A DNA stretch of 64,000 nt, from the NCBI GenBank assembly GCA_017506865.1, contig JAFCMP010000132.1:124001-188000 (forward strand), read 5' to 3'. The translations under genes and the position numbers were made by a program. Every line of letters starts with the position of its first letter. The stretch's first letter is position 1. This document shows, in pieces, positions 1 to 64,000 of this stretch. This DNA is from Tribonema minus. Taxonomy: Eukaryota > Sar > Xanthophyceae > Tribonematales > Tribonemataceae. The notes beneath the pieces are model-generated. The model saw nothing but the letters and a program-made list of their open reading frames with translations, searched no databases and was not told the origin of the DNA.

Positions 1-1
1 G

Positions 2-532
2 GCGGCGAAGCGCGCCGCAGCAAAATCGCAGCCTAAGGCGGCCGCCGCCGCTGCCGCCAAGCTGGCGGCTGCCGCTGCAGCGGTGACGGCGCCGGCAGCG
101 GCAATGGCTCCTGTTGCCGCCCCGCCTTCGCCAAGCGCCGTGATGGCAGCAGCGGCGGCGACCGCGCCGCCGTCGCCGCCGCCGCTGTCGTGCCCTTTGA
201 CGCCGCCACATTGCAGCTCGAGCGCTGCGCTCCCCGGCGGCGCTGCTGCCGCCAGCGGCTCGCCGCCGGCAGCGGCGCCGCTGCTGTCGCCGCAGCTCAG
301 CGACGACGCGCCTTCGCTCACATGCGGCAAATCGGGCAACGGCGCGTCCATCGAAGTGGCGTTTCCGCCATGTGATGGGGACCCGCTGGATGGAGATGGC
401 GCAGGGGCGAACAGCTCAGGGGATGATGGCGGCGGGTGGGAGAACAGGGAGCAGCACAGCAGTGAAATTGCTGCGGATGCGGCAGCGGCGGCGCTGGCGG
501 AGAGCATGGCAAGCCTGGTGCTCATGTGTTAA
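2..532 (+). CDS. C-terminal part of an Ala/Pro-rich protein (5' end outside window)
   Basis: An open frame runs from base 2 without a stop to TAA at 530-532, so this is the last exon, or part of it, of a gene that begins to the left. The visible 176 residues are low complexity: a Lys/Ala-rich start, long Ala/Pro/Ser stretches, then an acidic Gly/Asp segment and a short tail ending SLVLMC. No domain is recognisable. The composition is that of a disordered tail, and a Met or GTG inside it should not be taken as the real start. The very GC-rich third positions match the other exons here. An untranslated low-complexity stretch could mimic this, so confidence is moderate. Confidence 0.45.
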   Translation, partial: AAKRAAAKSQPKAAAAAAAKLAAAAAAVTAPAAAMAPVAAPPSPSAVMAAAAATAPPSPPPLSCPLTPPHCSSSAALPGGAAAASGSPPAAAPLLSPQLSDDAPSLTCGKSGNGASIEVAFPPCDGDPLDGDGAGANSSGDDGGGWENREQHSSEIAADAAAAALAESMASLVLMC

Positions 533-1488
533 TCGCCGCTGATGCTGCTAGCGTCGCCACTGCGACAGCAGTGGCAGCAGCGGCAGCGGCAGCAGCGGCA
601 GCAGCGGCGGCTGCAGCGCTGGCGGGCGCGGAAGAGTCAAGCCTGAAGGCCAGCAGCAGTCAACGCAGTGTGTGCTCGTCAAGAGCACACCAGTAGGCAC
701 CGCAGTCGAACGTCGTCCATGTAGCTGCAGGAGTGCAAGCACGTCAGACGCAAAGCTGCGGCACAGCCGTGCGCACGATGGCTCCGCGGTCCGGCATTTG
801 CCTACGCAGGCTAGCTGAACCCCACAGGCTGCCCACTTACAACGTACGCCGCGCTCTGCGGAGCTGTCACAAGATGTGGGCCCTGAATGGTTTTCAGCTT
901 CGAAACATACCAAGCCTGTACACAGGGGTACACTACTGTAGTAGCACACCTGCCTGCCAGGGCCCTATGGGCGCTACAAAGGATGCATTTGCCAATCAGG
1001 GCCTGTCAGGCACCGCCAACGTGCACTGACCGATCACCGCATCACATCTCCGGCACCCTGCGCTGAGCGCGGCGTGACACAATGACAGCAATATGAAGCA
1101 AATGCTCAACACACAACTTGCGTCAGCGCGCTGCTGCGCAGTGTGCGGCTTTCTTGCTGTGTGCTACGACTTCAATGCCACCATTTGTGGACTGCAATTC
1201 AGTGCACGTTGCGACGCCAAGTGCGAAAGCCACGAGAGAACTCCGGATGCGTATGTTCGCCCATTTGCCTCGCTACATGCACAAGCACGTGCCACGGCCG
1301 CGAGTATATCGCCTACATTGCAGGATTCCTGCTTGCGACACAGGGCACGATTCATGTAAGTTGAACTTGAGGAACGAACGTGGCGAGTCACCAGGTCAAA
1401 GTTTGAAGCCCAAGCCCATCATCGCCACGCATTCCTCTCCCTCTGCACACAGCAACTTCTGCCGGGCAACACTAAGCCCTTCTTGCAA
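533..1488. other. Intergenic stretch, no gene recognised
   Basis: After the stop at 532 there is a run of GCA/GCG-rich triplets (about 545-640) that continues the composition of the upstream exon, then ordinary mid-GC sequence. Short ORFs on both strands (for example 1118-1492) have no recognisable similarity and no exon-like codon use. It probably holds the 3' flank of one gene and the 5' flank of the next. Confidence 0.4.
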
Positions 1489-2749
1489 ATGATCCGGCGC
1501 CACCAGATCGAAAAGCAGGCGTGGAAGAGCCGCCTGTCCGGTTCGCGTAGGCGCCGTGTCAAGCACACCGAGACGGTGTCAGACTCCATCAATCTCCAGC
1601 AGCGTTCTCTGGCCACCGAGACCGCTGCTGTGGGACTAGCTGAGCGCGATGGCGATGTCTCCATGCACCCTGCTCAAACCGACGAGGGGGGCGAAGACAG
1701 TAGCGAGGAAGAGCACACGAGGGACGGATACGATTCGGAAGCTGCCACTAGCCACGATGGGGATAGTATCTATGACCCTGAGAGCGACAGTAACAGCAGC
1801 ACAGAGCCCCAGGCTGCTACCATTGAGAACATCTGCGGCAGCAACGCCGACGGCGTGGCGGACAACCTCTGGGGCGAGACAACCGGCAAGCTTCTCGACA
1901 CCATCAGAACCTCCACTCCCCACGTGCAGCGCGCACTCATGAAAGCCGGCTGCGCTCAGCAGATCGTGAGAGAGTACTCCCGCCACAACGACCTCGTGCA
2001 GGCGGAGACCAATGTGTCGCTTCTCGAGAGGGAGGCGGAGGCCGTCGAGAGGATCAACGCAGCGAAACGGGAGGCGATCCACTTGACCACTCAGCTGACC
2101 GACGAGAAGAAGCGCAAACGCGCCAAGACGCCCATCGCCAAGAAGGAACGAGGCGTGTGGAATGGTTTGCGCTTTGCGATGCAGCAGCTGCTCTACGCTT
2201 GTCAGTGACATGATCATTGACCAAACATCAGCTCAATTGGTGACGGAAATGTATTGGTCAACTTCAGGTCCTCAGAGCTTGTGCTGCATACTGCAGTCGT
2301 TTTCAGGCGCCACATCATCAGACGATTTGTTTCACCCCACACATGTGTGCCCAGATTACTCCTTCATCCGGGAAGCTCAAATGCTGTCGATTTTGTATTC
2401 CGCTGCCGCAGTCGTCAGGTACATGGAGGTCATCAGGAGCGTCACTCGCGACCGAGACGCCGACGCGCCGCTCGCGCCCACCAAAAAGGCCATGGACCGC
2501 ATCCTGCAGGAGCACGGCGTGAGGTGCGTGGGGCACTACTATTCGAGCGCCAAGTCGACCTACGCCGCTTACGCCGACGGTGCCCATGTAGGCGAGCCCG
2601 TGTTTCGCGTCGTTCCCGTCAAGGGAGTGTGCCTCAATAGTGGCTGGGTGGGCATCAGGGGTGACGAGCTGAGGGGGTACATTGCGGCTCACCCCGTTTC
2701 CAACGCGGCGGAAGGCGGTGACGCAGACGCGGAGGCAGACGAGGAGTGA
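1489..2749 (+). CDS. Unknown acidic, charged two-exon protein
   Basis: Exon 1 starts at ATG 1489 and is open to TGA 2206. A frame-keeping intron is possible from GT at 2165 (exon end 2164, phase 1) to an acceptor at 2306, 2354 or 2411, all in the same phase; exon 2 then runs to TGA 2747-2749. The product is about 340-375 residues. It has a basic start (RRHQIEKQ, SRRRR), a Ser/Glu/Asp-rich acidic middle, a Glu/Ala/Arg helix likely to form a coiled coil (LLEREAEAVERINAAKREA), a basic KKRKRAK stretch that could act as a nuclear signal, and a folded-looking C-terminal part around HYYSSAKSTYAAYADGAHVG before an acidic tail. I do not recognise the family. The exon limits, especially the acceptor, are uncertain. 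Confidence 0.45.
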
Positions 2750-4199
2750 TGCGCGGATCGGGGGGTCGGATGACGCGAAATCATGTGAATGACAGCGCCG
2801 TGGAAGCGCCCTAATGATAACATGTACCTCGGAATTCCTTAACTTAGTATAGTATGTTGCCGCTGGCCTTCGCGTCATCACCGCTCGTTGTTCTTGTCGT
2901 GATGCGCCATATGCATCGCCCGTGAGTGTTCTTTTTGCGCGGAACTTTAACGTGTGGAAACTGGCAACACACACCTGTGTCACCCTCAATCTAACCTGAA
3001 GCAGGCAAGTGTTCACTGACGCAGGGTTGAAGTTCTGCATTACCTGACCCCTGCCATTCGAGGAACAGTGTCATACTGCCAGGCATAATGGCAGGTTGCC
3101 TGCCTTCATTGGGTGGCGCTACAAAACGACTGGCCCTGAGGCTCAACATGCAACATTTCCTCACGTCACGCAAGGTTACATTCTCCACACACGCACAAAG
3201 TTATACGGGCAAAAATGACCTCAATTCTTTGCGCGCAGTTGTCGCACACTATGCACCAGGACACTGATGCTGTCGTTGTCACTACATCCGTAAATCCCGT
3301 CTCACAAGTCACACTGAATTCGACGACATTATGTTGGTGGACGTCATGTTGGAGATGATGCGACTCAGACGCAGGTTGTACCATAGACTGGTCCATAGTA
3401 AACCACAGTCAACAGGCACAACGCACGTGCGCGGTTACAGAAGGTGGGGACCGGATTTTACAATGATCCTGTTTTTTGATGGAGATGATGGTGACGATCA
3501 CTTCCTGTAAGGTTGAGCCCTGGGCTGGACTTATGTTGCGACCATGGGCTGAGGCACGCGGGTGTGCACGTGCACTGCGCACAATGGCAGTGTGACGATC
3601 AGCACGACAGTAACTGGCGACGGCGGCACGCACGCCTCGGCGCGCACGCCTCGCCTCCTTCAAGCTTGTGCATACCAGCTCTGTCCATGACGACGTACGT
3701 GCGCGCGGCAGCTCGACCGGCGACGGCGGCACGCGCACCCGCACTGCACACGATGGCGGTGTGAAGGACAGCACAACAGTTACTGGCGACGACGGCACGC
3801 GCGCGCCGCTACCTTGAGCTTGTGTGCATGCCTGCTCTGTCCACGACGACATGCGTGCAGGGCGGCACAAACAGCGTCGGCGGCATGCGCGCCTCGTGCA
3901 CTGAACACGTACGGCAACTGCCGGGTTTGCTGAGCGCGGGAGGGGCTGTCGAGCAATGAGGCCGCAGTAGGGAGCCCCTTGCCTTTGCGGGGGCGCTTGA
4001 CGTCATAGTGTGGACACCCGCGTTAGCCAGCGGTGCCAGCGCATCAGTTAGCTGGCGCCATCACCGAGCAATGCTGTGCGTATCAGCGCAACGTTCAGAA
4101 TGCTGTCACATTGCTCAGCGGGCGCCCCTGACTGTGTTGGCCTCTGCAGGCCAACAACCTTAACCCTGGTTTCATTAACGTGTCTGCGCCCTGTGCGCA
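2750..4199. other. Intergenic region with a GC-rich imperfect tandem repeat
   Basis: This lies between the converging 3' ends of the unknown + gene and the - strand GPCR gene. Apart from the repeat at about 3565-3870 (listed separately) it is ordinary mid-GC sequence with no exon-like ORF that I can support. Confidence 0.4.
3565..3870. repeat. Imperfect two-copy tandem repeat, period about 155-170 bp
   Basis: Two related blocks follow each other: the phrase GCACTGCxCACxATGGCxGTGTGA occurs near 3572 and again near 3741, and CTCTGTCCAxGACGACxTxCGTGC near 3679 and 3835. Each block also has ACTGGCGACGxCGGCACGC. Spacing differs between landmarks, so the copies have small indels. Confidence 0.6.
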
Positions 4200-7100
4200 T
4201 CACGTCAGGGGCGCAGCATCGCTGCCATCGCTGTAAGCACTATGCGACGAGCGCAGCTGCGGCGGTGGCGGCAGGCCTCGTGGACTGCCAGCGACAGCAG
4301 CAGCGGCGGCAGCAGTGGTGGCACTGCTTGACATGCTGCTGCTGCGCGCGTTGCCGTTGCTCGCAGAGCTCACGGACGGCCACATGAGCCGCGCGCTGCT
4401 CGGCGGCAGCGGCGTCGGCCGAGGCGTGCTGTCATTGTTGCTGAGCACTGTCACCGCAGTGGCCTGCGGCACCGCAGCTGCCTTCTGCTCCCCGGACGCC
4501 ATGCTGTGCGCGTGACCTTCTGTACTACGCTGGAACCAGACGCGTTGTGCAGACGAACTCGCCGCTGCGGCGGCAGTAGCAGTGGCGCCGCCGCCGCCGC
4601 TGCTGCCGTCGCCGGGAACGCTGTGCCGCCTGAACCAGCCGCTGCCGCCGCCACCGCCGCTGCCGCCGATGATGGCGTCGCGCGCGCCGCCGAACTGCGC
4701 AAAGCTGTGGCGCTGCACCCACGCGCCGGCGCGCGTGAACGACCGCCGCAGGCTCGCGCGCTGCGCCAGCGGCGACGCGTCGCACTCGTCATCGCCGCCG
4801 TCACTGCCGCCGCCGCCGCCGTCGCGCGGAGCGCCGCCGCCGCAGCAGCGGCAGCAGCAGCGCGCGCCCGCAGCGGCCCGCCACTCGCGGCGCACGGCCG
4901 GCGTCAGCCCGTACGCGAGCGCGTTGAGGAGGCCCTGGAGGCGTATCGTCATGATCTGCGCGAGGAGGAGACCGAACAGCTCGTCGCCGGCGACGGCCTC
5001 GTAGATGCGGTTTGCGGTGGCGCTGGTCCAGCCTGTGCGGCGGCGGCGGCGGAAGGGGCGCGGGGCGGAGGCGGCGCTGATGAGGAGGGAGCGGAGCGCG
5101 CTGCCAAGCCGAGCTTTAGGTGTCGATGAGTTCAAGTCACAACGAGTCGGGGCTTCGGGCGGTGCACGAGGGCTCATGCGCACCTGTGTGAGCGTGCCAT
5201 CCACGATCGTTTGCCGTGTACGTCAGCGAATTGCGCAGCTGGACAATCTCCAAATAGTGACAAGACACGCTGCGTTTGTCAACGCCACAGGCATGTGGAC
5301 CGCTAGAGTTTAGCGTGACGTCCCTCAAGAAGGCGCAAGCGCGCAGCGACATGAGCCGAACGTGGACGCACGGCGGCAGTCTGCGAGTTGCGCAGCGCAC
5401 GCACGCTGGGCGGGTGTCGAAATTGCATGCTGCGCCGCAGCAGCACACCAGAGCCACTAGGCTCAACCTTGACCCTAGACAGATGACGCCAGTCAGGTTG
5501 CACGAGTGGTTTTGAGCGTGCTCCGCCAGTTTCTAGCGCGCACGTGGGTAATTCAGCGTGCAGTCCAACTACTCAGAGCACACCCCACGGTAAACCAAAA
5601 ATGCTACGCCGCCGCTCAGCTGTCGTCATAGCGGCAACGCGCAGCGTGCGGCGCACACAGCCGGGTAAGGGGCCGGTACAGGACTAAAGGGCACTACCTA
5701 TCGCGCCGTGTTGCATTGCCACAGTGTGTGGCAGCGGTCCGGTACACAAGACCGCCAGCAATGGGACCAGCGCGCAGCATGAGGCAACGGCACGGCTAGG
5801 GCCGTACGACAAACATCCATGCGCTCTGGCATAGCCACCGCTCAGCCCAATTTCGAGCCGATACCCAGGTTGCTCGTGCAGCGCCATTATGGCAGGGCAG
5901 CCACAACCGAGGGAAAACGCGGACTAGCGCACGCGCGCGCCGCGCCGCCGCAAAAGCGGCGCCTATGCGACGCACACGCTCTGCCGCAGCAGTGCCTATT
6001 CTGCCAAATGCTGCGCGCACACAGCGGGAGCGCGTCACTGCACCTCAGCCCTAGCCCTAGTTGAGCGCGGCGCACACGCGCGCGGCACTACTCACACAGC
6101 ATGAGGATGGCCGGGTAGAGGATGAGGGAGCGCAGGAAGCGCCGCATGTCCGCGTCGCGGCGCTTGGCGGTCGGCGTGAGCGCCGCCTGCGCGCCCGCCG
6201 CGGCGTGAGCGACGGCGGCGACGCGGCGGTAGACGACCACGTACGCGGCGACCTCCGCCAGGATGACCAGCCACAGGCAGATGAAGAACAGGAAGCGCCA
6301 GGCCTGGTTATTGTCGCTGCGCGCGCGCGCGAGGGGGGGGGGGGGTGGGGGGGGGGGGTATGAGGTAGTGAGAGTGTGTAGTGTGGCGTGAGGACTGGCA
6401 GAGGTGCTTTGCAGGGCAAGTGGTTGGAGCTAGTCTCTCGGGGTCATCGCAGCGCGTGTGTGTGGGTGTGTGTGATCGGGGGAGGCAGAGGGGGCGAATG
6501 CAATGCTCACTCGGCACGGGTGCACGCACGCCAGTCGGCGCATTCGCGCCATGCGCGCGCAGGGGGGCGCTTGCTCTCTAGCCAGCTGCTGCACAGGAAG
6601 TGGCGGGTCAACTTCAACTCATGAAGGGAACGCCCCCCCCCGCCTCCACCCACCCACCCATGGGGAACCCGTCACAGTACTTGGGGGGGGGTGTGTGGAA
6701 GCACGAACCGCGCTATGTAACAGCGCTCACCCGATCCAGCACCACGCGCCCGTGGGCCCGTACACGCTCTCATCAAAGATGGCGTCATACACCAGCGGCA
6801 GCACGGCCATGACGAGCGACGCCCCCCACGCGTACGCATGATACCACAGCAGCGCACGGCGCGCGCCGCCGCTGCCAGCGTCCGCCCTCTCGCCGCCGCC
6901 GCCGCGCGCGATGGCGTACAGCGCGTGCGCTATCGTGCTCGTCCACAGCACGACGGCGAACTGGAAGAAGGCCATGAGCGTCGCCTGCGCCGTGCACAGC
7001 GCGCCCGCCTCCTTGGCGCCGGCGCCGCCCATGAGGTAGGACGCGTCGGCGCCGCAGTCCGCGAGCGCCTGCGAGAGGGCGCACGCACGCGCGGAAACAC

Positions 7101-8154
7101 ACAGAAAGGAGCCGCGGTTGAAGTTGAAGTTGGTTGCAAGGGCACGACCACTGACGACAGCGCGGGCATTCCAACAACGAGCTGCTCGAAGGGCTAAACG
7201 GGCGGCGTGCGTGGCGAGCCGTAGTCGCACTTCAAACTCTAATTATAACCCTGACCAAAGGCGCAGTGTAGTGTAGACTTCAAGTGGGGGGATGAGGCTC
7301 ATACAGGCTGTAGAGTAAGGACGAGAGGGCGCGGGCGCGAGTCATGCAGCCCAAGCACTAGCTGCGTGAGCGCGCGCCCGCATTTGTGCGGGCGTGGCAC
7401 GGGAGGTCTATGCCAAGTGACACACCCCGCAGTTTTGTACGCATGCGGCTGCCAGCGAGAGAGCCACACGTGCAATCAAGGAAACATCCAAAAAAATCTT
7501 TCATGTTTTTCGTTTTTAAAAATTCTAGGCGCCTAAAAAGTATATTAAATGATTGTGGAAATGAATAATACCAATTATAATGGGCGTTATGCAGTAGGTG
7601 TAAACAAGGGCCCGTGCAACCGACGATCATGGCATCAACGCACGCTGCCATCGGGACTCCATTGTATGCGCTGTACATGCTTCAAAGTGTAGTCTCTCGG
7701 GGCGCGAAGCAGTTCAGTGTACTACTGCGTACTACTGCATGTTTCACCGCTCTCGCGGCGGTGAACTGCTTCCGTACGTGCGCTCACCAGCATTGCTACC
7801 AAGGATGCTTGTGCAGATCACTGCAGGGGCTCCAGTGTTCACACAGGTCACCCTAGCTGGTGACACTCAAGCACTGTCAGCGAGCTGCGGTGGTCTTGCA
7901 CGCTGAGGTGCTTGCTGAGTGCACAGAAACGATTCGCGTGAACCGCATTCACGCATACTTACCAGCATCGTCACCAAATGGAAGGAGAACGTCCGCAGCC
8001 TCGGAAAGAGCCCCCAGCTCGCGAGCACGCCGCAGCTCGCGACGAGGCTCACAATCGCCGTGACACGCGTGGAGACGTCCAGGACGCGCATCTGCGCATC
8101 GCTGAACGCCGCGGGGCTGTTCTCGCTGACCACGTCCGCGGCCATGGCGTCCAT
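4200..8154 (-). CDS. cAMP-receptor-like seven-helix GPCR (Dictyostelium cAR family type)
   Basis: Exons on the - strand are 8154-7963, 7068-6731, 6316-6096 and 5032-4200; all junctions are GT-AG and frame-consistent, giving 527 residues. ATG 8154 follows an in-frame stop 12 bases upstream. Helices lie near residues 31-50, 57-75, 88-116, 137-157, 180-204, 236-256 and 266-290. Family marks are RTFSFHLVTML after helix 1, LCTAQATLMAFFQF in helix 3, AWCWIG before helix 5 and LQGLLNALAYGL in helix 7. Family members are surface receptors that signal through G proteins; the ligand here is unknown. The cytosolic tail is long (about 230 residues), begins with a Cys cluster (RCCCRCC) that could be palmitoylated, and is Gly/Ser/Ala-rich. 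The family call is strong; exon ends rest on reading the splice sites by eye. Confidence 0.85.
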
Positions 8155-9337
8155 GGCCGCAGACGCGTCACTCGGAGCGCTGACGCACTCGCGGAGAGCC
8201 GATCAAGTGGTGCAGCCGCCGGCGACGCTCCAGTGCCGGGGCCTCGCAGCGCCTGGCTCCGTGTCACTGACTGTTGTGGCCGGCGCAGCGGGCGCCGCCG
8301 CCCGCGGGCCGCCGCCGCCGGCGTGCTCCACAGCTGCTGCAGCCGCTGCCGCCTGCTGCTGCTGCTGCTGCTGTCAGCAGCGCTCCACGGGGACGCCGCG
8401 GCGCTGCCGCTGCTGCCACGCCTCTGCGCTGGGCGCTCCTCGCTGCGGGCGCTGTTGTTGACGCTGGTGCTGTAACCGCTGTAACCGCCGCTGCCTACGC
8501 TCCGTGTCTCGATCGCCGCTGCGGCATGTCTGCACGGCCGACCTCTTGCCCAAGCGCTCGGCGCTACGCGTTTGTTGATGCAAGGCTGGTAACACTGCGG
8601 CCCTCGTCGATGCGCCGGCTGCCGTGCGGACGGCGCTGCCTGCTAGCCGTGTAACTCTGACCACAGCGGTGATGGTCGCTACGCTGCCGCGGCTGCTGCT
8701 GCTGCTGGTGGTGACGTGGCAGCGGCAGTAGTATCGCCGGTGCTCACCCCTCACTCAGAGCTGAGCGTAGGTACAGGCTAATGACGGTGCTATCGCTGGG
8801 TCTGAACAGGCGTCCTAAGGCTGGTTCCTCGGAGCGGCTGCTGGCTGCAGGTGCTACCTGCGCAACAGCACTGGAGGAGGCAGCAGCCGCTGTTGTCACC
8901 CTCAGCGTAGTTCACACTTGTGTGCGGGAATCAAGTGGGTGATCAGTGCCGGTGCGGCACATGACGACTTTGTGTCCGCGGTGGCAGCTGATGTTGTTGC
9001 ACCTGCCATTCAGAAGTTCAGAAAAGGCACTGTCCGGCTGAGAAAGCGTTGTAGTACTGCTGCTAATGACCTATGACCATTACACCATGTGCGTTCGCCA
9101 GTGAGTGCGTAGACTCGGAAGTTCGAACACCAGACAGCAACAGTCCGCTGACCGTGTCCAGGCTGACTTCGAACTCGAATCCAAGCATGTGCGTCGTTCA
9201 CTGGCAGCAGGCATGACAAGAGAGCTAGCGCTAGAACGGATGGCTGTGCACGCGCAAGGCGAAAGAGCGTGGACAGAAGTAAAACCATGCCCCCAGTTGG
9301 TGCACTTGAGATGTGTGCTGCAGAAGCATTGCAATCC

Positions 9338-9715
9338 TCATGTGTTGTCGAAGCAGCTTACCTGATACCGGTGTTCCACAAGCTGGATCCGTCGCAGAAG
9401 CAGAAGCAACCACACGCCACACACCTCCAGCGTTTTCCGTTGACCAGTTGAAGTGACGCGAACTGCTTGAAGTTGTGAAAGGGTGAAACGTTCCTGACGG
9501 GAGAGCCGAACTATGATGGCATTGTACACCACTGTCCCTGACGTCATAGCAAACCGTGGCACGCCCAAAGACTGCCTCACAGCGACAGCCGTGGCGGCAC
9601 AGATGAGTGTGGCCACACTGCGCTCAAGTCCGACATACCCAAACATGGTGGTTAGCAGTGTCAAAATATGACTACTGATCAGTCCTGCCGTCTTAGGCCA
9701 CATTCCCTGGGTCAT
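9338..9715 (-). CDS. Weak ORF with hydrophobic segments, possibly not a gene
   Basis: A 125-codon frame from ATG 9715 to a stop at 9338. It has one clear hydrophobic segment near the start (residues about 12-50, around HILTLLTTMFGYVG) and a Leu run (WLLLLLRRI) near the end. Codon use is not as GC-skewed as in the confident exons, and no family is recognisable. It could be a chance frame or an exon of an unrecognised gene upstream of the GPCR. Confidence 0.15.
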   Translation of the reverse strand: MTQGMWPKTAGLISSHILTLLTTMFGYVGLERSVATLICAATAVAVRQSLGVPRFAMTSGTVVYNAIIVRLSRQERFTLSQLQAVRVTSTGQRKTLEVCGVWLLLLLRRIQLVEHRYQVSCFDNT

Positions 9716-10989
9716 GACGACGTTTATTTGTCAGCCATGCTTACCTGAGTCAAGTGGTTAAGGTTTAAAAGCACCACGCGGCAGCAGATCTAATTGCAAC
9801 TTGCGTGACATTGACGACATCTTTCCATTTGATAGTTTCTAACTACCGCGGTGTGTCTCCCTTACATACTCAAGCTTGCATGCTGCCGCTTGCAAGGTGA
9901 CTACGTTGACGTTGATCATGATACTTGTAGCAGGCATGGTTAATCAGGGAGATGCCGTTAGACCTTCCTATTGCCATGCCATGTGAATGCTTCGAGCGCC
10001 GCTTACTCTGCAACAATACATATCACTATGGCACTCTTGATCAGAGGACGGTGACCGCGGCCGCATGCATGTACAGGTTGAAGAACGACCGGCGCGTGAG
10101 TTGAAGTGAATCAAATCAGCATTCAATTCCAACAACATGCGTTCTGCACTCGGATGACTACACGCTTAAGCTGCATGGGATTTTACTTGTAAGTGGCGCC
10201 AGTGGGCGTTGGATTCCAAATGTTGCCAACAAATTTTGCAGTGGCATGCATGGCCCGGCTAGTTGCGTTGTGCACACATCACCGTTGTGGCCTCAATTGC
10301 TTGCAAGTGATCCACAGTGCGCTGCTGGCGGCTATGCAGGCTCGCACATGGGATGCCATCATTTTGAGACGGCGACGACCGCAAGTCTTGATCTCAGCCA
10401 TACTGAAGGGAGATTGCCTATACAGCCGCATTCGTAACATGCACACATACCCACAAGCATGCATTGGTAATGCAGGCCACACACAAAGGCAATGCACAAG
10501 GCTTGCTCTGAAAGCACAATGCAAGTACTTCGAAGTACATCAATACATGCACAGGTCATAAGCTGAAGCTGTCATGCAGCCTTGAGCCCACATTCAGAGT
10601 TCCTGCCAGTACCACAGTGTGTGCGCCCAGGTGTTGTCAATGCAACGCAATGTCGCGCAGGTACCGAGATGCGTCACGTCAACAACACCTGGGTGCACGC
10701 CTGCTCACGTCGCTCTGTGGCAGGTCTGGTCACCGATGAGGCTGGCACGTACGTATACACAGAGTGTGGCATGCATTCTGCACACCTACCAGTATGCATG
10801 TTCCTGCATCTACATCTACAGGAGACTACCTGGTGCAACTGCAATGTTGTGCATGCCTTACAGGCACAGCTGCGGTGTAGTTCACACCGCCACCCCAGAG
10901 AGCTAATCACCAGTTGTACCGCTGGCTCATACCGGCAACGATGCGGACGATACCGCTGCGCAGTGTGGCTGTGCCACCCCATGACATGG

Positions 10990-11063
10990 GCTTGCCCCCC
11001 CCCCGGCTCTGCAAGCGCGTCGAATAGCTTGCCCCCCCCCCGGCTCTGCAAGCGCGTCGAATA
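10990..11063. repeat. 37-bp perfect or near-perfect tandem duplication
   Basis: The unit GCTTG + C-run + GGCTCTGCAAGCGCG occurs at 10990 and again at 11027, back to back. The C-run inside each unit suggests slippage. Confidence 0.8.
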
Positions 11064-11180
11064 CGCCAGCGGCGTCCGCCACGCGTTTCAATGAGGACGT
11101 ACGCATCCGCCATGGCCTGCGCCTCTCCCTCAAGCACCAACCCAGCATTTCACCCGCAACCAATGACTGCCCGCGGCAGC

Positions 11181-14100
11181 TCACATCTCTGATGGCTCGA
11201 AGGCGATGGGCGTTGCGGCAAAGCCGTAGGAATCGGCGACGTCAGGCTTGCCTTCTCCCGTGACAGCGCAGATCGGCACTGTCGCGTCCGCCGCCTCCGC
11301 CACGCCCTCGCCGGCGGCGGCAGCGGCGGCGGCGCCGGTCACCTGCTTGCGCGGCAACGAGTGGAGCCATGTGGCATAATGCAAGCGGTTGAGCACTGCA
11401 GGTGGTGTGCTCTGTCAGCTGCCAAGCGCTTGCGATTGCGGCAATGGAGGCGGCGGTGGCAGCGTCTGCCTTCTGCACTCCAAGGGATTGGGTGAGGGCT
11501 GCCGGTGATCAGTATGTTTGCGGGCTGTAGCACGCGCATACATACACTTTGCAAGGCGTACTGCCACTCAGTTGACAGTCAGTTTCAAGCGGCCATGAAC
11601 TCCTGACGCTCAGCGTGACCTCAGCATTTCATCGCTTGTGTTACCTCACGTCAAGCGTACGTTCGCGCCGAGCAGCAAGGCCTTGTGTGCTGCAATGCTA
11701 GTGCGCGCATGTACCGACAAGGACATGCCATATATATATAATATATGACACCCCTCTTCGTCCGACATACCTGTCAGTGTGCCAGAATTCTGAGTGGCAG
11801 CCACCGCCAGTCCGACAGCGCCATCACATGTATATGTTGGCGCTAGCGCTACCTCTAGCACAGTATAAGCGCCCAAGACATTGGCCACAAGCATCGTGCG
11901 CCGCAAGCAGCGAAGGGCACTACTTGATAACACTTCAGTAACAATGGGAGTATGCACATTCCTCTGAGAAGTGACTCATGTCGAGCCCCACTTCCGCGTC
12001 CCCCGGCATCACCGCGATTTCCTCGGCGAACTCCTGCGCGACTTCCGCCGCCGCCTCTTCCGCTGCCTCCGCCCCCGCCTCGTCCAGCAGGAACTGCTGA
12101 TACTGCGGGGTGCGCGTGAGGGTGATCTGCATGCGTGCGCGCCACTGGCTGCGGTACAGATGAACACGGCGCCAGGCCACGTGTGAACTCATGACAGGGC
12201 ACCGCGCCGCGAGAGACGCAGGGTGGGACGCTTGTACATGCGGCCAAAGCGACTCTCAGGAGAGTCATGTGCCACCATACGGCTGTCTTGACAGGACTCT
12301 AGATGAATGCCATGTCAGTGCAACCTGCAGTCATGAGTCCTGTCGGCTTCACCATCGCTTCAAGCTGAACAGTCTGGCACCATGCACACTCTGAAAGCAT
12401 CGAGGCGCAAAAATGCACAAGATAGTACTGTAGTTCCGACGCCGGCACCATGCACGTGGCAGGTGCGATGGGAGACGCACTGTGAACCCTCAGCAGCTTG
12501 CATACTCTGATATCCCACCTTCTTTGACTTTTCTTGCAGAATCAGGATCGTCCGAGATGCGACGCAGAAAGTGGCGCTGATGTACCACCTCAGGCTGAAG
12601 GGCAAGCACAATGCCGGTGCCTGTGCCTCGAGACATGTCTCTCGCGAGCAGAACGTCTGCAAGCATCATTACCCCCCAGTCACTAGGGGGTCACTGTGGG
12701 AACATTGCATCAGCTGAGTGGCACTTGACAGTGTGAGCTGATGACCACCCAGGGGAGTTGCAGCTGTACATGGGTACGCCGATCCATACTCTAAACAACG
12801 TCACCCGCGACCACGCCTCCAACAATGGGCTGTCACGCGCACCTGTCAGGCGGTGGTGACTGCAGCGGGCGTTTTGCCCGCGCCAACTGCTTGGACCTGA
12901 GACCGTGAGCACAGGTACGGCGCACACACATACCAGCCCACCTAGTCCTGACACCGTGCAGACAGGTACTCAAGGTGCTATACCAGCATACCTGGAGGCG
13001 GGGGCCTCGGCGCCGTGCGGCGCCCTGGCCGTGACGGTCGCCAGATCCGTGCGGACTTCGGTGATGGTCGCGACCTGCGCGCCAACGGGGGTCCGTGTGC
13101 GCGTGACGATGACAACGATGCGTGTGCCGCAGCATGAACGCTGGCAATGATGCAACACGAATCAGGTGTCACACTGAGAGGGGGGGGGGGGGGGAGTTTT
13201 CGATGCGCGTGCCGCAGCGGGCGCACAGCCTCGGCACAGCGCGATGAATCAGGTGTCACGACGAGAGGGTGGCGGACGGTGCGCAGTTTTGACGGATGTT
13301 GCTGTACTCTGCCGAGGGATGTCGCTGCACGTGCCGCCACCTCGCTCGGCACAACTTGCGCATGGCCGCACTGACACAGACGGCTGCAAACCCAGATAGA
13401 AGTGGCTGTGAAGCGCACAAGAGCAGTCATGGTGCGCAGACATGCGGACATGCAAGTTGCGGCTGGTACCATACTTCTGCATACCACTCAGCTGTGTGAG
13501 GGGCGTCACCTGCGTACAGTCAAGTAAATGCAGTGCGCTCGCGAAGGCACCAGTGGCTGTCAGGCTGTGCCAGCCATGCTTGTTGCATGCCCAACACTAC
13601 AGATGCGAGCTTGCGGCTGGACATCTACCCTCAAGGCCATCGTGGCCTTGCACGCTTTCGATTTGCTTTGCTGCCATGCAGTCGTAGATCAAACGTTTAA
13701 TCCTGACGTTTGCTGCGGTGACGCACCTGGCTGCGCTCCAACAGGAACGCCGCGTCCACGCCTGACACGATGGCGCCCTCCAGCGCGCTGAGAGTGACCT
13801 GCATAAAACCACGCAGAGTCGTGGAGCGTAAGGAGCACCGGTACATATATGCTGCAGCCTGTAACTGATTTACGCCATGAAACAGAGGCGTTCTTTGCAG
13901 GGTCTATGATGAGAGGCGTAGAAGGTAACCACGGCAGTTTTGCTCCAGATCACCAGGACGATTATTTCGCTTTCCTAAGATAAGCAGCAAGGCCAGCCGA
14001 TCGTGATCCGTCATGGCGAGCTGCAAGGAGGCCGTCACGCGAGGAAGTCAGCAGAAACGCAGCCTACCTGCTCCGTGGTCTCCAACATCTTGCGAGCCAG

Positions 14101-14241
14101 ATTGAAATACGCCACAGGGTTTTGCCTGGAGGAGACAGGGATGTGCTTCGGGGCTCCCTCAGTGCCTCGTTTTTGCACGGCCGCGCCCTCTGCTGCTGCT
14201 GCCACATGCCTCCATCTCTCACCAGTCGCAGGCGCGGCCAT
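11181..14241 (-). CDS. Alba-domain nucleic-acid-binding protein
   Basis: Proposed exons: 14241-14068, 13798-13727, 13074-12992, 12148-11992 and 11342-11181; phases agree at each join, giving 215 residues. The Alba fold signs are HIPVSSRQNPVAYFNLARKM (strand 1, helix 1), VTLSALEGAIVSGVDAAFLL (strand 2, helix 2), VATITEVRTDLATVT (strand 3) and RMQITLTRTPQY (strand 4), the order seen in eukaryotic Alba/Rpp20-type proteins. These bind RNA or DNA, often in translational control or RNase P/MRP; which applies here cannot be told. The N-terminal 35 residues and the C-terminal Ala/Glu-rich tail lie outside the domain. The fourth donor (GTGGGG) is weak: if exon 4 is instead terminal, it ends at TAA 11935 and the last exon drops out. 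The first three junctions are stronger. Confidence 0.72.
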
Positions 14242-15717
14242 CGCCTTGAGATGGCGCTTCTGCCTGGTTCTCCTCCTTGAAGTTGAAGTTGTCAAATACA
14301 CTGCACATGTTACTTAGCCTCACCTTTTTGTGTCCTGGTCAAGTGGCAAGTTGAGAAGACGTACATACATACCTGCAACATATCATATGTATGAAACAGG
14401 GGTGTGCTGAACATGCCAGGGTTCTCACCAGCATATATAACATCATCCATACAACACGCAACAATGTAGACACGTGACACATTGACTGATTGGTGTAATG
14501 CCATTATTGGTGGAGAGGCTGAAGGGGAAGACCTGTTCCTAACCCCTGAATGTGGATCCGACCTGAAGGGCCAAGTTCGGCCCGCCATTTCCCCAAAGCC
14601 CCCCCCCCCCTTCTCTCCTCTCTCGCAACCCTCCTCCCCCTACCCTTGACCCAAAAGTCATGGGAGTGGTGGGTGGGTGTTGATTCTACCTGATCTCAAT
14701 CACCTTGGCTGCTTGTTCTCGCCAGTCTACCAGTCAGCGTAAGTGAGGCTCCGGTGGGCCGTAGGCGACGAGTCCCTTGATAATGGATCCTTGAAGACCA
14801 AGCTAATCTTGCCACTTTTGGTTCCCCCCAAAAAAACTCGTCTTTTCAAGCCAAAACATCCCGTCATTTCTTCAATTTCAAGCTTGTTGAACAAAAGTGT
14901 TCTTTCAAGTGGTGTAAAACAAACATACAGCTTGTGACTACGACACTTGGTAACAATCACATTGATACAGCATCACATCACTGCTCACATAGTTCGAGGT
15001 ATTACTGCAACACATTCAGGCAGCTACAGATGAAAATTTTCAATCATGAACCACCACATTGTTGACAAATCACACAACCTTCAAGGCACCAGTTTTATCT
15101 GGTACAAAACAACACACAGCAGCAACGACACATTTGCAAATCAACAAAAGAGGATGGATTCAAGCAATGATAACATGACCTGATGTGTTTGCAGTCTTTG
15201 ATTGATGATGTATGCGAACTACCATAAATATGCACTGGGAGGGAACTAACAGAGTCTGCTGAACCTCTCACACGGATCTATAGGCGGAGCACTTCTATCG
15301 GCGCAGCATCGCGCACAGGCGAACCCCCACTACCGGCCCTAGCCGGAGACACCGCATCTCAAGTGAGCACGGCAGGAGAGCACGAAAACTGCGCAAGGCA
15401 GTTGCCAAACAGGCACCACCACACATTCAACCCCCCTCTCTCCCCCAAACATGTCGTTGCCGGCCCAGCAGTTCTTGCTGGCGCAGTCTATGCCTGCTGC
15501 TCAGAAAGCGTATAGTACATGCGCAGTCGTGTGTATAGTGAAACGATGCTACCGCTGCTGCTGCTCTGCGCACCGTCGCTGCTGACAGAAGCTACAACGC
15601 TGGCGCTGTCTATGCCCCGCAGCGCCACCGTCGCTGTGTTCACCCCCTCAGTGCAGCGCGCGCACACCAGCAGGCTTGCAGCAGCGCTCAGATGGCGCCA
15701 CTCACCCAGCCCTCAGC
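14242..15717. other. Intergenic, AT-richer than the rest, no gene recognised
   Basis: The 5' flank of the Alba gene and 3' flank of the repetitive-protein gene. Positions 14600-15250 are the most AT-rich block in this part. A 77-codon frame on the - strand (14960-14727) has no family resemblance and is overlapped by an open frame on the other strand. A TTGAAGTTGAAGTT motif lies at 14278-14291. Confidence 0.35.
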
Positions 15718-18700
15718 TTAGGGCTTGGCCTCCTCTGCGGCGGCGTCGCCCTCGTCGGCAGCGGCAGGCTCGCCAGTGTCAGCAGCGTCATCGTTGTCGG
15801 CAGCGCCGTCGTCCTTAAGCTCCTTGCCAGTCGAAGGGCGGTCATCGGGCGACGGCTCCTCCCCAGTAGGGTCAATGTGGTGCTTGTGCTTGACGATATC
15901 GTCCGCGGGCGCGCCATCTGCGCCCGGGGACACGGGGATCTCAACGTCGGTCCCTCCCGACTGCCCCTCCTTCCCCTCCTCGATGGTCACCTCGGGGCTG
16001 GGGTGGGGGGTGGGCTCCCTGACGGAGCCCCCCTCCCCCTCCCCCTCGTGCGCCTCACCGTTGGCGTCGCCGCCAGCGGGGGTGGCAGGGGGCGCAGGCG
16101 TCGGCGACGGCGTCTCCCACTCGGTGGGCGCGGGGCCGGACACGCTGCCGCCGACATCCGCGCCGCCGCCGCCGCCGGCGCTCGCGCCGCCGCCGTCTGC
16201 TGGCGCGGCGGGCTCCGGGCACCACCAGATGGTCCAGCAGCCGCCGCCGCCGGCAAAGAAGTTGCTGACCCTGTCGGCCCAGTTGTGGGGCTTGGCGTAG
16301 TCCTCGCCCGCCGCAGCGGCGCCGCCGCCGCCGGCGCCCGCATGCACCTCCGCTGTGCGGCCGTTCGCGCTGACGCTGGCGCTGGCGCGCGCGCCGCCGC
16401 CGCCGCCGCTAGCGCCGCTGCCGTAGTCTGCCGCGTAGTTGTGGCCGGCGGCGGCGCCGCCGCCGCCGCCGCCACTGCCGCCGCTGGGGCCGTAGCTCTG
16501 CGCGCCGTTGCTGCCGCCGGCGGCGGCACCGGCGGCGCCGCCCTGGTACTGCTTGGACGCGACGTCGTACTTCTTGGCGTACTCGTCGCCGCTCTGCCCG
16601 CCGTTGTAGTAGCCGCCGGCGTTCTGCTTGGCGTAGTCGTCGCCGCTCTCGCGGGCGTGCTCACCGGTGCCGGCGGTGTGCGCGTCAAGCTGCATCAGCG
16701 CGGCAACTTCGTCATCGGCATCGGGTGCAGCGGCGGAGGCATCGTCGTCGCCAGCGGCGTCAGTGCCCTTGTGAGCGTGGTGGTGGTGGTGGTGGTTGGA
16801 GTGCTCAGCGGCGTCACCGTTATCGGCCACGTCCGCGTCGTCATGCTGAGCATCGCCATCAGCGTCCTCGTCCGCATCTTCATCGGCGTCCACGTCCGCG
16901 TCAGCGTCCGCATCTTCGTCAGCGTCCGAGTCAGCGTCCGCATCGGCGTCGTGCTGAGCATCGGCATCGTGGTGGGCGTGCGGTCGGTAGTGGCCGGCCC
17001 AGTCAGTGTCGGGGTTGTAGTAGGGCCCCGCGTACTTGTTGGCCCAGTCGTCGCCGCTCTGCCCAGCGGCAGCAGCGCCGCCGTTGTAGTAGGGCCCTGC
17101 GTACTTCTTGGCCCAGTCATCGCCGCTCTCGCCGGGGCCAGCGCGGTAGCCGCCGCCGCCGCCGGCGTGCACTGCGGCTAGCTCAGGCTGAGCATCAGCA
17201 TCAGCGGCAGCGTCTACATCGGCGTCGGCGTCGTCGTGAGGGTGGTCGTGGGCGTGGTGGTGGTGTGTGTGCTCGGGAGCATCCTTGTCGGTTACGTCTG
17301 CGTCTGTTACGTCGGCGTCAGCGGTGGCGTGAGCGCCTGCATGGTGGTGGCACGAGGAGCAACATGTCAGGAAGTTGCTGATAGTATGAGTCATATACTT
17401 AGGATGACATGCGTTGATGGGTCATGCAGGTAAGTGGCACCAGAGCAGTGATGCACAGGCTGATTTGAAATTTGCAGCGGCAATTGTTGCAGCTTTGATT
17501 GGTGACGCATTGTGAACTTGGCAGTTGCAGCACTTCTGTTCGTATGCCTGGTTCACCAGAATGCATGTGCACGAGGGTTAGGATTACTACTTGACGGTCC
17601 GGTGCGCACGTGTAAAAACCTCATAACCTCAGCTTGCCTTTCATGATGACACCTCAAGGAGCTTGGAGGTGCCATGTTGCTTCACAACACTGAGTAGACA
17701 AGGCCAGATTGCTAGCTGTGGTGGAGCGGTGAATTGCATCTTGATGAGCACCTGCAGCAGTGCTCCCACAACGTCCGCAACCTGTACGGCAACCTGACGG
17801 TGCACTGGCTAGCGACATGAGCAAGAGTGCACGGCGCTGCTACATCAAGTTCAACATACTAAGCGCCTCAGCATCGACCCATTCCGCACGCTTCGTTTAG
17901 GTCCCGCTCTCTCTCGCGGTCTCAGTGCAGGGTGTAGTGGCAGCTACATTCCTGATCATGGAAGGTGACACTCACTGGCGCGCATGCGCGCAGGTGCGCA
18001 CGCGCTGCCGACACAACGCGCCGCAACAAAAATGCCATTCATGTACCCTGCTGCTCGCCCATGCACCTCGAATGTCAGACAAGCCGCAGGCACGAGAGCG
18101 CCTTGTTTGGGCAAAACGAAGACGTGCACTTGCATCAATACACCATGGTCGTTTGTAGACCATTGACACCTCCACAAGCTGCTGTCCTAGACGTTGTTTC
18201 AGTCTTGAACTAACTACCGCAAACAACCGCCACATACTCGGTGTTTGACAAGCTTCATGGAACCTAATGCTTACCTGCGCCGCTGCCCGGCGCGTACTGG
18301 TGCCTGTAGTGCTGGTTGATGTCATACTGCTTGACGGCGTAGTCATCCGCAGCAACGTCAGCGTCAGCGCCCCCCTGAGGGTAGTAGGCACCGGCGTACT
18401 GCTTCGCATAGTCATCACCGCTTGCACCGCCATTGTAGTAAGGTCCCGCGTACTTCTTGGCCCAGTCATCGCCACTCTCGCCGGGGCCGGCACGGTAGCC
18501 GCCGCCACCGCCGGCGTGCACTGCCGCCAGCTGAGGCTGAGCATCAGCAGCGCCAGCGTGTGCTGCATCGGCATCAGTGTCCGCATCAGCGGCGTCTTCG
18601 TGGGCGGGGTGGTCTTCGGTGGTGTGGTGGTGGTGGTTGTGGTGAGGAGTGTCCGCAGCGGTTGCGTCGGTTACGTCGGCGTCGGCGCCTGCGCGCATAG

Positions 18701-21700
18701 GAGACGCAGAGATGGTGATGGGGAGCATCAGCCGAATTCAACATGCAGGCGAGTGCCACAGCAAGGCTGCACCATCGGGGAGTGTGCAAGCGGTCAGTGC
18801 CGGCGGTGGCACAGCGCACGTATGTCCTGTTGGAGCGATCGAACTGCATACAACGATGCTCAGCTGCGCCGGGAGCAACTGAAGAAGACATGAGGCGACA
18901 TAGCAATCTTTCGACATTAAATGACCAACATGTACCCGATATGTACAGACCGCCAGCGCATTCACCACAGCTTTAACCACTGCGCGATTTGGGGCAGGTC
19001 TTGAGGTTAATGCAAGACTGATGTGCACAACATCGCCATGATTCTGAACCGTTCTAACGTACTATCAACATAACCTGGTCTTGCCTGCCTGCATGGACGG
19101 GAACATACGCAGGTGGAAGGCTGCCACTGCCTCCATGGAAGCAAACGAGGAAGACAACGGGTCCTGCAAAGACTGTGGGTGACGCTGCTAGCACTTATCA
19201 ACGTCAACACGTACATATGCTCACGTGCCTTCAACCAACCACCCAGTCACCAAGTATGAATCCATATTTCTGCAAGCCGCAACGCAAACAAACACCTGCG
19301 TCGCCGCCAGGCGCGTACTGGTGCCTGTAGTGCTGGTTGATGTCGTACTGCTTGGCTGCGTAGTCATCTGCTGCATCGGCATCAGCACCCCCTTGAGGGT
19401 AGTAGGCGCCGGCGCACTGCTTAGCGTACTCATCGCCACTCGCGCCGCCATTGTAGTACGGTCCTGCGTATTTCTTGGCCCAATCACCGCCGCTCTCCCC
19501 GGGGCTGGCGCGGTAGCCGCCGCCACCGCCAGCGTGCACTGCCGCCAGCTGAGGCTGAGCATCAGCAGCGTCGGCATGTGCGTCATCGGTGTCCGCATCA
19601 GCAACGTCGTCGTGGGCGGGGTGGTCTTCGGTGTGGTGGTGGTGGTGGCTGTGGTGAGGAGTGTCCATGTCGGTTACGTCGGTTACATCTGTGTCGGCGC
19701 CTGCGTGCAGAGGGAAACACAGAGATGGCGATGGGGAGCGTCAGCCATCGTCAACGGTGGAAGGCATTCAATGTGACGGCTAACCATACATTTTCACCTT
19801 TTGATTTGTTTCTATGACACGTGGGTGACTGCCACAGCAAGGCTGCAGCATCAGGAAGAGCGCGAGCGTTTGGTGCAAGCATGTGCCGTCAGAGTGATGA
19901 AACAGCGCACCGTCATGCTCAGCTGCTGCCGGGAGTCAGTGCACAAGTCATGAGACGGCATGGCGTCTTTGAACAGCAAAAAACAAGCATGTACTGGTCA
20001 AGCTGAACGCCAGCGCAATAACCACAGCTTTGGCTTCCGCGCAATTGGGGGCAGGTTATGCAGGACTCGTGTGCACGATAGCGCCATGATTCTGAGCCTT
20101 CCTAATGTGCTATCAACGCAACCTGGTGTCGCCTGCCCGCAACAAATGGACAGCCGCAAGGCGGTACGCTGCACTGCCTCCATCTCAGTAATTGAGGAGG
20201 ACCGCGATCCTGCAAAGACAGCGGGTGAACGCTGCAAGCGATTCTGGACGTCAACACGCACACATACCTACGCGCCTCCAACAAACCACTCTGGCAGCAA
20301 ATATGGATCCATATTGCTGCAAGCCGCATCGCAAATACCTGCATCGCCGCCAGGAGCGTACTGGTGCCTGTAGTGCTCATTGATGTCGTACTGCTTGGCG
20401 GCGTAGTCATCCGCGTCGACATCAGCATCAGTGCCCCCCTGGGGGTAGTAGGCACCGGCGTACTGCTTGGCGTACGCATCGCCGCTTGCACCGCCATTGT
20501 AGTAAGGTCCTGCGTACTTCTTGGCCCAGTCATCGCCGCTCTCGCCGGGGCCAGCGCGGTAGCCGCCGCTGCCGCCGGCGTGCACTGCTGCCAGTTGAGG
20601 CTGAGCATCAGCAGCACCGGCGTGTGCATCGGTGTCCACATCAGCGACATCGTCATGGGCGGGGTGGTCTTCGGTGGTGTGGTGGTGGTGGCTGTGGTGA
20701 GGAGTGTCTTCGTCAGTTGCGTCGGTTACATCGGCACCAGCGCCTGCGTGCATGGGGACGCAGAGATAGTGATGTGGAGCGTCAGCCGTAGTGCGCACGC
20801 GCGCGGGTGCTAAAGTAAGGCTGCAGTATCAGGGAGAGCGAAAGCGGCCGGTGAAGACGGTGGCGCAGCGCACGCATGTAGTTTCGGAGTGATAGAACTG
20901 CACGCTATGATGTTCAGCTGCGCGGGGAGAAACTGCACACTTACGATGTTCAGCTGCACTGGGAGCAGCTGAAGAGGTCACGAGGCGGCATAGCATCTTT
21001 CACCATCAAACGACAAATATGCACTGTACAGGCCAAGCTGCACGGCAGCGCAATTATAACAGCCACAGCTACTGCGCGATTCAGGGCAAGTGTCAATGTG
21101 CTGCAAGGCTGTACCTTCTGCACTACTGATCAAAGCAAGCTGATGTCACCTGCCTGCACTGGATGGACAGACACACAGGTGGAACGCTGCACTGCCTCCG
21201 TATAAGCAAATGGGGAAGACAATGGGCCCTCAAAGACTGTGGGTGGCGCTGCAAGCAGTTCCGGAGGGTGTGCGCGCGTGCACACATGCACGCATGGGCA
21301 TCCATTCAACCACTCCGTCAACAACTACAGAGTCAAGTTGCTGTAAGCCGCACGGCAATCACCTGCATCGCCGCCCGGCGCGTACTGGTGCCTGTAGTGC
21401 TCGTTAATGTCGTACTGCTTGGCGGCGTAGTCATCCGCATCAACATCAACGTCGGCACCCCCCTGAGGGTAGTAGGCGCCGGCGTACTGCTTAGCGTACG
21501 CATCGCCGCTGGCGCCGCCGTTGTAGTAGGGCCCTGCGTACTTCTTGGCCCAGTCGTCGCCGCTCTCGCCGGGGCGAGCGCGGTAGCCGCCGCCGCCGCC
21601 GGCGTGCACTGCTGCCAGCTCAGGCTGAGCATCAGCAGCGTCGGCATCGACTACGTCGGCGTCAGTGTCATCACGAGGGTGGTCGTGGGCGGGGTGGTCT

Positions 21701-24700
21701 TCGGTGGTGTGGTGGTGGTGGCTGTGGTGAGGAGTGTCCTCGTCAGTTACATCGGTTACAGCGGCGTGGGCGCCTGCGTGCAGAGGGAGGTGCAGAGACG
21801 GCAAAGGGGAGCGTCAGCCGTCGCACACGCGGGTGGAACCCAAACAAGGCTGCAGCACCAGGGAAGTGCGCAAGCGGCTGGTGCCGACAGAGGCGCAGCG
21901 CATTGATGTCCCACGAGTGATGGAACTACACAGCGTAAAGCTCCACTGAAGTCAAAGAGTATTGGGGCGACATACCACTGAAGACGTCCAACAAAATGAT
22001 GTACAGGTCAAGCTGAACGCCAGCGCAGTCATCACAGCCACAACCACTGCACGATTTGAAGCAAGTGATGACGTGCTGCAAGATTGGTGTGCACAACAGC
22101 ACCATGAAGTCTGTACCTTCTGCACTACTGGTCAACGCAAGCTGACGTCACCTGCCTGCACTGGATGGACAAACACACAGGTGGTGTGCTGCACCACTGC
22201 CTCTGTACAAGAAGAATGCGAAGACAGTGGGTCCTGCAAAGACTGTGGGGTGGCGCTGCAAGCAATTCCGGAGGGTGTACGCGCGCGCACACATGCACGC
22301 ATTGGCCTCCAACCAACCACCCTGTTAACAAGTACAGAGTCAAATTGCTGCAAGCCGCACGACAATCACCTGCGTCGCCACCCGGCGCGTACTGGTGCCT
22401 GTAGTGCTGGTTGATGTCGTACTGCTTGGCTGCGTAGTCATCTGCTGCATCGGTATCAGCGCCCCCCAGGGGGTAGTAGGCGCCGGCGTACTGCTTAGCG
22501 TACGCATCGCCGCTTGCACCGCCATTGTAGTACGGTCCTGCGTATTTCTTGGCCCAGTCGTCGCCGCTCTCACCACGGCCTGCGCGGTAGCTGCCGCCGC
22601 CGCCGCCGCCGGCGCGCACTGCTGCCAGCTCAGGCTGAGCATCAGCAGCGTCAGCGTCTGCATCGGCGTCGGCGTTGTCGTGAGGGTGGTCGTGGGAGCG
22701 GTGGCTGTGGTGGGCGTGGCTGGGAGTGTCTTTGTCAGTTTCGTCAGTTACGTCCGCATGGGTGTCATCGTCGTCGGCGGCGGCGGTGCCTGCAGCGGAG
22801 ACGAGTTGAAGTTGAAGTTAGCTCAGTGTGCTCGGATGAATGCTTGTTGAGACGGGCATGCGTGAGAGCATGCTCCTGGAGACTTTAATGGCACGCTCGC
22901 GCAAGAAGCCGCAGAGCAGCAGTTGAATTTGCAGGAAGCAGTACAGCGCCGCTAGGTGAAATGCCCGCATGAAACTGTCAAGCGCGTGAAAATGCTGGTA
23001 AGTTTTGAATGGCGCCTTTCATCTAGAGCAGATTGTGACATCAATTTCTGATGTAGTGATGCAGCTGTATGAGGCACAACAAATGCACCGCTTACACTGC
23101 AAGTTGTAAGAACACTGTGATTCTCTTCAGCGAGCTTCCAGCGTCAACAACGGTGCATGACCAGGCAAGAGGTAGGCAGCTGTAACAAAGTCTAGAAGGT
23201 GACAAGCTGCTTGAGCTGACTCTGGCGGTAGAGTGAGCTGAGCCGAAATGCACTGGGGCAGCAGGTCAGACCTCACAACAAAAAGACGGATCAGACACTA
23301 GCGCCAACACAATGCCAGCGCAAGCACGCATGTGTACACAATGTGCGCCCGCGCGTGTCAACACTGATGCCGCCTTTGCGGTAGGGCCGCGATCACTCGT
23401 GTTTGACAAATGCCAACGCTTACGTCAACAGCCGCAGCTGACTGCAGGCGTCCACCCTCAACTTTAACACGGCATGCGCTCTTGCACTAAGGCAACATGG
23501 CGAGCACAGGCACCTTGTTAGACTCTCAAGTATGCTTGCTTTCCAACATGGAACTGTTCTGCGCGGTTCAACCATCAGAAGCACATTACCTGCATCGCCG
23601 CCCGGCGCGTACTGGTGCCTGTAGTGCTGGTTGATGTCGTACTGCTTGGCGGCGTAGTCCTCCGCGTCGACATCAGCATCAGCACCCCCCTGAGGGTAGT
23701 AGGCGCCGGCGTACTCCTTGGCGTACTCATCGCCGCTCGCGCCACCGTTGTAGTAGGGCCCCGCATACTTCTTAGCCCAGTCGTCACCGCTCTCACCGGA
23801 GCGGTAGCCGCCGCCGCCGCCCGCTGCCGCCAGCTCGGCAGGCGCGGCACCAGCGTCGGCGTGATGGTGATGAGGCTCAGCAGCGGCAGCGGCGGCGCCG
23901 TCGCCGCCGCGTTGAACGCCGCTGCCGGCGACGGGCGCGGCGTGCTGCGGCGCGTACTGCTGCCGGTAGTGCTCATTGATGTCGTACTGCTTGGCGGCGT
24001 AGTCATCTGCTGCGTCAGCGTCGGTGTCAGCGCCCCCCTGGGGGTAGTTGGCGCCGGCGTACTGCCGCGCGTAGCCGTCGCCGCTCGCGCCGCCGTTGTA
24101 GTACGGCCCCGCGTACTTGCGCGCCCAGTCGTCGCCGCTCTCGCCGGGACCGGCGGCAGCAGCGCCGCCGCCGCCGCCACCGGCAGCAGCGTGCAGCGCA
24201 GTGGCGTCAGTGGTGATGGGCGCGTGCGCTGCGTCCCTGTTGGCAGCCTCGACCGCCCCCTCGTCTGCCTTGTTCGTCCTGACGTGCAGCTTGGTCTCGG
24301 TGGCGGGGTCGACGGCGGCGGCGGCGGTGGCGGCGGCGTCGCGGTCAGCAGCGCTCGCGCCGGTGGCGGTGTTGGGCGATTCGGGGTTGGTTGCGGTGGC
24401 CTCGTGGTGGTCGGCGTCTGCTGGGGAGCGGGGGGCACCAATTGCGTAGTGGGTTTGAGGGGGGGGTGGGAGGATGGGGGAACGCCGTGGAGCGTGCCGC
24501 GGACGCGCGGCGACTGCGCGGCTTTTGCTCCTGAGCATTGGCCTGTACAGTATTTTCAACGAAGAACACCGTTTGGATGCTAGGGTTCGGCGATTGGCAA
24601 TTGCAGCGGCAGGCTTGGCTGGCTGGCATCACAGTGCTGATAGTGCAGTTTAAGCGCGGCAGATCACCTCAGTCCAGCTAGGCTAGCATTCATTTTTCTT

Positions 24701-27363
24701 TGCGGAAATGCAGAGAGTGATACTGTATCAAGCGACGAGTTGATGGTCGTGAAAGGCCGCGGATCTGCATGGCACTGCGGTACATAGGGGGGAGGAGGAA
24801 GGGGGGGGGGGGGGGGGGGTTGGGGGAAGCCTGGGGAGATCGGGGGGGGGGGGAGAAGGGTGGACTGAACGACATGCGATGCGCTTCACGTACCGATGCA
24901 GCTGCTACGTTAGCTCTTGCGCAAGAATGACGCAGCATAATAACATGATACATCAAGGGCGCCAGCCCTGTCACCGCCAGTGTATCGATCTACCATTGCA
25001 AAACCACATCCAGCAATTAAATACGCCTTCAAGTCCGTGATCGTACGCAAACAGGTGCGCGCCTTCGCCAGCCCGCTTCACTGTTCCGGTTCCTACACCC
25101 ACCATACAACTCAGGCTCTGTTGATTATACTACTACATCAACAAGTCAGCAGGCCACGCACCTTCGACAGCGGGGCTGACAGCGTTGTCGTCGTCATCGT
25201 GCGGGCCGTTCTGTATCTGGCTGCCACGTACACGACCTGTCTTCGGTACTCTACATGCTAGTATCAACATGCGTCTCAGACTTCACTGTGTTGTCCACAC
25301 TATTGTCATCAATGAGTCAGCAGGTCATGCACCTTCAGCGGCGGGGCTGACAGCCTTGTCGTCGTCGTCGTGCGGGCCGTTTTGTATCTGGCCGCCGCCG
25401 TACGCGCCGGCGTAGGCCTCGCCGTAGCTGCCGATGACGGAGTCGCAGCGCGCCTTGGGCGGATTGCCGCCGCGCACGCAGCGGTTGCACAGCGCGCACA
25501 CGCGCAGGTCCATCTTCTGCTTCCTGTTGCGTTCATGCGGGAAGGGGAGGGGGGGGTCAAAGAGGAGAGAGGGCACAGTGTGAGAAGGTGGGGGGGGGGG
25601 GGGGGGGGGGTAGCTTGGAGTGCTGAGGTCAATGAAGGGGGGGGGGGGGGGGCATGCACGCATTGTAGCATGTACAGGAGCTCCGCCGGATTGAGAGCTC
25701 GCATCAGCTTCCGGCACTGCTCTTGCGCAGGAGGCGAAGCAACACTCAGTGCGCAGGAGGCGGCGTGGCGCGGGGGCGCAACTCCTGCTCCACCAATAAT
25801 GACAGCGGTGCGGCAAGCACGAGGAACTGTGAATGGTCGACCCTGCTGCAGGCTGGCGGGCGCGAAGTGGTGCTCAAGTGACGTACATGACTTAAAAATT
25901 GTCAGGACAAGTGGCTGACAATGTAGAGTTGTGTGTAAAAGCCACACAGAGCGCACATGCAGATCATAGTTTGCACCCCGCAGCATTGTCACAAGCACAG
26001 AAATGTTGCAAATTTCGCACTCACTGTGCGAACGGGGAATCAGCAGATGCAGCATTGGGTAGGTGGACATGACACGTTTGCATGCGTGCTTCCTGCCTTT
26101 ACGCTCCGGTGATTGGCAAATCTTTGCCACCAAGACTGACGGCAGACGCAGCAGAGCGAGTGTAGATTGACGGTGTGCTGTCGCCTTACGCTCCAACGTA
26201 CAATGTGACTGACAATCACAGGAATGATGGTGAACCGAGTGCTGACAAAGAATGCAGTCGTCATGTGTCTGCAACGACACGATCCTCACTGCAAGGATGA
26301 CCGTGTCGCTGGCGGTGCCAGATGATGGATTAGGGGCTCAATGCAGCAAGCGGGTGGCCTTCACACTCAGTACAGTGGGTACTACAGAAAAATTATCTAA
26401 CCTACCAACAACCGTCAAAATGCACATGCAATTGCAAGTTGCAGTTGAAAGGGCACTTTTGAATCGAGGGCCTGCTGATCATGGAGTAGTGCCAAAAAGC
26501 ATTGCACAGTGCACTGCTGGCTTACAAGAACTGATCAAACTGACAACATGTGCAGAATGCTCTGGTTTGAGCGAACTTCAACTGAAGATCCAAACTTGAC
26601 CCAGGTTGCACTTGCAGGAATCTTTCTACACGTGAGACTATCAATGCAGCAGTAGCCGAGCCTGAACAGGCAACACCCATTGTGGAGCTAGTAGATTCCT
26701 TTTCCGGCAATGCGAGTACACAGCGCATTCGCTTCAAGCGCTCGCGTGTGTCGCTGGAATCTTCCAAAGATTTGAAATACATGACGCACGATCTAATTGA
26801 CATCGCGCTGCAGTAATACTCAACGTCACGTTGGCTTACCTGTACTGGTCGTCTAAAGCAGGAGGGCCCAAGCAGCTGCCGCCTAGCTTCTTGTCGGACG
26901 CCGCGTCCTCGAGGCACTTGGCAACGGATCGCACGTCAGGGTCCTGAGCGTGCATCATGAACTCTCCCACCACCTTGTTGCAGTAGGTCTGGACGCACAT
27001 CTCCACCTCGCGGTCCTTGCCATCCGTGCCATCATAGTGCCTGTGCTTGTGCTTGTGGGTGCCTGTAGTTGCAGTGCCATCGGCATCATCCAGGGCAGCA
27101 GCTTCCTGCAGAGTCATGTACTGCATGTTGCGGGCGGCGGGCTGGGGTCGCGCAGAGAACACAGTGGCGCATGCTACGAGGAGAGCAACTGCACCAGCTG
27201 CGGCTGCAACCTTGTAGTGCTTGCGCGACCGGAGGGAGGGCCGGTGCAGCTCGAAGTCCTCGTGCACCTCAATGGGCACCGAACCATAGTTGGAAGTGTG
27301 TGCTCCAGCAGAGCCGGCGGGGCTGCCCGCCAGCCCAGCCTCGGTGTCATCTATGGTCCCCAT
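15718..27363 (-). CDS. Giant repetitive Tyr/Asp/His-rich type II membrane or secreted protein
   Basis: Nine exons: 27363-26840, 25523-25333, 24420-23590, 22789-22370, 21773-21363, 20743-20339, 19700-19296, 18688-18275, 17336-15718. All junctions are frame-consistent, giving about 1739 residues. Residues 1-50 are cytosolic-like, 52-70 form one hydrophobic helix (KVAAAAGAVALLVACATVFS) with RSRKHYK before it, so a signal anchor with the rest luminal or outside. A His/Lys tract (HKHKHRHY) and eight Cys (among them CVQTYC and CALCNRC) come next. Exons 3-9 carry repeats: a block with HHHH and TEDHPAHDD, then ESGDDWAKKYAGPYYNGG, SGDAYAKQYAGAYYPQGG and DDYAAKQYDINQHYRHQY. Exon 9 adds degenerate copies, CWTIWWC, and a Pro/Glu/Asp-rich tail. 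I do not recognise the family. Wall, adhesive or metal/mineral-binding roles are guesses from composition. Confidence 0.85.
17337..22789 (-). repeat. Array of about 1.02-kb tandem units, one exon per unit
   Basis: Exons 4-8 of the repetitive-protein gene start at 22789, 21773, 20743, 19700 and 18688, that is every 1012-1043 bp. The similarity is not limited to exons: intron blocks just 5' of each donor on the + strand map (for example 19100-19290, 20130-20335, 21140-21360, 22150-22368) share phrases such as CTGCCTGCACTGGATGGACA, CAAAGACTGTGGGTG and GCAAGCCGCA. The whole exon-plus-intron unit was therefore copied. Exon 9 begins 1352 bp after exon 8 and carries a diverged module. Confidence 0.85.
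25141..25226 (-). repeat. Partial copy of exon 2 of the repetitive-protein gene, with its donor
   Basis: About 85 bp match 25312-25396, the 3' end of exon 2 plus the start of intron 2, with few differences. The copy keeps the coding phrase for QIQNGPHDDD, then AVSPAVE, and a GTGCGT donor. It lies 171 bp downstream on the transcript. No acceptor that keeps both phases is visible, so it is probably a fossil exon end rather than a used exon. Confidence 0.7.
26586..26816 (+). other. Possible + strand exon nested in intron 1 of the repetitive-protein gene
   Basis: An open + frame ends at TAA 26814-26816 and reads through PIVELVDSFSGNAST and KRSRVSLESSKDLKYMTHDL. A plausible acceptor (CTTGCAG) ends at 26617. 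No start codon, upstream exon or family is recognised. It may be chance. Confidence 0.15.
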
Positions 27364-28758
27364 TGCGTAGCAGCAGAGCAAGAGGGGGTGCCTCTCGTGT
27401 CTGCTTTTTGGCGATGCGCGTGGAGAAGCCAACTTCACTTGGGGAGCGTTCCGAGTTTCGGACTTGTCTCTCAGGACCCTGGGCCATCAGTTTGAGAGGG
27501 TTGCAACTGCACTGCACACGTTTCACCAAGAGAATGGCAGTTCTGTGTGGCTGAGATCAACAGGTGTAGCAACGCAATCTGACGCGCATGGGCAACATTG
27601 GGGACGCGCTGCTGCTGCAACCAAGTACTAACTAAGGAAAGCACCCTTCAGGCTGGGGGTACTGAGCGATGCGGCAGCACTGTGTAGGAGTGTCTGAGGC
27701 TCTGAGGAACGTTGCAACACAGCATTAGCATGTAGAAAGTGACCATGTGCGCATAGTCGTAGGTGGTGCACAGCATGAGCATGTTGATGGTGAGGCATGT
27801 GTGTACAATTGTAGGTGGTGGTAACACAAAAGAATACTGAACAGGTCGCAGGACATCAAGATCAGTCACCGTCTTCAAGCATGCATGAGGAGGATGCCCC
27901 CATCGCGATGCACACGTGCAGAATTGAACCACGCATGATGCTGACAGGAGGCGTAGTATATGCCAGTATGTTATTTGTCATTGACTACGATAGAATGAGA
28001 ATGGATTCACGCCATGCCTGCGCAGTCACCGTCTGAATGAGCACAAAGCTCAGCAGGCTGTCGCACAGACTTCACAACATGTAGCACTTCAAGGTACTGG
28101 AATGTGCTTGCCGCAACAGCAGACTGCACATGACCGTTGGACGGCCAGCATACCCCCATCCATCACTGTAGGGTGCGGGAACACACAATAGGGGGCTTCT
28201 TCCCCCTCCCCCTCCCCGTCGCCCCCCCCGACAACGCACATGCCGCCCAGGGGCATGACTCGTTGATTAAGCATTACACTCATACCAGATTGAGCCGTCC
28301 AACATCATTGGAGCAGCTATTGGGCACAGCGGTGTGGCCTGCCTGAGCCCACTGGCAGTGTTCTGACCACTGCAACTTCAAACTTTCCGCGCTCGCCTTG
28401 TTCAGCTTGCGCTGCTGCTGCTGCCGCGCCTAGCCGTGTGATTGCGTCAGCTCCTGTGGCGCAGCCGCATTTGGTATGAGTGACGCGACATTCACTGTTG
28501 GGAGGTCACCGCAGCTGCTCTGCAGCGGTGCTGAGCAGAATCGCTATCGCCGGTGGGCCCGCAGCAGCCCCACAGCTCAGTATTGCAGCGGCAACACATG
28601 TAGCCGTCATTGTGGTCGCCGCTGCCAGCTGCCGCTGCTGCTGCCGCTGTTGCCGCTGCCGCCGCCGGGTTTCACAGCCGGCAGCGCTGCTGCTGCTGCC
28701 GCTGCTGCCGCAGTTGCGCACATCTCTGCTGCCGCTGCCGCCGCGGCACGGCCGCGCC
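27364..28758. other. Intergenic, no gene recognised
   Basis: 5' flank of the repetitive-protein gene and 3' flank of the ankyrin gene. GCTGCCGCTGCTGC-type triplet runs at 28620-28745 lie just 3' of the ankyrin stop. Small ORFs here show no family likeness. Confidence 0.4.
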
Positions 28759-30584
28759 TCACATCATCGGCGGCGGCCGCTTGAGCTCGTTGATCATGGC
28801 GCATATCGCCCGCCGCGTTGACGGCGGCACGGTGAAGGAGAAGATGCTGTCGATGCCGACGGTGCGGCCCTGCGGGTCCTGCACGTGGGGCGACGCTCCC
28901 TTCTTCAACAGCAGCTCCACAATTTCCACGTTGCCTGCGGGGCGCAGCGGCGGCGCGAAATGAGGTGTCATGTGTGGGTGTGCAATCCTGGCAGGTGCTG
29001 CGGCGATCGCCGTACACGTGACTGTGCTGACAGCAACTGATGTGAAGCGATGCGCCTTGCTGTGGCGCCAGCCCAACTGCAGTTGCACTGCTTGCAACAG
29101 ATGTTAAACGGCCGAAATGCGACATGTCAATAACCCAGAAACACGGATGCGCTCACAACCACCCTGTCGGCTGAATGACCGAGCGCCACTTCGAGTTGAA
29201 AGGCAGCGGAGCTTTCATAGGCTGCAGCAACATGCACTATCACTCAGATGCGACAATGGCTCGACGGCACCAGATGCCGAGCGACGCCGCTCTTCGCAGC
29301 GACCAGCAGCGTCGCGCAGCGCAGCACGCGGTGCATCACGACTCTCCTCGCGACCTCAACACCGCAACCACACACCCTCTAGCTGACTTCAACATCAGCA
29401 GCACAACCGCACCCTCAGAGCTGAATTCAACATCAGCAGCGCAACAACACAACCACTGGCAGACAATAACTTCAGGACGACTTTCAGATCGGCAGCCCCC
29501 CCCCCCCCCCCCCCCCCGCGCGCCGCTCACCGCGCTCCTGCGCATAGTGCAGCGCCGTCCAGCCGTCGAGGTGCGAGACGGCGTTGGTGTCGGCGCTCGC
29601 GTCCACGAGCGCGCGCGCGACCGACAGGTCGCCGCGCCGCGCCGCGTGGTGCAGCGCCGTCATGCCGTCCTCCTGGCGCGCATTCGCGTACGCGCCGCCG
29701 GCCAGCAGCAGCATCACCACCTGGCGCACGGGCGCGCGGGGGGGCGCGGCGCGGAACCGTTTTTACGTGGCGTTGTGGGACTGTAGGAGCGCGTGTCTCC
29801 TAGGGATTTGGGTTGGTATGCGTGCGCGTGCGCGGACGGCGCATGTGGCTTTTTGACTGCGGCTGCAGGAGCATGTGTCCCCTCCTGGGCTCTGCGGTTG
29901 CATGCGCGCACCATGACGGTCATGAGATTGTGACGGCGCCGGCGGTCGCGCGCAGGCGCAGGCGCCGCGCCGGGTTATCGCCTCGCCCTAGCTCTAAGCT
30001 GAGCAGGGGGGAGAGGATCCAAGACCCAGGTGGAACAGCACTGCTGGAGCTAGCTGGCCACATAGATGAAATCCTGAGCTGTTGGCTGCTTTTCATCTGC
30101 TGCGTGCAAGGCACACCATCGGCACAAGCAATCATCGCTGTCCGCGCTCCTAAACGAAATTGTTTGTCCCTGAGGTCAAGTTCAACATTGCTGCTGCGCG
30201 ATGTTTTCATGCACACACACAACCGCACAGGTGTGGGCTTCAGAGCTGAACCGTTTCTGAACAAATTATGATGGGTACGGGTACCTCACGAGCAAAACGA
30301 CAGTTTCCATGAACTGGTTCCATATCCTCACTCACCTCCGCATTTCCTCTTGCGCACGCATAATGCAGCGGCGTGACTAGATGCCTATTTTGCGCATTGG
30401 CATTGGCCCCTGCCTGCAGCAGAAAGTTCACCACAGCTGCGTGCCCCTCGAGCGCTGCAGGGTGCAACGGTGTGTTGTCGTCACAATCCCTGGTATCCAC
30501 TCCCATCGTCTGCAGCACCACCTGCAGCTCCTGCAGCTTGCCATCAGAGGCCAGCTTGTGAGGCTGGGGTCCCGTGTCGTCCAT
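28759..30584 (-). CDS. Small ankyrin-repeat protein
   Basis: Exons 30584-30336, 29720-29531 and 28934-28759 join in phase to 204 residues; ATG 30584 is the first ATG in its frame. Ankyrin repeats begin with DDNTPLHPAALEGHAAVVNF (from about residue 35), VTPLHYACARGNAE (continued in exon 2 by VVMLLLAGGAYANA), GMTALHHAARRGDLSVARAL and GWTALHYAQERG (continued in exon 3 by NVEIVELLLKKGASPH). Both introns fall inside repeats, and the rebuilt repeats fit the consensus across the junctions, which supports the model. The C-terminus (about 30 residues, ending RPPPMM) is not a repeat. Ankyrin repeats bind other proteins; no catalytic domain is present, so it is probably an adaptor. Partners are unknown. 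Confidence 0.85.
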
Positions 30585-32104
30585 GGCTCCAGCTGGACGC
30601 AACTGCCTCTCAGCCCAAATTAAACTTCAACTTCATTGAGATCATCCCCGACGACAGTTCCAAGGAACCTGCGCGCTCGATCTACGCGCACTCATGTCAC
30701 TGGTGAGCCAACTATGATAACTGCGGGGCCTGCAATGGAGCAATTGCCATGATCCAAGACAACGCTGGTGCCGTGACGGATGCGACATCGCTCGGCGCTC
30801 CCCCTTGCCTTGTTAAACGGCTGTTGTTCATCCCTTGCGCGACTTTGAGCGACCATGACCATCGCGCGTGTGGGGTCGCCCTTCGGCATCTCCCATCCCG
30901 TCTGTCTTCAGTAGGTAATTCGCGACCAGCAGGCCTATGAGTGCTGCAGCTCGAGTGAAACCCTGATGCTGAGATCTCGTGCACACGCTTTGAGTCCCCC
31001 ATGGTTCACACAAAACTCTGTCGAGCCTGCGACAAGCAAAGCCCCAAGATTCAAAAGGCACTGCATAGGCGAGCTTGAAAAAACTCAGCTCAAGGGCAGG
31101 ATGGATTGTCCCACTGCACCTGCACCATGGCGAATAAACAAGCGCAACGGTGGCGCGGCCCTCCAAGACGCCACATGATACTGCACGCTGCAAATGCCAG
31201 GCCACCATCGACAGCACAAAGCGACGAACAAAACACCACCACACACGCCTTTGTTGGCGCTGCGTCATTATTTCCATGCCCCAATGCATGTACGAGGCAC
31301 GCATGCACCATGGCGCCGCATGCTGGCGCAGCCCATCCCCCCTCGCCGCCTGGTGCACTGGCATCGGCCACGCCTCTGTGCACGCGACATGCAGCGAGGC
31401 GCAGCCTGCTGTGTGAGTGCGCACGTGCGGTGCTTCGGCCCCTGGCGACGCGGCCGACCTCAGCGCTCAGCACAGGGGGGGGGGGGGGGGGGCGCTCGGG
31501 CGTTGCTGTAATGAGTAGGTACGCCGTAGCGAGGCCTGCGTCAGCACTCGGTGGAAGCGGGGCTGCCGACGTCCCCGCAGTGCTCAGGTTACGGGACGCC
31601 TGTGCTCTACAATTCGGGTTGACGCGTGTGCTCCGCATGCGAAGTGCGCCCAGCGGCTGCCTGACACTGCCGAAAGCATTGCGTCACTGATAGCCCGTTA
31701 GCGCCTGCAGCGTCAGCGCGACGGACTGGCGGTGGTCGTGGTTGTGCACGTGCGGCGGCAGAAGCCGCTGCTGCGCCCGCTGCTGGGTTGGCGGGGCGGT
31801 CCCTGGCGGCTGGCTGACGCGGCAGCAGCCGCGACGACTGATGCCGCAAAGTCTGCAGCACAGCAATGGCCAGCAGCAATGCGTTGCTAGCCGGCAGCGG
31901 CGATGCGCACCCCGACAGCAGCGCAGCACCAGCGATGCCGGCACCAGCAGTGGCCTCTTGCAGCCACAAAGCGATAGCGTGCTGGGTTTACATAGCAGCA
32001 CCTTCACGGCTGGTGCAGGGGCGGCGGCGGTGACAGCGGCAGCAGCAGCGGCGGCGGCAGCAGCGGCAATGGCGGTGGCGGCGGCAGCAGCGGCGGCAGC
32101 GGCG
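30585..32104. other. Region between the ankyrin and PDZ-Tubby genes; possible small - strand gene
   Basis: It holds long, weakly gene-like - strand frames. One begins at an ATG near 31638 with a mitochondrial-presequence look (NCRAQASRNLSTAG). Another ends at a stop at 30828 after a hydrophobic segment (TRAAALIGLLVANYLLK) and a charged tail. They could be first and last exons of a small membrane protein, but I cannot join them with confidence. A G-run lies at 31477-31492 and a GCA-rich run at 32040-32105. Confidence 0.25.
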
Positions 32105-35100
32105 TCACGTCACGACGCGCTTCTGCGCGAACGTGCTGCAGCACACGGCGAGCGCGACGATCGGCGGCAGCGGGTGGCGGAAGTCGACGGAGAAGCGCGC
32201 CTTGGACATCTTGCCGTGGCGCAGCAGCACCGCGCCGTCGCCGAACTCGGTCTCCATGGCGAGGTTGCCGCGCTCGGGCGCGCCCAGGAAGTTCTTCTTG
32301 GAGGGGATGCGCACGCGCCCGTTGAAGTTGAGGACCCACGCCTCGAGCGCCGGGTTCCACGACGGGCGCTTCGTCTCCAGGACCATAATGTCGGAGGCCT
32401 CGTCGGAGCCGACGCAGCCGTACGCGGCGTCGTCATCGTCGTCGCCGCCGCGGCCGCCGCCGCCGCCGTCGTCGGAGAACACCTGCGCGTGCCATGTGTC
32501 GGCCGCAACGTCATGCAGGTATTTGAGTTGCACGTGATGAAGTGAGTGCGCAGGAACAGAAGACACAGCTACTGAAGGAACGGAAGGCACGGCTGCTGCT
32601 GCCGCTGCTGTCGTGGTGGCGACGGAGCCGTAGGCATCGCCGTCGTCGTCGTTGCCGCGGCCGCTGCCGCCGCCGTCGTCGGAGAACACCTGCGCGCGCC
32701 GCGGGTCGGCCGCAGCGTCATGTAGGTGTTTGAGTTACACGTGATGAAGTGAGTGCGAAGGAACAGAAGGCACAGCTGCTGCCGCTGCTGTCGTGGTGGC
32801 AAAGTGCACGGGCTTAATGGAGCGATGGGCGCACTGGCGAGCATTGATGAATTGGACTGCTGCTGCTGTCATGGTGGCGAAGTGCGTGCGCGCCATGGCA
32901 CAATGATCGCGCTGGCGAGCATCGATGAATTGAGAACGCATCGTCGGTGTCACAACGGCCGCCGCTGCCGTCGGAAAACACCTGCGCGTGCATCAGTCGC
33001 GTCGCGAGGCGACGCAATATGACAGTGTTGAGGCATCTTGAGCTGCAGCGCCACTGATACAGACGACGCTGCGGTCGCTGCCCCCATCCCCTTGCCCTCT
33101 GCTCCAAAGCCAAACCCGCATCTACCCCCCCCCCCCGACCGCGCCGCCGCGCACCTGGCTCCACATCTGCTTGATGGACCGCATCGGCGACTGCATCGAG
33201 ACCTCCAACCCGCGCCGCCGCTTCAGCGCCTCCCAGCGCTTGATGATGCCACCCTCCGCTGCCGCCGCTGCCGCCGGCCGCCGCGCGCTGCTGCTGCCGC
33301 CGCCGTCGCCGCCCGTGCGCGGCCGCCGCAGCAGCAGCCTGAAGAAGTTGGGCACGCGGCCGAGCACGTTGACGTCGTACACGACGGCGCACACCTCGTA
33401 CTTGCCGGCGCGCTCGCTGGCGTCGACGGCCGCGGCGTCGCGCGCGTCGACGCCTGCGGGGGGATGAGGGGGGGTGGGGATGAGGTCTGGCGACAATGAC
33501 TCTTGAGCGCCGCATTTGCGAAATAACGTCTGGGAGGATTTTGATGCAGGAGGGCATGCCTGATACGGTCATAGCAAGTCAGGCTGTGGGGTGCCTGCCA
33601 TCGGCAGGCAGCGCCGCAGCTCGCTGCATAATCACCGTGCTCAGGCTGTACACATTGCAGCTACCGCAGTTCCCCAGTAAATGACCTGCTCATTGAGTCC
33701 TTGTCAGCGGAGGAACACAAGAGTCCGGCGCAAGCGGGCACATACACTACTTGATTCCAACCAGCCAGCACAAACACTATTCTTGGCAGGCTTTCACGCT
33801 CTCCACGAGCACAGACGCGCGCGCTTTTGAGGACATCATGACGGCGACTCACGGAAGTCCATGAGCCTGAACTCGGTGCCGAGGAAGTTGGGCACCATGC
33901 AGCCGAGGTAGCTGGCGCTGTCCTGCGCCGTGGTGATGTCCTTCAGCATGCGCAGGTGCGAGTCCTGCTGCGTGTGGAAGATCTGCGGCAGCGGCGGCGG
34001 CAGCGGCAGCGTAGAGCGCGCATGGAGGGAAGGAGGAGGAACCATGAAGATTGATGTACCCACGCCACCCACAGCATTGCTGCCTCGACGTGCTGCAGCG
34101 TCCTGCGTTGCGCATGTGAAAGATCTGCTGCTGCTGCTGCGGCGGCGGCGGCCAAGATTGCGCTGCGGGAAGGGAGGTAACATCAAGGTGTTCACGGCGC
34201 CACCAATGTCGCGCACAGTACGCAAGCAGTCGCCTCGTGATGAACCCTGCTGCCTCAACATGCCAAGTGCACTTTACGCTGCACGCCGGCGGAGCCACCG
34301 TGACATCGCCACTACTTGAACTCTGGAAGCGGTTGTTGCCCCGCCCCTCCCCCCCCCCCCCCTTTCATGTCCAACGCACACAAGAGCAGCCAAAGTTGAA
34401 GTTGCGACGCGGTGGCAGCGGCGACGGCGGCGCTTACTATCAGGCCGTTGCCGTCCGCCTCTAAAAGCAAGCACAAGCCGCAGAACCATGCCCCCCATGC
34501 ATGCCCTAGTGCGAGAGAGCCGCACAACACGCAAAGCGCACTACGTACGCTCGCCGCGCGGCGTGCGAAGCGCCGTGGCGGCAGCGACGGCGGCGCACAC
34601 CATCGGGCCGGTGCCGTCCGCCTGCATGCTGCAAATCAGCAGCGAATGCAGCACTACCGCCCATGTGCGAGAGAGCCACACACGCGCGAAGGCGCACTAC
34701 GCTCGCCGCACAGCGTGCAAAGCCGCAACTGCAACTCTGGAAGTGCTCATCGCGCCCCCGCCCCCCCACGTCCATGCCTGCAGCACACACAAGACTGAGC
34801 TGTTGGAGTTAAAGTTGCAACGCGACGGCAGCGACGGCGGCGGCGCGCACCATCGGGCCGGTGCCGTCCGACTCTAGGAGCAAGCACAAGCCACAGCGCC
34901 ACCCCCCTCCCATGCATGCCCTTACGCGATACAACCACACGCGCGAAGGCGTACTACGCTCGCCGCACGGCGTACATAGCTTCTCTTAACTTTATGATAT
35001 ACTCAGAAACAGCACAATCGAAGCAATGAAGAAGAACTCAAGTCCACTGTTCACAGGACTCCTGTCTTGTTTGTAGCGCAGCGCGGCGGCGGCGGCGGCA

Positions 35101-37222
35101 GCGCTCACCATCGGGCCGGTGCCGTCCGCCTCCATGCTGCACGCGAGCAGGAACTCGCCCGTGTCGTCGCGGTGCAGCGCGAACGCCGTGACGTGGCGCC
35201 CGCGGTGGCGCGTTAGGCCGCAGTACACCATGCCGTCGTCTGCGCGCGGCGCTGTGAAGAAGCGCGCCTTGGCCTCGAAGATGGCGCGCCGCGCCTCCTC
35301 GACGCCGTCGTTGACGCCGCCGCGCGCGCCCCACGCGCCGACGCCGCGCCCGCGCAGCCGCAGCGAGAAGCGCCCCGCCTGCGGTTACCCGGATAAGTTG
35401 AAGAACTAAGCTCCCATACAAGTAACAGATACACTTCAAAGTAAAGGTGGTAGCCTTCGATGCCCGCGCGCGCAGACCACGCGCGGACGCCACGCCCGTG
35501 CAGCCGCAGCGAGAAGCGCCGCGCCTGCGCGAGACGTGCATGCGTGCGTTGTACGTCTTTGTATGCCCTTCTTTGAAGTGTGACATTGTTTATATATACA
35601 CGTATGACGACGTCGCCGATGTCGCCGCGCGCGGCCCACGCGCCGACGCCGCGCCAGAACAGCCGAAGCGAGAAGCGCCCCGCCTGCGGGAGGCACACGT
35701 GCGCGTGTATCGCTCGCTCGCTTCAAGGCGAGCACTTTGATTTGACACCAGGCAGCGCGCCGAAATTCGAGTGCTCATGCACGGCGCGTGTTGCACGGGC
35801 GCTATCGACGTAGCTCGTGCAATTTCAGGTCCTGTTGCAACATTTCATTTCTGCACAGTTTCCACAGGCTTTGGTAGCTTGTGCCACCTCAAGTTGCTGA
35901 ATCCATCCATCATACACTTGTTGGCAATGAGCGAGCAACCTGTGGCTGGCGCCGAGGGCTCATTGGCTGCCCCCTATGCATTTGCAACCGCACGTGGTGT
36001 TGGAAGACATGCAATGTGACTGAGCAGTGCCACTCTGCTCGCAACTTCAGGCGTTTACGGCAGGGACACTTTTACCGTGATCTACGCAAGCAGTCTTGGG
36101 GCATATTCTCCTGGTCACAGTTTACGAGATTGAATATAGGTACAACCTTGACCGATGATGGGTGTGCACATGCCGACATACGCTCTGAGGCTCGCCGGCA
36201 GCGCCATGCGTGCGCACGTGCACACACGGCAGGCAGTCGCATGGGATGCTGTGGAGTAGATCCAGGATGGCACTGTCTGTGCAAACGACTGACCCACCAC
36301 GCACTGAGCAAGCATCTGTCCGCCTTGATGATGCGTCAAAATGCTGACTGAACGCAGCGTCGGGCACGGAGGCAAGCCCCCCCCCCCCTGCCCCGCCCCC
36401 CCCCCAACCCCCACCGCTCACCTGCGCATTTTTCAGCAGCTCCAGCGTCCGCTCGAACGGCACGTCCACCACGCACTCGCCGTCCACGTGCGTCAGGTAG
36501 TCGCCGGGGCGGATGCGCCCGCACGCGCGCGCGGGCGCCTCGCGCCCCCCCGCCAGCGCCGCGAATCCCCTCACTATCGCGCGCGTGCCGTAGTAGTCCG
36601 CCTCCACGCTCAGGCCTATGGGGCCGTGGTCGAAGGTGACCTCGTAGTCCCCGAAGGCGCCCGAGGTGGGGGAGCGCGGCGCGTCGAAGGCGTCCCAGAA
36701 GCGCAGCCCGTGGTCGCCCTCGGCTACCACGTCCTCGGCGTCGAAGGCCACCGTGGCGACGCTGCCGCGGTTCCTGTTCGCGCCTGCGGTTGCTGCAGCG
36801 GGGACGCGTACGGAGGGTGAGGACGTGCGTGGGGTCGTGATGTGGAAGTGATGCAGAGCGGTTGCTGTGCAGTGGCAGCGGCATGACAACTGTGGCTTGG
36901 CGCGGGAAGGTGTGAGGGATGTGTGGGGGAAGCTTTTCAGTTATCTGCAGAGCACAATTTGCACAGCACACTATATCACTTAGCGCTTGTGCTTGAAAAC
37001 AACCTGATCCAAGCATTCGCACAGTTACTGCACGCTTGCTCTCTCCTCGTCACATTTGTAACTGTCAACAGAGAATCTCTCACCTGGTGCCGACTCTTCT
37101 GTTGGTGCTGGCAGCGTGTCTTCCGTAGGCGCTGGTCGATCAGCTTCGTCACCCAGTCCCAGCAGATCGGCGTACTGGGAAGGCTGCTTCTTCGGTGCTT
37201 GCGCGCCGTTGAAGGCACTCAT
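32105..37222 (-). CDS. PDZ-Tubby fusion protein
   Basis: Exons 37222-37084, 36783-36422, 35378-35109, 33982-33853, 33453-33155 and 32482-32105 join in frame to 525 residues. After a Pro/Glu-rich start comes a PDZ domain (residues about 85-166; GPIGLSVEADYYGTRAIVRG, RIRPGDYLTHVDG), then a Tubby domain (about 168-525). Tubby marks are GEFLLACSME, YLGCMVPNFLGTEFRLMDF, YEVCAVVYDVNVLGR, WVLNFNGRVRIPSKKNF and FSVDFRHPLPPIVALAVCCS at the C-terminus. Tubby proteins bind phosphoinositides and carry membrane cargo to cilia; PDZ domains bind C-terminal tails of partners. Exon 5 has a Gly/Ser/Ala-rich loop inserted in the Tubby fold. Introns 2, 3 and 5 contain partial exon copies (listed separately). NDK starts divergently 598 bp away. 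Confidence 0.88.
32618..33010 (-). repeat. Tandem copies of the 5' end of the last Tubby exon
   Basis: The acceptor region and first codons of exon 6 (VFSDDGGGGGRGGDDDDD, start 32482) recur near 32690-32630 (VFSDDGGGSGRGNDDD) and in diverged form near 32982-32935 (VFSDGSGGRCDTDD). Intron sequence travels with them: 32490-32615 and 32698-32815 share CACGTGATGAAGTGAGTGCG and TGCCGCTGCTGTCGTGGTGG. A further short internal repeat (CTGGCGAGCATxGATGAATTG) occurs near 32832 and 32911. Confidence 0.8.
34097..34155 (-). repeat. Partial copy of the 5' end of Tubby exon 4
   Basis: On the + strand, GCGTCCTGCGTTGCGCATGT followed by GAAAGATCTGCTGCTGC resembles the exon 4 acceptor region (33958-34000), GAGTCCTGCTGCGTGTGGAA followed by GATCTGCGGCAGCGG. 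On the transcript strand the copy reads QQIFHMRNAG next to the real IFHTQQDSH. Confidence 0.55.
34420..34885 (-). repeat. Three copies of the Tubby exon 3 / intron 3 donor junction
   Basis: The exon 3 end (coding SMEADGTGPM, then GTGAGC, at 35109) recurs downstream in intron 3 near 34842-34880 (ESDGTGPM then GTGCGC), 34590-34632 (MQADGTGPM then GTGTGC) and 34420-34460 (EADGNGLI then GTAAGC). Flanking intron phrases (C-ACGCGCGAAGG-type and CTCTCGCAC) recur with them, so about 200-bp units were duplicated in tandem. Confidence 0.75.
35435..35683 (-). repeat. Two extra copies of the 5' part of Tubby exon 3
   Basis: Upstream of exon 3 (start 35378) lie two similar acceptor-plus-exon segments: 35683-35600 (AGRFSLRLFWRGVGAWAARG, 28 codons to a possible GTATAT donor) and 35524-35435 (ARRFSLRLHGRGVRAWSARA, 30 codons to a possible GTGTAT donor). 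The real exon starts AGRFSLRLRGRGVGAWGARG. All begin in phase 0 after CAG, and both copies could end in phase 0, so they could act as alternative cassettes; they lack the rest of exon 3. They may equally be dead copies. Confidence 0.75.
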
Positions 37223-37819
37223 GATCGCAAGTTCGCGCAGCAGCCAGATCCCGCTGCCACAAACTCTGAGAGGTGTGGCTTCTCGGATCGTCGGCGTCGG
37301 CAGTTTTTGATTGCAAGCCCGGTGCGTTTGCAGCCAGCGGCAAGTACCTGTGTGTTCACACAGAGCTTTTCCGAACAAAACTTCAAGCTATCCAACACAA
37401 ACTTCAACTTTTGGTTCGTTCGTGCATCATCGTCATCACTCAACAGTACATCTTAGCCCTCTAGGTGAGTGGCGACTGGCATGAACGGCTGTGCTGCGCT
37501 GGCCCGCAGCACCTGCGAGGCATCCTAATGCGGACGCTACTCAGATGCCGAGCATAAGATACTGATGTGTGGCCCTCGAAGCAAGATTCGCGACTGCTGC
37601 AACGCCCGGAAGCCAAGTGCGGAGGGCTTGCAAAGTGCTGTGGTAGATGTGCTATCCCGTGTTCTGTTCATTGCGAATTGCCATCGGCACTGATCCAAGG
37701 GCTGTTTTTGTGCCTCATCGACGTTTGACACATGCCGACACACACCCGCTCACAACATGCGTCTGCTGCTGCTGTTGCTGCTGCTGATGTCTCTGCAGAT
37801 TTAATCGCTGTACGTCATC
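37223..37819. promoter_or_regulatory. Divergent promoter region between PDZ-Tubby and NDK
   Basis: The start codons of the two genes face away from each other 597 bp apart, so both promoters should lie here. I see no TATA box or other element I can name. A GCTGCTGCTGTTGCTGCTGC run lies at 37763-37783, close to the NDK start. Confidence 0.4.
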
Positions 37820-39335
37820 ATGTCCGTCAAGGAGCAGGTGAGGCAGCCCGCCGTCGACTTGTTGATCGTCCTGCTTGCCTGTCTTGCCCCCCGTGCATGG
37901 TCATCGATCTTTGCAGCGGCTAGTGCGCTGACGTGCACTCCGTGCTGACCGCCGCAGACTTACATCATGGTCAAGCCCGATGGCGTCATGCGCAGCATCG
38001 TGGGCGAGATCATCAAGCGCTTCGAGACCAAGGGGTGAGTAGATCGCTGACAGCCTCCGTTTTTCAAGTGCGCCAGAAGAAGTGCACAGTGGGACAATGA
38101 AGATACTCTAGTTAGCAATGAAAATGCAACTGCAGCATTGTAAATAGCGTTTTTAAATATATATTGGCATTCCCATGATTGTTTCGAGGTCGACTTCCAT
38201 GAGTGCTATTCGTGGCCAGCAGGAATCTGCTCGGAGCCCACGGTAAGGTCTATCGACACACCATATCGTTCACTCACGCCAGTGTCTGTTCAAAGCCTTT
38301 TCGCAACGACATTTATGCCAGAATGAACGCGCTTTCATTTGTAACCGCTTAAGGCCTGCATGTCATGCGGACTCTCAGCTCCTCAGATTCTACTTTCGAA
38401 GCGTCCCCCATAGCTACATACCGAGGATGTGCTGGCGGTTGACAAAATGTGTACGTGCAATGGTGTCAGGTACAAGCTGGTGGCCCTGAAGATGGCCGTG
38501 CCCTCCCGGGAACACCTGGAGAAGCACTACGAGGACCTCAACGGCCGCCCGTTCTTCGCCGGCCTCATCAACTACATGGTGAGCACACACCGTGGCAGAA
38601 CTGCTGCAGTACATGGACGCAAACGTATGCCGTGCCTGTGGCGTAGCTGCTGCAGTACATGGACGCAAACGTGCGCTGAGCGGCTCGCTGCAAGCTGCAG
38701 CTTCGCGTGGCGTCAGGGTACTCTTGCCCGTGCTAGATGAACATCATTGCCTGTCATCATCAGAGCATGCAAGCTGGCAACCCTGTTCTTGCGGCAGTGC
38801 AGCGGAGCACACAACCTCTAGGTAGTGAAAAGCAGAGAGGCCCCAGACTCTCCGCACCATGTTTCAACGCCACTGTTCAACGACGCGCCTCGGTCAAGTA
38901 AGAAGCCCGCTGCCGCTCCCGAGTGCGCGATTCTGACGCCGTTGGCGCACTGTGGTCCAACGCTACTGTACTTACTGTTCAAGAAACCGCCTCAGTCAAC
39001 AAAACAGGCCCACTACTGCCGCTCCCCAATGCGCGACTCTGAAAAGCCATCGGCCCATCTACCCCCCCCCCCCGCTGCAGGCCAGCGGCCCCGTCGTCTG
39101 CATGGTCTGGGAGGGGCGCAACGTCGTGCTGGAGGGGCGCAAGATGCTGGGCGCGACCAAGCCCTCGGAGTCAGCGCTCGGCACCATCCGCGGCGACTTC
39201 TGCATCGACGTCGGGCGCAACGTGTGCCACGGCTCCGACGCCGTGGAGTCCGCGCAGAAGGAGATTGCGCTGTGGTTCCCCGAGGGCCTGTGCGAGTACG
39301 AGAAGCCCACCGTCAGCTGGGTGTACGAGAACTAG
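37820..39335 (+). CDS. NDK: Nucleoside diphosphate kinase
   Basis: Exons 37820-37837, 37958-38034, 38470-38578 and 39081-39335 join in phase to 152 residues, the usual length of a group I NDK. The first coding exon is only 18 nt (MSVKEQ). [19 protein letters not shown] gives the nucleotide-site start, [12 protein letters not shown] the active-site loop with the phosphorylated His, and [12 protein letters not shown] the C-terminus. The enzyme moves the terminal phosphate from ATP to other NDPs through phospho-His, keeping NTP pools balanced; without a targeting extension it is probably cytosolic. Intron 3 ends in a run of 12 C before CTGCAG. The exon 3-exon 4 boundary corresponds to NYM/ASGP, as expected for the family. 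Confidence 0.96.
38596..38690 (+). repeat. Short tandem duplication in NDK intron 3
   Basis: The phrase CTGCTGCAGTACATGGACGC followed by AAACGT occurs at about 38601 and again at about 38649, 48 bp apart, just downstream of exon 3. Confidence 0.75.
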
Positions 39336-40661
39336 GCGGCGCGCGCCACTGGCGGTGAAGGCAGGCGGACGCATGCGCGTCGTCGCCTGCAGCGGTGAGC
39401 GCGCGACTGCCCTTCGGCAGCGCGCGACACAGCGCTCAGGTGAATTAAACCTCATCAAGGAGCCGTCAGCCATACGCGGGAACTGCTGCGTTCACATGAT
39501 GATCTTGTTCCGCCATCAACAGGTCCCCGTGAATCAGCAGCTTAGAATGTAGTGTGGCCGCCGACGATGGCGAGCGATCATTGGCTGCGAGGCCTGCAGT
39601 TTGCAAGGTGCTGCCAAATTTTCCATTGGTTTTTGCTGCGACACCAGCTCGGCTGACACGACAGCTGTGGCAGCTGGCCAATGTGCTGTTCACTAGCCGC
39701 GCAGCTGACATGTAGCACCAATTGGCGCAAGGCCACAACATACGTCATAGTTCCTGCGGACATTTCGTCAGCCGCGCACATGTCGCGTGGCGCTGCATGA
39801 CACAACTGTGGGCGCATCTAAAGGTATGCATGTATGCGATTCGTTCCATACCCTGTCCTCGCAGATCAGGAACAGCGGGAGCCAGCTCAGGGAGCAGCGG
39901 CCCCGAGTGAGCGCGCTATGTGCAGGCTCCATTCGGGCCACGCATGAGCGGTAACACTTTTGGTGGTGAACCGTGTGAGCGGTCACACTCTTGGCGGTGA
40001 CGCCGAGCCTGCTGTACAGGCTCCCGTCATCAGTCCCGTCGCATAATACTAGTATCCTTTTGTTGTATTGTGCTTTGTCTGCCTTCACTGCTGGCGCAGT
40101 GCACTCCCTGTCCCTCATGCAGCACGTTCACGACTGTTGTACCTCACTACTTCAATGTACATGTGTCGACGAGTAGTGCGTACACATGCGGCGCCATTGT
40201 CGCGTGCTTGCGCATGCGGAGATGTCTCTGTGAGCCTGCGCACGCACCGCCGCCGCTGCGCTGCGCGTGTCGCACTGCCCCCGCGACATGACTGTACACA
40301 TCCACACGCAGCAGTGCTCAACGCAGCGTGAGCGCTGCGGCACGGCGTCTCAGCTGGAGTGGCTGAGCGCAGGCCACTCTACTCGAGCGGGCTTAATAAA
40401 CAGCGGTCGCCACCTACGGCGGCTGCGGAGTCTGGGACAGCCGCCCCTGCCGCCCTGGTGCTGAAGGTGAGACAGCAATGCGCCTGTGTCACTCCGAGCA
40501 TATGCCCAGTGCTCAGTGGTTTTCCTGCAGGAAATGTGTTGCGTCAGGCAGCTGCCCCCTACCCGCTTGCCTTGTTGCAATCGTCATTGCTTTGCCTCTC
40601 CAAAGCGCAGACTTGACATGACATTTACGCACGCGACCCCCCGCTGCGAGCGCGCCGCCAC

Positions 40662-41350
40662 TGATGACCACTTTGGGACCTGAAATCCTTAGCAATTGGC
40701 CTGTTCGCAGGTCGCTGATGTCAAAATCACAATACTTCCGTGGCTCTGAGGCTTTGCGCGCCGCTGCGCCGATGCTGTGCAATACCGTTCCTAACACTGA
40801 TGTCTTGTAAAAAGGACGGCGATGCTGAGTGTGTCTGCGCCGTTCTGCGTCTCCGTTCGCGTGACAGGAGGGCCGATGTCGATGAGATGCAGCACACGGG
40901 GTGCGATCAAAGGGAGCAGCTGCAGTGGCAGCGCTGCAGTGGCTGTGAGTGCTGGGGGACGCACTTCAACAGCAACTTCAACAGCAACACGAAGGTGAGC
41001 ACCAGTGCTGCTCTGCCCGTCAACGCTTCCAGCTGACGTATGTTGTGTTTACGCGAGCTACTTATTGCACCCTTGTTAAACCTGCAACGTTATCAGCTGG
41101 ATGTTCTCAACAAATCAGTGCGGGTCTCAACTTCAAGGGGGTGAGTGGAAACCAAGGGACCATGAGTGTCTTGCCCTGCCTGCATGAGAAACGCAGTGTT
41201 GATACCTTTCAATCAGTATTTCATCAAACCATGATGCTGCTGCAAGTGCGCTGCCAGTGATGACCACTTTGGGACCTGATCATCCTTAGCAATTGGCCTG
41301 TTCGCAGGTCGCTGATGTCAAAATCACAATACTTCCGTGGCTCTGAGGCT
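40662..41350. repeat. Pair of 92-93-bp direct repeats about 0.6 kb apart
   Basis: Positions 40662-40753 and 41258-41350 are almost identical, starting TGATGACCACTTTGGGACCT and ending TTCCGTGGCTCTGAGGCT, with a small difference near GAAATCC/GATCATCC. The spacing is 596 bp. No target-site duplication or ORF marks them as a known mobile element. Confidence 0.85.
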
Positions 41351-42949
41351 ACGTGCACAGCAGCAGCTCTACCTTAATTGCCAACTGACAGTTACAGATT
41401 GACAAATTTATGTCGGCAGCTGATTCAATCAGTGTTACACCTGCTGTACACTTGGTGAATGCTGAAGCGCATGCGCACAGTATGCATGTATGCACGGCAG
41501 GTCACGATGGTACTGCACATGCCTGTATTTGTAGCATGCCTTCATGCATTCTTGTGAGCACGTAGCGATGGCTTCCGAACATTGCACATGACGATATGGC
41601 ATCTGGAACCAATGAATTTACTCAGCAGTAGTGATCACCTCGGGACACCCTGATTGCAGCACCCATCATAGCACCTACACAGCATCTGTTGCTCCTGCCT
41701 ACATATGCCTCTTGTCCCTCTCAACACCATTGTGCAGCTGCGCCGCTGATGACGAAACTACAATCCTACTCTGAGCAAACCCTGGGGCCGCGAAGCGCCG
41801 GCGGTAAAATGCCGCGCGGTTGCGGGCCGGTCTCCGGGGGTGAAGAGAATTCTTCTGCGACTCTGAGGCGCAAGTTATGCAATAGTGATGCATCGTCACA
41901 CTTGAAGTGCTTCACTTGAAGTTACGAATGGGCATTACTCATCCACCGGGAGCGATGGGCAGCTCACTGGCAGACTCTCAATGCGCGCCTCACTTTCTCT
42001 TGCAATGGTGCACTGTGCCGCTGTGCCTGCAGGCGGCACACATCATCGCCATTCCCATTCATCGCGCCCTTCAGCAGTGCGCGTTGGGTGGGGGCAGTTG
42101 AGCACAACAATCAGCAAACCCTAGCCACGAGCTCGACAGCCCTGCTCGGCAATCTCTGAGTCTAGGGTCACCAGCAGTGGTGCCACAGAAGCAGCGTTCG
42201 TTTGGTGGATGACAAGCTCATTGCGGCAATGTGCTCTTTGCATGCTGGCATCACTCACAGGGTCAGACATTGCAGCACATGCACGTCTTAGGCTGCTCAC
42301 AGGCACGCCGGCTGGCGTGTACAATGAAACCATATGCCAAATCGAGGATTTTCATTGCTGTTTTTACAATGTTCTGAAGTACGCACAGCACACAAGGTCG
42401 GGTGCAAAACAAGTAATATGGTAGCTCGTGACTTCGCAGTCTGCAGTGCCTTAATGCGGCGAGCGGTGCTGCTGTCCTTGACAGATCATGAACACACACA
42501 AAGATGCTCTGCTGATCATATTTGATGCACAGACCAGCAGATATGGACGGTAGCAAAGAAAGCCTACAAGGTTTGTAGAGATTCTGCTGTCATCATTATG
42601 CTACAGCGGCTTCAGAGGCGATCTCACTACATTGTGTCACTACATTGTGCTCAATCAGCAGCCAGTGGTTGTGGCCATTCTGAGCCGTATTACATAGTGG
42701 CTGCGGTCATGACTATGGCCATGGCAGCAGTGCTGAGGCAAGGACCAATGAAGCCGCCTACTTTGTGGCCAGCTGCTTGCATTTAGTTGCTGACATGGGC
42801 GGCAGCACAAGTGCAGAGCATGCACCAGGCACTGGCTGTACTGCCACAATGCTAAGAAGATACTGCGCCGCTGAAGCAAGCAACGAGATGGTGATGCAGA
42901 TCCTGGTCAATCTCAGCTGTAAGGAACAGCAAGATGCACCACCCCGCGT

Positions 42950-43112
42950 GTGCAGATGGCGAAGGTGAGGAGAAGCCAGTCTGAGCAGCAGAGCACCTGT
43001 GCCGCTTCCAATATACGAAAGACGGTGTGCACAAGTGCAGATGGCCAGAATGTGCTTGAGAAGGCAGTCTGATCCGATGCGTCAGCGGAACACCTGTGCC
43101 GCTTTAAACAGG
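42950..43112. repeat. Imperfect tandem duplication, period about 80 bp
   Basis: CAGATGGC...GAGAAG-CAGTCTGA...CACCTGTGCCGCTT occurs twice, at about 42952-43009 and 43038-43104. Confidence 0.65.
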
Positions 43113-43510
43113 TGCGCGCGGCCCTGGCCAGTGCCCGCCATCCAAACCACCAGCGGCAGGCGCTGTGCTAGCCCAGCCGCACGAATCTGAGGACGCCCAC
43201 AAGCAGAGCAGCACCAATTTGAGATGAAAGCAAGGGGGCATGGAAGTGCCAGAAGAAAGCCATGAGTAGACGTCGCTCATAATACTTGGACAAGCGCACA
43301 ACATGTCATTGAGGCCCTGATACGACTCATCGTCGTTGTGGTGGGCTCCGGTGCCAATGTGCGAGATGGTAGTGCCTGCTTTTTTGTCAGACAGCACGTC
43401 ACATTTGCTGACCCTGACACAACGCATTGGGAAAGGCGCAGTGGCAAAATTCCTGCCTGTGATAGCAATCTGCATGATTGTATTAGTTGTCACAAAATCG
43501 ACACTGTTGG

Positions 43511-43807
43511 TCACACGTATACCGGCAATTCTGCGCAGTCAAGCTGAAATACCTGTGCAACCCAGTCCTCTCTGTGCCAGCGCTGGTAGACCAGGGCATG
43601 CGCCTCGTGCTCGGTCAAATGGTGGCAAGCTAGGCACTGGTCACCCTGGCCAGGCAGGATGACGGCGCGGGGAGCCCTGGCAGCCTGGCCCACCAACCAG
43701 CCTCGTAGTGCTGCCACCGAGCGAGCCGGAGTTGAACCACGAGCCACTGGGGCACTCGGCAAGGCCAAAGCGGCATCAATGGCGTCTGGGTCCAGAAAGA
43801 TCACCAT
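43511..43807 (-). CDS. ORF or exon with a CxxCH motif, family unknown
   Basis: ATG 43807 opens a 98-codon frame to a stop at 43511. It reads MVIFLDPDAIDAALALP, then a Gly/Ala/Arg-rich middle, then QCLACHHLTEHEAHALVYQ and WHREDWVAQ. CLACH fits the CxxCH pattern but there is no other cytochrome c feature. A good donor (CAG|GTATTT) follows WVAQ near 43554, so this may be an internal exon. The start overlaps the stop of the preceding small frame (43953-43807) as TAATG. I do not recognise the family. Confidence 0.3.
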   Translation of the reverse strand: MVIFLDPDAIDAALALPSAPVARGSTPARSVAALRGWLVGQAARAPRAVILPGQGDQCLACHHLTEHEAHALVYQRWHREDWVAQVFQLDCAELPVYV

Positions 43808-43953
43808 TACCGCAGGGTCACAACATCGACTAAGGTGTTGGCCAGGCGTGCGGCTTCGAAGATCAGGGGCACGCTGAGCTCCTGCAGGTCGATGCGATGG
43901 CCGAGGGCCACAGCGGACGGATCATTGTGCACGCTCGGCTCAAGACTAAGCAT
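43807..43953 (-). CDS. 48-residue ORF overlapping the next by one base
   Basis: ATG 43953 to TAA 43809-43807. It reads through VALGHRIDLQELSVPLIFEA and ARLANTLVDVVTLR, and looks like folded protein rather than chance. TGCG|GTAATG at the end could instead be a splice donor, which would make this an exon. Family unknown. Confidence 0.25.
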   Translation of the reverse strand: MLSLEPSVHNDPSAVALGHRIDLQELSVPLIFEAARLANTLVDVVTLR

Positions 43954-44050
43954 GGTGTCGCAAATAGGTGTATCCGAGTGAGCAGCAGAATAAACTGCAC
44001 TGTGGCGTCGACAATGCCCTTATTGGGGTGTTTGGCCTAATGCTCACTCT

Positions 44051-44100
44051 GGTGTGACCAGGGGGGTCTAGAAGAGAAATAGACCCCCTTGGTGTGACCA
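44051..44100. repeat. Hairpin flanked by a 10-bp direct repeat
   Basis: GGTGTGACCA at 44051-44060 and 44091-44100 flanks an inverted repeat: GGGGGTCTA (44062-44070) and TAGACCCCC (44080-44088) with a 9-base loop. No gene ends close by, so a terminator role is not obvious. Confidence 0.8.
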
Positions 44101-44351
44101 ATATTTCCTAGTTTAAACACATAGTGGTAATCAGCCGCTGCAGTATGACCAGACTGTAGTCGGCAGGGCCAGCACGGGGCAACAAAACATGCAGGAAGCC
44201 GATGACCAAACCCCTCATGGTTGACAAATATGACGACAAAGCACAACTTGAATATGCACACAGAGATTGTTGACGCTGGGCGTATGCTGTCATGAACACA
44301 GAGATGAGGGAGCTAAGCTTTGCATGACTAGCAACAGGGGGAACTCAACTC

Positions 44352-45567
44352 AACCCACGTGATACCTGCGCAGGCGCCGCGGCATACGTGCCCGGCACAA
44401 CACCGCGCGCTTGCGGCAGCTGCGACAGCGGGTGCACATAGCTGCCGCCGACATACAAACACGTCAGCGTCGGCGGCAGCTGCAGCGGATGCGTGCATAC
44501 GCCGATGTGCAACTCCTCGACGCGCGCGGGGAGCGCGATGGGCGCGACAAATAACCTTGCGGCCCATGTTGAACAGCGTGCTCAGCAGCCGCTGCGGGCG
44601 CAGGTCCTGCTCTAATGCAACTCCGGTACGAGGGTCTTGAGCGCGGGGGGAGGGTTGAAGCTGCGGGCGAGGTGTGCAGCTCGCATAGGTAGCGCCGGCT
44701 GCAGGGGGGCGAGGGGATGGTCAAACGCGGCGCTCGCGCTCAGGTCGAGCACCTGCAGCGCGCGGGGGAGGCGCCTCAGCGGCTGATTGAAGCTGCACGA
44801 CCAGCACGCGCCGTGCCGCGCGCAGCTTGACGAGGCCGAGGCCTAACTCTAACCCTAAGCGGCTGCGCGAAGAGCGCACCCAAGCGCAGCTACTGAAGCC
44901 CGCCAGCAGGGGCCCCAGTGTTCTGTCAAAGCAGGTCGCGTGCTCCACATTATCTAGCGTTCTGAGGTGCCGAGAGAGCCGGCCAAGGGTGGAGCGGGGC
45001 CCAGGAATAAGGCTTTCGCCGGTCGCGCCCTTCTGCGTCTCGGGCGGAGGCGGCAGCGCATCGAACATGCGCTGGGGTGTACGAGCGCATATGCGTTTAT
45101 GAATGCGCAACATCTAGGTGCTTGAGAGCAGGCGGCAGCGACGCCACGTCCACCTGGGGGTCCCACCCCGCCAGCTGAAGGGAGCGCAGTCCGCGTAGCA
45201 CGGCAATCGCGCGAAGGGGCGCTAGCATGTCGCAGAACTGTATATGCGCCAGGCACGCGCTCGTCTGCGATGTCTGCACCGCGAATCCGCAACGCTTCAG
45301 AATGCCGCTGGTCAGCTTGGGCGCGAGCTGGCAGCGTATGTCGCGGACGTCCAGTGTCAGTGCGATGAAGTGCTGCGGCAGCACGACATCGGGCATGCCA
45401 ATGCCTGTTCGCGTGTGGGCGCAGGCAAGGGCGAAGTTGCGCACGCTGGCAGGGAGGGAGTTGACTATGGCTGTCAGATAATCACTGCTCGTCTTTGGGA
45501 GCGCGTCAACACAACCAGACACTGCAGCTGATTGGGCAATGCTTGCAGCGGGCTGCTTACCCTGCAC
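44352..45567 (-). pseudogene. FNIP/LRR-like repeat gene, apparently degenerate
   Basis: On the - strand the stretch 45567-45100 is open for 156 codons and has leucine-repeat texture (SLPASVRNFALACAHTRTG, GLRSLQLAGWDPQVDVASLP, PALKHLDVAHS). Further repeats follow in other frames down to about 44360: NQPLRRLPRALQVLDLSAS near 44770-44720, and LPARVEELHIG then LQLPPTLTCLYVGGSYVHPL near 44540-44420. The LP..L..L-NQPL pattern is that of FNIP repeats. Because successive repeats sit in different frames with stops between, and no splice sites clearly link them, I read it as a decayed member of a repeat family. A real gene with small introns or sequencing errors in a C-rich region would look alike. Confidence 0.4.
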
Positions 45568-46467
45568 AGCATGGCAGTCGCGGTCACCTAAGCAGCGTTA
45601 CGCTGATCACGTCATAGAGATGATCATGTATTGGACCAGAACTCAGCATCACGCTTCAGTAAGCACAGCCAAAGGCGTCGGACAGCAACGGCGTTGGACC
45701 ATCTGGTCTGCGGCGCTGACGACAGGCCCAGGTTGGAGCGTTGGCAGCCAGCAGATCCTGTGCGGGGATGAAGCGTGCTGCTGGTTTCTGGTCTAGACAC
45801 AAAAGCTTCACCATCACGTGGTGTACGCAGCGCGCTGCTTAGGTGACCGTGACTGCAGGCCAGTCGCGCAACCTGGAACCTGGCACACCTCCGCGTTGAA
45901 CGAGACGATTTGGGGATGGCCTAGGAATGGCGAGCACCATCGTCGCAGCCACAGCAGGTTGTGGTCGTGTGTTTTTAGCAGGACTTAGAAGCAGGTGCGC
46001 GTCTGTGTCTTCAGCGAGTGAAAGCTTTTCAGCGAGTGTCCGGGGGTTTCAGCATCCTGAATTGACTTCAAACTTGGGGGTATATATTCGTATCTTCAAA
46101 TTCAAACGGTGACCAAACACCTGAAGAACGGGGAAAGAGTAGAAAAAGGGCACTCTTCTCTCCAACGCTTCGGCTGAAGGCTCCATCGCGCACGTTGTCA
46201 GAAGCTGCATCAGGATTGTACTCGCTTGCCGTCAAAGCCTTCCTTGCAGACCTTGCGCACAAAAGTGGACTTGATGCTAGCACAAAAAAGGCAGGTACTT
46301 TTTGGAAGCTTTGGATGCTGCAGCCGCAGTTAAGACATCTTTCCTCATGCATGACCGGGCAGCGGCGCGCGAGCTGTGACGATCCATGAAGAGGGCAGCA
46401 TGGTTTCGGAAAGCGGCAGACTGAAACACAATGGCTTGATTCATCAGAGTTTGCCGCCGGGCGGTTC
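45568..46467. other. Intergenic, no gene recognised
   Basis: 5' flank of the FNIP-like sequence and 3' flank of the PPR-SMR gene. Nothing gene-like beyond short frames. Confidence 0.4.
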
Positions 46468-48171
46468 TTATCTGCTCATCTCCGCCTTCCAGATGTCCCC
46501 CCGGCCTGCCTCCTTGGACAAGCGCGCGCCGTCGTCGCGCATGATCGCGGTGACCGCCTGTGCGATCTCGTCCTGCTTGGGATTCGAACGGCCCGTGTAG
46601 ATGTACATGACCGCCGGCGGCGGCGCGCGGCGCAGGTCCCGCGCTGCCGCTCGCGCCGCCGTGGAGGCCACCCCCACATCGCAGCCGCTGAGGTCCAGCG
46701 CCGAGGCGAGCGGATGCCGCAGCAGGGAAAGCTGATCGACGTCCACGACTAACGTATTGCTGCCGCGAAACGTCCACATGGCCTTGTACAGGGAGAGGGC
46801 GCCCGCCGCCTCCGCGTCGCGCCACAGCGCGTCCGCCGCGCCCGCATCCCCCGCCTCGTGCGCCGTCTCCACCGCCAGGTGCCACGCCGACGCCGTCGGT
46901 GCGAGGCCCATGGACAACGCGCGCCGCAGCCAGCGCTCCGCGCGCTGCGCGTCGCGCGCGCGCCTGCACCCACGCATCATGGCCTTGACCATGGTCGGCT
47001 CGGCGTCGCCGCTCGCGGCCGCGGCCTCGAACGCGTTCTCCGCGTGCTGCAGGTGCCCGCCCATCGCGTAGCCGCGGACGACGCGGTAGCGGCACTCAGC
47101 CGTCAGTGGCACGCCTGCGGCGCGCATGCCCGCCGTGAGCGCCTCCACCTTGGCGTCGTCGGCGAGGAGCGCGTACGCGCCTAGAAGTTGTGCGTAAGTA
47201 TCCGCGTTGAGATCGAGACCGCGCTCCACCATCTCCGCGGCCTTCGCCACCGCGCGCTCCGGTTCGTTTGAATAAACGAGCACAGCCAGCAGCCGGTTCC
47301 ACGCGTCCACGGTGAGCAGGTGGGGGTGCGTGGCCTCTGTCTCGGCGAAGAGGTCAAGCGCGCGCTGCCAGCTGCGCGAGTGTCCGAAAGTCAGGAGCGC
47401 TGCACCAAATGTGTCTTCGTCGTGTGTTAACCCTGCATCCGCCATTTCCTGCAGCAGCTGGTTAACTTTCTGCGCGCTTTGCGCGCCGCCGCCGCAGGCA
47501 CGGAGGGCGTAGGTGTATGCTCTGCTGTCGGGCGGCGTGCCGCTCCGCCTCAGAAGTGACATCACGTTCAGCGCAGCGGGCATGGCCTTCGCGGCGCTCA
47601 AAGCCTCCAGGACGATATGAAACACCCTGATGTCGGGCCGGTGCCCTTGCTGGACGATCATCTGACGAAGAGCCAATACCGCCGCATTCACTCTGCCCTT
47701 TACGACCAGTGCTTGTACACGGGCCTCCGTCAAGGGTCGTTCTCTGATGCTGCTGTGGCTGCAACTACCACTGATGCTGCCACCTGCACCGATGCTGCCA
47801 CTGCTGCTGCTTTTGCCACCTCCATCACTGCGCTCCCTGCCTCGCTGCCCTTTACGCGCTGTTCTGCTTGTTTGAGGCGCAGGTGCTGTCCCTGATGCAG
47901 CAGGGCGACCTTGGCTGCCTGCAGTAGCCTCGCAGGCCACCATGGCGCTGTCAGGGACTTTTGTGGTGTGCCTTCGGCCAACAAATACCTCGAGCGTGCC
48001 GCGACTGATGCCAGGCAGCATATGGCCATTGCGCATGCTTGAGATCCTGGAAGAGCGCTGCAGCATTGTGTGCCAATGACGCGGACGCAGCGACTGCCAG
48101 GCAACACTCCCAGCACAGAGCTGCGGGTGTTGTTTGAACGCAAGCCATCCTCGCCGCCACATGCTCAACAT
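46468..48171 (-). CDS. Pentatricopeptide repeat protein with C-terminal SMR-like domain
   Basis: One uninterrupted exon of 567 codons from ATG 48171, in contrast to its intron-rich neighbours. The first 50 residues are rich in Arg, Trp, Ser and His with no acidic residue, as in mitochondrial presequences. A Ser/Gly-rich linker follows (100-145). About eight 35-residue PPR motifs span roughly 177-455, for example GTPPDSRAYTYALRACGGGA, LLTVDAWNRLLAVLVYSNEP, LDLNADTYAQLLGAYALLAD and APTASAWHLAVETAHEAGDA. Residues 470-567 resemble an SMR domain (LDLSGCDVGVASTAARAAAR, YIYTGRSN). PPR proteins bind organellar RNA in a base-specific way; PPR-SMR members act in organelle RNA processing, translation or genome upkeep. 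The SMR part is divergent: LDLSGCD stands for the usual LDLHGxS, so nuclease activity is doubtful. Target organelle inferred from the N-terminus only. Confidence 0.88.
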   Translation of the reverse strand: MLSMWRRGWLAFKQHPQLCAGSVAWQSLRPRHWHTMLQRSSRISSMRNGHMLPGISRGTLEVFVGRRHTTKVPDSAMVACEATAGSQGRPAASGTAPAPQTSRTARKGQRGRERSDGGGKSSSSGSIGAGGSISGSCSHSSIRERPLTEARVQALVVKGRVNAAVLALRQMIVQQGHRPDIRVFHIVLEALSAAKAMPAALNVMSLLRRSGTPPDSRAYTYALRACGGGAQSAQKVNQLLQEMADAGLTHDEDTFGAALLTFGHSRSWQRALDLFAETEATHPHLLTVDAWNRLLAVLVYSNEPERAVAKAAEMVERGLDLNADTYAQLLGAYALLADDAKVEALTAGMRAAGVPLTAECRYRVVRGYAMGGHLQHAENAFEAAAASGDAEPTMVKAMMRGCRRARDAQRAERWLRRALSMGLAPTASAWHLAVETAHEAGDAGAADALWRDAEAAGALSLYKAMWTFRGSNTLVVDVDQLSLLRHPLASALDLSGCDVGVASTAARAAARDLRRAPPPAVMYIYTGRSNPKQDEIAQAVTAIMRDDGARLSKEAGRGDIWKAEMSR

Positions 48172-49836
48172 CGTATGTAGATGATTCGATCAGGGCAGAA
48201 GTTGAAGTTCGATCAGGGGAGAAGTTGAAGTTCAAGGCCGAAGTTAAGCTTGTGGAAAAGTGTACAATCGGGTGTCCTCCACAGGAAACTGCTCAGTTTA
48301 CTGTGCATGCAAACGAAACGAGCACCGGATTGGCGAACAAAGCTTGGATGCAGCAATCAGCGGGGGCTCCACCAGCACCAGCTCTGATCACAGAAGCCTC
48401 GTAGACTTGCGCCGGCGTCTCGTTCTGTTTGGCACTGGTGCTTTGCATGTCATACTCTATTTTGCATGATGTTTGCCAACTGATCGCTCATTGTTTAAAA
48501 AAATAATTAAAGTTGGTGATACAACACACGGTGTACGATGCGTGGGACAGCTACGGGAGGGCCTTGTTGTGACTCACCTGACAGCTAAAACGCAAATGTT
48601 TTCGCAATCGTTCGATGGCGGCAGTGCCGCGGCATGGCATGAGCACATCAAATAGGCAAACATCTGCAACCATCGCCACAGGCTTCTTGTTGTTGAGACA
48701 ATTGATTTGAACAAATCGCCCCCACGCAATGTTGTAGCAGAACCGCTGCGTGCCCGCAATGAGATGCCTGCTGCGCTGCATGAGCGCGACAGTTGAGGCA
48801 AGCCCTCGACAAGAGCAGCGCATTTGCGCATTCGATCATGACCACGGGCGCGACGGGGCAGGAACCGAAAAAATCAGCAGCATCTTTGCCACTTCATTGT
48901 GCGAGCAGGAGCTTGCAGATCCCTAGGTCGCAACGCGAATCAGCGCGCGCGTGACAGATCATTGGACGTGTGGTGATCAATGAGGGGCAACGCCGCGAGC
49001 GCAGCCATTGCGTCATGTTGATGGCGCACAGGGCGCTGCGCTGCTCAACGTCGCCCCGCCAGCGCCTCCCGCGCCTGCGGGGAGGCTCCTCTGAATCATG
49101 ATTTACGCCATGCAACACAGCCGGTGAGCGGGCCAGCTCGTCACAGCGGTTTGCGGCGCGCAGCAGGGCTGCAATTGGGTCATTTTACGGTGAGATGATC
49201 ATTATGTGCGCGATCAGGCGTGCTGAATGACTGAATCAGGGCCACCACAAGATCTGCAGCACGCGCCTGCTTTTGTTGCACTGCAGAGTTCACCTTGTGT
49301 CCGATCGTCAATTCCCCAGTTGTCATGTCCAGTGGCGCTTCAGTCGATCCAGCAGGGACACGTGACGTTTGCCCCTCTCGCGGTGCCTGCTGTTCTCGGT
49401 AGAGCCACGTTGCAGCTGCCCAACGCGCATCCACTCTTGCTTTGCTGGAGCAGGAACGCTGCAAGTGTGTGATTGCATATCTCGGTGTGCCAGGGCCCAC
49501 CCCACGCGTGATAGCTAGTCCAGATTGCGGAGTGCCCGCGCCTGAGCCGCTGTTGCCACTGCGCTCGCGCTGCCAGCAGCGGTGCGCACCAGTCACGGCC
49601 TGCTGCCGCTGCCACTTCTGCTGCTGCCAATGCTGGCGCCGCCGTGAGCAGCGCTGGCCTCAAGCTGTGCCGTGATCTCTGCCGCATTCGCTGTCTCTCT
49701 CGCGCATGCCATCTGCGCGCCTCTAGTCCAATAGGGTTTTCGCTCTCTCGCGCGCCGCCTGCGCGTGTGCGCGCGCGCGTGTGTGTGTGTGTATGTGCGT
49801 GTGCAAGCAGCACGCGGGGTGCGCGGCCCGCCGCCC
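48172..49836. other. Intergenic, no gene recognised
   Basis: It starts with the PPR-SMR 5' flank, which has a 23-bp near-tandem repeat (GATCAGGGxAGAAGTTGAAG, at 48188 and 48211). The rest is mid-GC sequence. A GT/GC-rich simple run lies at 49765-49805. Confidence 0.4.
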
Positions 49837-50026
49837 TCAGCGCTCCTTGCCCTGTGCCGGCAGCGGCGCGCCCAGGTGCGCCTCGAGCTCCGCCATCACC
49901 GCCGCGCCGTACCGGTCCGCGCGCACGCGCCCGCGCCTCATGTCGCGCAGCCGCGCCCCCAGCTTCACCCCCCACGCCTCGCGCGGCCACGGCTCAGCGG
50001 CGGGCACGATGAACGAGACGGACGGG
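49837..50026 (-). CDS. Terminal exon with a helicase-associated-like WGxKLG domain
   Basis: From an acceptor at 50027-50028 (GGGCCAG) the frame runs PSVSFIVPAAEPWPREAWGV, then KLGARLRDMRRGRVRADRY and MAELEAHLGAP to TGA at 49837. The pattern V.F.VP...WP...WG.KLG......R.G......L..LG is that of the small helical domain, related to helicase-associated repeats, common in tandem in stramenopile and other algal proteins. Its role is not known to me; nucleic-acid binding is assumed from the helicase-associated likeness. Upstream exons on the - strand could not be found, so the gene is incomplete here. The acceptor is tentative, and the upstream continuation could also be read in a second frame. Confidence 0.45.
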
Positions 50027-51309
50027 CTGGCCCGAACGCCGTGCGCAGCGCCGCCAGCAGCGCGCGCATGGCCCGCTCGCTGCCCCCGACGCCGGCGTCG
50101 CCGTCGCAGCAGCGATTGACCCCAGCGGTTGTGCCCCCGAACGCCCCCGAAGAACCCCCTGTTTCTTTTTATGTTGAAGTTCCAAGGCTGCAATGAAAGA
50201 GCGTCATGGTGCGTCACCTGTCTCACCGGGGTATTTCAGAGGCGCCTCCGAGCATTGGAGTTTTCTGATCACACATTTGAAGTTGATCTACGGACACTCA
50301 GTGAGGGGGCAGGCGGGGCAGCGAGATCAGCGGGAGCACCCCCGGGGGCACAAGGTCAGTGGGAGCAGCATGGGCAGCGAGGCAGGGGGGGGGGCAGCGA
50401 GGTCATGCTGCACGGGCAGCAGCACCATCATGGGCACAAGATAGAAATATCGGCAACTTTGTCGCTTCCGCTGACCTTGCTGAGGCGCGGTAAGCCCCGC
50501 TGACCTCCAACCCTAGGATAAGGGTAGCGTTAATCCTAGCCCTAGCCCTACCCTAATCATGAGCGCGAGGAGCAACCAAGGCATCCATATGAATAGAAGC
50601 ACAAGGCTGTTGATAACCTCAACACGCAGTACATGGGTGCACACACAGTAAGGAGGGGACAACATATCGATAATGTGCATGCTGTACCAGACTGCGTGTA
50701 TTCCGTGCGCCAGTGCGCCAGAGGCTGGCAGGAGCAGCAGCATGGCAACGGCGCGCACGAGCGCGCGCGGCGGCTGCGGCGATTGTGACTCCTACATGTA
50801 CAAGACGTCGGTGCTAAAACGGTCGAGCTCAGGCGTCGAACCTACGCGGTCAGGCGGTGAACGAGGCGAGCGCTGAACTCCTTCGCCCAGCAAAACACGC
50901 ACTGCGGCACTAACAACACACCCCAAATATCCCTACCTAACGCGGGCAGGCTGCCCTGCTGCCTGATCCTGTGCTGTACGGCTACACTCTCGGGCACATG
51001 TCTGTCTCGGCTGCCTGCGCGGCATGACGTAGCGGCGCGGTCCTTCGACGCTCCCTGCCTCTCACGCGAGTGTCTCAGAGCTTCGCGCTGCTGCCGACCC
51101 GCAATGCGCACGCGCGCGGGACTGAATTAGGCGCCGGCGCCTCGTCGGACTCTGACGCAGCGCAGCGCGGGACCGCTGCAGCAGCAGCGCTGCGCCGCAT
51201 CGGCAGCGCTCCACACACGTGCAGAGTGCCAGCACAGCGCCGCTCCGCGCCGCGGGAAACACGCCGTCGTCGCTACGGTCACAGCGGCGGCGGCGGCAGC
51301 AGCAGCGCT
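50027..51309. other. No supported gene; upstream exons of the WGxKLG gene may lie here
   Basis: Sequence between a terminal - exon and the stop of the CaaX protein gene. It includes degenerate telomere-like CCCTAGCCCTA repeats at 50511-50556. I could not identify exons. Confidence 0.3.
50511..50556. repeat. Degenerate telomere-like repeats
   Basis: CCCTAGGATAAGGGTAGCGT followed by TAATCCTAGCCCTAGCCCTA and CCCTAA: mixed CCCTAG/CCCTAA units, including an inverted pair (CCCTAGGATAAGGG). Confidence 0.65.
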
Positions 51310-52360
51310 CTACGCAATGACGCAGCACGACGACGAGCCCGCCTTCTTGGATTCTACGGGGGCGCTGTCGGCGGCGGCGGCGGCTGGCGCTGCGCTCGGC
51401 GCCGCCTTGTTGATAGCATCCGCCGCCTTGGCGCCATCCGCCGCAGCAGCCGCTTTGATGTCAGCCGCGGCATCCGTGGCGGCGGTTGTGGCGGCGGCGG
51501 CAGCAGAGGTGGTGGCGACGGCGGCGGCGGCCGCCGTCTCCTTCGCCTCGTCGACCGCCGCTTCGACCTTGGAGGGCTCCGCCTTGGCAGGTGCCGCAGC
51601 CTCTGGTGCTGCTGCTGCTGCGCGAGGGAGGCAGCAGCGGTGCGCGCGGCAGCGCGCGCGCGCGTTGGAGCGCAGTCAGTGACACGTGATGTGATGCACA
51701 TGGAACTGCATAGTTGGCACGCCATCGACTGCAATTTATGCTGTCCGGGACTCTGTGTGCTTTGCGGTCGAAGCTGCTGCGCTTGCGGCCAGCAGCCGCA
51801 TATGCACATGCTTGTCCAGTGAAAAAAACGCAGGCTATATGGTGTGTGCCTTCCCTCCCCTTCACCTTCTCACCCTAAAAGCATCGGCCTTACATGGGCA
51901 AGAGCAGAGATGAAGGTGAATATCTACTAGGACAAAAACAATTCCCTCAGCGGCCTCACTCGCAAAGCAGCTTTTCATCTCGCAGCGCCTCAGTTCAGGC
52001 TCGAAATTCAAGTCACGCCGCTCCAACGCCACAGGGCATCTCCTAGTCTGCCCACAGTTCACCATGCCACCTACATACCTACACAGCGGAGGCTCAACTT
52101 GCGTAATGCTCAATGGCAATACATGCAGCGCCCAGGGTTAGCGTTAGGGTTGAGATAAGAGTCGCATGCTCAACTCGAGAAGCAGCGCTCAACGGCGGCA
52201 CATGAAGCGCTTGACTTGCGCAGCAGCTACTCGGTAACCAAAGGAACAGCAGCCCGTCAATTGCGCCCAGGAGTCATGTAACGGCAAACAACCATGAGAG
52301 CATCACCACGCTCACCTGGCTCTGCGGGGGCGGCGGCGGCGGCGGCGAGCTTGGCGCGCC
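51310..52360 (-). CDS. Ala/Lys/Glu-rich protein ending in a CaaX box (3' part of gene)
   Basis: Two exons are visible: 52360-52316 (45 nt, RAKLAAAAAAPAEP) and 51617-51310; phases match (1 base plus 2 bases). The last exon encodes about 100 residues of Ala with regularly spaced Lys, Glu and Asp, for example KVEAAVDEAKETAAAAAVAT and ADIKAAAADGAKAADAINKA, which resembles an amphipathic helical LEA-like protein, and ends VESKKAGSSSCCVIA. CVIA is a CaaX sequence of the farnesyl type, and the Cys before it could be palmitoylated, so the protein is probably membrane-anchored on the cytosolic side. The 5' exons are not identified. The + strand also has a long open frame over exon 2, but only the - frame has splice sites and a meaningful C-terminus. 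Confidence 0.6.
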
Positions 52361-52898
52361 CTGCGAGCAGCACAAAATTCAACACCAAGGCAGCACTTGA
52401 AGGTGTCAGCAGTGACATGCCGCACAGCTTCCACCATATTTAACCATGTGCAATGGCGTTCACTGACGCCATCTCTCAATTCATGCTGTTGTTCCATCCA
52501 CCGAGTCGGGAAAGGATGGCTAATGAGTGTACATTTGTTCGACAAAGGTCCGATGGCATCAGCGGGAAGGCCCTGGCTGCAGCCGCAGTCGTGCGGCGAT
52601 GCCGCCGCAGCGGAAAGGCGACTCACTTCAGCTGCAGCATCGATCCAGCGCAGATGCTGGTGTTGCCCCTGCTAAATACTGCGGCAGAAAGCCATGGTGT
52701 TCAATTTGTTTCACGACTTGGAAGCCAGCACCGCTTCACTTCTGCAGAAGTGATCTCATGAGGGCATCACACATAAAACGCATTTACTTCAAAGTTGCGT
52801 GCATATTGCTTCAATCCCACCACTTGAAGTATCTTTGAGCCTCACCATCCTTGAGGGCATCTACTTCAAGCAGCGTGCATGCGTCTTCAAGCGTACGA
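52361..52898. other. Between the CaaX gene and WrbA; WrbA 3' flank with a tandem repeat
   Basis: The right end (about 52758-52933, overlapping the WrbA stop) is a two-unit tandem repeat that includes the last WrbA codons. Upstream CaaX-gene exons are expected around here but were not found. Confidence 0.35.
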
Positions 52899-52933
52899 CT
52901 ACTTGAAGTATCTGTGAGCCTCACCGTCCCTGA
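52758..52933 (-). repeat. Tandem copy of the WrbA stop-codon end
   Basis: CACTTGAAGTATCTxTGAGC followed by CTCACCxTCCxTGAGGGC occurs at 52822-52858 and, as the real end of the gene, at 52900-52936. GAGGGCATC...TACTTCAA...GCGTGCAT also recurs (52758 and 52851). The unit is about 80-90 bp. Confidence 0.75.
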
Positions 52934-55900
52934 GGGCCGTTGCGACGCCCGCAAAGTACTTCCCCTGGTGCTGAGCAATGTCCTTCTCTAGCTGCGACGG
53001 CATGCGCGACCCGTCCGCGCCGGCGTACGTCCCTGCAATCATGGGGGGGGGGCGGAAGGTACAGCATGGCAAGTAGGTAGGTAAGTAAGGCATTGGCTGT
53101 GGTTGTCCGCGCCGGCGTACGTCCGTGTGATCACAGGGGGTGCGGCAGCGTGGCAAATAGGCATGTAACCACGGCATTGACTGTGGTCGAGCACGAAGGC
53201 GACAAGCCCTCCGGTGCTACATCTTTGGTGTTTGCGCCCCAAGCCAAGAAGCGGGCAGGAGTTCTGCATCGTGATACTGGTGAGGCGGACCCACTCATCA
53301 TCTGCATCCGTCGTACCTTTCAACATTACTGCAACAACTGAAACTTTGACAGTGCAACAGACAAAGTTACGCGTTCCCATGTCGAGCTAATCGAGCGAGA
53401 GCGCAGCTTTCGCCGCGCCGCCGGTAGTACTGAGCATCAATGCGCCACCGTCGCGCCACGTCAACCTCACCAGTGCTGAGCGGTGCTGCAAGCACTCCTA
53501 TCATATCACATAGGCGTGGCAGTCATCAGCAGTGCGATGTGCGTCAAAGAAGGCAGCGCAGCGCCGCGGCCGACAAAGTGCGCATGGGTACTGAGCACTG
53601 CTACAAGCCCTGGAGCTGGGGCGGAGGCCTCACCTGCGCCGTACGGGGAGCCGCCGCGGATCTGCGCAGCAGCGCACAGCAGCACAGCGCGCGCGAGGGT
53701 GTGAGCATGCAAGTATTGTGCAGTGCGTATGTGTACACATGGAAATAGACTTTGGAGTGTACATGAAGTACTGCTTCTAGTGCGTATAGTTCAAACGTAC
53801 GTCTTTGATACACCAGCCACGTCAAAAAATGTTGAAGTGATCCAGGCAGCATAGCTTGCATGACGTTAATTAATTATAGTGTAAATGATTTGTTGCCGCC
53901 CCGCCCTCCTCTCCGCATCCCGCAAAAAAAATCGTGGTTACCGCTTTACATGGTGCAATTTGTAAAGCAATCATACACCGCGCGCGCAGCGCTCAGCGCG
54001 CCTCGCAGCGCAAGCGCACGCCGGCGCGCCCGCATCGCTGTGCACTGCCGCAGGCCCTAGTGGCACTGACCGACGCGTCAGCTCATTGCACTGACGAAGT
54101 ACGCATAGAAACATGCAACTGCAACTCGAGTCTGTAGCAGCGGTGCGTGCAAACACTGCCTGACAACGGCAGCCACTCACGTGCAATGCATACAATGCAG
54201 ACACCGCCAAGATGTTCAAGGTTCCTACTCCATTGCTACAATGCACGCCTGCGCGCGCGCAGCGCCTGACTAGTGCGTGACAAGCTTGATTTTAAATGCC
54301 ACAAGAAGGAGAGGCTTGACCCTAACCCTACCCCTAGCTCAACCCTAACCCTGCAGCCCTGCTACCTCTGTAAGTTCCAGCTATACATGATAAGCATCAA
54401 GCATGTGATCATGCCGTGGTGCATCAGTTGATACAATACTTCAATGTTGAAGTAGCAAGCTGAAACGGCACCTCACCTCGTCCATGCCGAACAGCAGCGG
54501 CGTCGTGTAGCCCATCGGCACAAAGATCATGCCGTGGTGCGTGAGCTGGCTGATCCACGTCACCGCCGCAGTCTCCTGCCCCCCTTGCTGCGCCGCCCGC
54601 CCGCAACGAAGACAGCGCAAGACGATCGAACACTCAGCAAATGGCAGGTGACGCGGACGCGGCAGGCACGCACATGCATACACGTGCAATGTTCAAGCTG
54701 AGAACTGGTGACGCGATATGGGGATGCGCTGCGCGTGCAATGTTCGGCTTGAGCACTGGTGATGTGAGATGACGAGGCTCGGCTAGCGGCGCGCGTCTCC
54801 CGCCCCCTTGCTGCGCCACCCTCCCGCGCAACGAAGAACAGCACAAGACGATCGAACACTCAGCGACAGGCACTTACTTGCATATATGCAATGTTCAAGC
54901 TGAGCACTGGTGAAGCGGCATGGGGATGCGCTGCGCGTGCAATGATCAAGTTGAGCACTGGTGACGTGAGATGACATGGCTCGGCAAGCGGCGAGCGCCG
55001 GTTGGACAGGGCAGTGTGTGCATGCACGTAGCCGCCACGCGGAGCAGTGCTGACCGGACGAGCGCCTAGCTCATGGCAATGCGCAGCGACTGCAGATAGG
55101 GCGCTGGTCAAGCTGAGCAGCATCGACCTGCCTGAGCACCTACAGCGCGTGACAATGCTCAGCGAGCGGCGCATGGGGCAGGTAGCTATGCACGCAGCAT
55201 CTGAGCTGAGCAGCAGCGACCAGCAAATGTATGACGTGCGGCAGGGGTCCTGCGCGCGCCCTTCTGACGCTGCGCGTGCAAGTGTGGCAGTCAGGGGGGG
55301 GGTGCATGCCATTGGCGGGTGATGCTTGCGCATTTGACGATTCCGATAAAACAGCAGAGTGGTGTGCCGATGTCCATCTGCATGTTTAAACCTCAACATG
55401 AAACTTCCATAACGGCAGAGAGTTGTGTGACCGGCATCCATCGAAACCAACAAAAAAACTTCAAGTGTGATGCCGCTCATATATCAAACGCGCCACACAG
55501 AACGCCCTGCCTCGAGGCACCTCTCTCTGCTCCAAGGGTTAGGGATAAGGTTTGGCGACACCACCCCGGACTGCGCGGCCAAATTCCGCATGCCCGCCGA
55601 TTTCGCATCGCCAGGTCAGATCATCACAAACTTCAAGTGTCAACCTCTAACGTCAAACTTCCCTGAAGGCAGCTGCCTGGCCGTAGACACAGGCACAGGT
55701 CAGCCACGCGCTGTTCTGGTTCAAACTTCAAGTTTTGCCACGCGCTACCTGGTTCAAACTTCAAGTTCACACTTGCTCAAAGGTGCTGCAGCACACGGAC
55801 CTGAGTGGCGGTGGACACGAAGACGCCCGCCGGCTTGCCCACGAGCGCGCCCGCCTGCCACATGCCCCCCGTCGAGTCCCACAGCGACTTCAGCTGCGCA

Positions 55901-57908
55901 GTCGCCATGCCGAAGCGCGTGCTCAGCCCAAAGATGATGCCGTCCGCGCCCGCGAGGTCTGCGACAGTGCACAGCGGGATGGACTCGTCCGCAGGGGGGG
56001 CGTGCCTGGGGCGGGGGAGCGCAGAGAGTGGGGGGTTGAGTACCGTATATGATGGCGATTAAGACCCCCTGCGTCTAGCACTTTTAGGGCCGAATGCGCC
56101 GCGTAATGCTATGGAGCCCGTCTTATACCATGTACTGAGAGTGTGGTTTGTGGCTTCCTGAAAGTCCCTATTTGTGTGAGTGAGTAGGGGGCTTCACGGT
56201 TGACGACATGGAGGGTAGTAGCGTTTTGCTGTCCGGGCAGGAGGTTGCACGTGTGCGGCAGATGACGGTGGACACTGTTGAAGTTACCTGTCGTGTGCAT
56301 TACAGTATCTGCCAGGAAGCCGCTTTCGAGGTGTATAGAATTATGTAATTGAAACGTCAGCTCCGCTTCATGACGGCCGGTAGCAAATGTAGGACACGTC
56401 TACCAGGGGCTCTGTTGTCGTTGCAAAATACCCTTATTTGACTGAACGATGAGTAAAAAAGGCAGTGCAAGCAAAAGCGCCAGACCTGGATGAGGGTTTC
56501 TACTGCTCCTTCAGAGAAGACTCATTCAATGGTCAACCGCTTTATGCACCCTGCTGTTGTGCACACAATGTCGATGAGAGCAGCTCTGATACAGTTCGAA
56601 GTTGAGCAAATATTCTGGCGTATGCAAGAGTGAGATTCTTGAAAGGACTTGAGACCAGTCAAAGGTCTCTAACCGCCCCTGTCAACTGCAACAGTAAATG
56701 CTGGACCACATTTAGGCAACGAGCTGTAGGCGGTTACTTGAGCAAGCAGCTCCTGGCTGAGCAAGCATGTCAATCTTGTGTTCACGCTTGCAGCGAGGCC
56801 GCTGGCAGTGCTCGACAGGTTGTCAAGGTAGGTAGGTAGTTTTTGCTGAACAAGCACGTTACTTCTCGTGCGCACCCCGTACCGAGGTCTGCGGCAGCAC
56901 TCACCGCCTACCGCACGTTACCACACGGACGTTTGCTGTTCACGCATTTAGTAAGATATCTACAGTATTTAACCAATGATGGTTGCAAGCAACCAGGCTG
57001 AAAGGCGGGCTAATTTCTGTGCTCAAGTGGCACTGATGAAAATTCGCGCCCGGTGAGCCTGGGGGTCGTGAGAACAGCGCAAGGCCCTGTCGAGTGAACC
57101 TGGTCTGGGCGGTTGGCCGGAGTGGCTGATTTGGAAGCTATAATTTTCTGCTGCTGGCCTGCAAACCCTCGCTGCGGTGTGACAACAGATACTGTAGACA
57201 GTGCCCATGGCAGCTGCGCCACGAGAGCATCCGCACGTTGCCAATGAGTTGCACGCAAGTTTCATGACATGCCAATGTATGCCTGCTCTGCTCTTGCTGC
57301 CGACTGTGACTTGATCTCACTTTCTCACCATGTGATGATCTGTGCACAGCTAGTTCATACATTGTTACCGAGTGCTGACTGAAAGATTGCTGAGCTCATA
57401 TCACGGCACTAAGATGCAGATGTCTTGAAAGGCAGCGGAGCATGATTGAATATGGCGAAGGATACCCAGCAGCCGGTGAGGTTTATATTTGCAGTGGCGG
57501 GGTCAAATGCACTCACATTTTTTCCAATATCTCTGCTGACAGCAGTTCAGGGGCCCTGCAGATGACCACATCGCAGCCGCCCTCCTTCAGCCCAGCCTCT
57601 ATTTCCCTCGCCACCGCGGTAATGTGACCTGACAGAGGGTGCAACGCGGTTTGCACTGGGTGAGTGATGAATGGCACCCACACCGCCGAACAATTAAAAT
57701 GCACGTAACGTAGTTGATAGCAGTGCTTCATAACCCCTGCTTGTTTCGGGCGCAAGCCCTGCTTGTTTCTAGCGCTGACGCCACGTACCAGGTGAGCAAA
57801 GCTACAAAATTGGTGTGCAGGCAGATTGCAGTTCTTGTTGTCGATCCGGACCAATCCCTCGTACTTACCGTACAGTGAATAGATCACGATGTAGATCTTG
57901 GGCGCCAT
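52899..57908 (-). CDS. wrbA: WrbA-type NAD(P)H:quinone oxidoreductase (flavodoxin-like)
   Basis: Exons 57908-57869, 57628-57517, 56005-55801, 54575-54477, 53661-53634 and 53032-52899 join in phase to 205 residues, the normal WrbA length. [16 protein letters not shown] is the FMN-phosphate loop region, [20 protein letters not shown] and [20 protein letters not shown] the conserved centre, [20 protein letters not shown] and [20 protein letters not shown] the substrate-side and C-terminal motifs. The enzyme reduces quinones by two electrons using FMN and NAD(P)H, limiting radical formation; no targeting sequence is seen. Exon 5 is a 28-nt microexon. The exon 3 donor is GTCCGT, which is unusual. 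Introns around exons 4 and 6 hold partial copies of those exons. TBCCD1 starts divergently 666 bp away. Confidence 0.93.
53099..53190 (-). repeat. Copy of the WrbA exon 6 acceptor end
   Basis: TCCGCGCCGGCGTACGTCC occurs inside exon 6 (53013-53032) and again at 53105-53124, each followed by ATCA...GGGGG, GGCAAxTAGG and GGCATTGxCTGTGGT. The unit is about 92 bp. The copy would read TYAGADNHS on the transcript strand. Confidence 0.75.
54318..54354. repeat. Interstitial CCCTAA-type telomeric repeats
   Basis: ACCCTAACCCTACCCCTAGC followed by TCAACCCTAACCCT, a degenerate telomere-like run in WrbA intron 4. Confidence 0.75.
54576..54990 (-). repeat. Tandem copies of the WrbA exon 4 acceptor region
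   Basis: CTCCxGCCCCCTTGCTGCGCC...CAACGAAGA(A)CAGCxCAAGACG and GATCGAACACTCAGC occur at 54573-54639 and 54797-54864; CAATGTTCAAGCTGAGxACT and GGGGATGCGCTGCGCGTGCA follow in both. The unit is about 215-225 bp and lies just upstream of exon 4 on the transcript. GAGATGACxxGGCTCGGC closes both units (54766, 54968). Confidence 0.75.
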
Positions 57909-58573
57909 GACGTCTGCAAGATGGCAAGCAAAAGAACAGCAGCAAAACCGCCATGATGGAGGTAAGATCAAGTCGAATCCTGAAGCAGCAACTCAAGAGC
58001 GAAATGCTGTAGCGCAGCGGCAGTTCGCTACTCGAGGGCAGCACTCTTGCGTTGCAATAAGCAGAGGGTGGTGTCATCAGACTTGATTTCACAGAACATG
58101 TAGTGAACCGCGCACAAACACGTGCTGTTGTGCGCAAACATCAAGATCGCCCAAAGATGCAGCTCATCGAAAATCTACTGTTTCACGCGCTGCACATGCG
58201 AGACGCAACGGTCAGGCTCACCTGCAAGGTCACTCAGTAATATCTCCCTGTCGGTGGTGGTGACTCTCGTGCAAGATGACTGCGCAGCCAAGGGCCGGCT
58301 GGACTTGATAGGGCCGACTATAGGCAAGTCACATCATGAGTCACCTATCGAGTAAACAAGTCACTTGGTATTCAGCTAGCATGCTATCTTAGCTACCAAA
58401 TTCTGCACGCGTGCGTTGGCGAAGGATGATGCGCATGAGTTCCAGCCCTGTGAGATGCATCGAAAATTTCAAGGCGTGGCGAGGAGCGTGATCAAGCGCA
58501 ACCCAGCTCCTGGCCAAAGCGCGCGCTGAAATAGGCTTTCCAATCATCTAGCAGCAGGCAAAGGTTTTTTGCA
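57909..58573. promoter_or_regulatory. Divergent promoter region between WrbA and TBCCD1
   Basis: The two ATGs face away across 665 bp. No TATA box or named element is evident. Short frames here (for example 58122-58355) have no family likeness. An upstream non-coding exon of TBCCD1 could lie here. Confidence 0.35.
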
Positions 58574-61500
58574 ATGGTGCACCTGTGGCTCAGGAATGAG
58601 ATCTTCGAGGGAGTGCTGCCTCTCAAAACGATGGGAGCATTGCAGGGCGTCTCTTCTCTTCCATCTACCAACGCCATATCGGAAGCCAGCATCATGGGGT
58701 CCCTCGCGGCACTTGTCAGGGCTTTCAGATCTGTGCACCCCGACCTCGTGGGATACCCGATGTGGGTGTCGGAGGGCTGGAGAGTGCTACACTGGCGGGA
58801 GCCGCAAACGACACTCTTCTGGAACATGCTCAGCTTGTACACAGATGCAATGGCTGCACAGACGTTAGCGCCTGCGTCAAAATTATCTCGAGCACAAAAA
58901 CCCAGGCTCGCCTGGGCGGCCGAGAAGAAGGTACGCGTTGATTGCCTGAGGTGAAGCAGTTGCGTCTGCTTTGCAGCCTACATTTATGAGTGCTTTGCAT
59001 GTTCTGTGTACAGCAGCACGTACTTAACTGCTTGCAACTGCCTCTCTGCGCTGCTGCAGGCTGAGCTCCCGATTTCGTCGTTAGTGTTGTTTCTTTTCTT
59101 GCACTTACATCCGGACGCTCTGTCCCAGAAGACCAGCTCTGCCATCAGACAACAAGCTGACAGGTACTTGGTGCCGCGGATCAGTTGCTCAGATTTCAAG
59201 TTCTGTTGTTGAACACGTGTCCAATTTCATACTGTAGGCCTCTGTGCTTCACAGGCAAAAATTGCGTTGGCTGCATCTGCATTGTACCTTAGTTCCCCGT
59301 CAATGTCACCATCATATTCATTCCTCTGCACCTTGTCATGCCAGCACTGCTGCCTCACGGCACGTGCTGGAGGGAACTATAACCGTAACTGTCGTGTGTC
59401 ATCGGCACCGCCCCGGCAGTGCAGCATTCTCGGTCACTCGACCCTCACCGTGCACACAGACTGCAGCGGCACTCCACCAACCTCGACACCTCACCCTCTC
59501 CTTGGCGCCCCGTCACCCCCTGCCACACCATCTGCTGTGCACTCAACCTGCTGCAATTGCCAAACTCAAGACCCCCCCCCCCCCCCCCTCCCGCCCCATT
59601 ACCCCCTGCCGCGTCACCTCCTGCAACCGCCGCAGCGTCTGGCCAGCGGACGAGCAGGCGGCGAGTCCGCGCACGAGGGCAGGCAGCGGCGCGAGCAGCG
59701 GCTCCGCCTCGCCGACGCGGTCGGGCCTGCGGGCGGGGTTCGGCGGTGGCAGCCCAGGCGCGCTGTCGCCGCGCGCGTTCGGGTTTGCGGGGGGGTATGG
59801 CGCGGCGGGGTCGCCGGTGTCGCCGCGGCCGGGGCGCGCGCTGCGGCTGCACTCGAAGGGCGCGGACGAGGTACGCATGTACGCTGCGGAAACAAACGAT
59901 ACTCTCATACCCTCTGACCGCTGCATGTAGCTTGCATATGGATCCTCATGCCCGTTCGGTCAGCTTCAGATGGTGGTTCAAACCTTCGGCATGCGTCATT
60001 TGCGCTCGCCTGCGCTTGCGTGCCTGCGCTGGCTCCCCCGCGGCTGCACATACGACGCATCGCGGCAGAAGGAAGTGCGCGTGCCGATGTGCAGTCGTGT
60101 GTCCTGCCGCGATCGCTCAAGTCTCTGTGCCACTGCCTCAGCGCTCTGCAGAGTTGTTCATGCGGGCTAGGGTCCGCGTGCCGGACAGTGTGATGCCTGT
60201 CAGTGTCTGTCCGGCACGGCACTGTTGAGCGGTGCGGCAGTTTCGCGCGGGCACATATGTTTGTGGCAGTGCTCAGTGCATGTGCCGTAAGCAGAGCCAT
60301 CTGCAGCTTCCAGTATCAAAGCAGCGTTTCGCAGCTTCCACGCATGTAGCACCCGAGGCGCCAGCCCAGGGAGGTTGGTCGCCCGCGCTGCGACCGCTGC
60401 CGCATTGTCAGCAAACTCACCACACAACACTGCGTACCCCCCCTCCCCCCTCTCCGCCCCTCCCCCCCCCCCCAAAGGCGCATCGCCTCGCCTTCATCAA
60501 GCGCCACCTGCACGACCTCCTGCGGCTGGTCTCGCCAGCAGCGGCGGACGCCCTGAGCGCCGCCGCCGCCGCCTCCGATCCCGCCGCCGCCGCCGCCTTT
60601 GCCGTCGCGCGCGCGGACCTGTCGGCGCTGGGCTTCCTCATCGCCGGCGGCCGCGCGCTTGACGACGCGTCGCAGCGCGACCTCTGCGACCTGTGCCCGC
60701 TCGCCGGCGGCGGCGCGACGCGCGGCCCCGTCGGCAGCGCCGCGGAGGTCGCCGACTGGCTCGCAGCAGCGCTCACCGTCAACGACGTGCTGTACCCGGC
60801 GCCGCCGCCGCTGCCGACGGCGGCGCCGGCGCTGCCGCTGGAGTCGCTGGCGGCGGCGGCGGCGGCGGCGGAGGGGGGCGGCGGGGGGGAGGAGGGGGAG
60901 GGGGACATGCGGTCCTCGTCGCCGCCGGGGGGGGGGGGTGGCGGAGCGCTGCTGACGCCGGTGAAGGGGAAGGGGGGGGCGGCGGCGGCGACGACGGAGC
61001 CGGTGCGCGTGGCGGCGCCGGCGCGCGCGGGCGTGCCGCTGGTGGTGAACGGTGCGGCGCGCACGACAGTGATGCACGCGGCGGCGGCGGGCGCGCGCGC
61101 GGAGCGCTCGCTGCAGGTCAGCCACTGCCACGAGAGCTACGTGTACATGCTGGCGCCGTTCCAGTACGCGACGGTCCTGGGGTGAGTGAGTGCGCGGCGG
61201 CATGAGGAGTGATGGTAGTTTCTGACATGTGTTTTGCTGACATGTATGTGTACTGCGAGGTCGGGGCTCAGAGGCATGAGTAGTTTCGGATATATGTTTT
61301 TTCGATGTTTGTGCGTGTTAGAGGCTAGGGCTCAGAGGCATGTTTGATGGGGCAGCGGCCGTGCGCAGTTAATGCGCTCTGCCTGCAGTTGAATCTGTGC
61401 GGATGTACTTTAGTCCATCGACATCACGCCGTGTGTGGGACAACAGACGTCCTTGATCCAGCTTTTTGTTGTCTCGGTTTCTGCAACTGTGCGCCGTCGT

Positions 61501-63875
61501 GTAACCGAAGTCCTGTGGGGTCTCAACGATAAGACGTGGCCTGCGATTTTCACTTGTCTGTTGTCTCCTCAGGACATCTGTCCTTCAAGGCCTAAGATGC
61601 CATGAAGCCGCTGCACACCATTTCTTGATGTGAGGGCATTCCGTTTTCAGCTGACGGCCTGGGATGTCTTTCGTTCTCTAACGGAGCTTGTCAGTGCGAT
61701 CATGATAGCCAAAATGTGTATACACTCCACACTCAATCAGTGTTGAAGTTAATTACTGAAGTTGAAGATTTGAGGCGATGCTTCAGGTGGTGGTGCACTT
61801 GCCGTCTATGCCGTGGCCACCGCCTGCTGCTTCCCGGCACCCTGCCAGCATGTAACCCTGTCGGAGGAAGTGGCAGAATGCTCAGTACTCTGCATTGAAG
61901 CGTAGCTGTCAAGAGTGTTTCTGCCTAGGGACTGTGTGTGTTTGTGTGCGCGGGGACGCCAGCACACGTGTCCACTCCTGTAATACATGTGCGTTTGCAG
62001 GTAGTTTTGTCAAACCGCAGCGCCGTCCAGTTATTCCCCCAGAATGCGGTGTCGCGGAGCCAATCGTGCCAGGGACGCAGGCATTTGCGGGACCTCTTGC
62101 CTTCCCAGCATGACACCCCCCTCGCCTGCATCCACGAGAGCAGAGGTGGACGTGCATTGACGCCGCTGCTGCCGCTCGCCCCCCTCAAAACAGCAACCCT
62201 GCTGCGCATGCGCCCACCCGCACGCACCCCCTGTGCACTCCCCTCGCGCCCCCCCGCCGCAGCTGCTCCGAGTGCACAATCGTCGTCGGCGCGGCCGCGG
62301 GCGTCGTGCGCCTCGAGGACTGCACGCGCGTCACGCTCATCGCGGCGTGCCGGCGCGCGTGCGCGGTCAACTGCTGCGAGTGCGCGCTTCACCTGTACGC
62401 GCCGTCGCGCCCGCTCTTCGTCGGCGACAACCGCGCGTGCCAGGTCGCGCCGTACAACGCCGCGTACCCGCGCCTGCGCGCGCACCTCGCGGCGTGCGGC
62501 CTGCTGCCGCCACTGCCGCCGCCGGGCGATGCTGCCGCCGCCGCCGCGGCGCCGCCGCCGCCGCGCAACATGTGGTTCAGCCCGCTGGACCTGAACGCGG
62601 CGCCGACGGTCGTGGTCGCGGCGGCAGCGGCGGGCGGCGGCGCGCTGACGCCGCGGACGGCGGCGAAGGCAGGCGCGGACGAGGCGCACCCGCACGCGCT
62701 CGCGAGCGCGTCGGCGGTGACGCAGATGCCGCCGGACGCGTTCCACTGCGTGTCGATACCGGCGTGCGCGGGGGGGGACGAGGACGAGGCGGCGGGCAGC
62801 GCTGCGGCGGCGGCGGCGGCGGCGCGCGAGGCGACGCAGGCGCTGAACCCGTTCCCGCTGCCGCCGGAGTACGCCAACAAGCTGCGCGAGCGCGAGGCGC
62901 TGCTGCAGCAGCTGCAGCAGGTCGTGCAGGTGTGTTCATTGGGTTAGGGTTAGGGGTAGGTAGTATACGTGCACGCGGCGCTGCTTGGCGGTTCTGTGTA
63001 CTGCGTGTTGTGCGTTTTAGGGGCGATGGTACGTGACCAAGCTTCATGCGCTCGCGCTGCGCATGTGCACCGTTACGTAGCGCCGGCGCGCCTTCTGTGA
63101 AGCGTCGGCGGGCGCCGCACCAGAGCCTGTCACAGATGCGATGGCCATGTTGTGGACATGCAAGGTTGGTGCACTCGGGATCTATGCAACTGCCGCAACG
63201 GCACAGTTGGTGCCAGAACAGACCCTTCAAATGTGCGGTCATTTCTCCGTGTCGCAAGTGTACCTTTGCCTAGGAGTGTTGCTTGTCGCGCCGGCGCGAC
63301 TGCCACTGTGGCTGTGCCGGCAGAGGAGCCCAGACCTTTGCGGGTCACTCCAAGAGCAAGTGCCTTTGTAATCACGAGGTCTGTCTGTCCTGATTTGACG
63401 TCCATTAACATCGCACGCGTCAAGTCGCGGTACATAGATGGGGCGCTAACGCTTCAGTTTCATGGCAGACATCAGGCGCTCGTGCTCTTGTGTGGCGCGG
63501 CAACGCAGTCGGCGCGGCCGCGGCAGCGCGCGCCGGCGGCGGCGGCCACGCGCCAGCGCTGCCTTACAACGCGAGAACACCTCGGACGGATCGCGCTCAA
63601 CCCCCGCGAAACCACACGCGTCGTCCCGTCGCGCGCCGCCGCCGCAGGGCGCGCAGCTGTCGCCGCGGCAGCAGCGCGAGCTCGAGGAGGCGGTGCGCGG
63701 GCGCTTCACGGAGTGGCTCGTGTCCTCGGGGCACCTGCGCCAGGTGCTGGACCTGGTGCACCTGGAGCGGGGGCCGCCGCCCCCCAGCGGCTGGCCCGCG
63801 TCATCGGAGGGCGCCGACGCTGTCGGCGAGGGCGCCTGGGCGGAGCGCAGCGGCACATCGACGGGCCTGCGATGA
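58574..63875 (+). CDS. TBCCD1: TBCC domain-containing protein 1 homologue
   Basis: Exons 58574-58930, 59060-59163, 59636-59870, 60478-61181, 62263-62929 and 63648-63875 join in phase to 764 residues. The N-terminal region fits TBCCD1 (VHLWLRNEIFEGVLPLKTMG, WRVLHWREPQTTLFWNMLSL). The C-CAP/TBCC domain spans about residues 440-535 across the exon 4/5 join: LQVSHCHESYVYMLAPFQYA, TVLGCSECTIVVGAAAGVVR, LEDCTRVTLIAACRRACAVN and RPLFVGDNRACQVAPYN. The C-terminus has RFTEWLVSSGHLRQVLDLVH. TBCCD1 positions centrosomes and basal bodies in animals and Chlamydomonas. Unlike TBCC itself it is not thought to be a tubulin-GAP. Gly/Ala/Ser-rich inserts (exons 3, 4, 5) make it longer than animal relatives. 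The start at 58574 is the first in-frame ATG before the conserved part. Confidence 0.92.
62941..62962 (+). repeat. Short interstitial TTAGGG run
   Basis: GGGTTAGGGTTAGGGGTAGG sits 12 bases after the TBCCD1 exon 5 donor, inside the intron. Confidence 0.8.
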
Positions 63876-64000
63876 GCGCTGCTGCTGCTGGCGCTGCGCT
63901 GCGCTGCCGCTAGTGCTGCACGGCGCTGCCGCTAGCGTTGCGCGGCTTTGCCGCTAGTGCTGCGTGGCGCTGCCGTGTGCTCAGCGAGCGGCGCGTCGAC

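Follow-up and report, generated by a model that had tools for sequence, protein, structure and literature searches.

Several biological materials that are hard, adhesive or phase-separating are based on repetitive proteins rich in Tyr and His. Calcium binding by mammalian HRC is of low affinity and high capacity, and the linker motif of the EPYC1 type is [DN]W[RK]xx[LIVA]. In the available part of its description, HRC is built of repeats that are 29 residues long and contain HRHRGH and 10-11 acidic residues (PMC6171002), and the histidine-rich beak proteins (HBPs) of squid are described, likewise in partial text, as starting phase separation through His deprotonation and Tyr hydrogen bonding, with stabilisation by Tyr clusters (PMC6884462). 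According to excerpts of the respective sources, homotypic condensation of PYCO1, a diatom pyrenoid linker, is driven by repeated Tyr and Trp motifs (PMC10288592), and some members of the extensins carry a Tyr-X-Tyr cross-linking motif (PMC4769139).

The gene analysed here plausibly encodes a protein of the Tyr/His-rich repetitive structural kind. It lies on the minus strand, from 27363 to 15718, of the window, by which we mean the whole 64,000-nucleotide stretch of Tribonema minus DNA that was analysed. From roles assigned to its parts on the basis of sequence, we tentatively propose, with a probability of roughly 0.45, that the product would be a disordered polymer of stickers and spacers, held in a membrane by a type II anchor, that forms a network at a surface or in a lumen. 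Translation of nine exons joined across eight GT-AG introns gave 1738 residues and a single terminal stop. The nine frame-consistent exons of the initial annotation were thereby upheld, while its length of 1739 was found to include the stop. Intron 1 is in phase 2 and introns 2-8 are in phase 1. The features of the gene are as follows.

Exon 1, 26840-27363, minus strand: start codon, 50-residue N-terminal tail, hydrophobic helix (52-70) and His-rich stretch.
Exon 2, 25333-25523, minus strand: last four head Cys (184, 187, 190, 201; CALCNRC) and a short Tyr/Gly stretch.
Candidate optional exon 2b, 25162-25236, minus strand: 75 nt, in-frame, phase 1-1, copy of the exon 2 end.
Exon 3, 23590-24417, minus strand: Ala/Asp-rich lead-in followed by Tyr modules M1 and M2, both complete and not separated by an intron.
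Exon 4, 22370-22789, minus strand: His/Asp block and Tyr module M3.
Exon 5, 21363-21773, minus strand: His/Asp block and Tyr module M4.
Exon 6, 20339-20743, minus strand: His/Asp block and Tyr module M5.
Exon 7, 19296-19700, minus strand: His/Asp block and Tyr module M6.
Exon 8, 18275-18688, minus strand: His/Asp block and Tyr module M7.
Exon 9, 15718-17336, minus strand: His/Asp block, four sub-repeat units that make up no complete module, and stop.

The protein begins with a tail (residues 1-50) ending in RSRKHYKV, and the 19 residues of highest hydropathy are 52-70, with a mean Kyte-Doolittle value of 2.22 and RSRKHYK on their N side. Since these positive charges lie N-terminal to the helix, it was read as a type II signal anchor, and a single-pass topology of this type is likely; by hydropathy, one N-terminal hydrophobic helix with a positive N side was found, its orientation being presumed. 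This agrees with the membrane helix predicted in the initial annotation, as do the eight Cys that were said to follow it, the first four of which (123, 128, 150, 164) are encoded by exon 1. All eight lie in a head spanning residues 123-201, which includes CALCNRC and two overlapping CxxC motifs, and four Cys outside this set occur at 65, 1022, 1566 and 1572. The N-x-S/T sequon was found nowhere in the 1738 residues of this presumably secretory protein.

Exon 1 ends at the splice donor GTAAGC and has a weak codon-usage signal (0.11 bits per codon in frame), and exon 2 scored 0.65 bits per codon in frame; the other two frames were negative for both exons, and the maximum over 37 windows of intron 1 was -0.09. 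These two exons lack copies against which they could be compared; they are supported by frame, splice sites and codon usage, which are also all that joins them to the rest, and the join of exon 1 could be wrong. Exons 1-2, which encode the head, and exons 3-9, which encode the repeats, might belong to two genes, with the repeat protein starting elsewhere, a reading suggested by the absence of copies for a selection test, by the weak signal of exon 1 and by the length of introns 1 and 2 (1316 and 915 nt). Against it, exons 1, 2 and 3 are joined without a stop by splice sites and frame, coding signal in exons 1 and 2 is confined to the correct frame, and the Tyr/Gly stretch at the end of exon 2 (SYGEAYAGAYGGG) resembles the repeats; we hold a division into two genes to be quite improbable. 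Within intron 2, the candidate at 25162-25236 forms direct repeat D11 with the end of exon 2 at a spacing of 171 nt, has the acceptor GACAG and the donor GTGCGT, and matched exon 2 by tblastn at 73% over 26 residues (E 1.4e-5). It is a possible optional tenth exon or a duplication in progress. Long poly-G tracts were also observed on the plus strand, at 24800-24855 in intron 2 and at 25590-25652 in intron 1.

The modules run from residue 331 to about 1470, and the three kinds of sub-repeat quoted in the initial annotation were all recovered from the protein. Eighteen units of the SGDDWAKKYAGPYY and SGDAYAKQYAGAYY kinds scored 38-49 against a threshold of 12.2, which is the 99th percentile of maxima from 300 shuffled proteins, using a matrix that was seeded from this same protein and so counts units but proves none. 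Seven units of the third kind (DDYAAKQYDINQHYRHQY) were located by matching the pattern DYAxKQYDINxHYRxQYAP. Residues 331-1470 hold 95 of the 108 Tyr of the protein, in which 16 YY pairs occur, and successive Tyr/Trp gaps in this region measure four residues in 38 of 104 cases, the commonest spacing, and one residue in 16 of 104; a four-residue spacing would align the aromatics along a single helix face. The four units in exon 9 are of the first two kinds, and this exon further encodes a 115-residue Asp/His-rich block, a Gly-rich stretch, CWTIWWC and an acidic tail rich in Pro, Glu and Asp.

The gene has grown through tandem duplication of a unit made up of one exon and its intron, the exon being flanked by phase-1 introns. 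The duplicated unit of ~1.0 kb consists of an exon of 405-420 nt (exons 4-8) and an intron of 596-638 nt (introns 4-7), and a 288-nt repeat family recurs in seven copies at spacings of 1349, 1018, 1046, 1024, 1004 and 1223 nt. Since introns 2-8 are all in phase 1, duplication of any one of exons 3-8 leaves the frame intact. Exons 4-8 are 82-88% identical in nucleotide sequence, and the gaps in their alignment all have lengths divisible by three, whereas introns 4-7 are 68-77% identical and 71 of their 82 pairwise gaps are not multiples of three. Introns 3 and 8, compared with the other introns and with each other, gave only 41-47%, which was taken as background. The synonymous distances of the modules depart from gene order, exons 4 and 7 being the closest (dS 0.28; 18275-22789), and this closeness hints at unequal exchange or gene conversion among the exon copies.

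Over all 21 pairs of the seven complete Tyr modules (ESG...QYAP), pooled pS was 0.447 and pN 0.044, giving a pN/pS of 0.099, with single pairs ranging from 0.018 to 0.127. Counted by codon position (1, 2, 3), the differences between pairs of modules were 24, 45 and 238 over their first 37 codons (238 of 307 at position 3) and 18, 6 and 60 over their last 20. A pN/pS of 0.10, together with exon indels that occur only in triplets and intron indels that are mostly non-triplet, indicates that the modules are translated and selected. A chance or non-coding repeat was ruled out by pN/pS, the triplet-only exon indels and the codon-position bias. The claim that this is a real gene with a Cys-rich head and Tyr/Asp/His modules was borne out, and the selection test puts it on firmer ground than the initial annotation could.

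No named family had been recognised for this protein in the initial annotation, and none was matched in the Pfam, NCBIfam and PDB collections that we searched. With all nine exons as queries, Pfam returned nothing above the gathering cut-off, the sole row being baeRF_family6 (E 0.25; 12.1 bits against 27.5), and NCBIfam, searched with exons 1, 3, 6 and 9, returned nothing above the curated cut-off and three rows (E 0.023-0.23) far below it. A search of PDB sequences with the head returned two rows, at E 0.37 and 0.62, and one with exon 6 returned no row up to an E value of 5. The module and the head were also compared with GTDB and IMG/VR contigs, collections in which a eukaryotic gene would not be expected to have relatives, and 266, 66, 51, 2 and 78 short-pattern matches were obtained, none of which was confirmed. 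Prokaryotic or viral relatives were rejected for these module and head queries, no pattern match in the GTDB or IMG/VR contigs having been confirmed. The literature searches returned analogues only, and the sole article matching the motif strings (PMC11935050), in which one string occurs once, was judged from the title and the opening lines of the abstract to be unrelated.

Tblastn against the window with the low-complexity filter on placed none of 103 pieces outside 15600-27500. Unfiltered, it placed 61 of 70 pieces in exons, two in the gene outside the exons, namely exon 2b (E 1.4e-5) and a piece on the other strand (E 0.61), and seven outside the gene, all with E values of 1.7 or weaker; no convincing further copy was found in the window. 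The multi-intron genes of the window mark it as eukaryotic. The flanking open reading frames match NDK, PPR, ankyrin and PDZ models, to which a pooled scan added Tub, TBCC and the Dicty_CAR receptor. The NDK gene (37820-39335, plus strand, several exons) had its best PDB matches in 5bxi and 4o0n, both of which we take to be from Toxoplasma, and scored 225.5 bits to 5bxi and 208.4 bits to 1u8w, presumably the Arabidopsis protein. An open reading frame of 573 residues at 46471-48189 on the minus strand carries PPR repeats (its only Pfam models being PPR), and by eye we take its C-terminal part to resemble an SMR domain. No TGTAA, by which polyadenylation is usually signalled in core chlorophytes, was found in the 700 nt downstream of three stop codons, one of them perhaps not a true gene end, and Rfam and tRNA scans of the window returned nothing.

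In composition, the protein holds 117 His (6.7%) and 235 Asp, with 17.8% acidic residues and 36 HxH matches. Together with the two overlapping CxxC of the head, these features are consistent with a luminal store in the ER, a vacuole or an acidocalcisome, in which the His/Asp blocks would buffer Ca, Zn or Cu and the Tyr parts would serve as linkers or partner contacts. HRC, which in the available part of its source is a large luminal protein with His-rich/acidic tandem repeats and a CxxC-type Cys cluster (PMC6171002), makes this the strongest alternative, because it combines such repeats with a Cys cluster. HRC is, however, more than 30% acidic and 13% His according to that text (PMC6171002), and neither HRHRGH nor an acidic run of eight or more residues occurs in the present protein. 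Constraint also falls more tightly on the Tyr modules than on the His/Asp blocks, the six copies of which (exons 4-9) gave a pooled pS of 0.355, pN of 0.115 and pN/pS of 0.32, a contrast drawn between different copy sets and in which the gappy His/Asp alignment can inflate pN. This difference (0.10 against 0.32) speaks for a function specific to Tyr/Trp more than for one in bulk binding of metal; a metal store of the HRC kind appears unlikely. The Tyr part has the look of a core held under constraint, and in the His/Asp part, which resembles a spacer, composition seems to be what is retained. The matrix, adhesive or mineral-associated role suggested in the initial annotation still stands as an argument from composition; the results that bear on it are the tighter constraint on the Tyr modules and the prevalence of the four-residue aromatic spacing.

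In the anchored sticker-and-spacer polymer that we prefer, the long non-cytosolic part of a single-pass type II protein would be a disordered chain. The short Tyr/Trp sub-repeats (SGDDWAKKYAGPYY, SGDAYAKQYAGAYY, DDYAAKQYDINQHYRHQY) would act as stickers through mutual aromatic stacking and hydrogen bonds, and the acidic Ala/Asp/His/Gly blocks as spacers whose charge may respond to pH and to divalent metal. The Cys-rich head would form a small base beside the membrane, stabilised by disulphide or metal. Many chains abreast could then make a membrane-attached gel or condensate layer that sets on a change of pH or metal, whether at the cell surface, as a wall precursor or in the lumen of a secretory or storage compartment, and phase-1 exon duplication would yield a longer polymer. 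The analysis shows the module architecture, the selection on the modules, the hydrophobic stretch and the lack of a confidently predicted fold, and from these features topology, location, disorder, self-association and the response to metal or pH are all inferred. AlphaFold gave a mean pLDDT of 46.7 for exon 1 (single sequence, with half of the head Cys absent) and of 45.3 for the exon 6 module (five paralogous rows), with no residue reaching 70 in either case and with helices at the aromatic places of the module; at such alignment depths (one and five rows), values this low offer weak evidence for disorder. The whole chain has a pI of 4.5 and a mass of 177 kDa, and the charge of the repeat region is about -154 at pH 7, which would oppose self-association unless neutralised. 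Protons, divalent metal or a cationic partner are therefore probably needed for the chains to associate. Precedents for assembly of this kind are the phase separation of the squid HBPs and the condensation of PYCO1.

A related explanation is that the chain, once cut loose from the anchor, hardens through dityrosine or Dopa chemistry into a wall or adhesive, by analogy with what has been proposed for coccidian oocyst and sporocyst walls. The 108 Tyr and 16 YY pairs would suit such a precursor, and the available text on the Tyr-rich wall proteins of Eimeria describes them as intrinsically disordered, with UV autofluorescence indicating possible dityrosine (PMC4776368). The protein, however, has no YXY and neither a KR nor an RR pair at which a furin-like cut could be made, and cross-linking is not readable from a sequence. 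Tyr-rich diatom proteins, moreover, occur in a species reported, in the part of the source available, to be without Dopa (PMC4220933). A cross-linked precursor is compatible with the self-association step of the preferred polymer, and sequence cannot separate the two; as an explanation in its own right it seems doubtful.

A further possibility is a role in the pyrenoid, as a linker or tether that would bind Rubisco through DDWAKKY stickers. The chain has a repeated Trp-containing motif and no predicted fold, as in PYCO1 within the text available (PMC10288592). Yet [DN]W[RK]xx[LIVA], KWSP and GTGYNP gave 0 matches, the chain is strongly acidic, and the hydrophobic helix begins about 50 residues in, which would be unlike a transit peptide; such a role is very improbable.

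Comparison with the described systems brings out likenesses and differences, the motif tests among them bearing on membership of a family and not on analogy. The protein shares with HRC, as partially described, tandem His/acidic repeats, a similar size and perhaps a CxxC-type Cys cluster (PMC6171002). Its Tyr modules nevertheless dominate the protein, and it lacks HRHRGH and any long acidic run. According to the same partial source, HRC has 14 Cys at the C terminus and a 27-residue signal sequence (PMC6171002), in contrast to the eight head Cys on the N side and the anchor-like helix found here. PYCO1 resembles it as a low-complexity chain with repeated Tyr and Trp motifs in the excerpt available (PMC10288592), and it differs from PYCO1 in having no KWSP, GTGYNP or sign of plastid targeting.

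AC3362 and others of Amphora coffeaeformis are, in the available text, modular and Tyr-rich, with one at the cell surface (PMC4220933). They are set apart by their description in the same partial source, having signal peptides and, for three of them, a stated lack of transmembrane helices, and AC3362 is described as having Lys/Tyr-rich domains (PMC4220933). The extensins are similarly repetitive, Tyr-containing and extracellular, but their motifs, as defined in the excerpt of PMC4769139, were not found in the repeat protein (0 SPPP, hence 0 SP3+, and 0 YXY). GAM56, GAM82 and EtSWP1 of Eimeria are alike in their reported intrinsic disorder and in the concentration of Tyr in a single region, as far as the partial text goes (PMC4776368). 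By the same description their Tyr regions are rich in Ser or Lys (PMC4776368); those of the present protein are rich in Ala, Asp and Gly.

The squid HBPs are likewise repetitive and of low complexity, with Tyr and ionisable His, in the part of the source available (PMC6884462). The repeat protein contains none of their GHGLY-type repeats (0 GHG, 0 G[HA]GxY) and differs from them in keeping His and Tyr in separate cassettes, in its acidic chain and in its hydrophobic anchor. With candidate stickers and spacers in distinct and differently constrained cassettes, and with a countable series of exons, the gene would offer a natural system in which control of assembly by repeat number and by pH or metal could be tested, to an extent that depends on where the protein is located and on what relatives it has. 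It might, although we consider this rather unlikely, represent an undescribed family of membrane-tethered structural polymers made by exon duplication, with Tyr/Trp stickers on a helix face (i, i+4, i+8, i+9) and a His/Asp metal or pH switch, which would be an independent counterpart to the Tyr-rich proteins of squid beak and coccidian walls.
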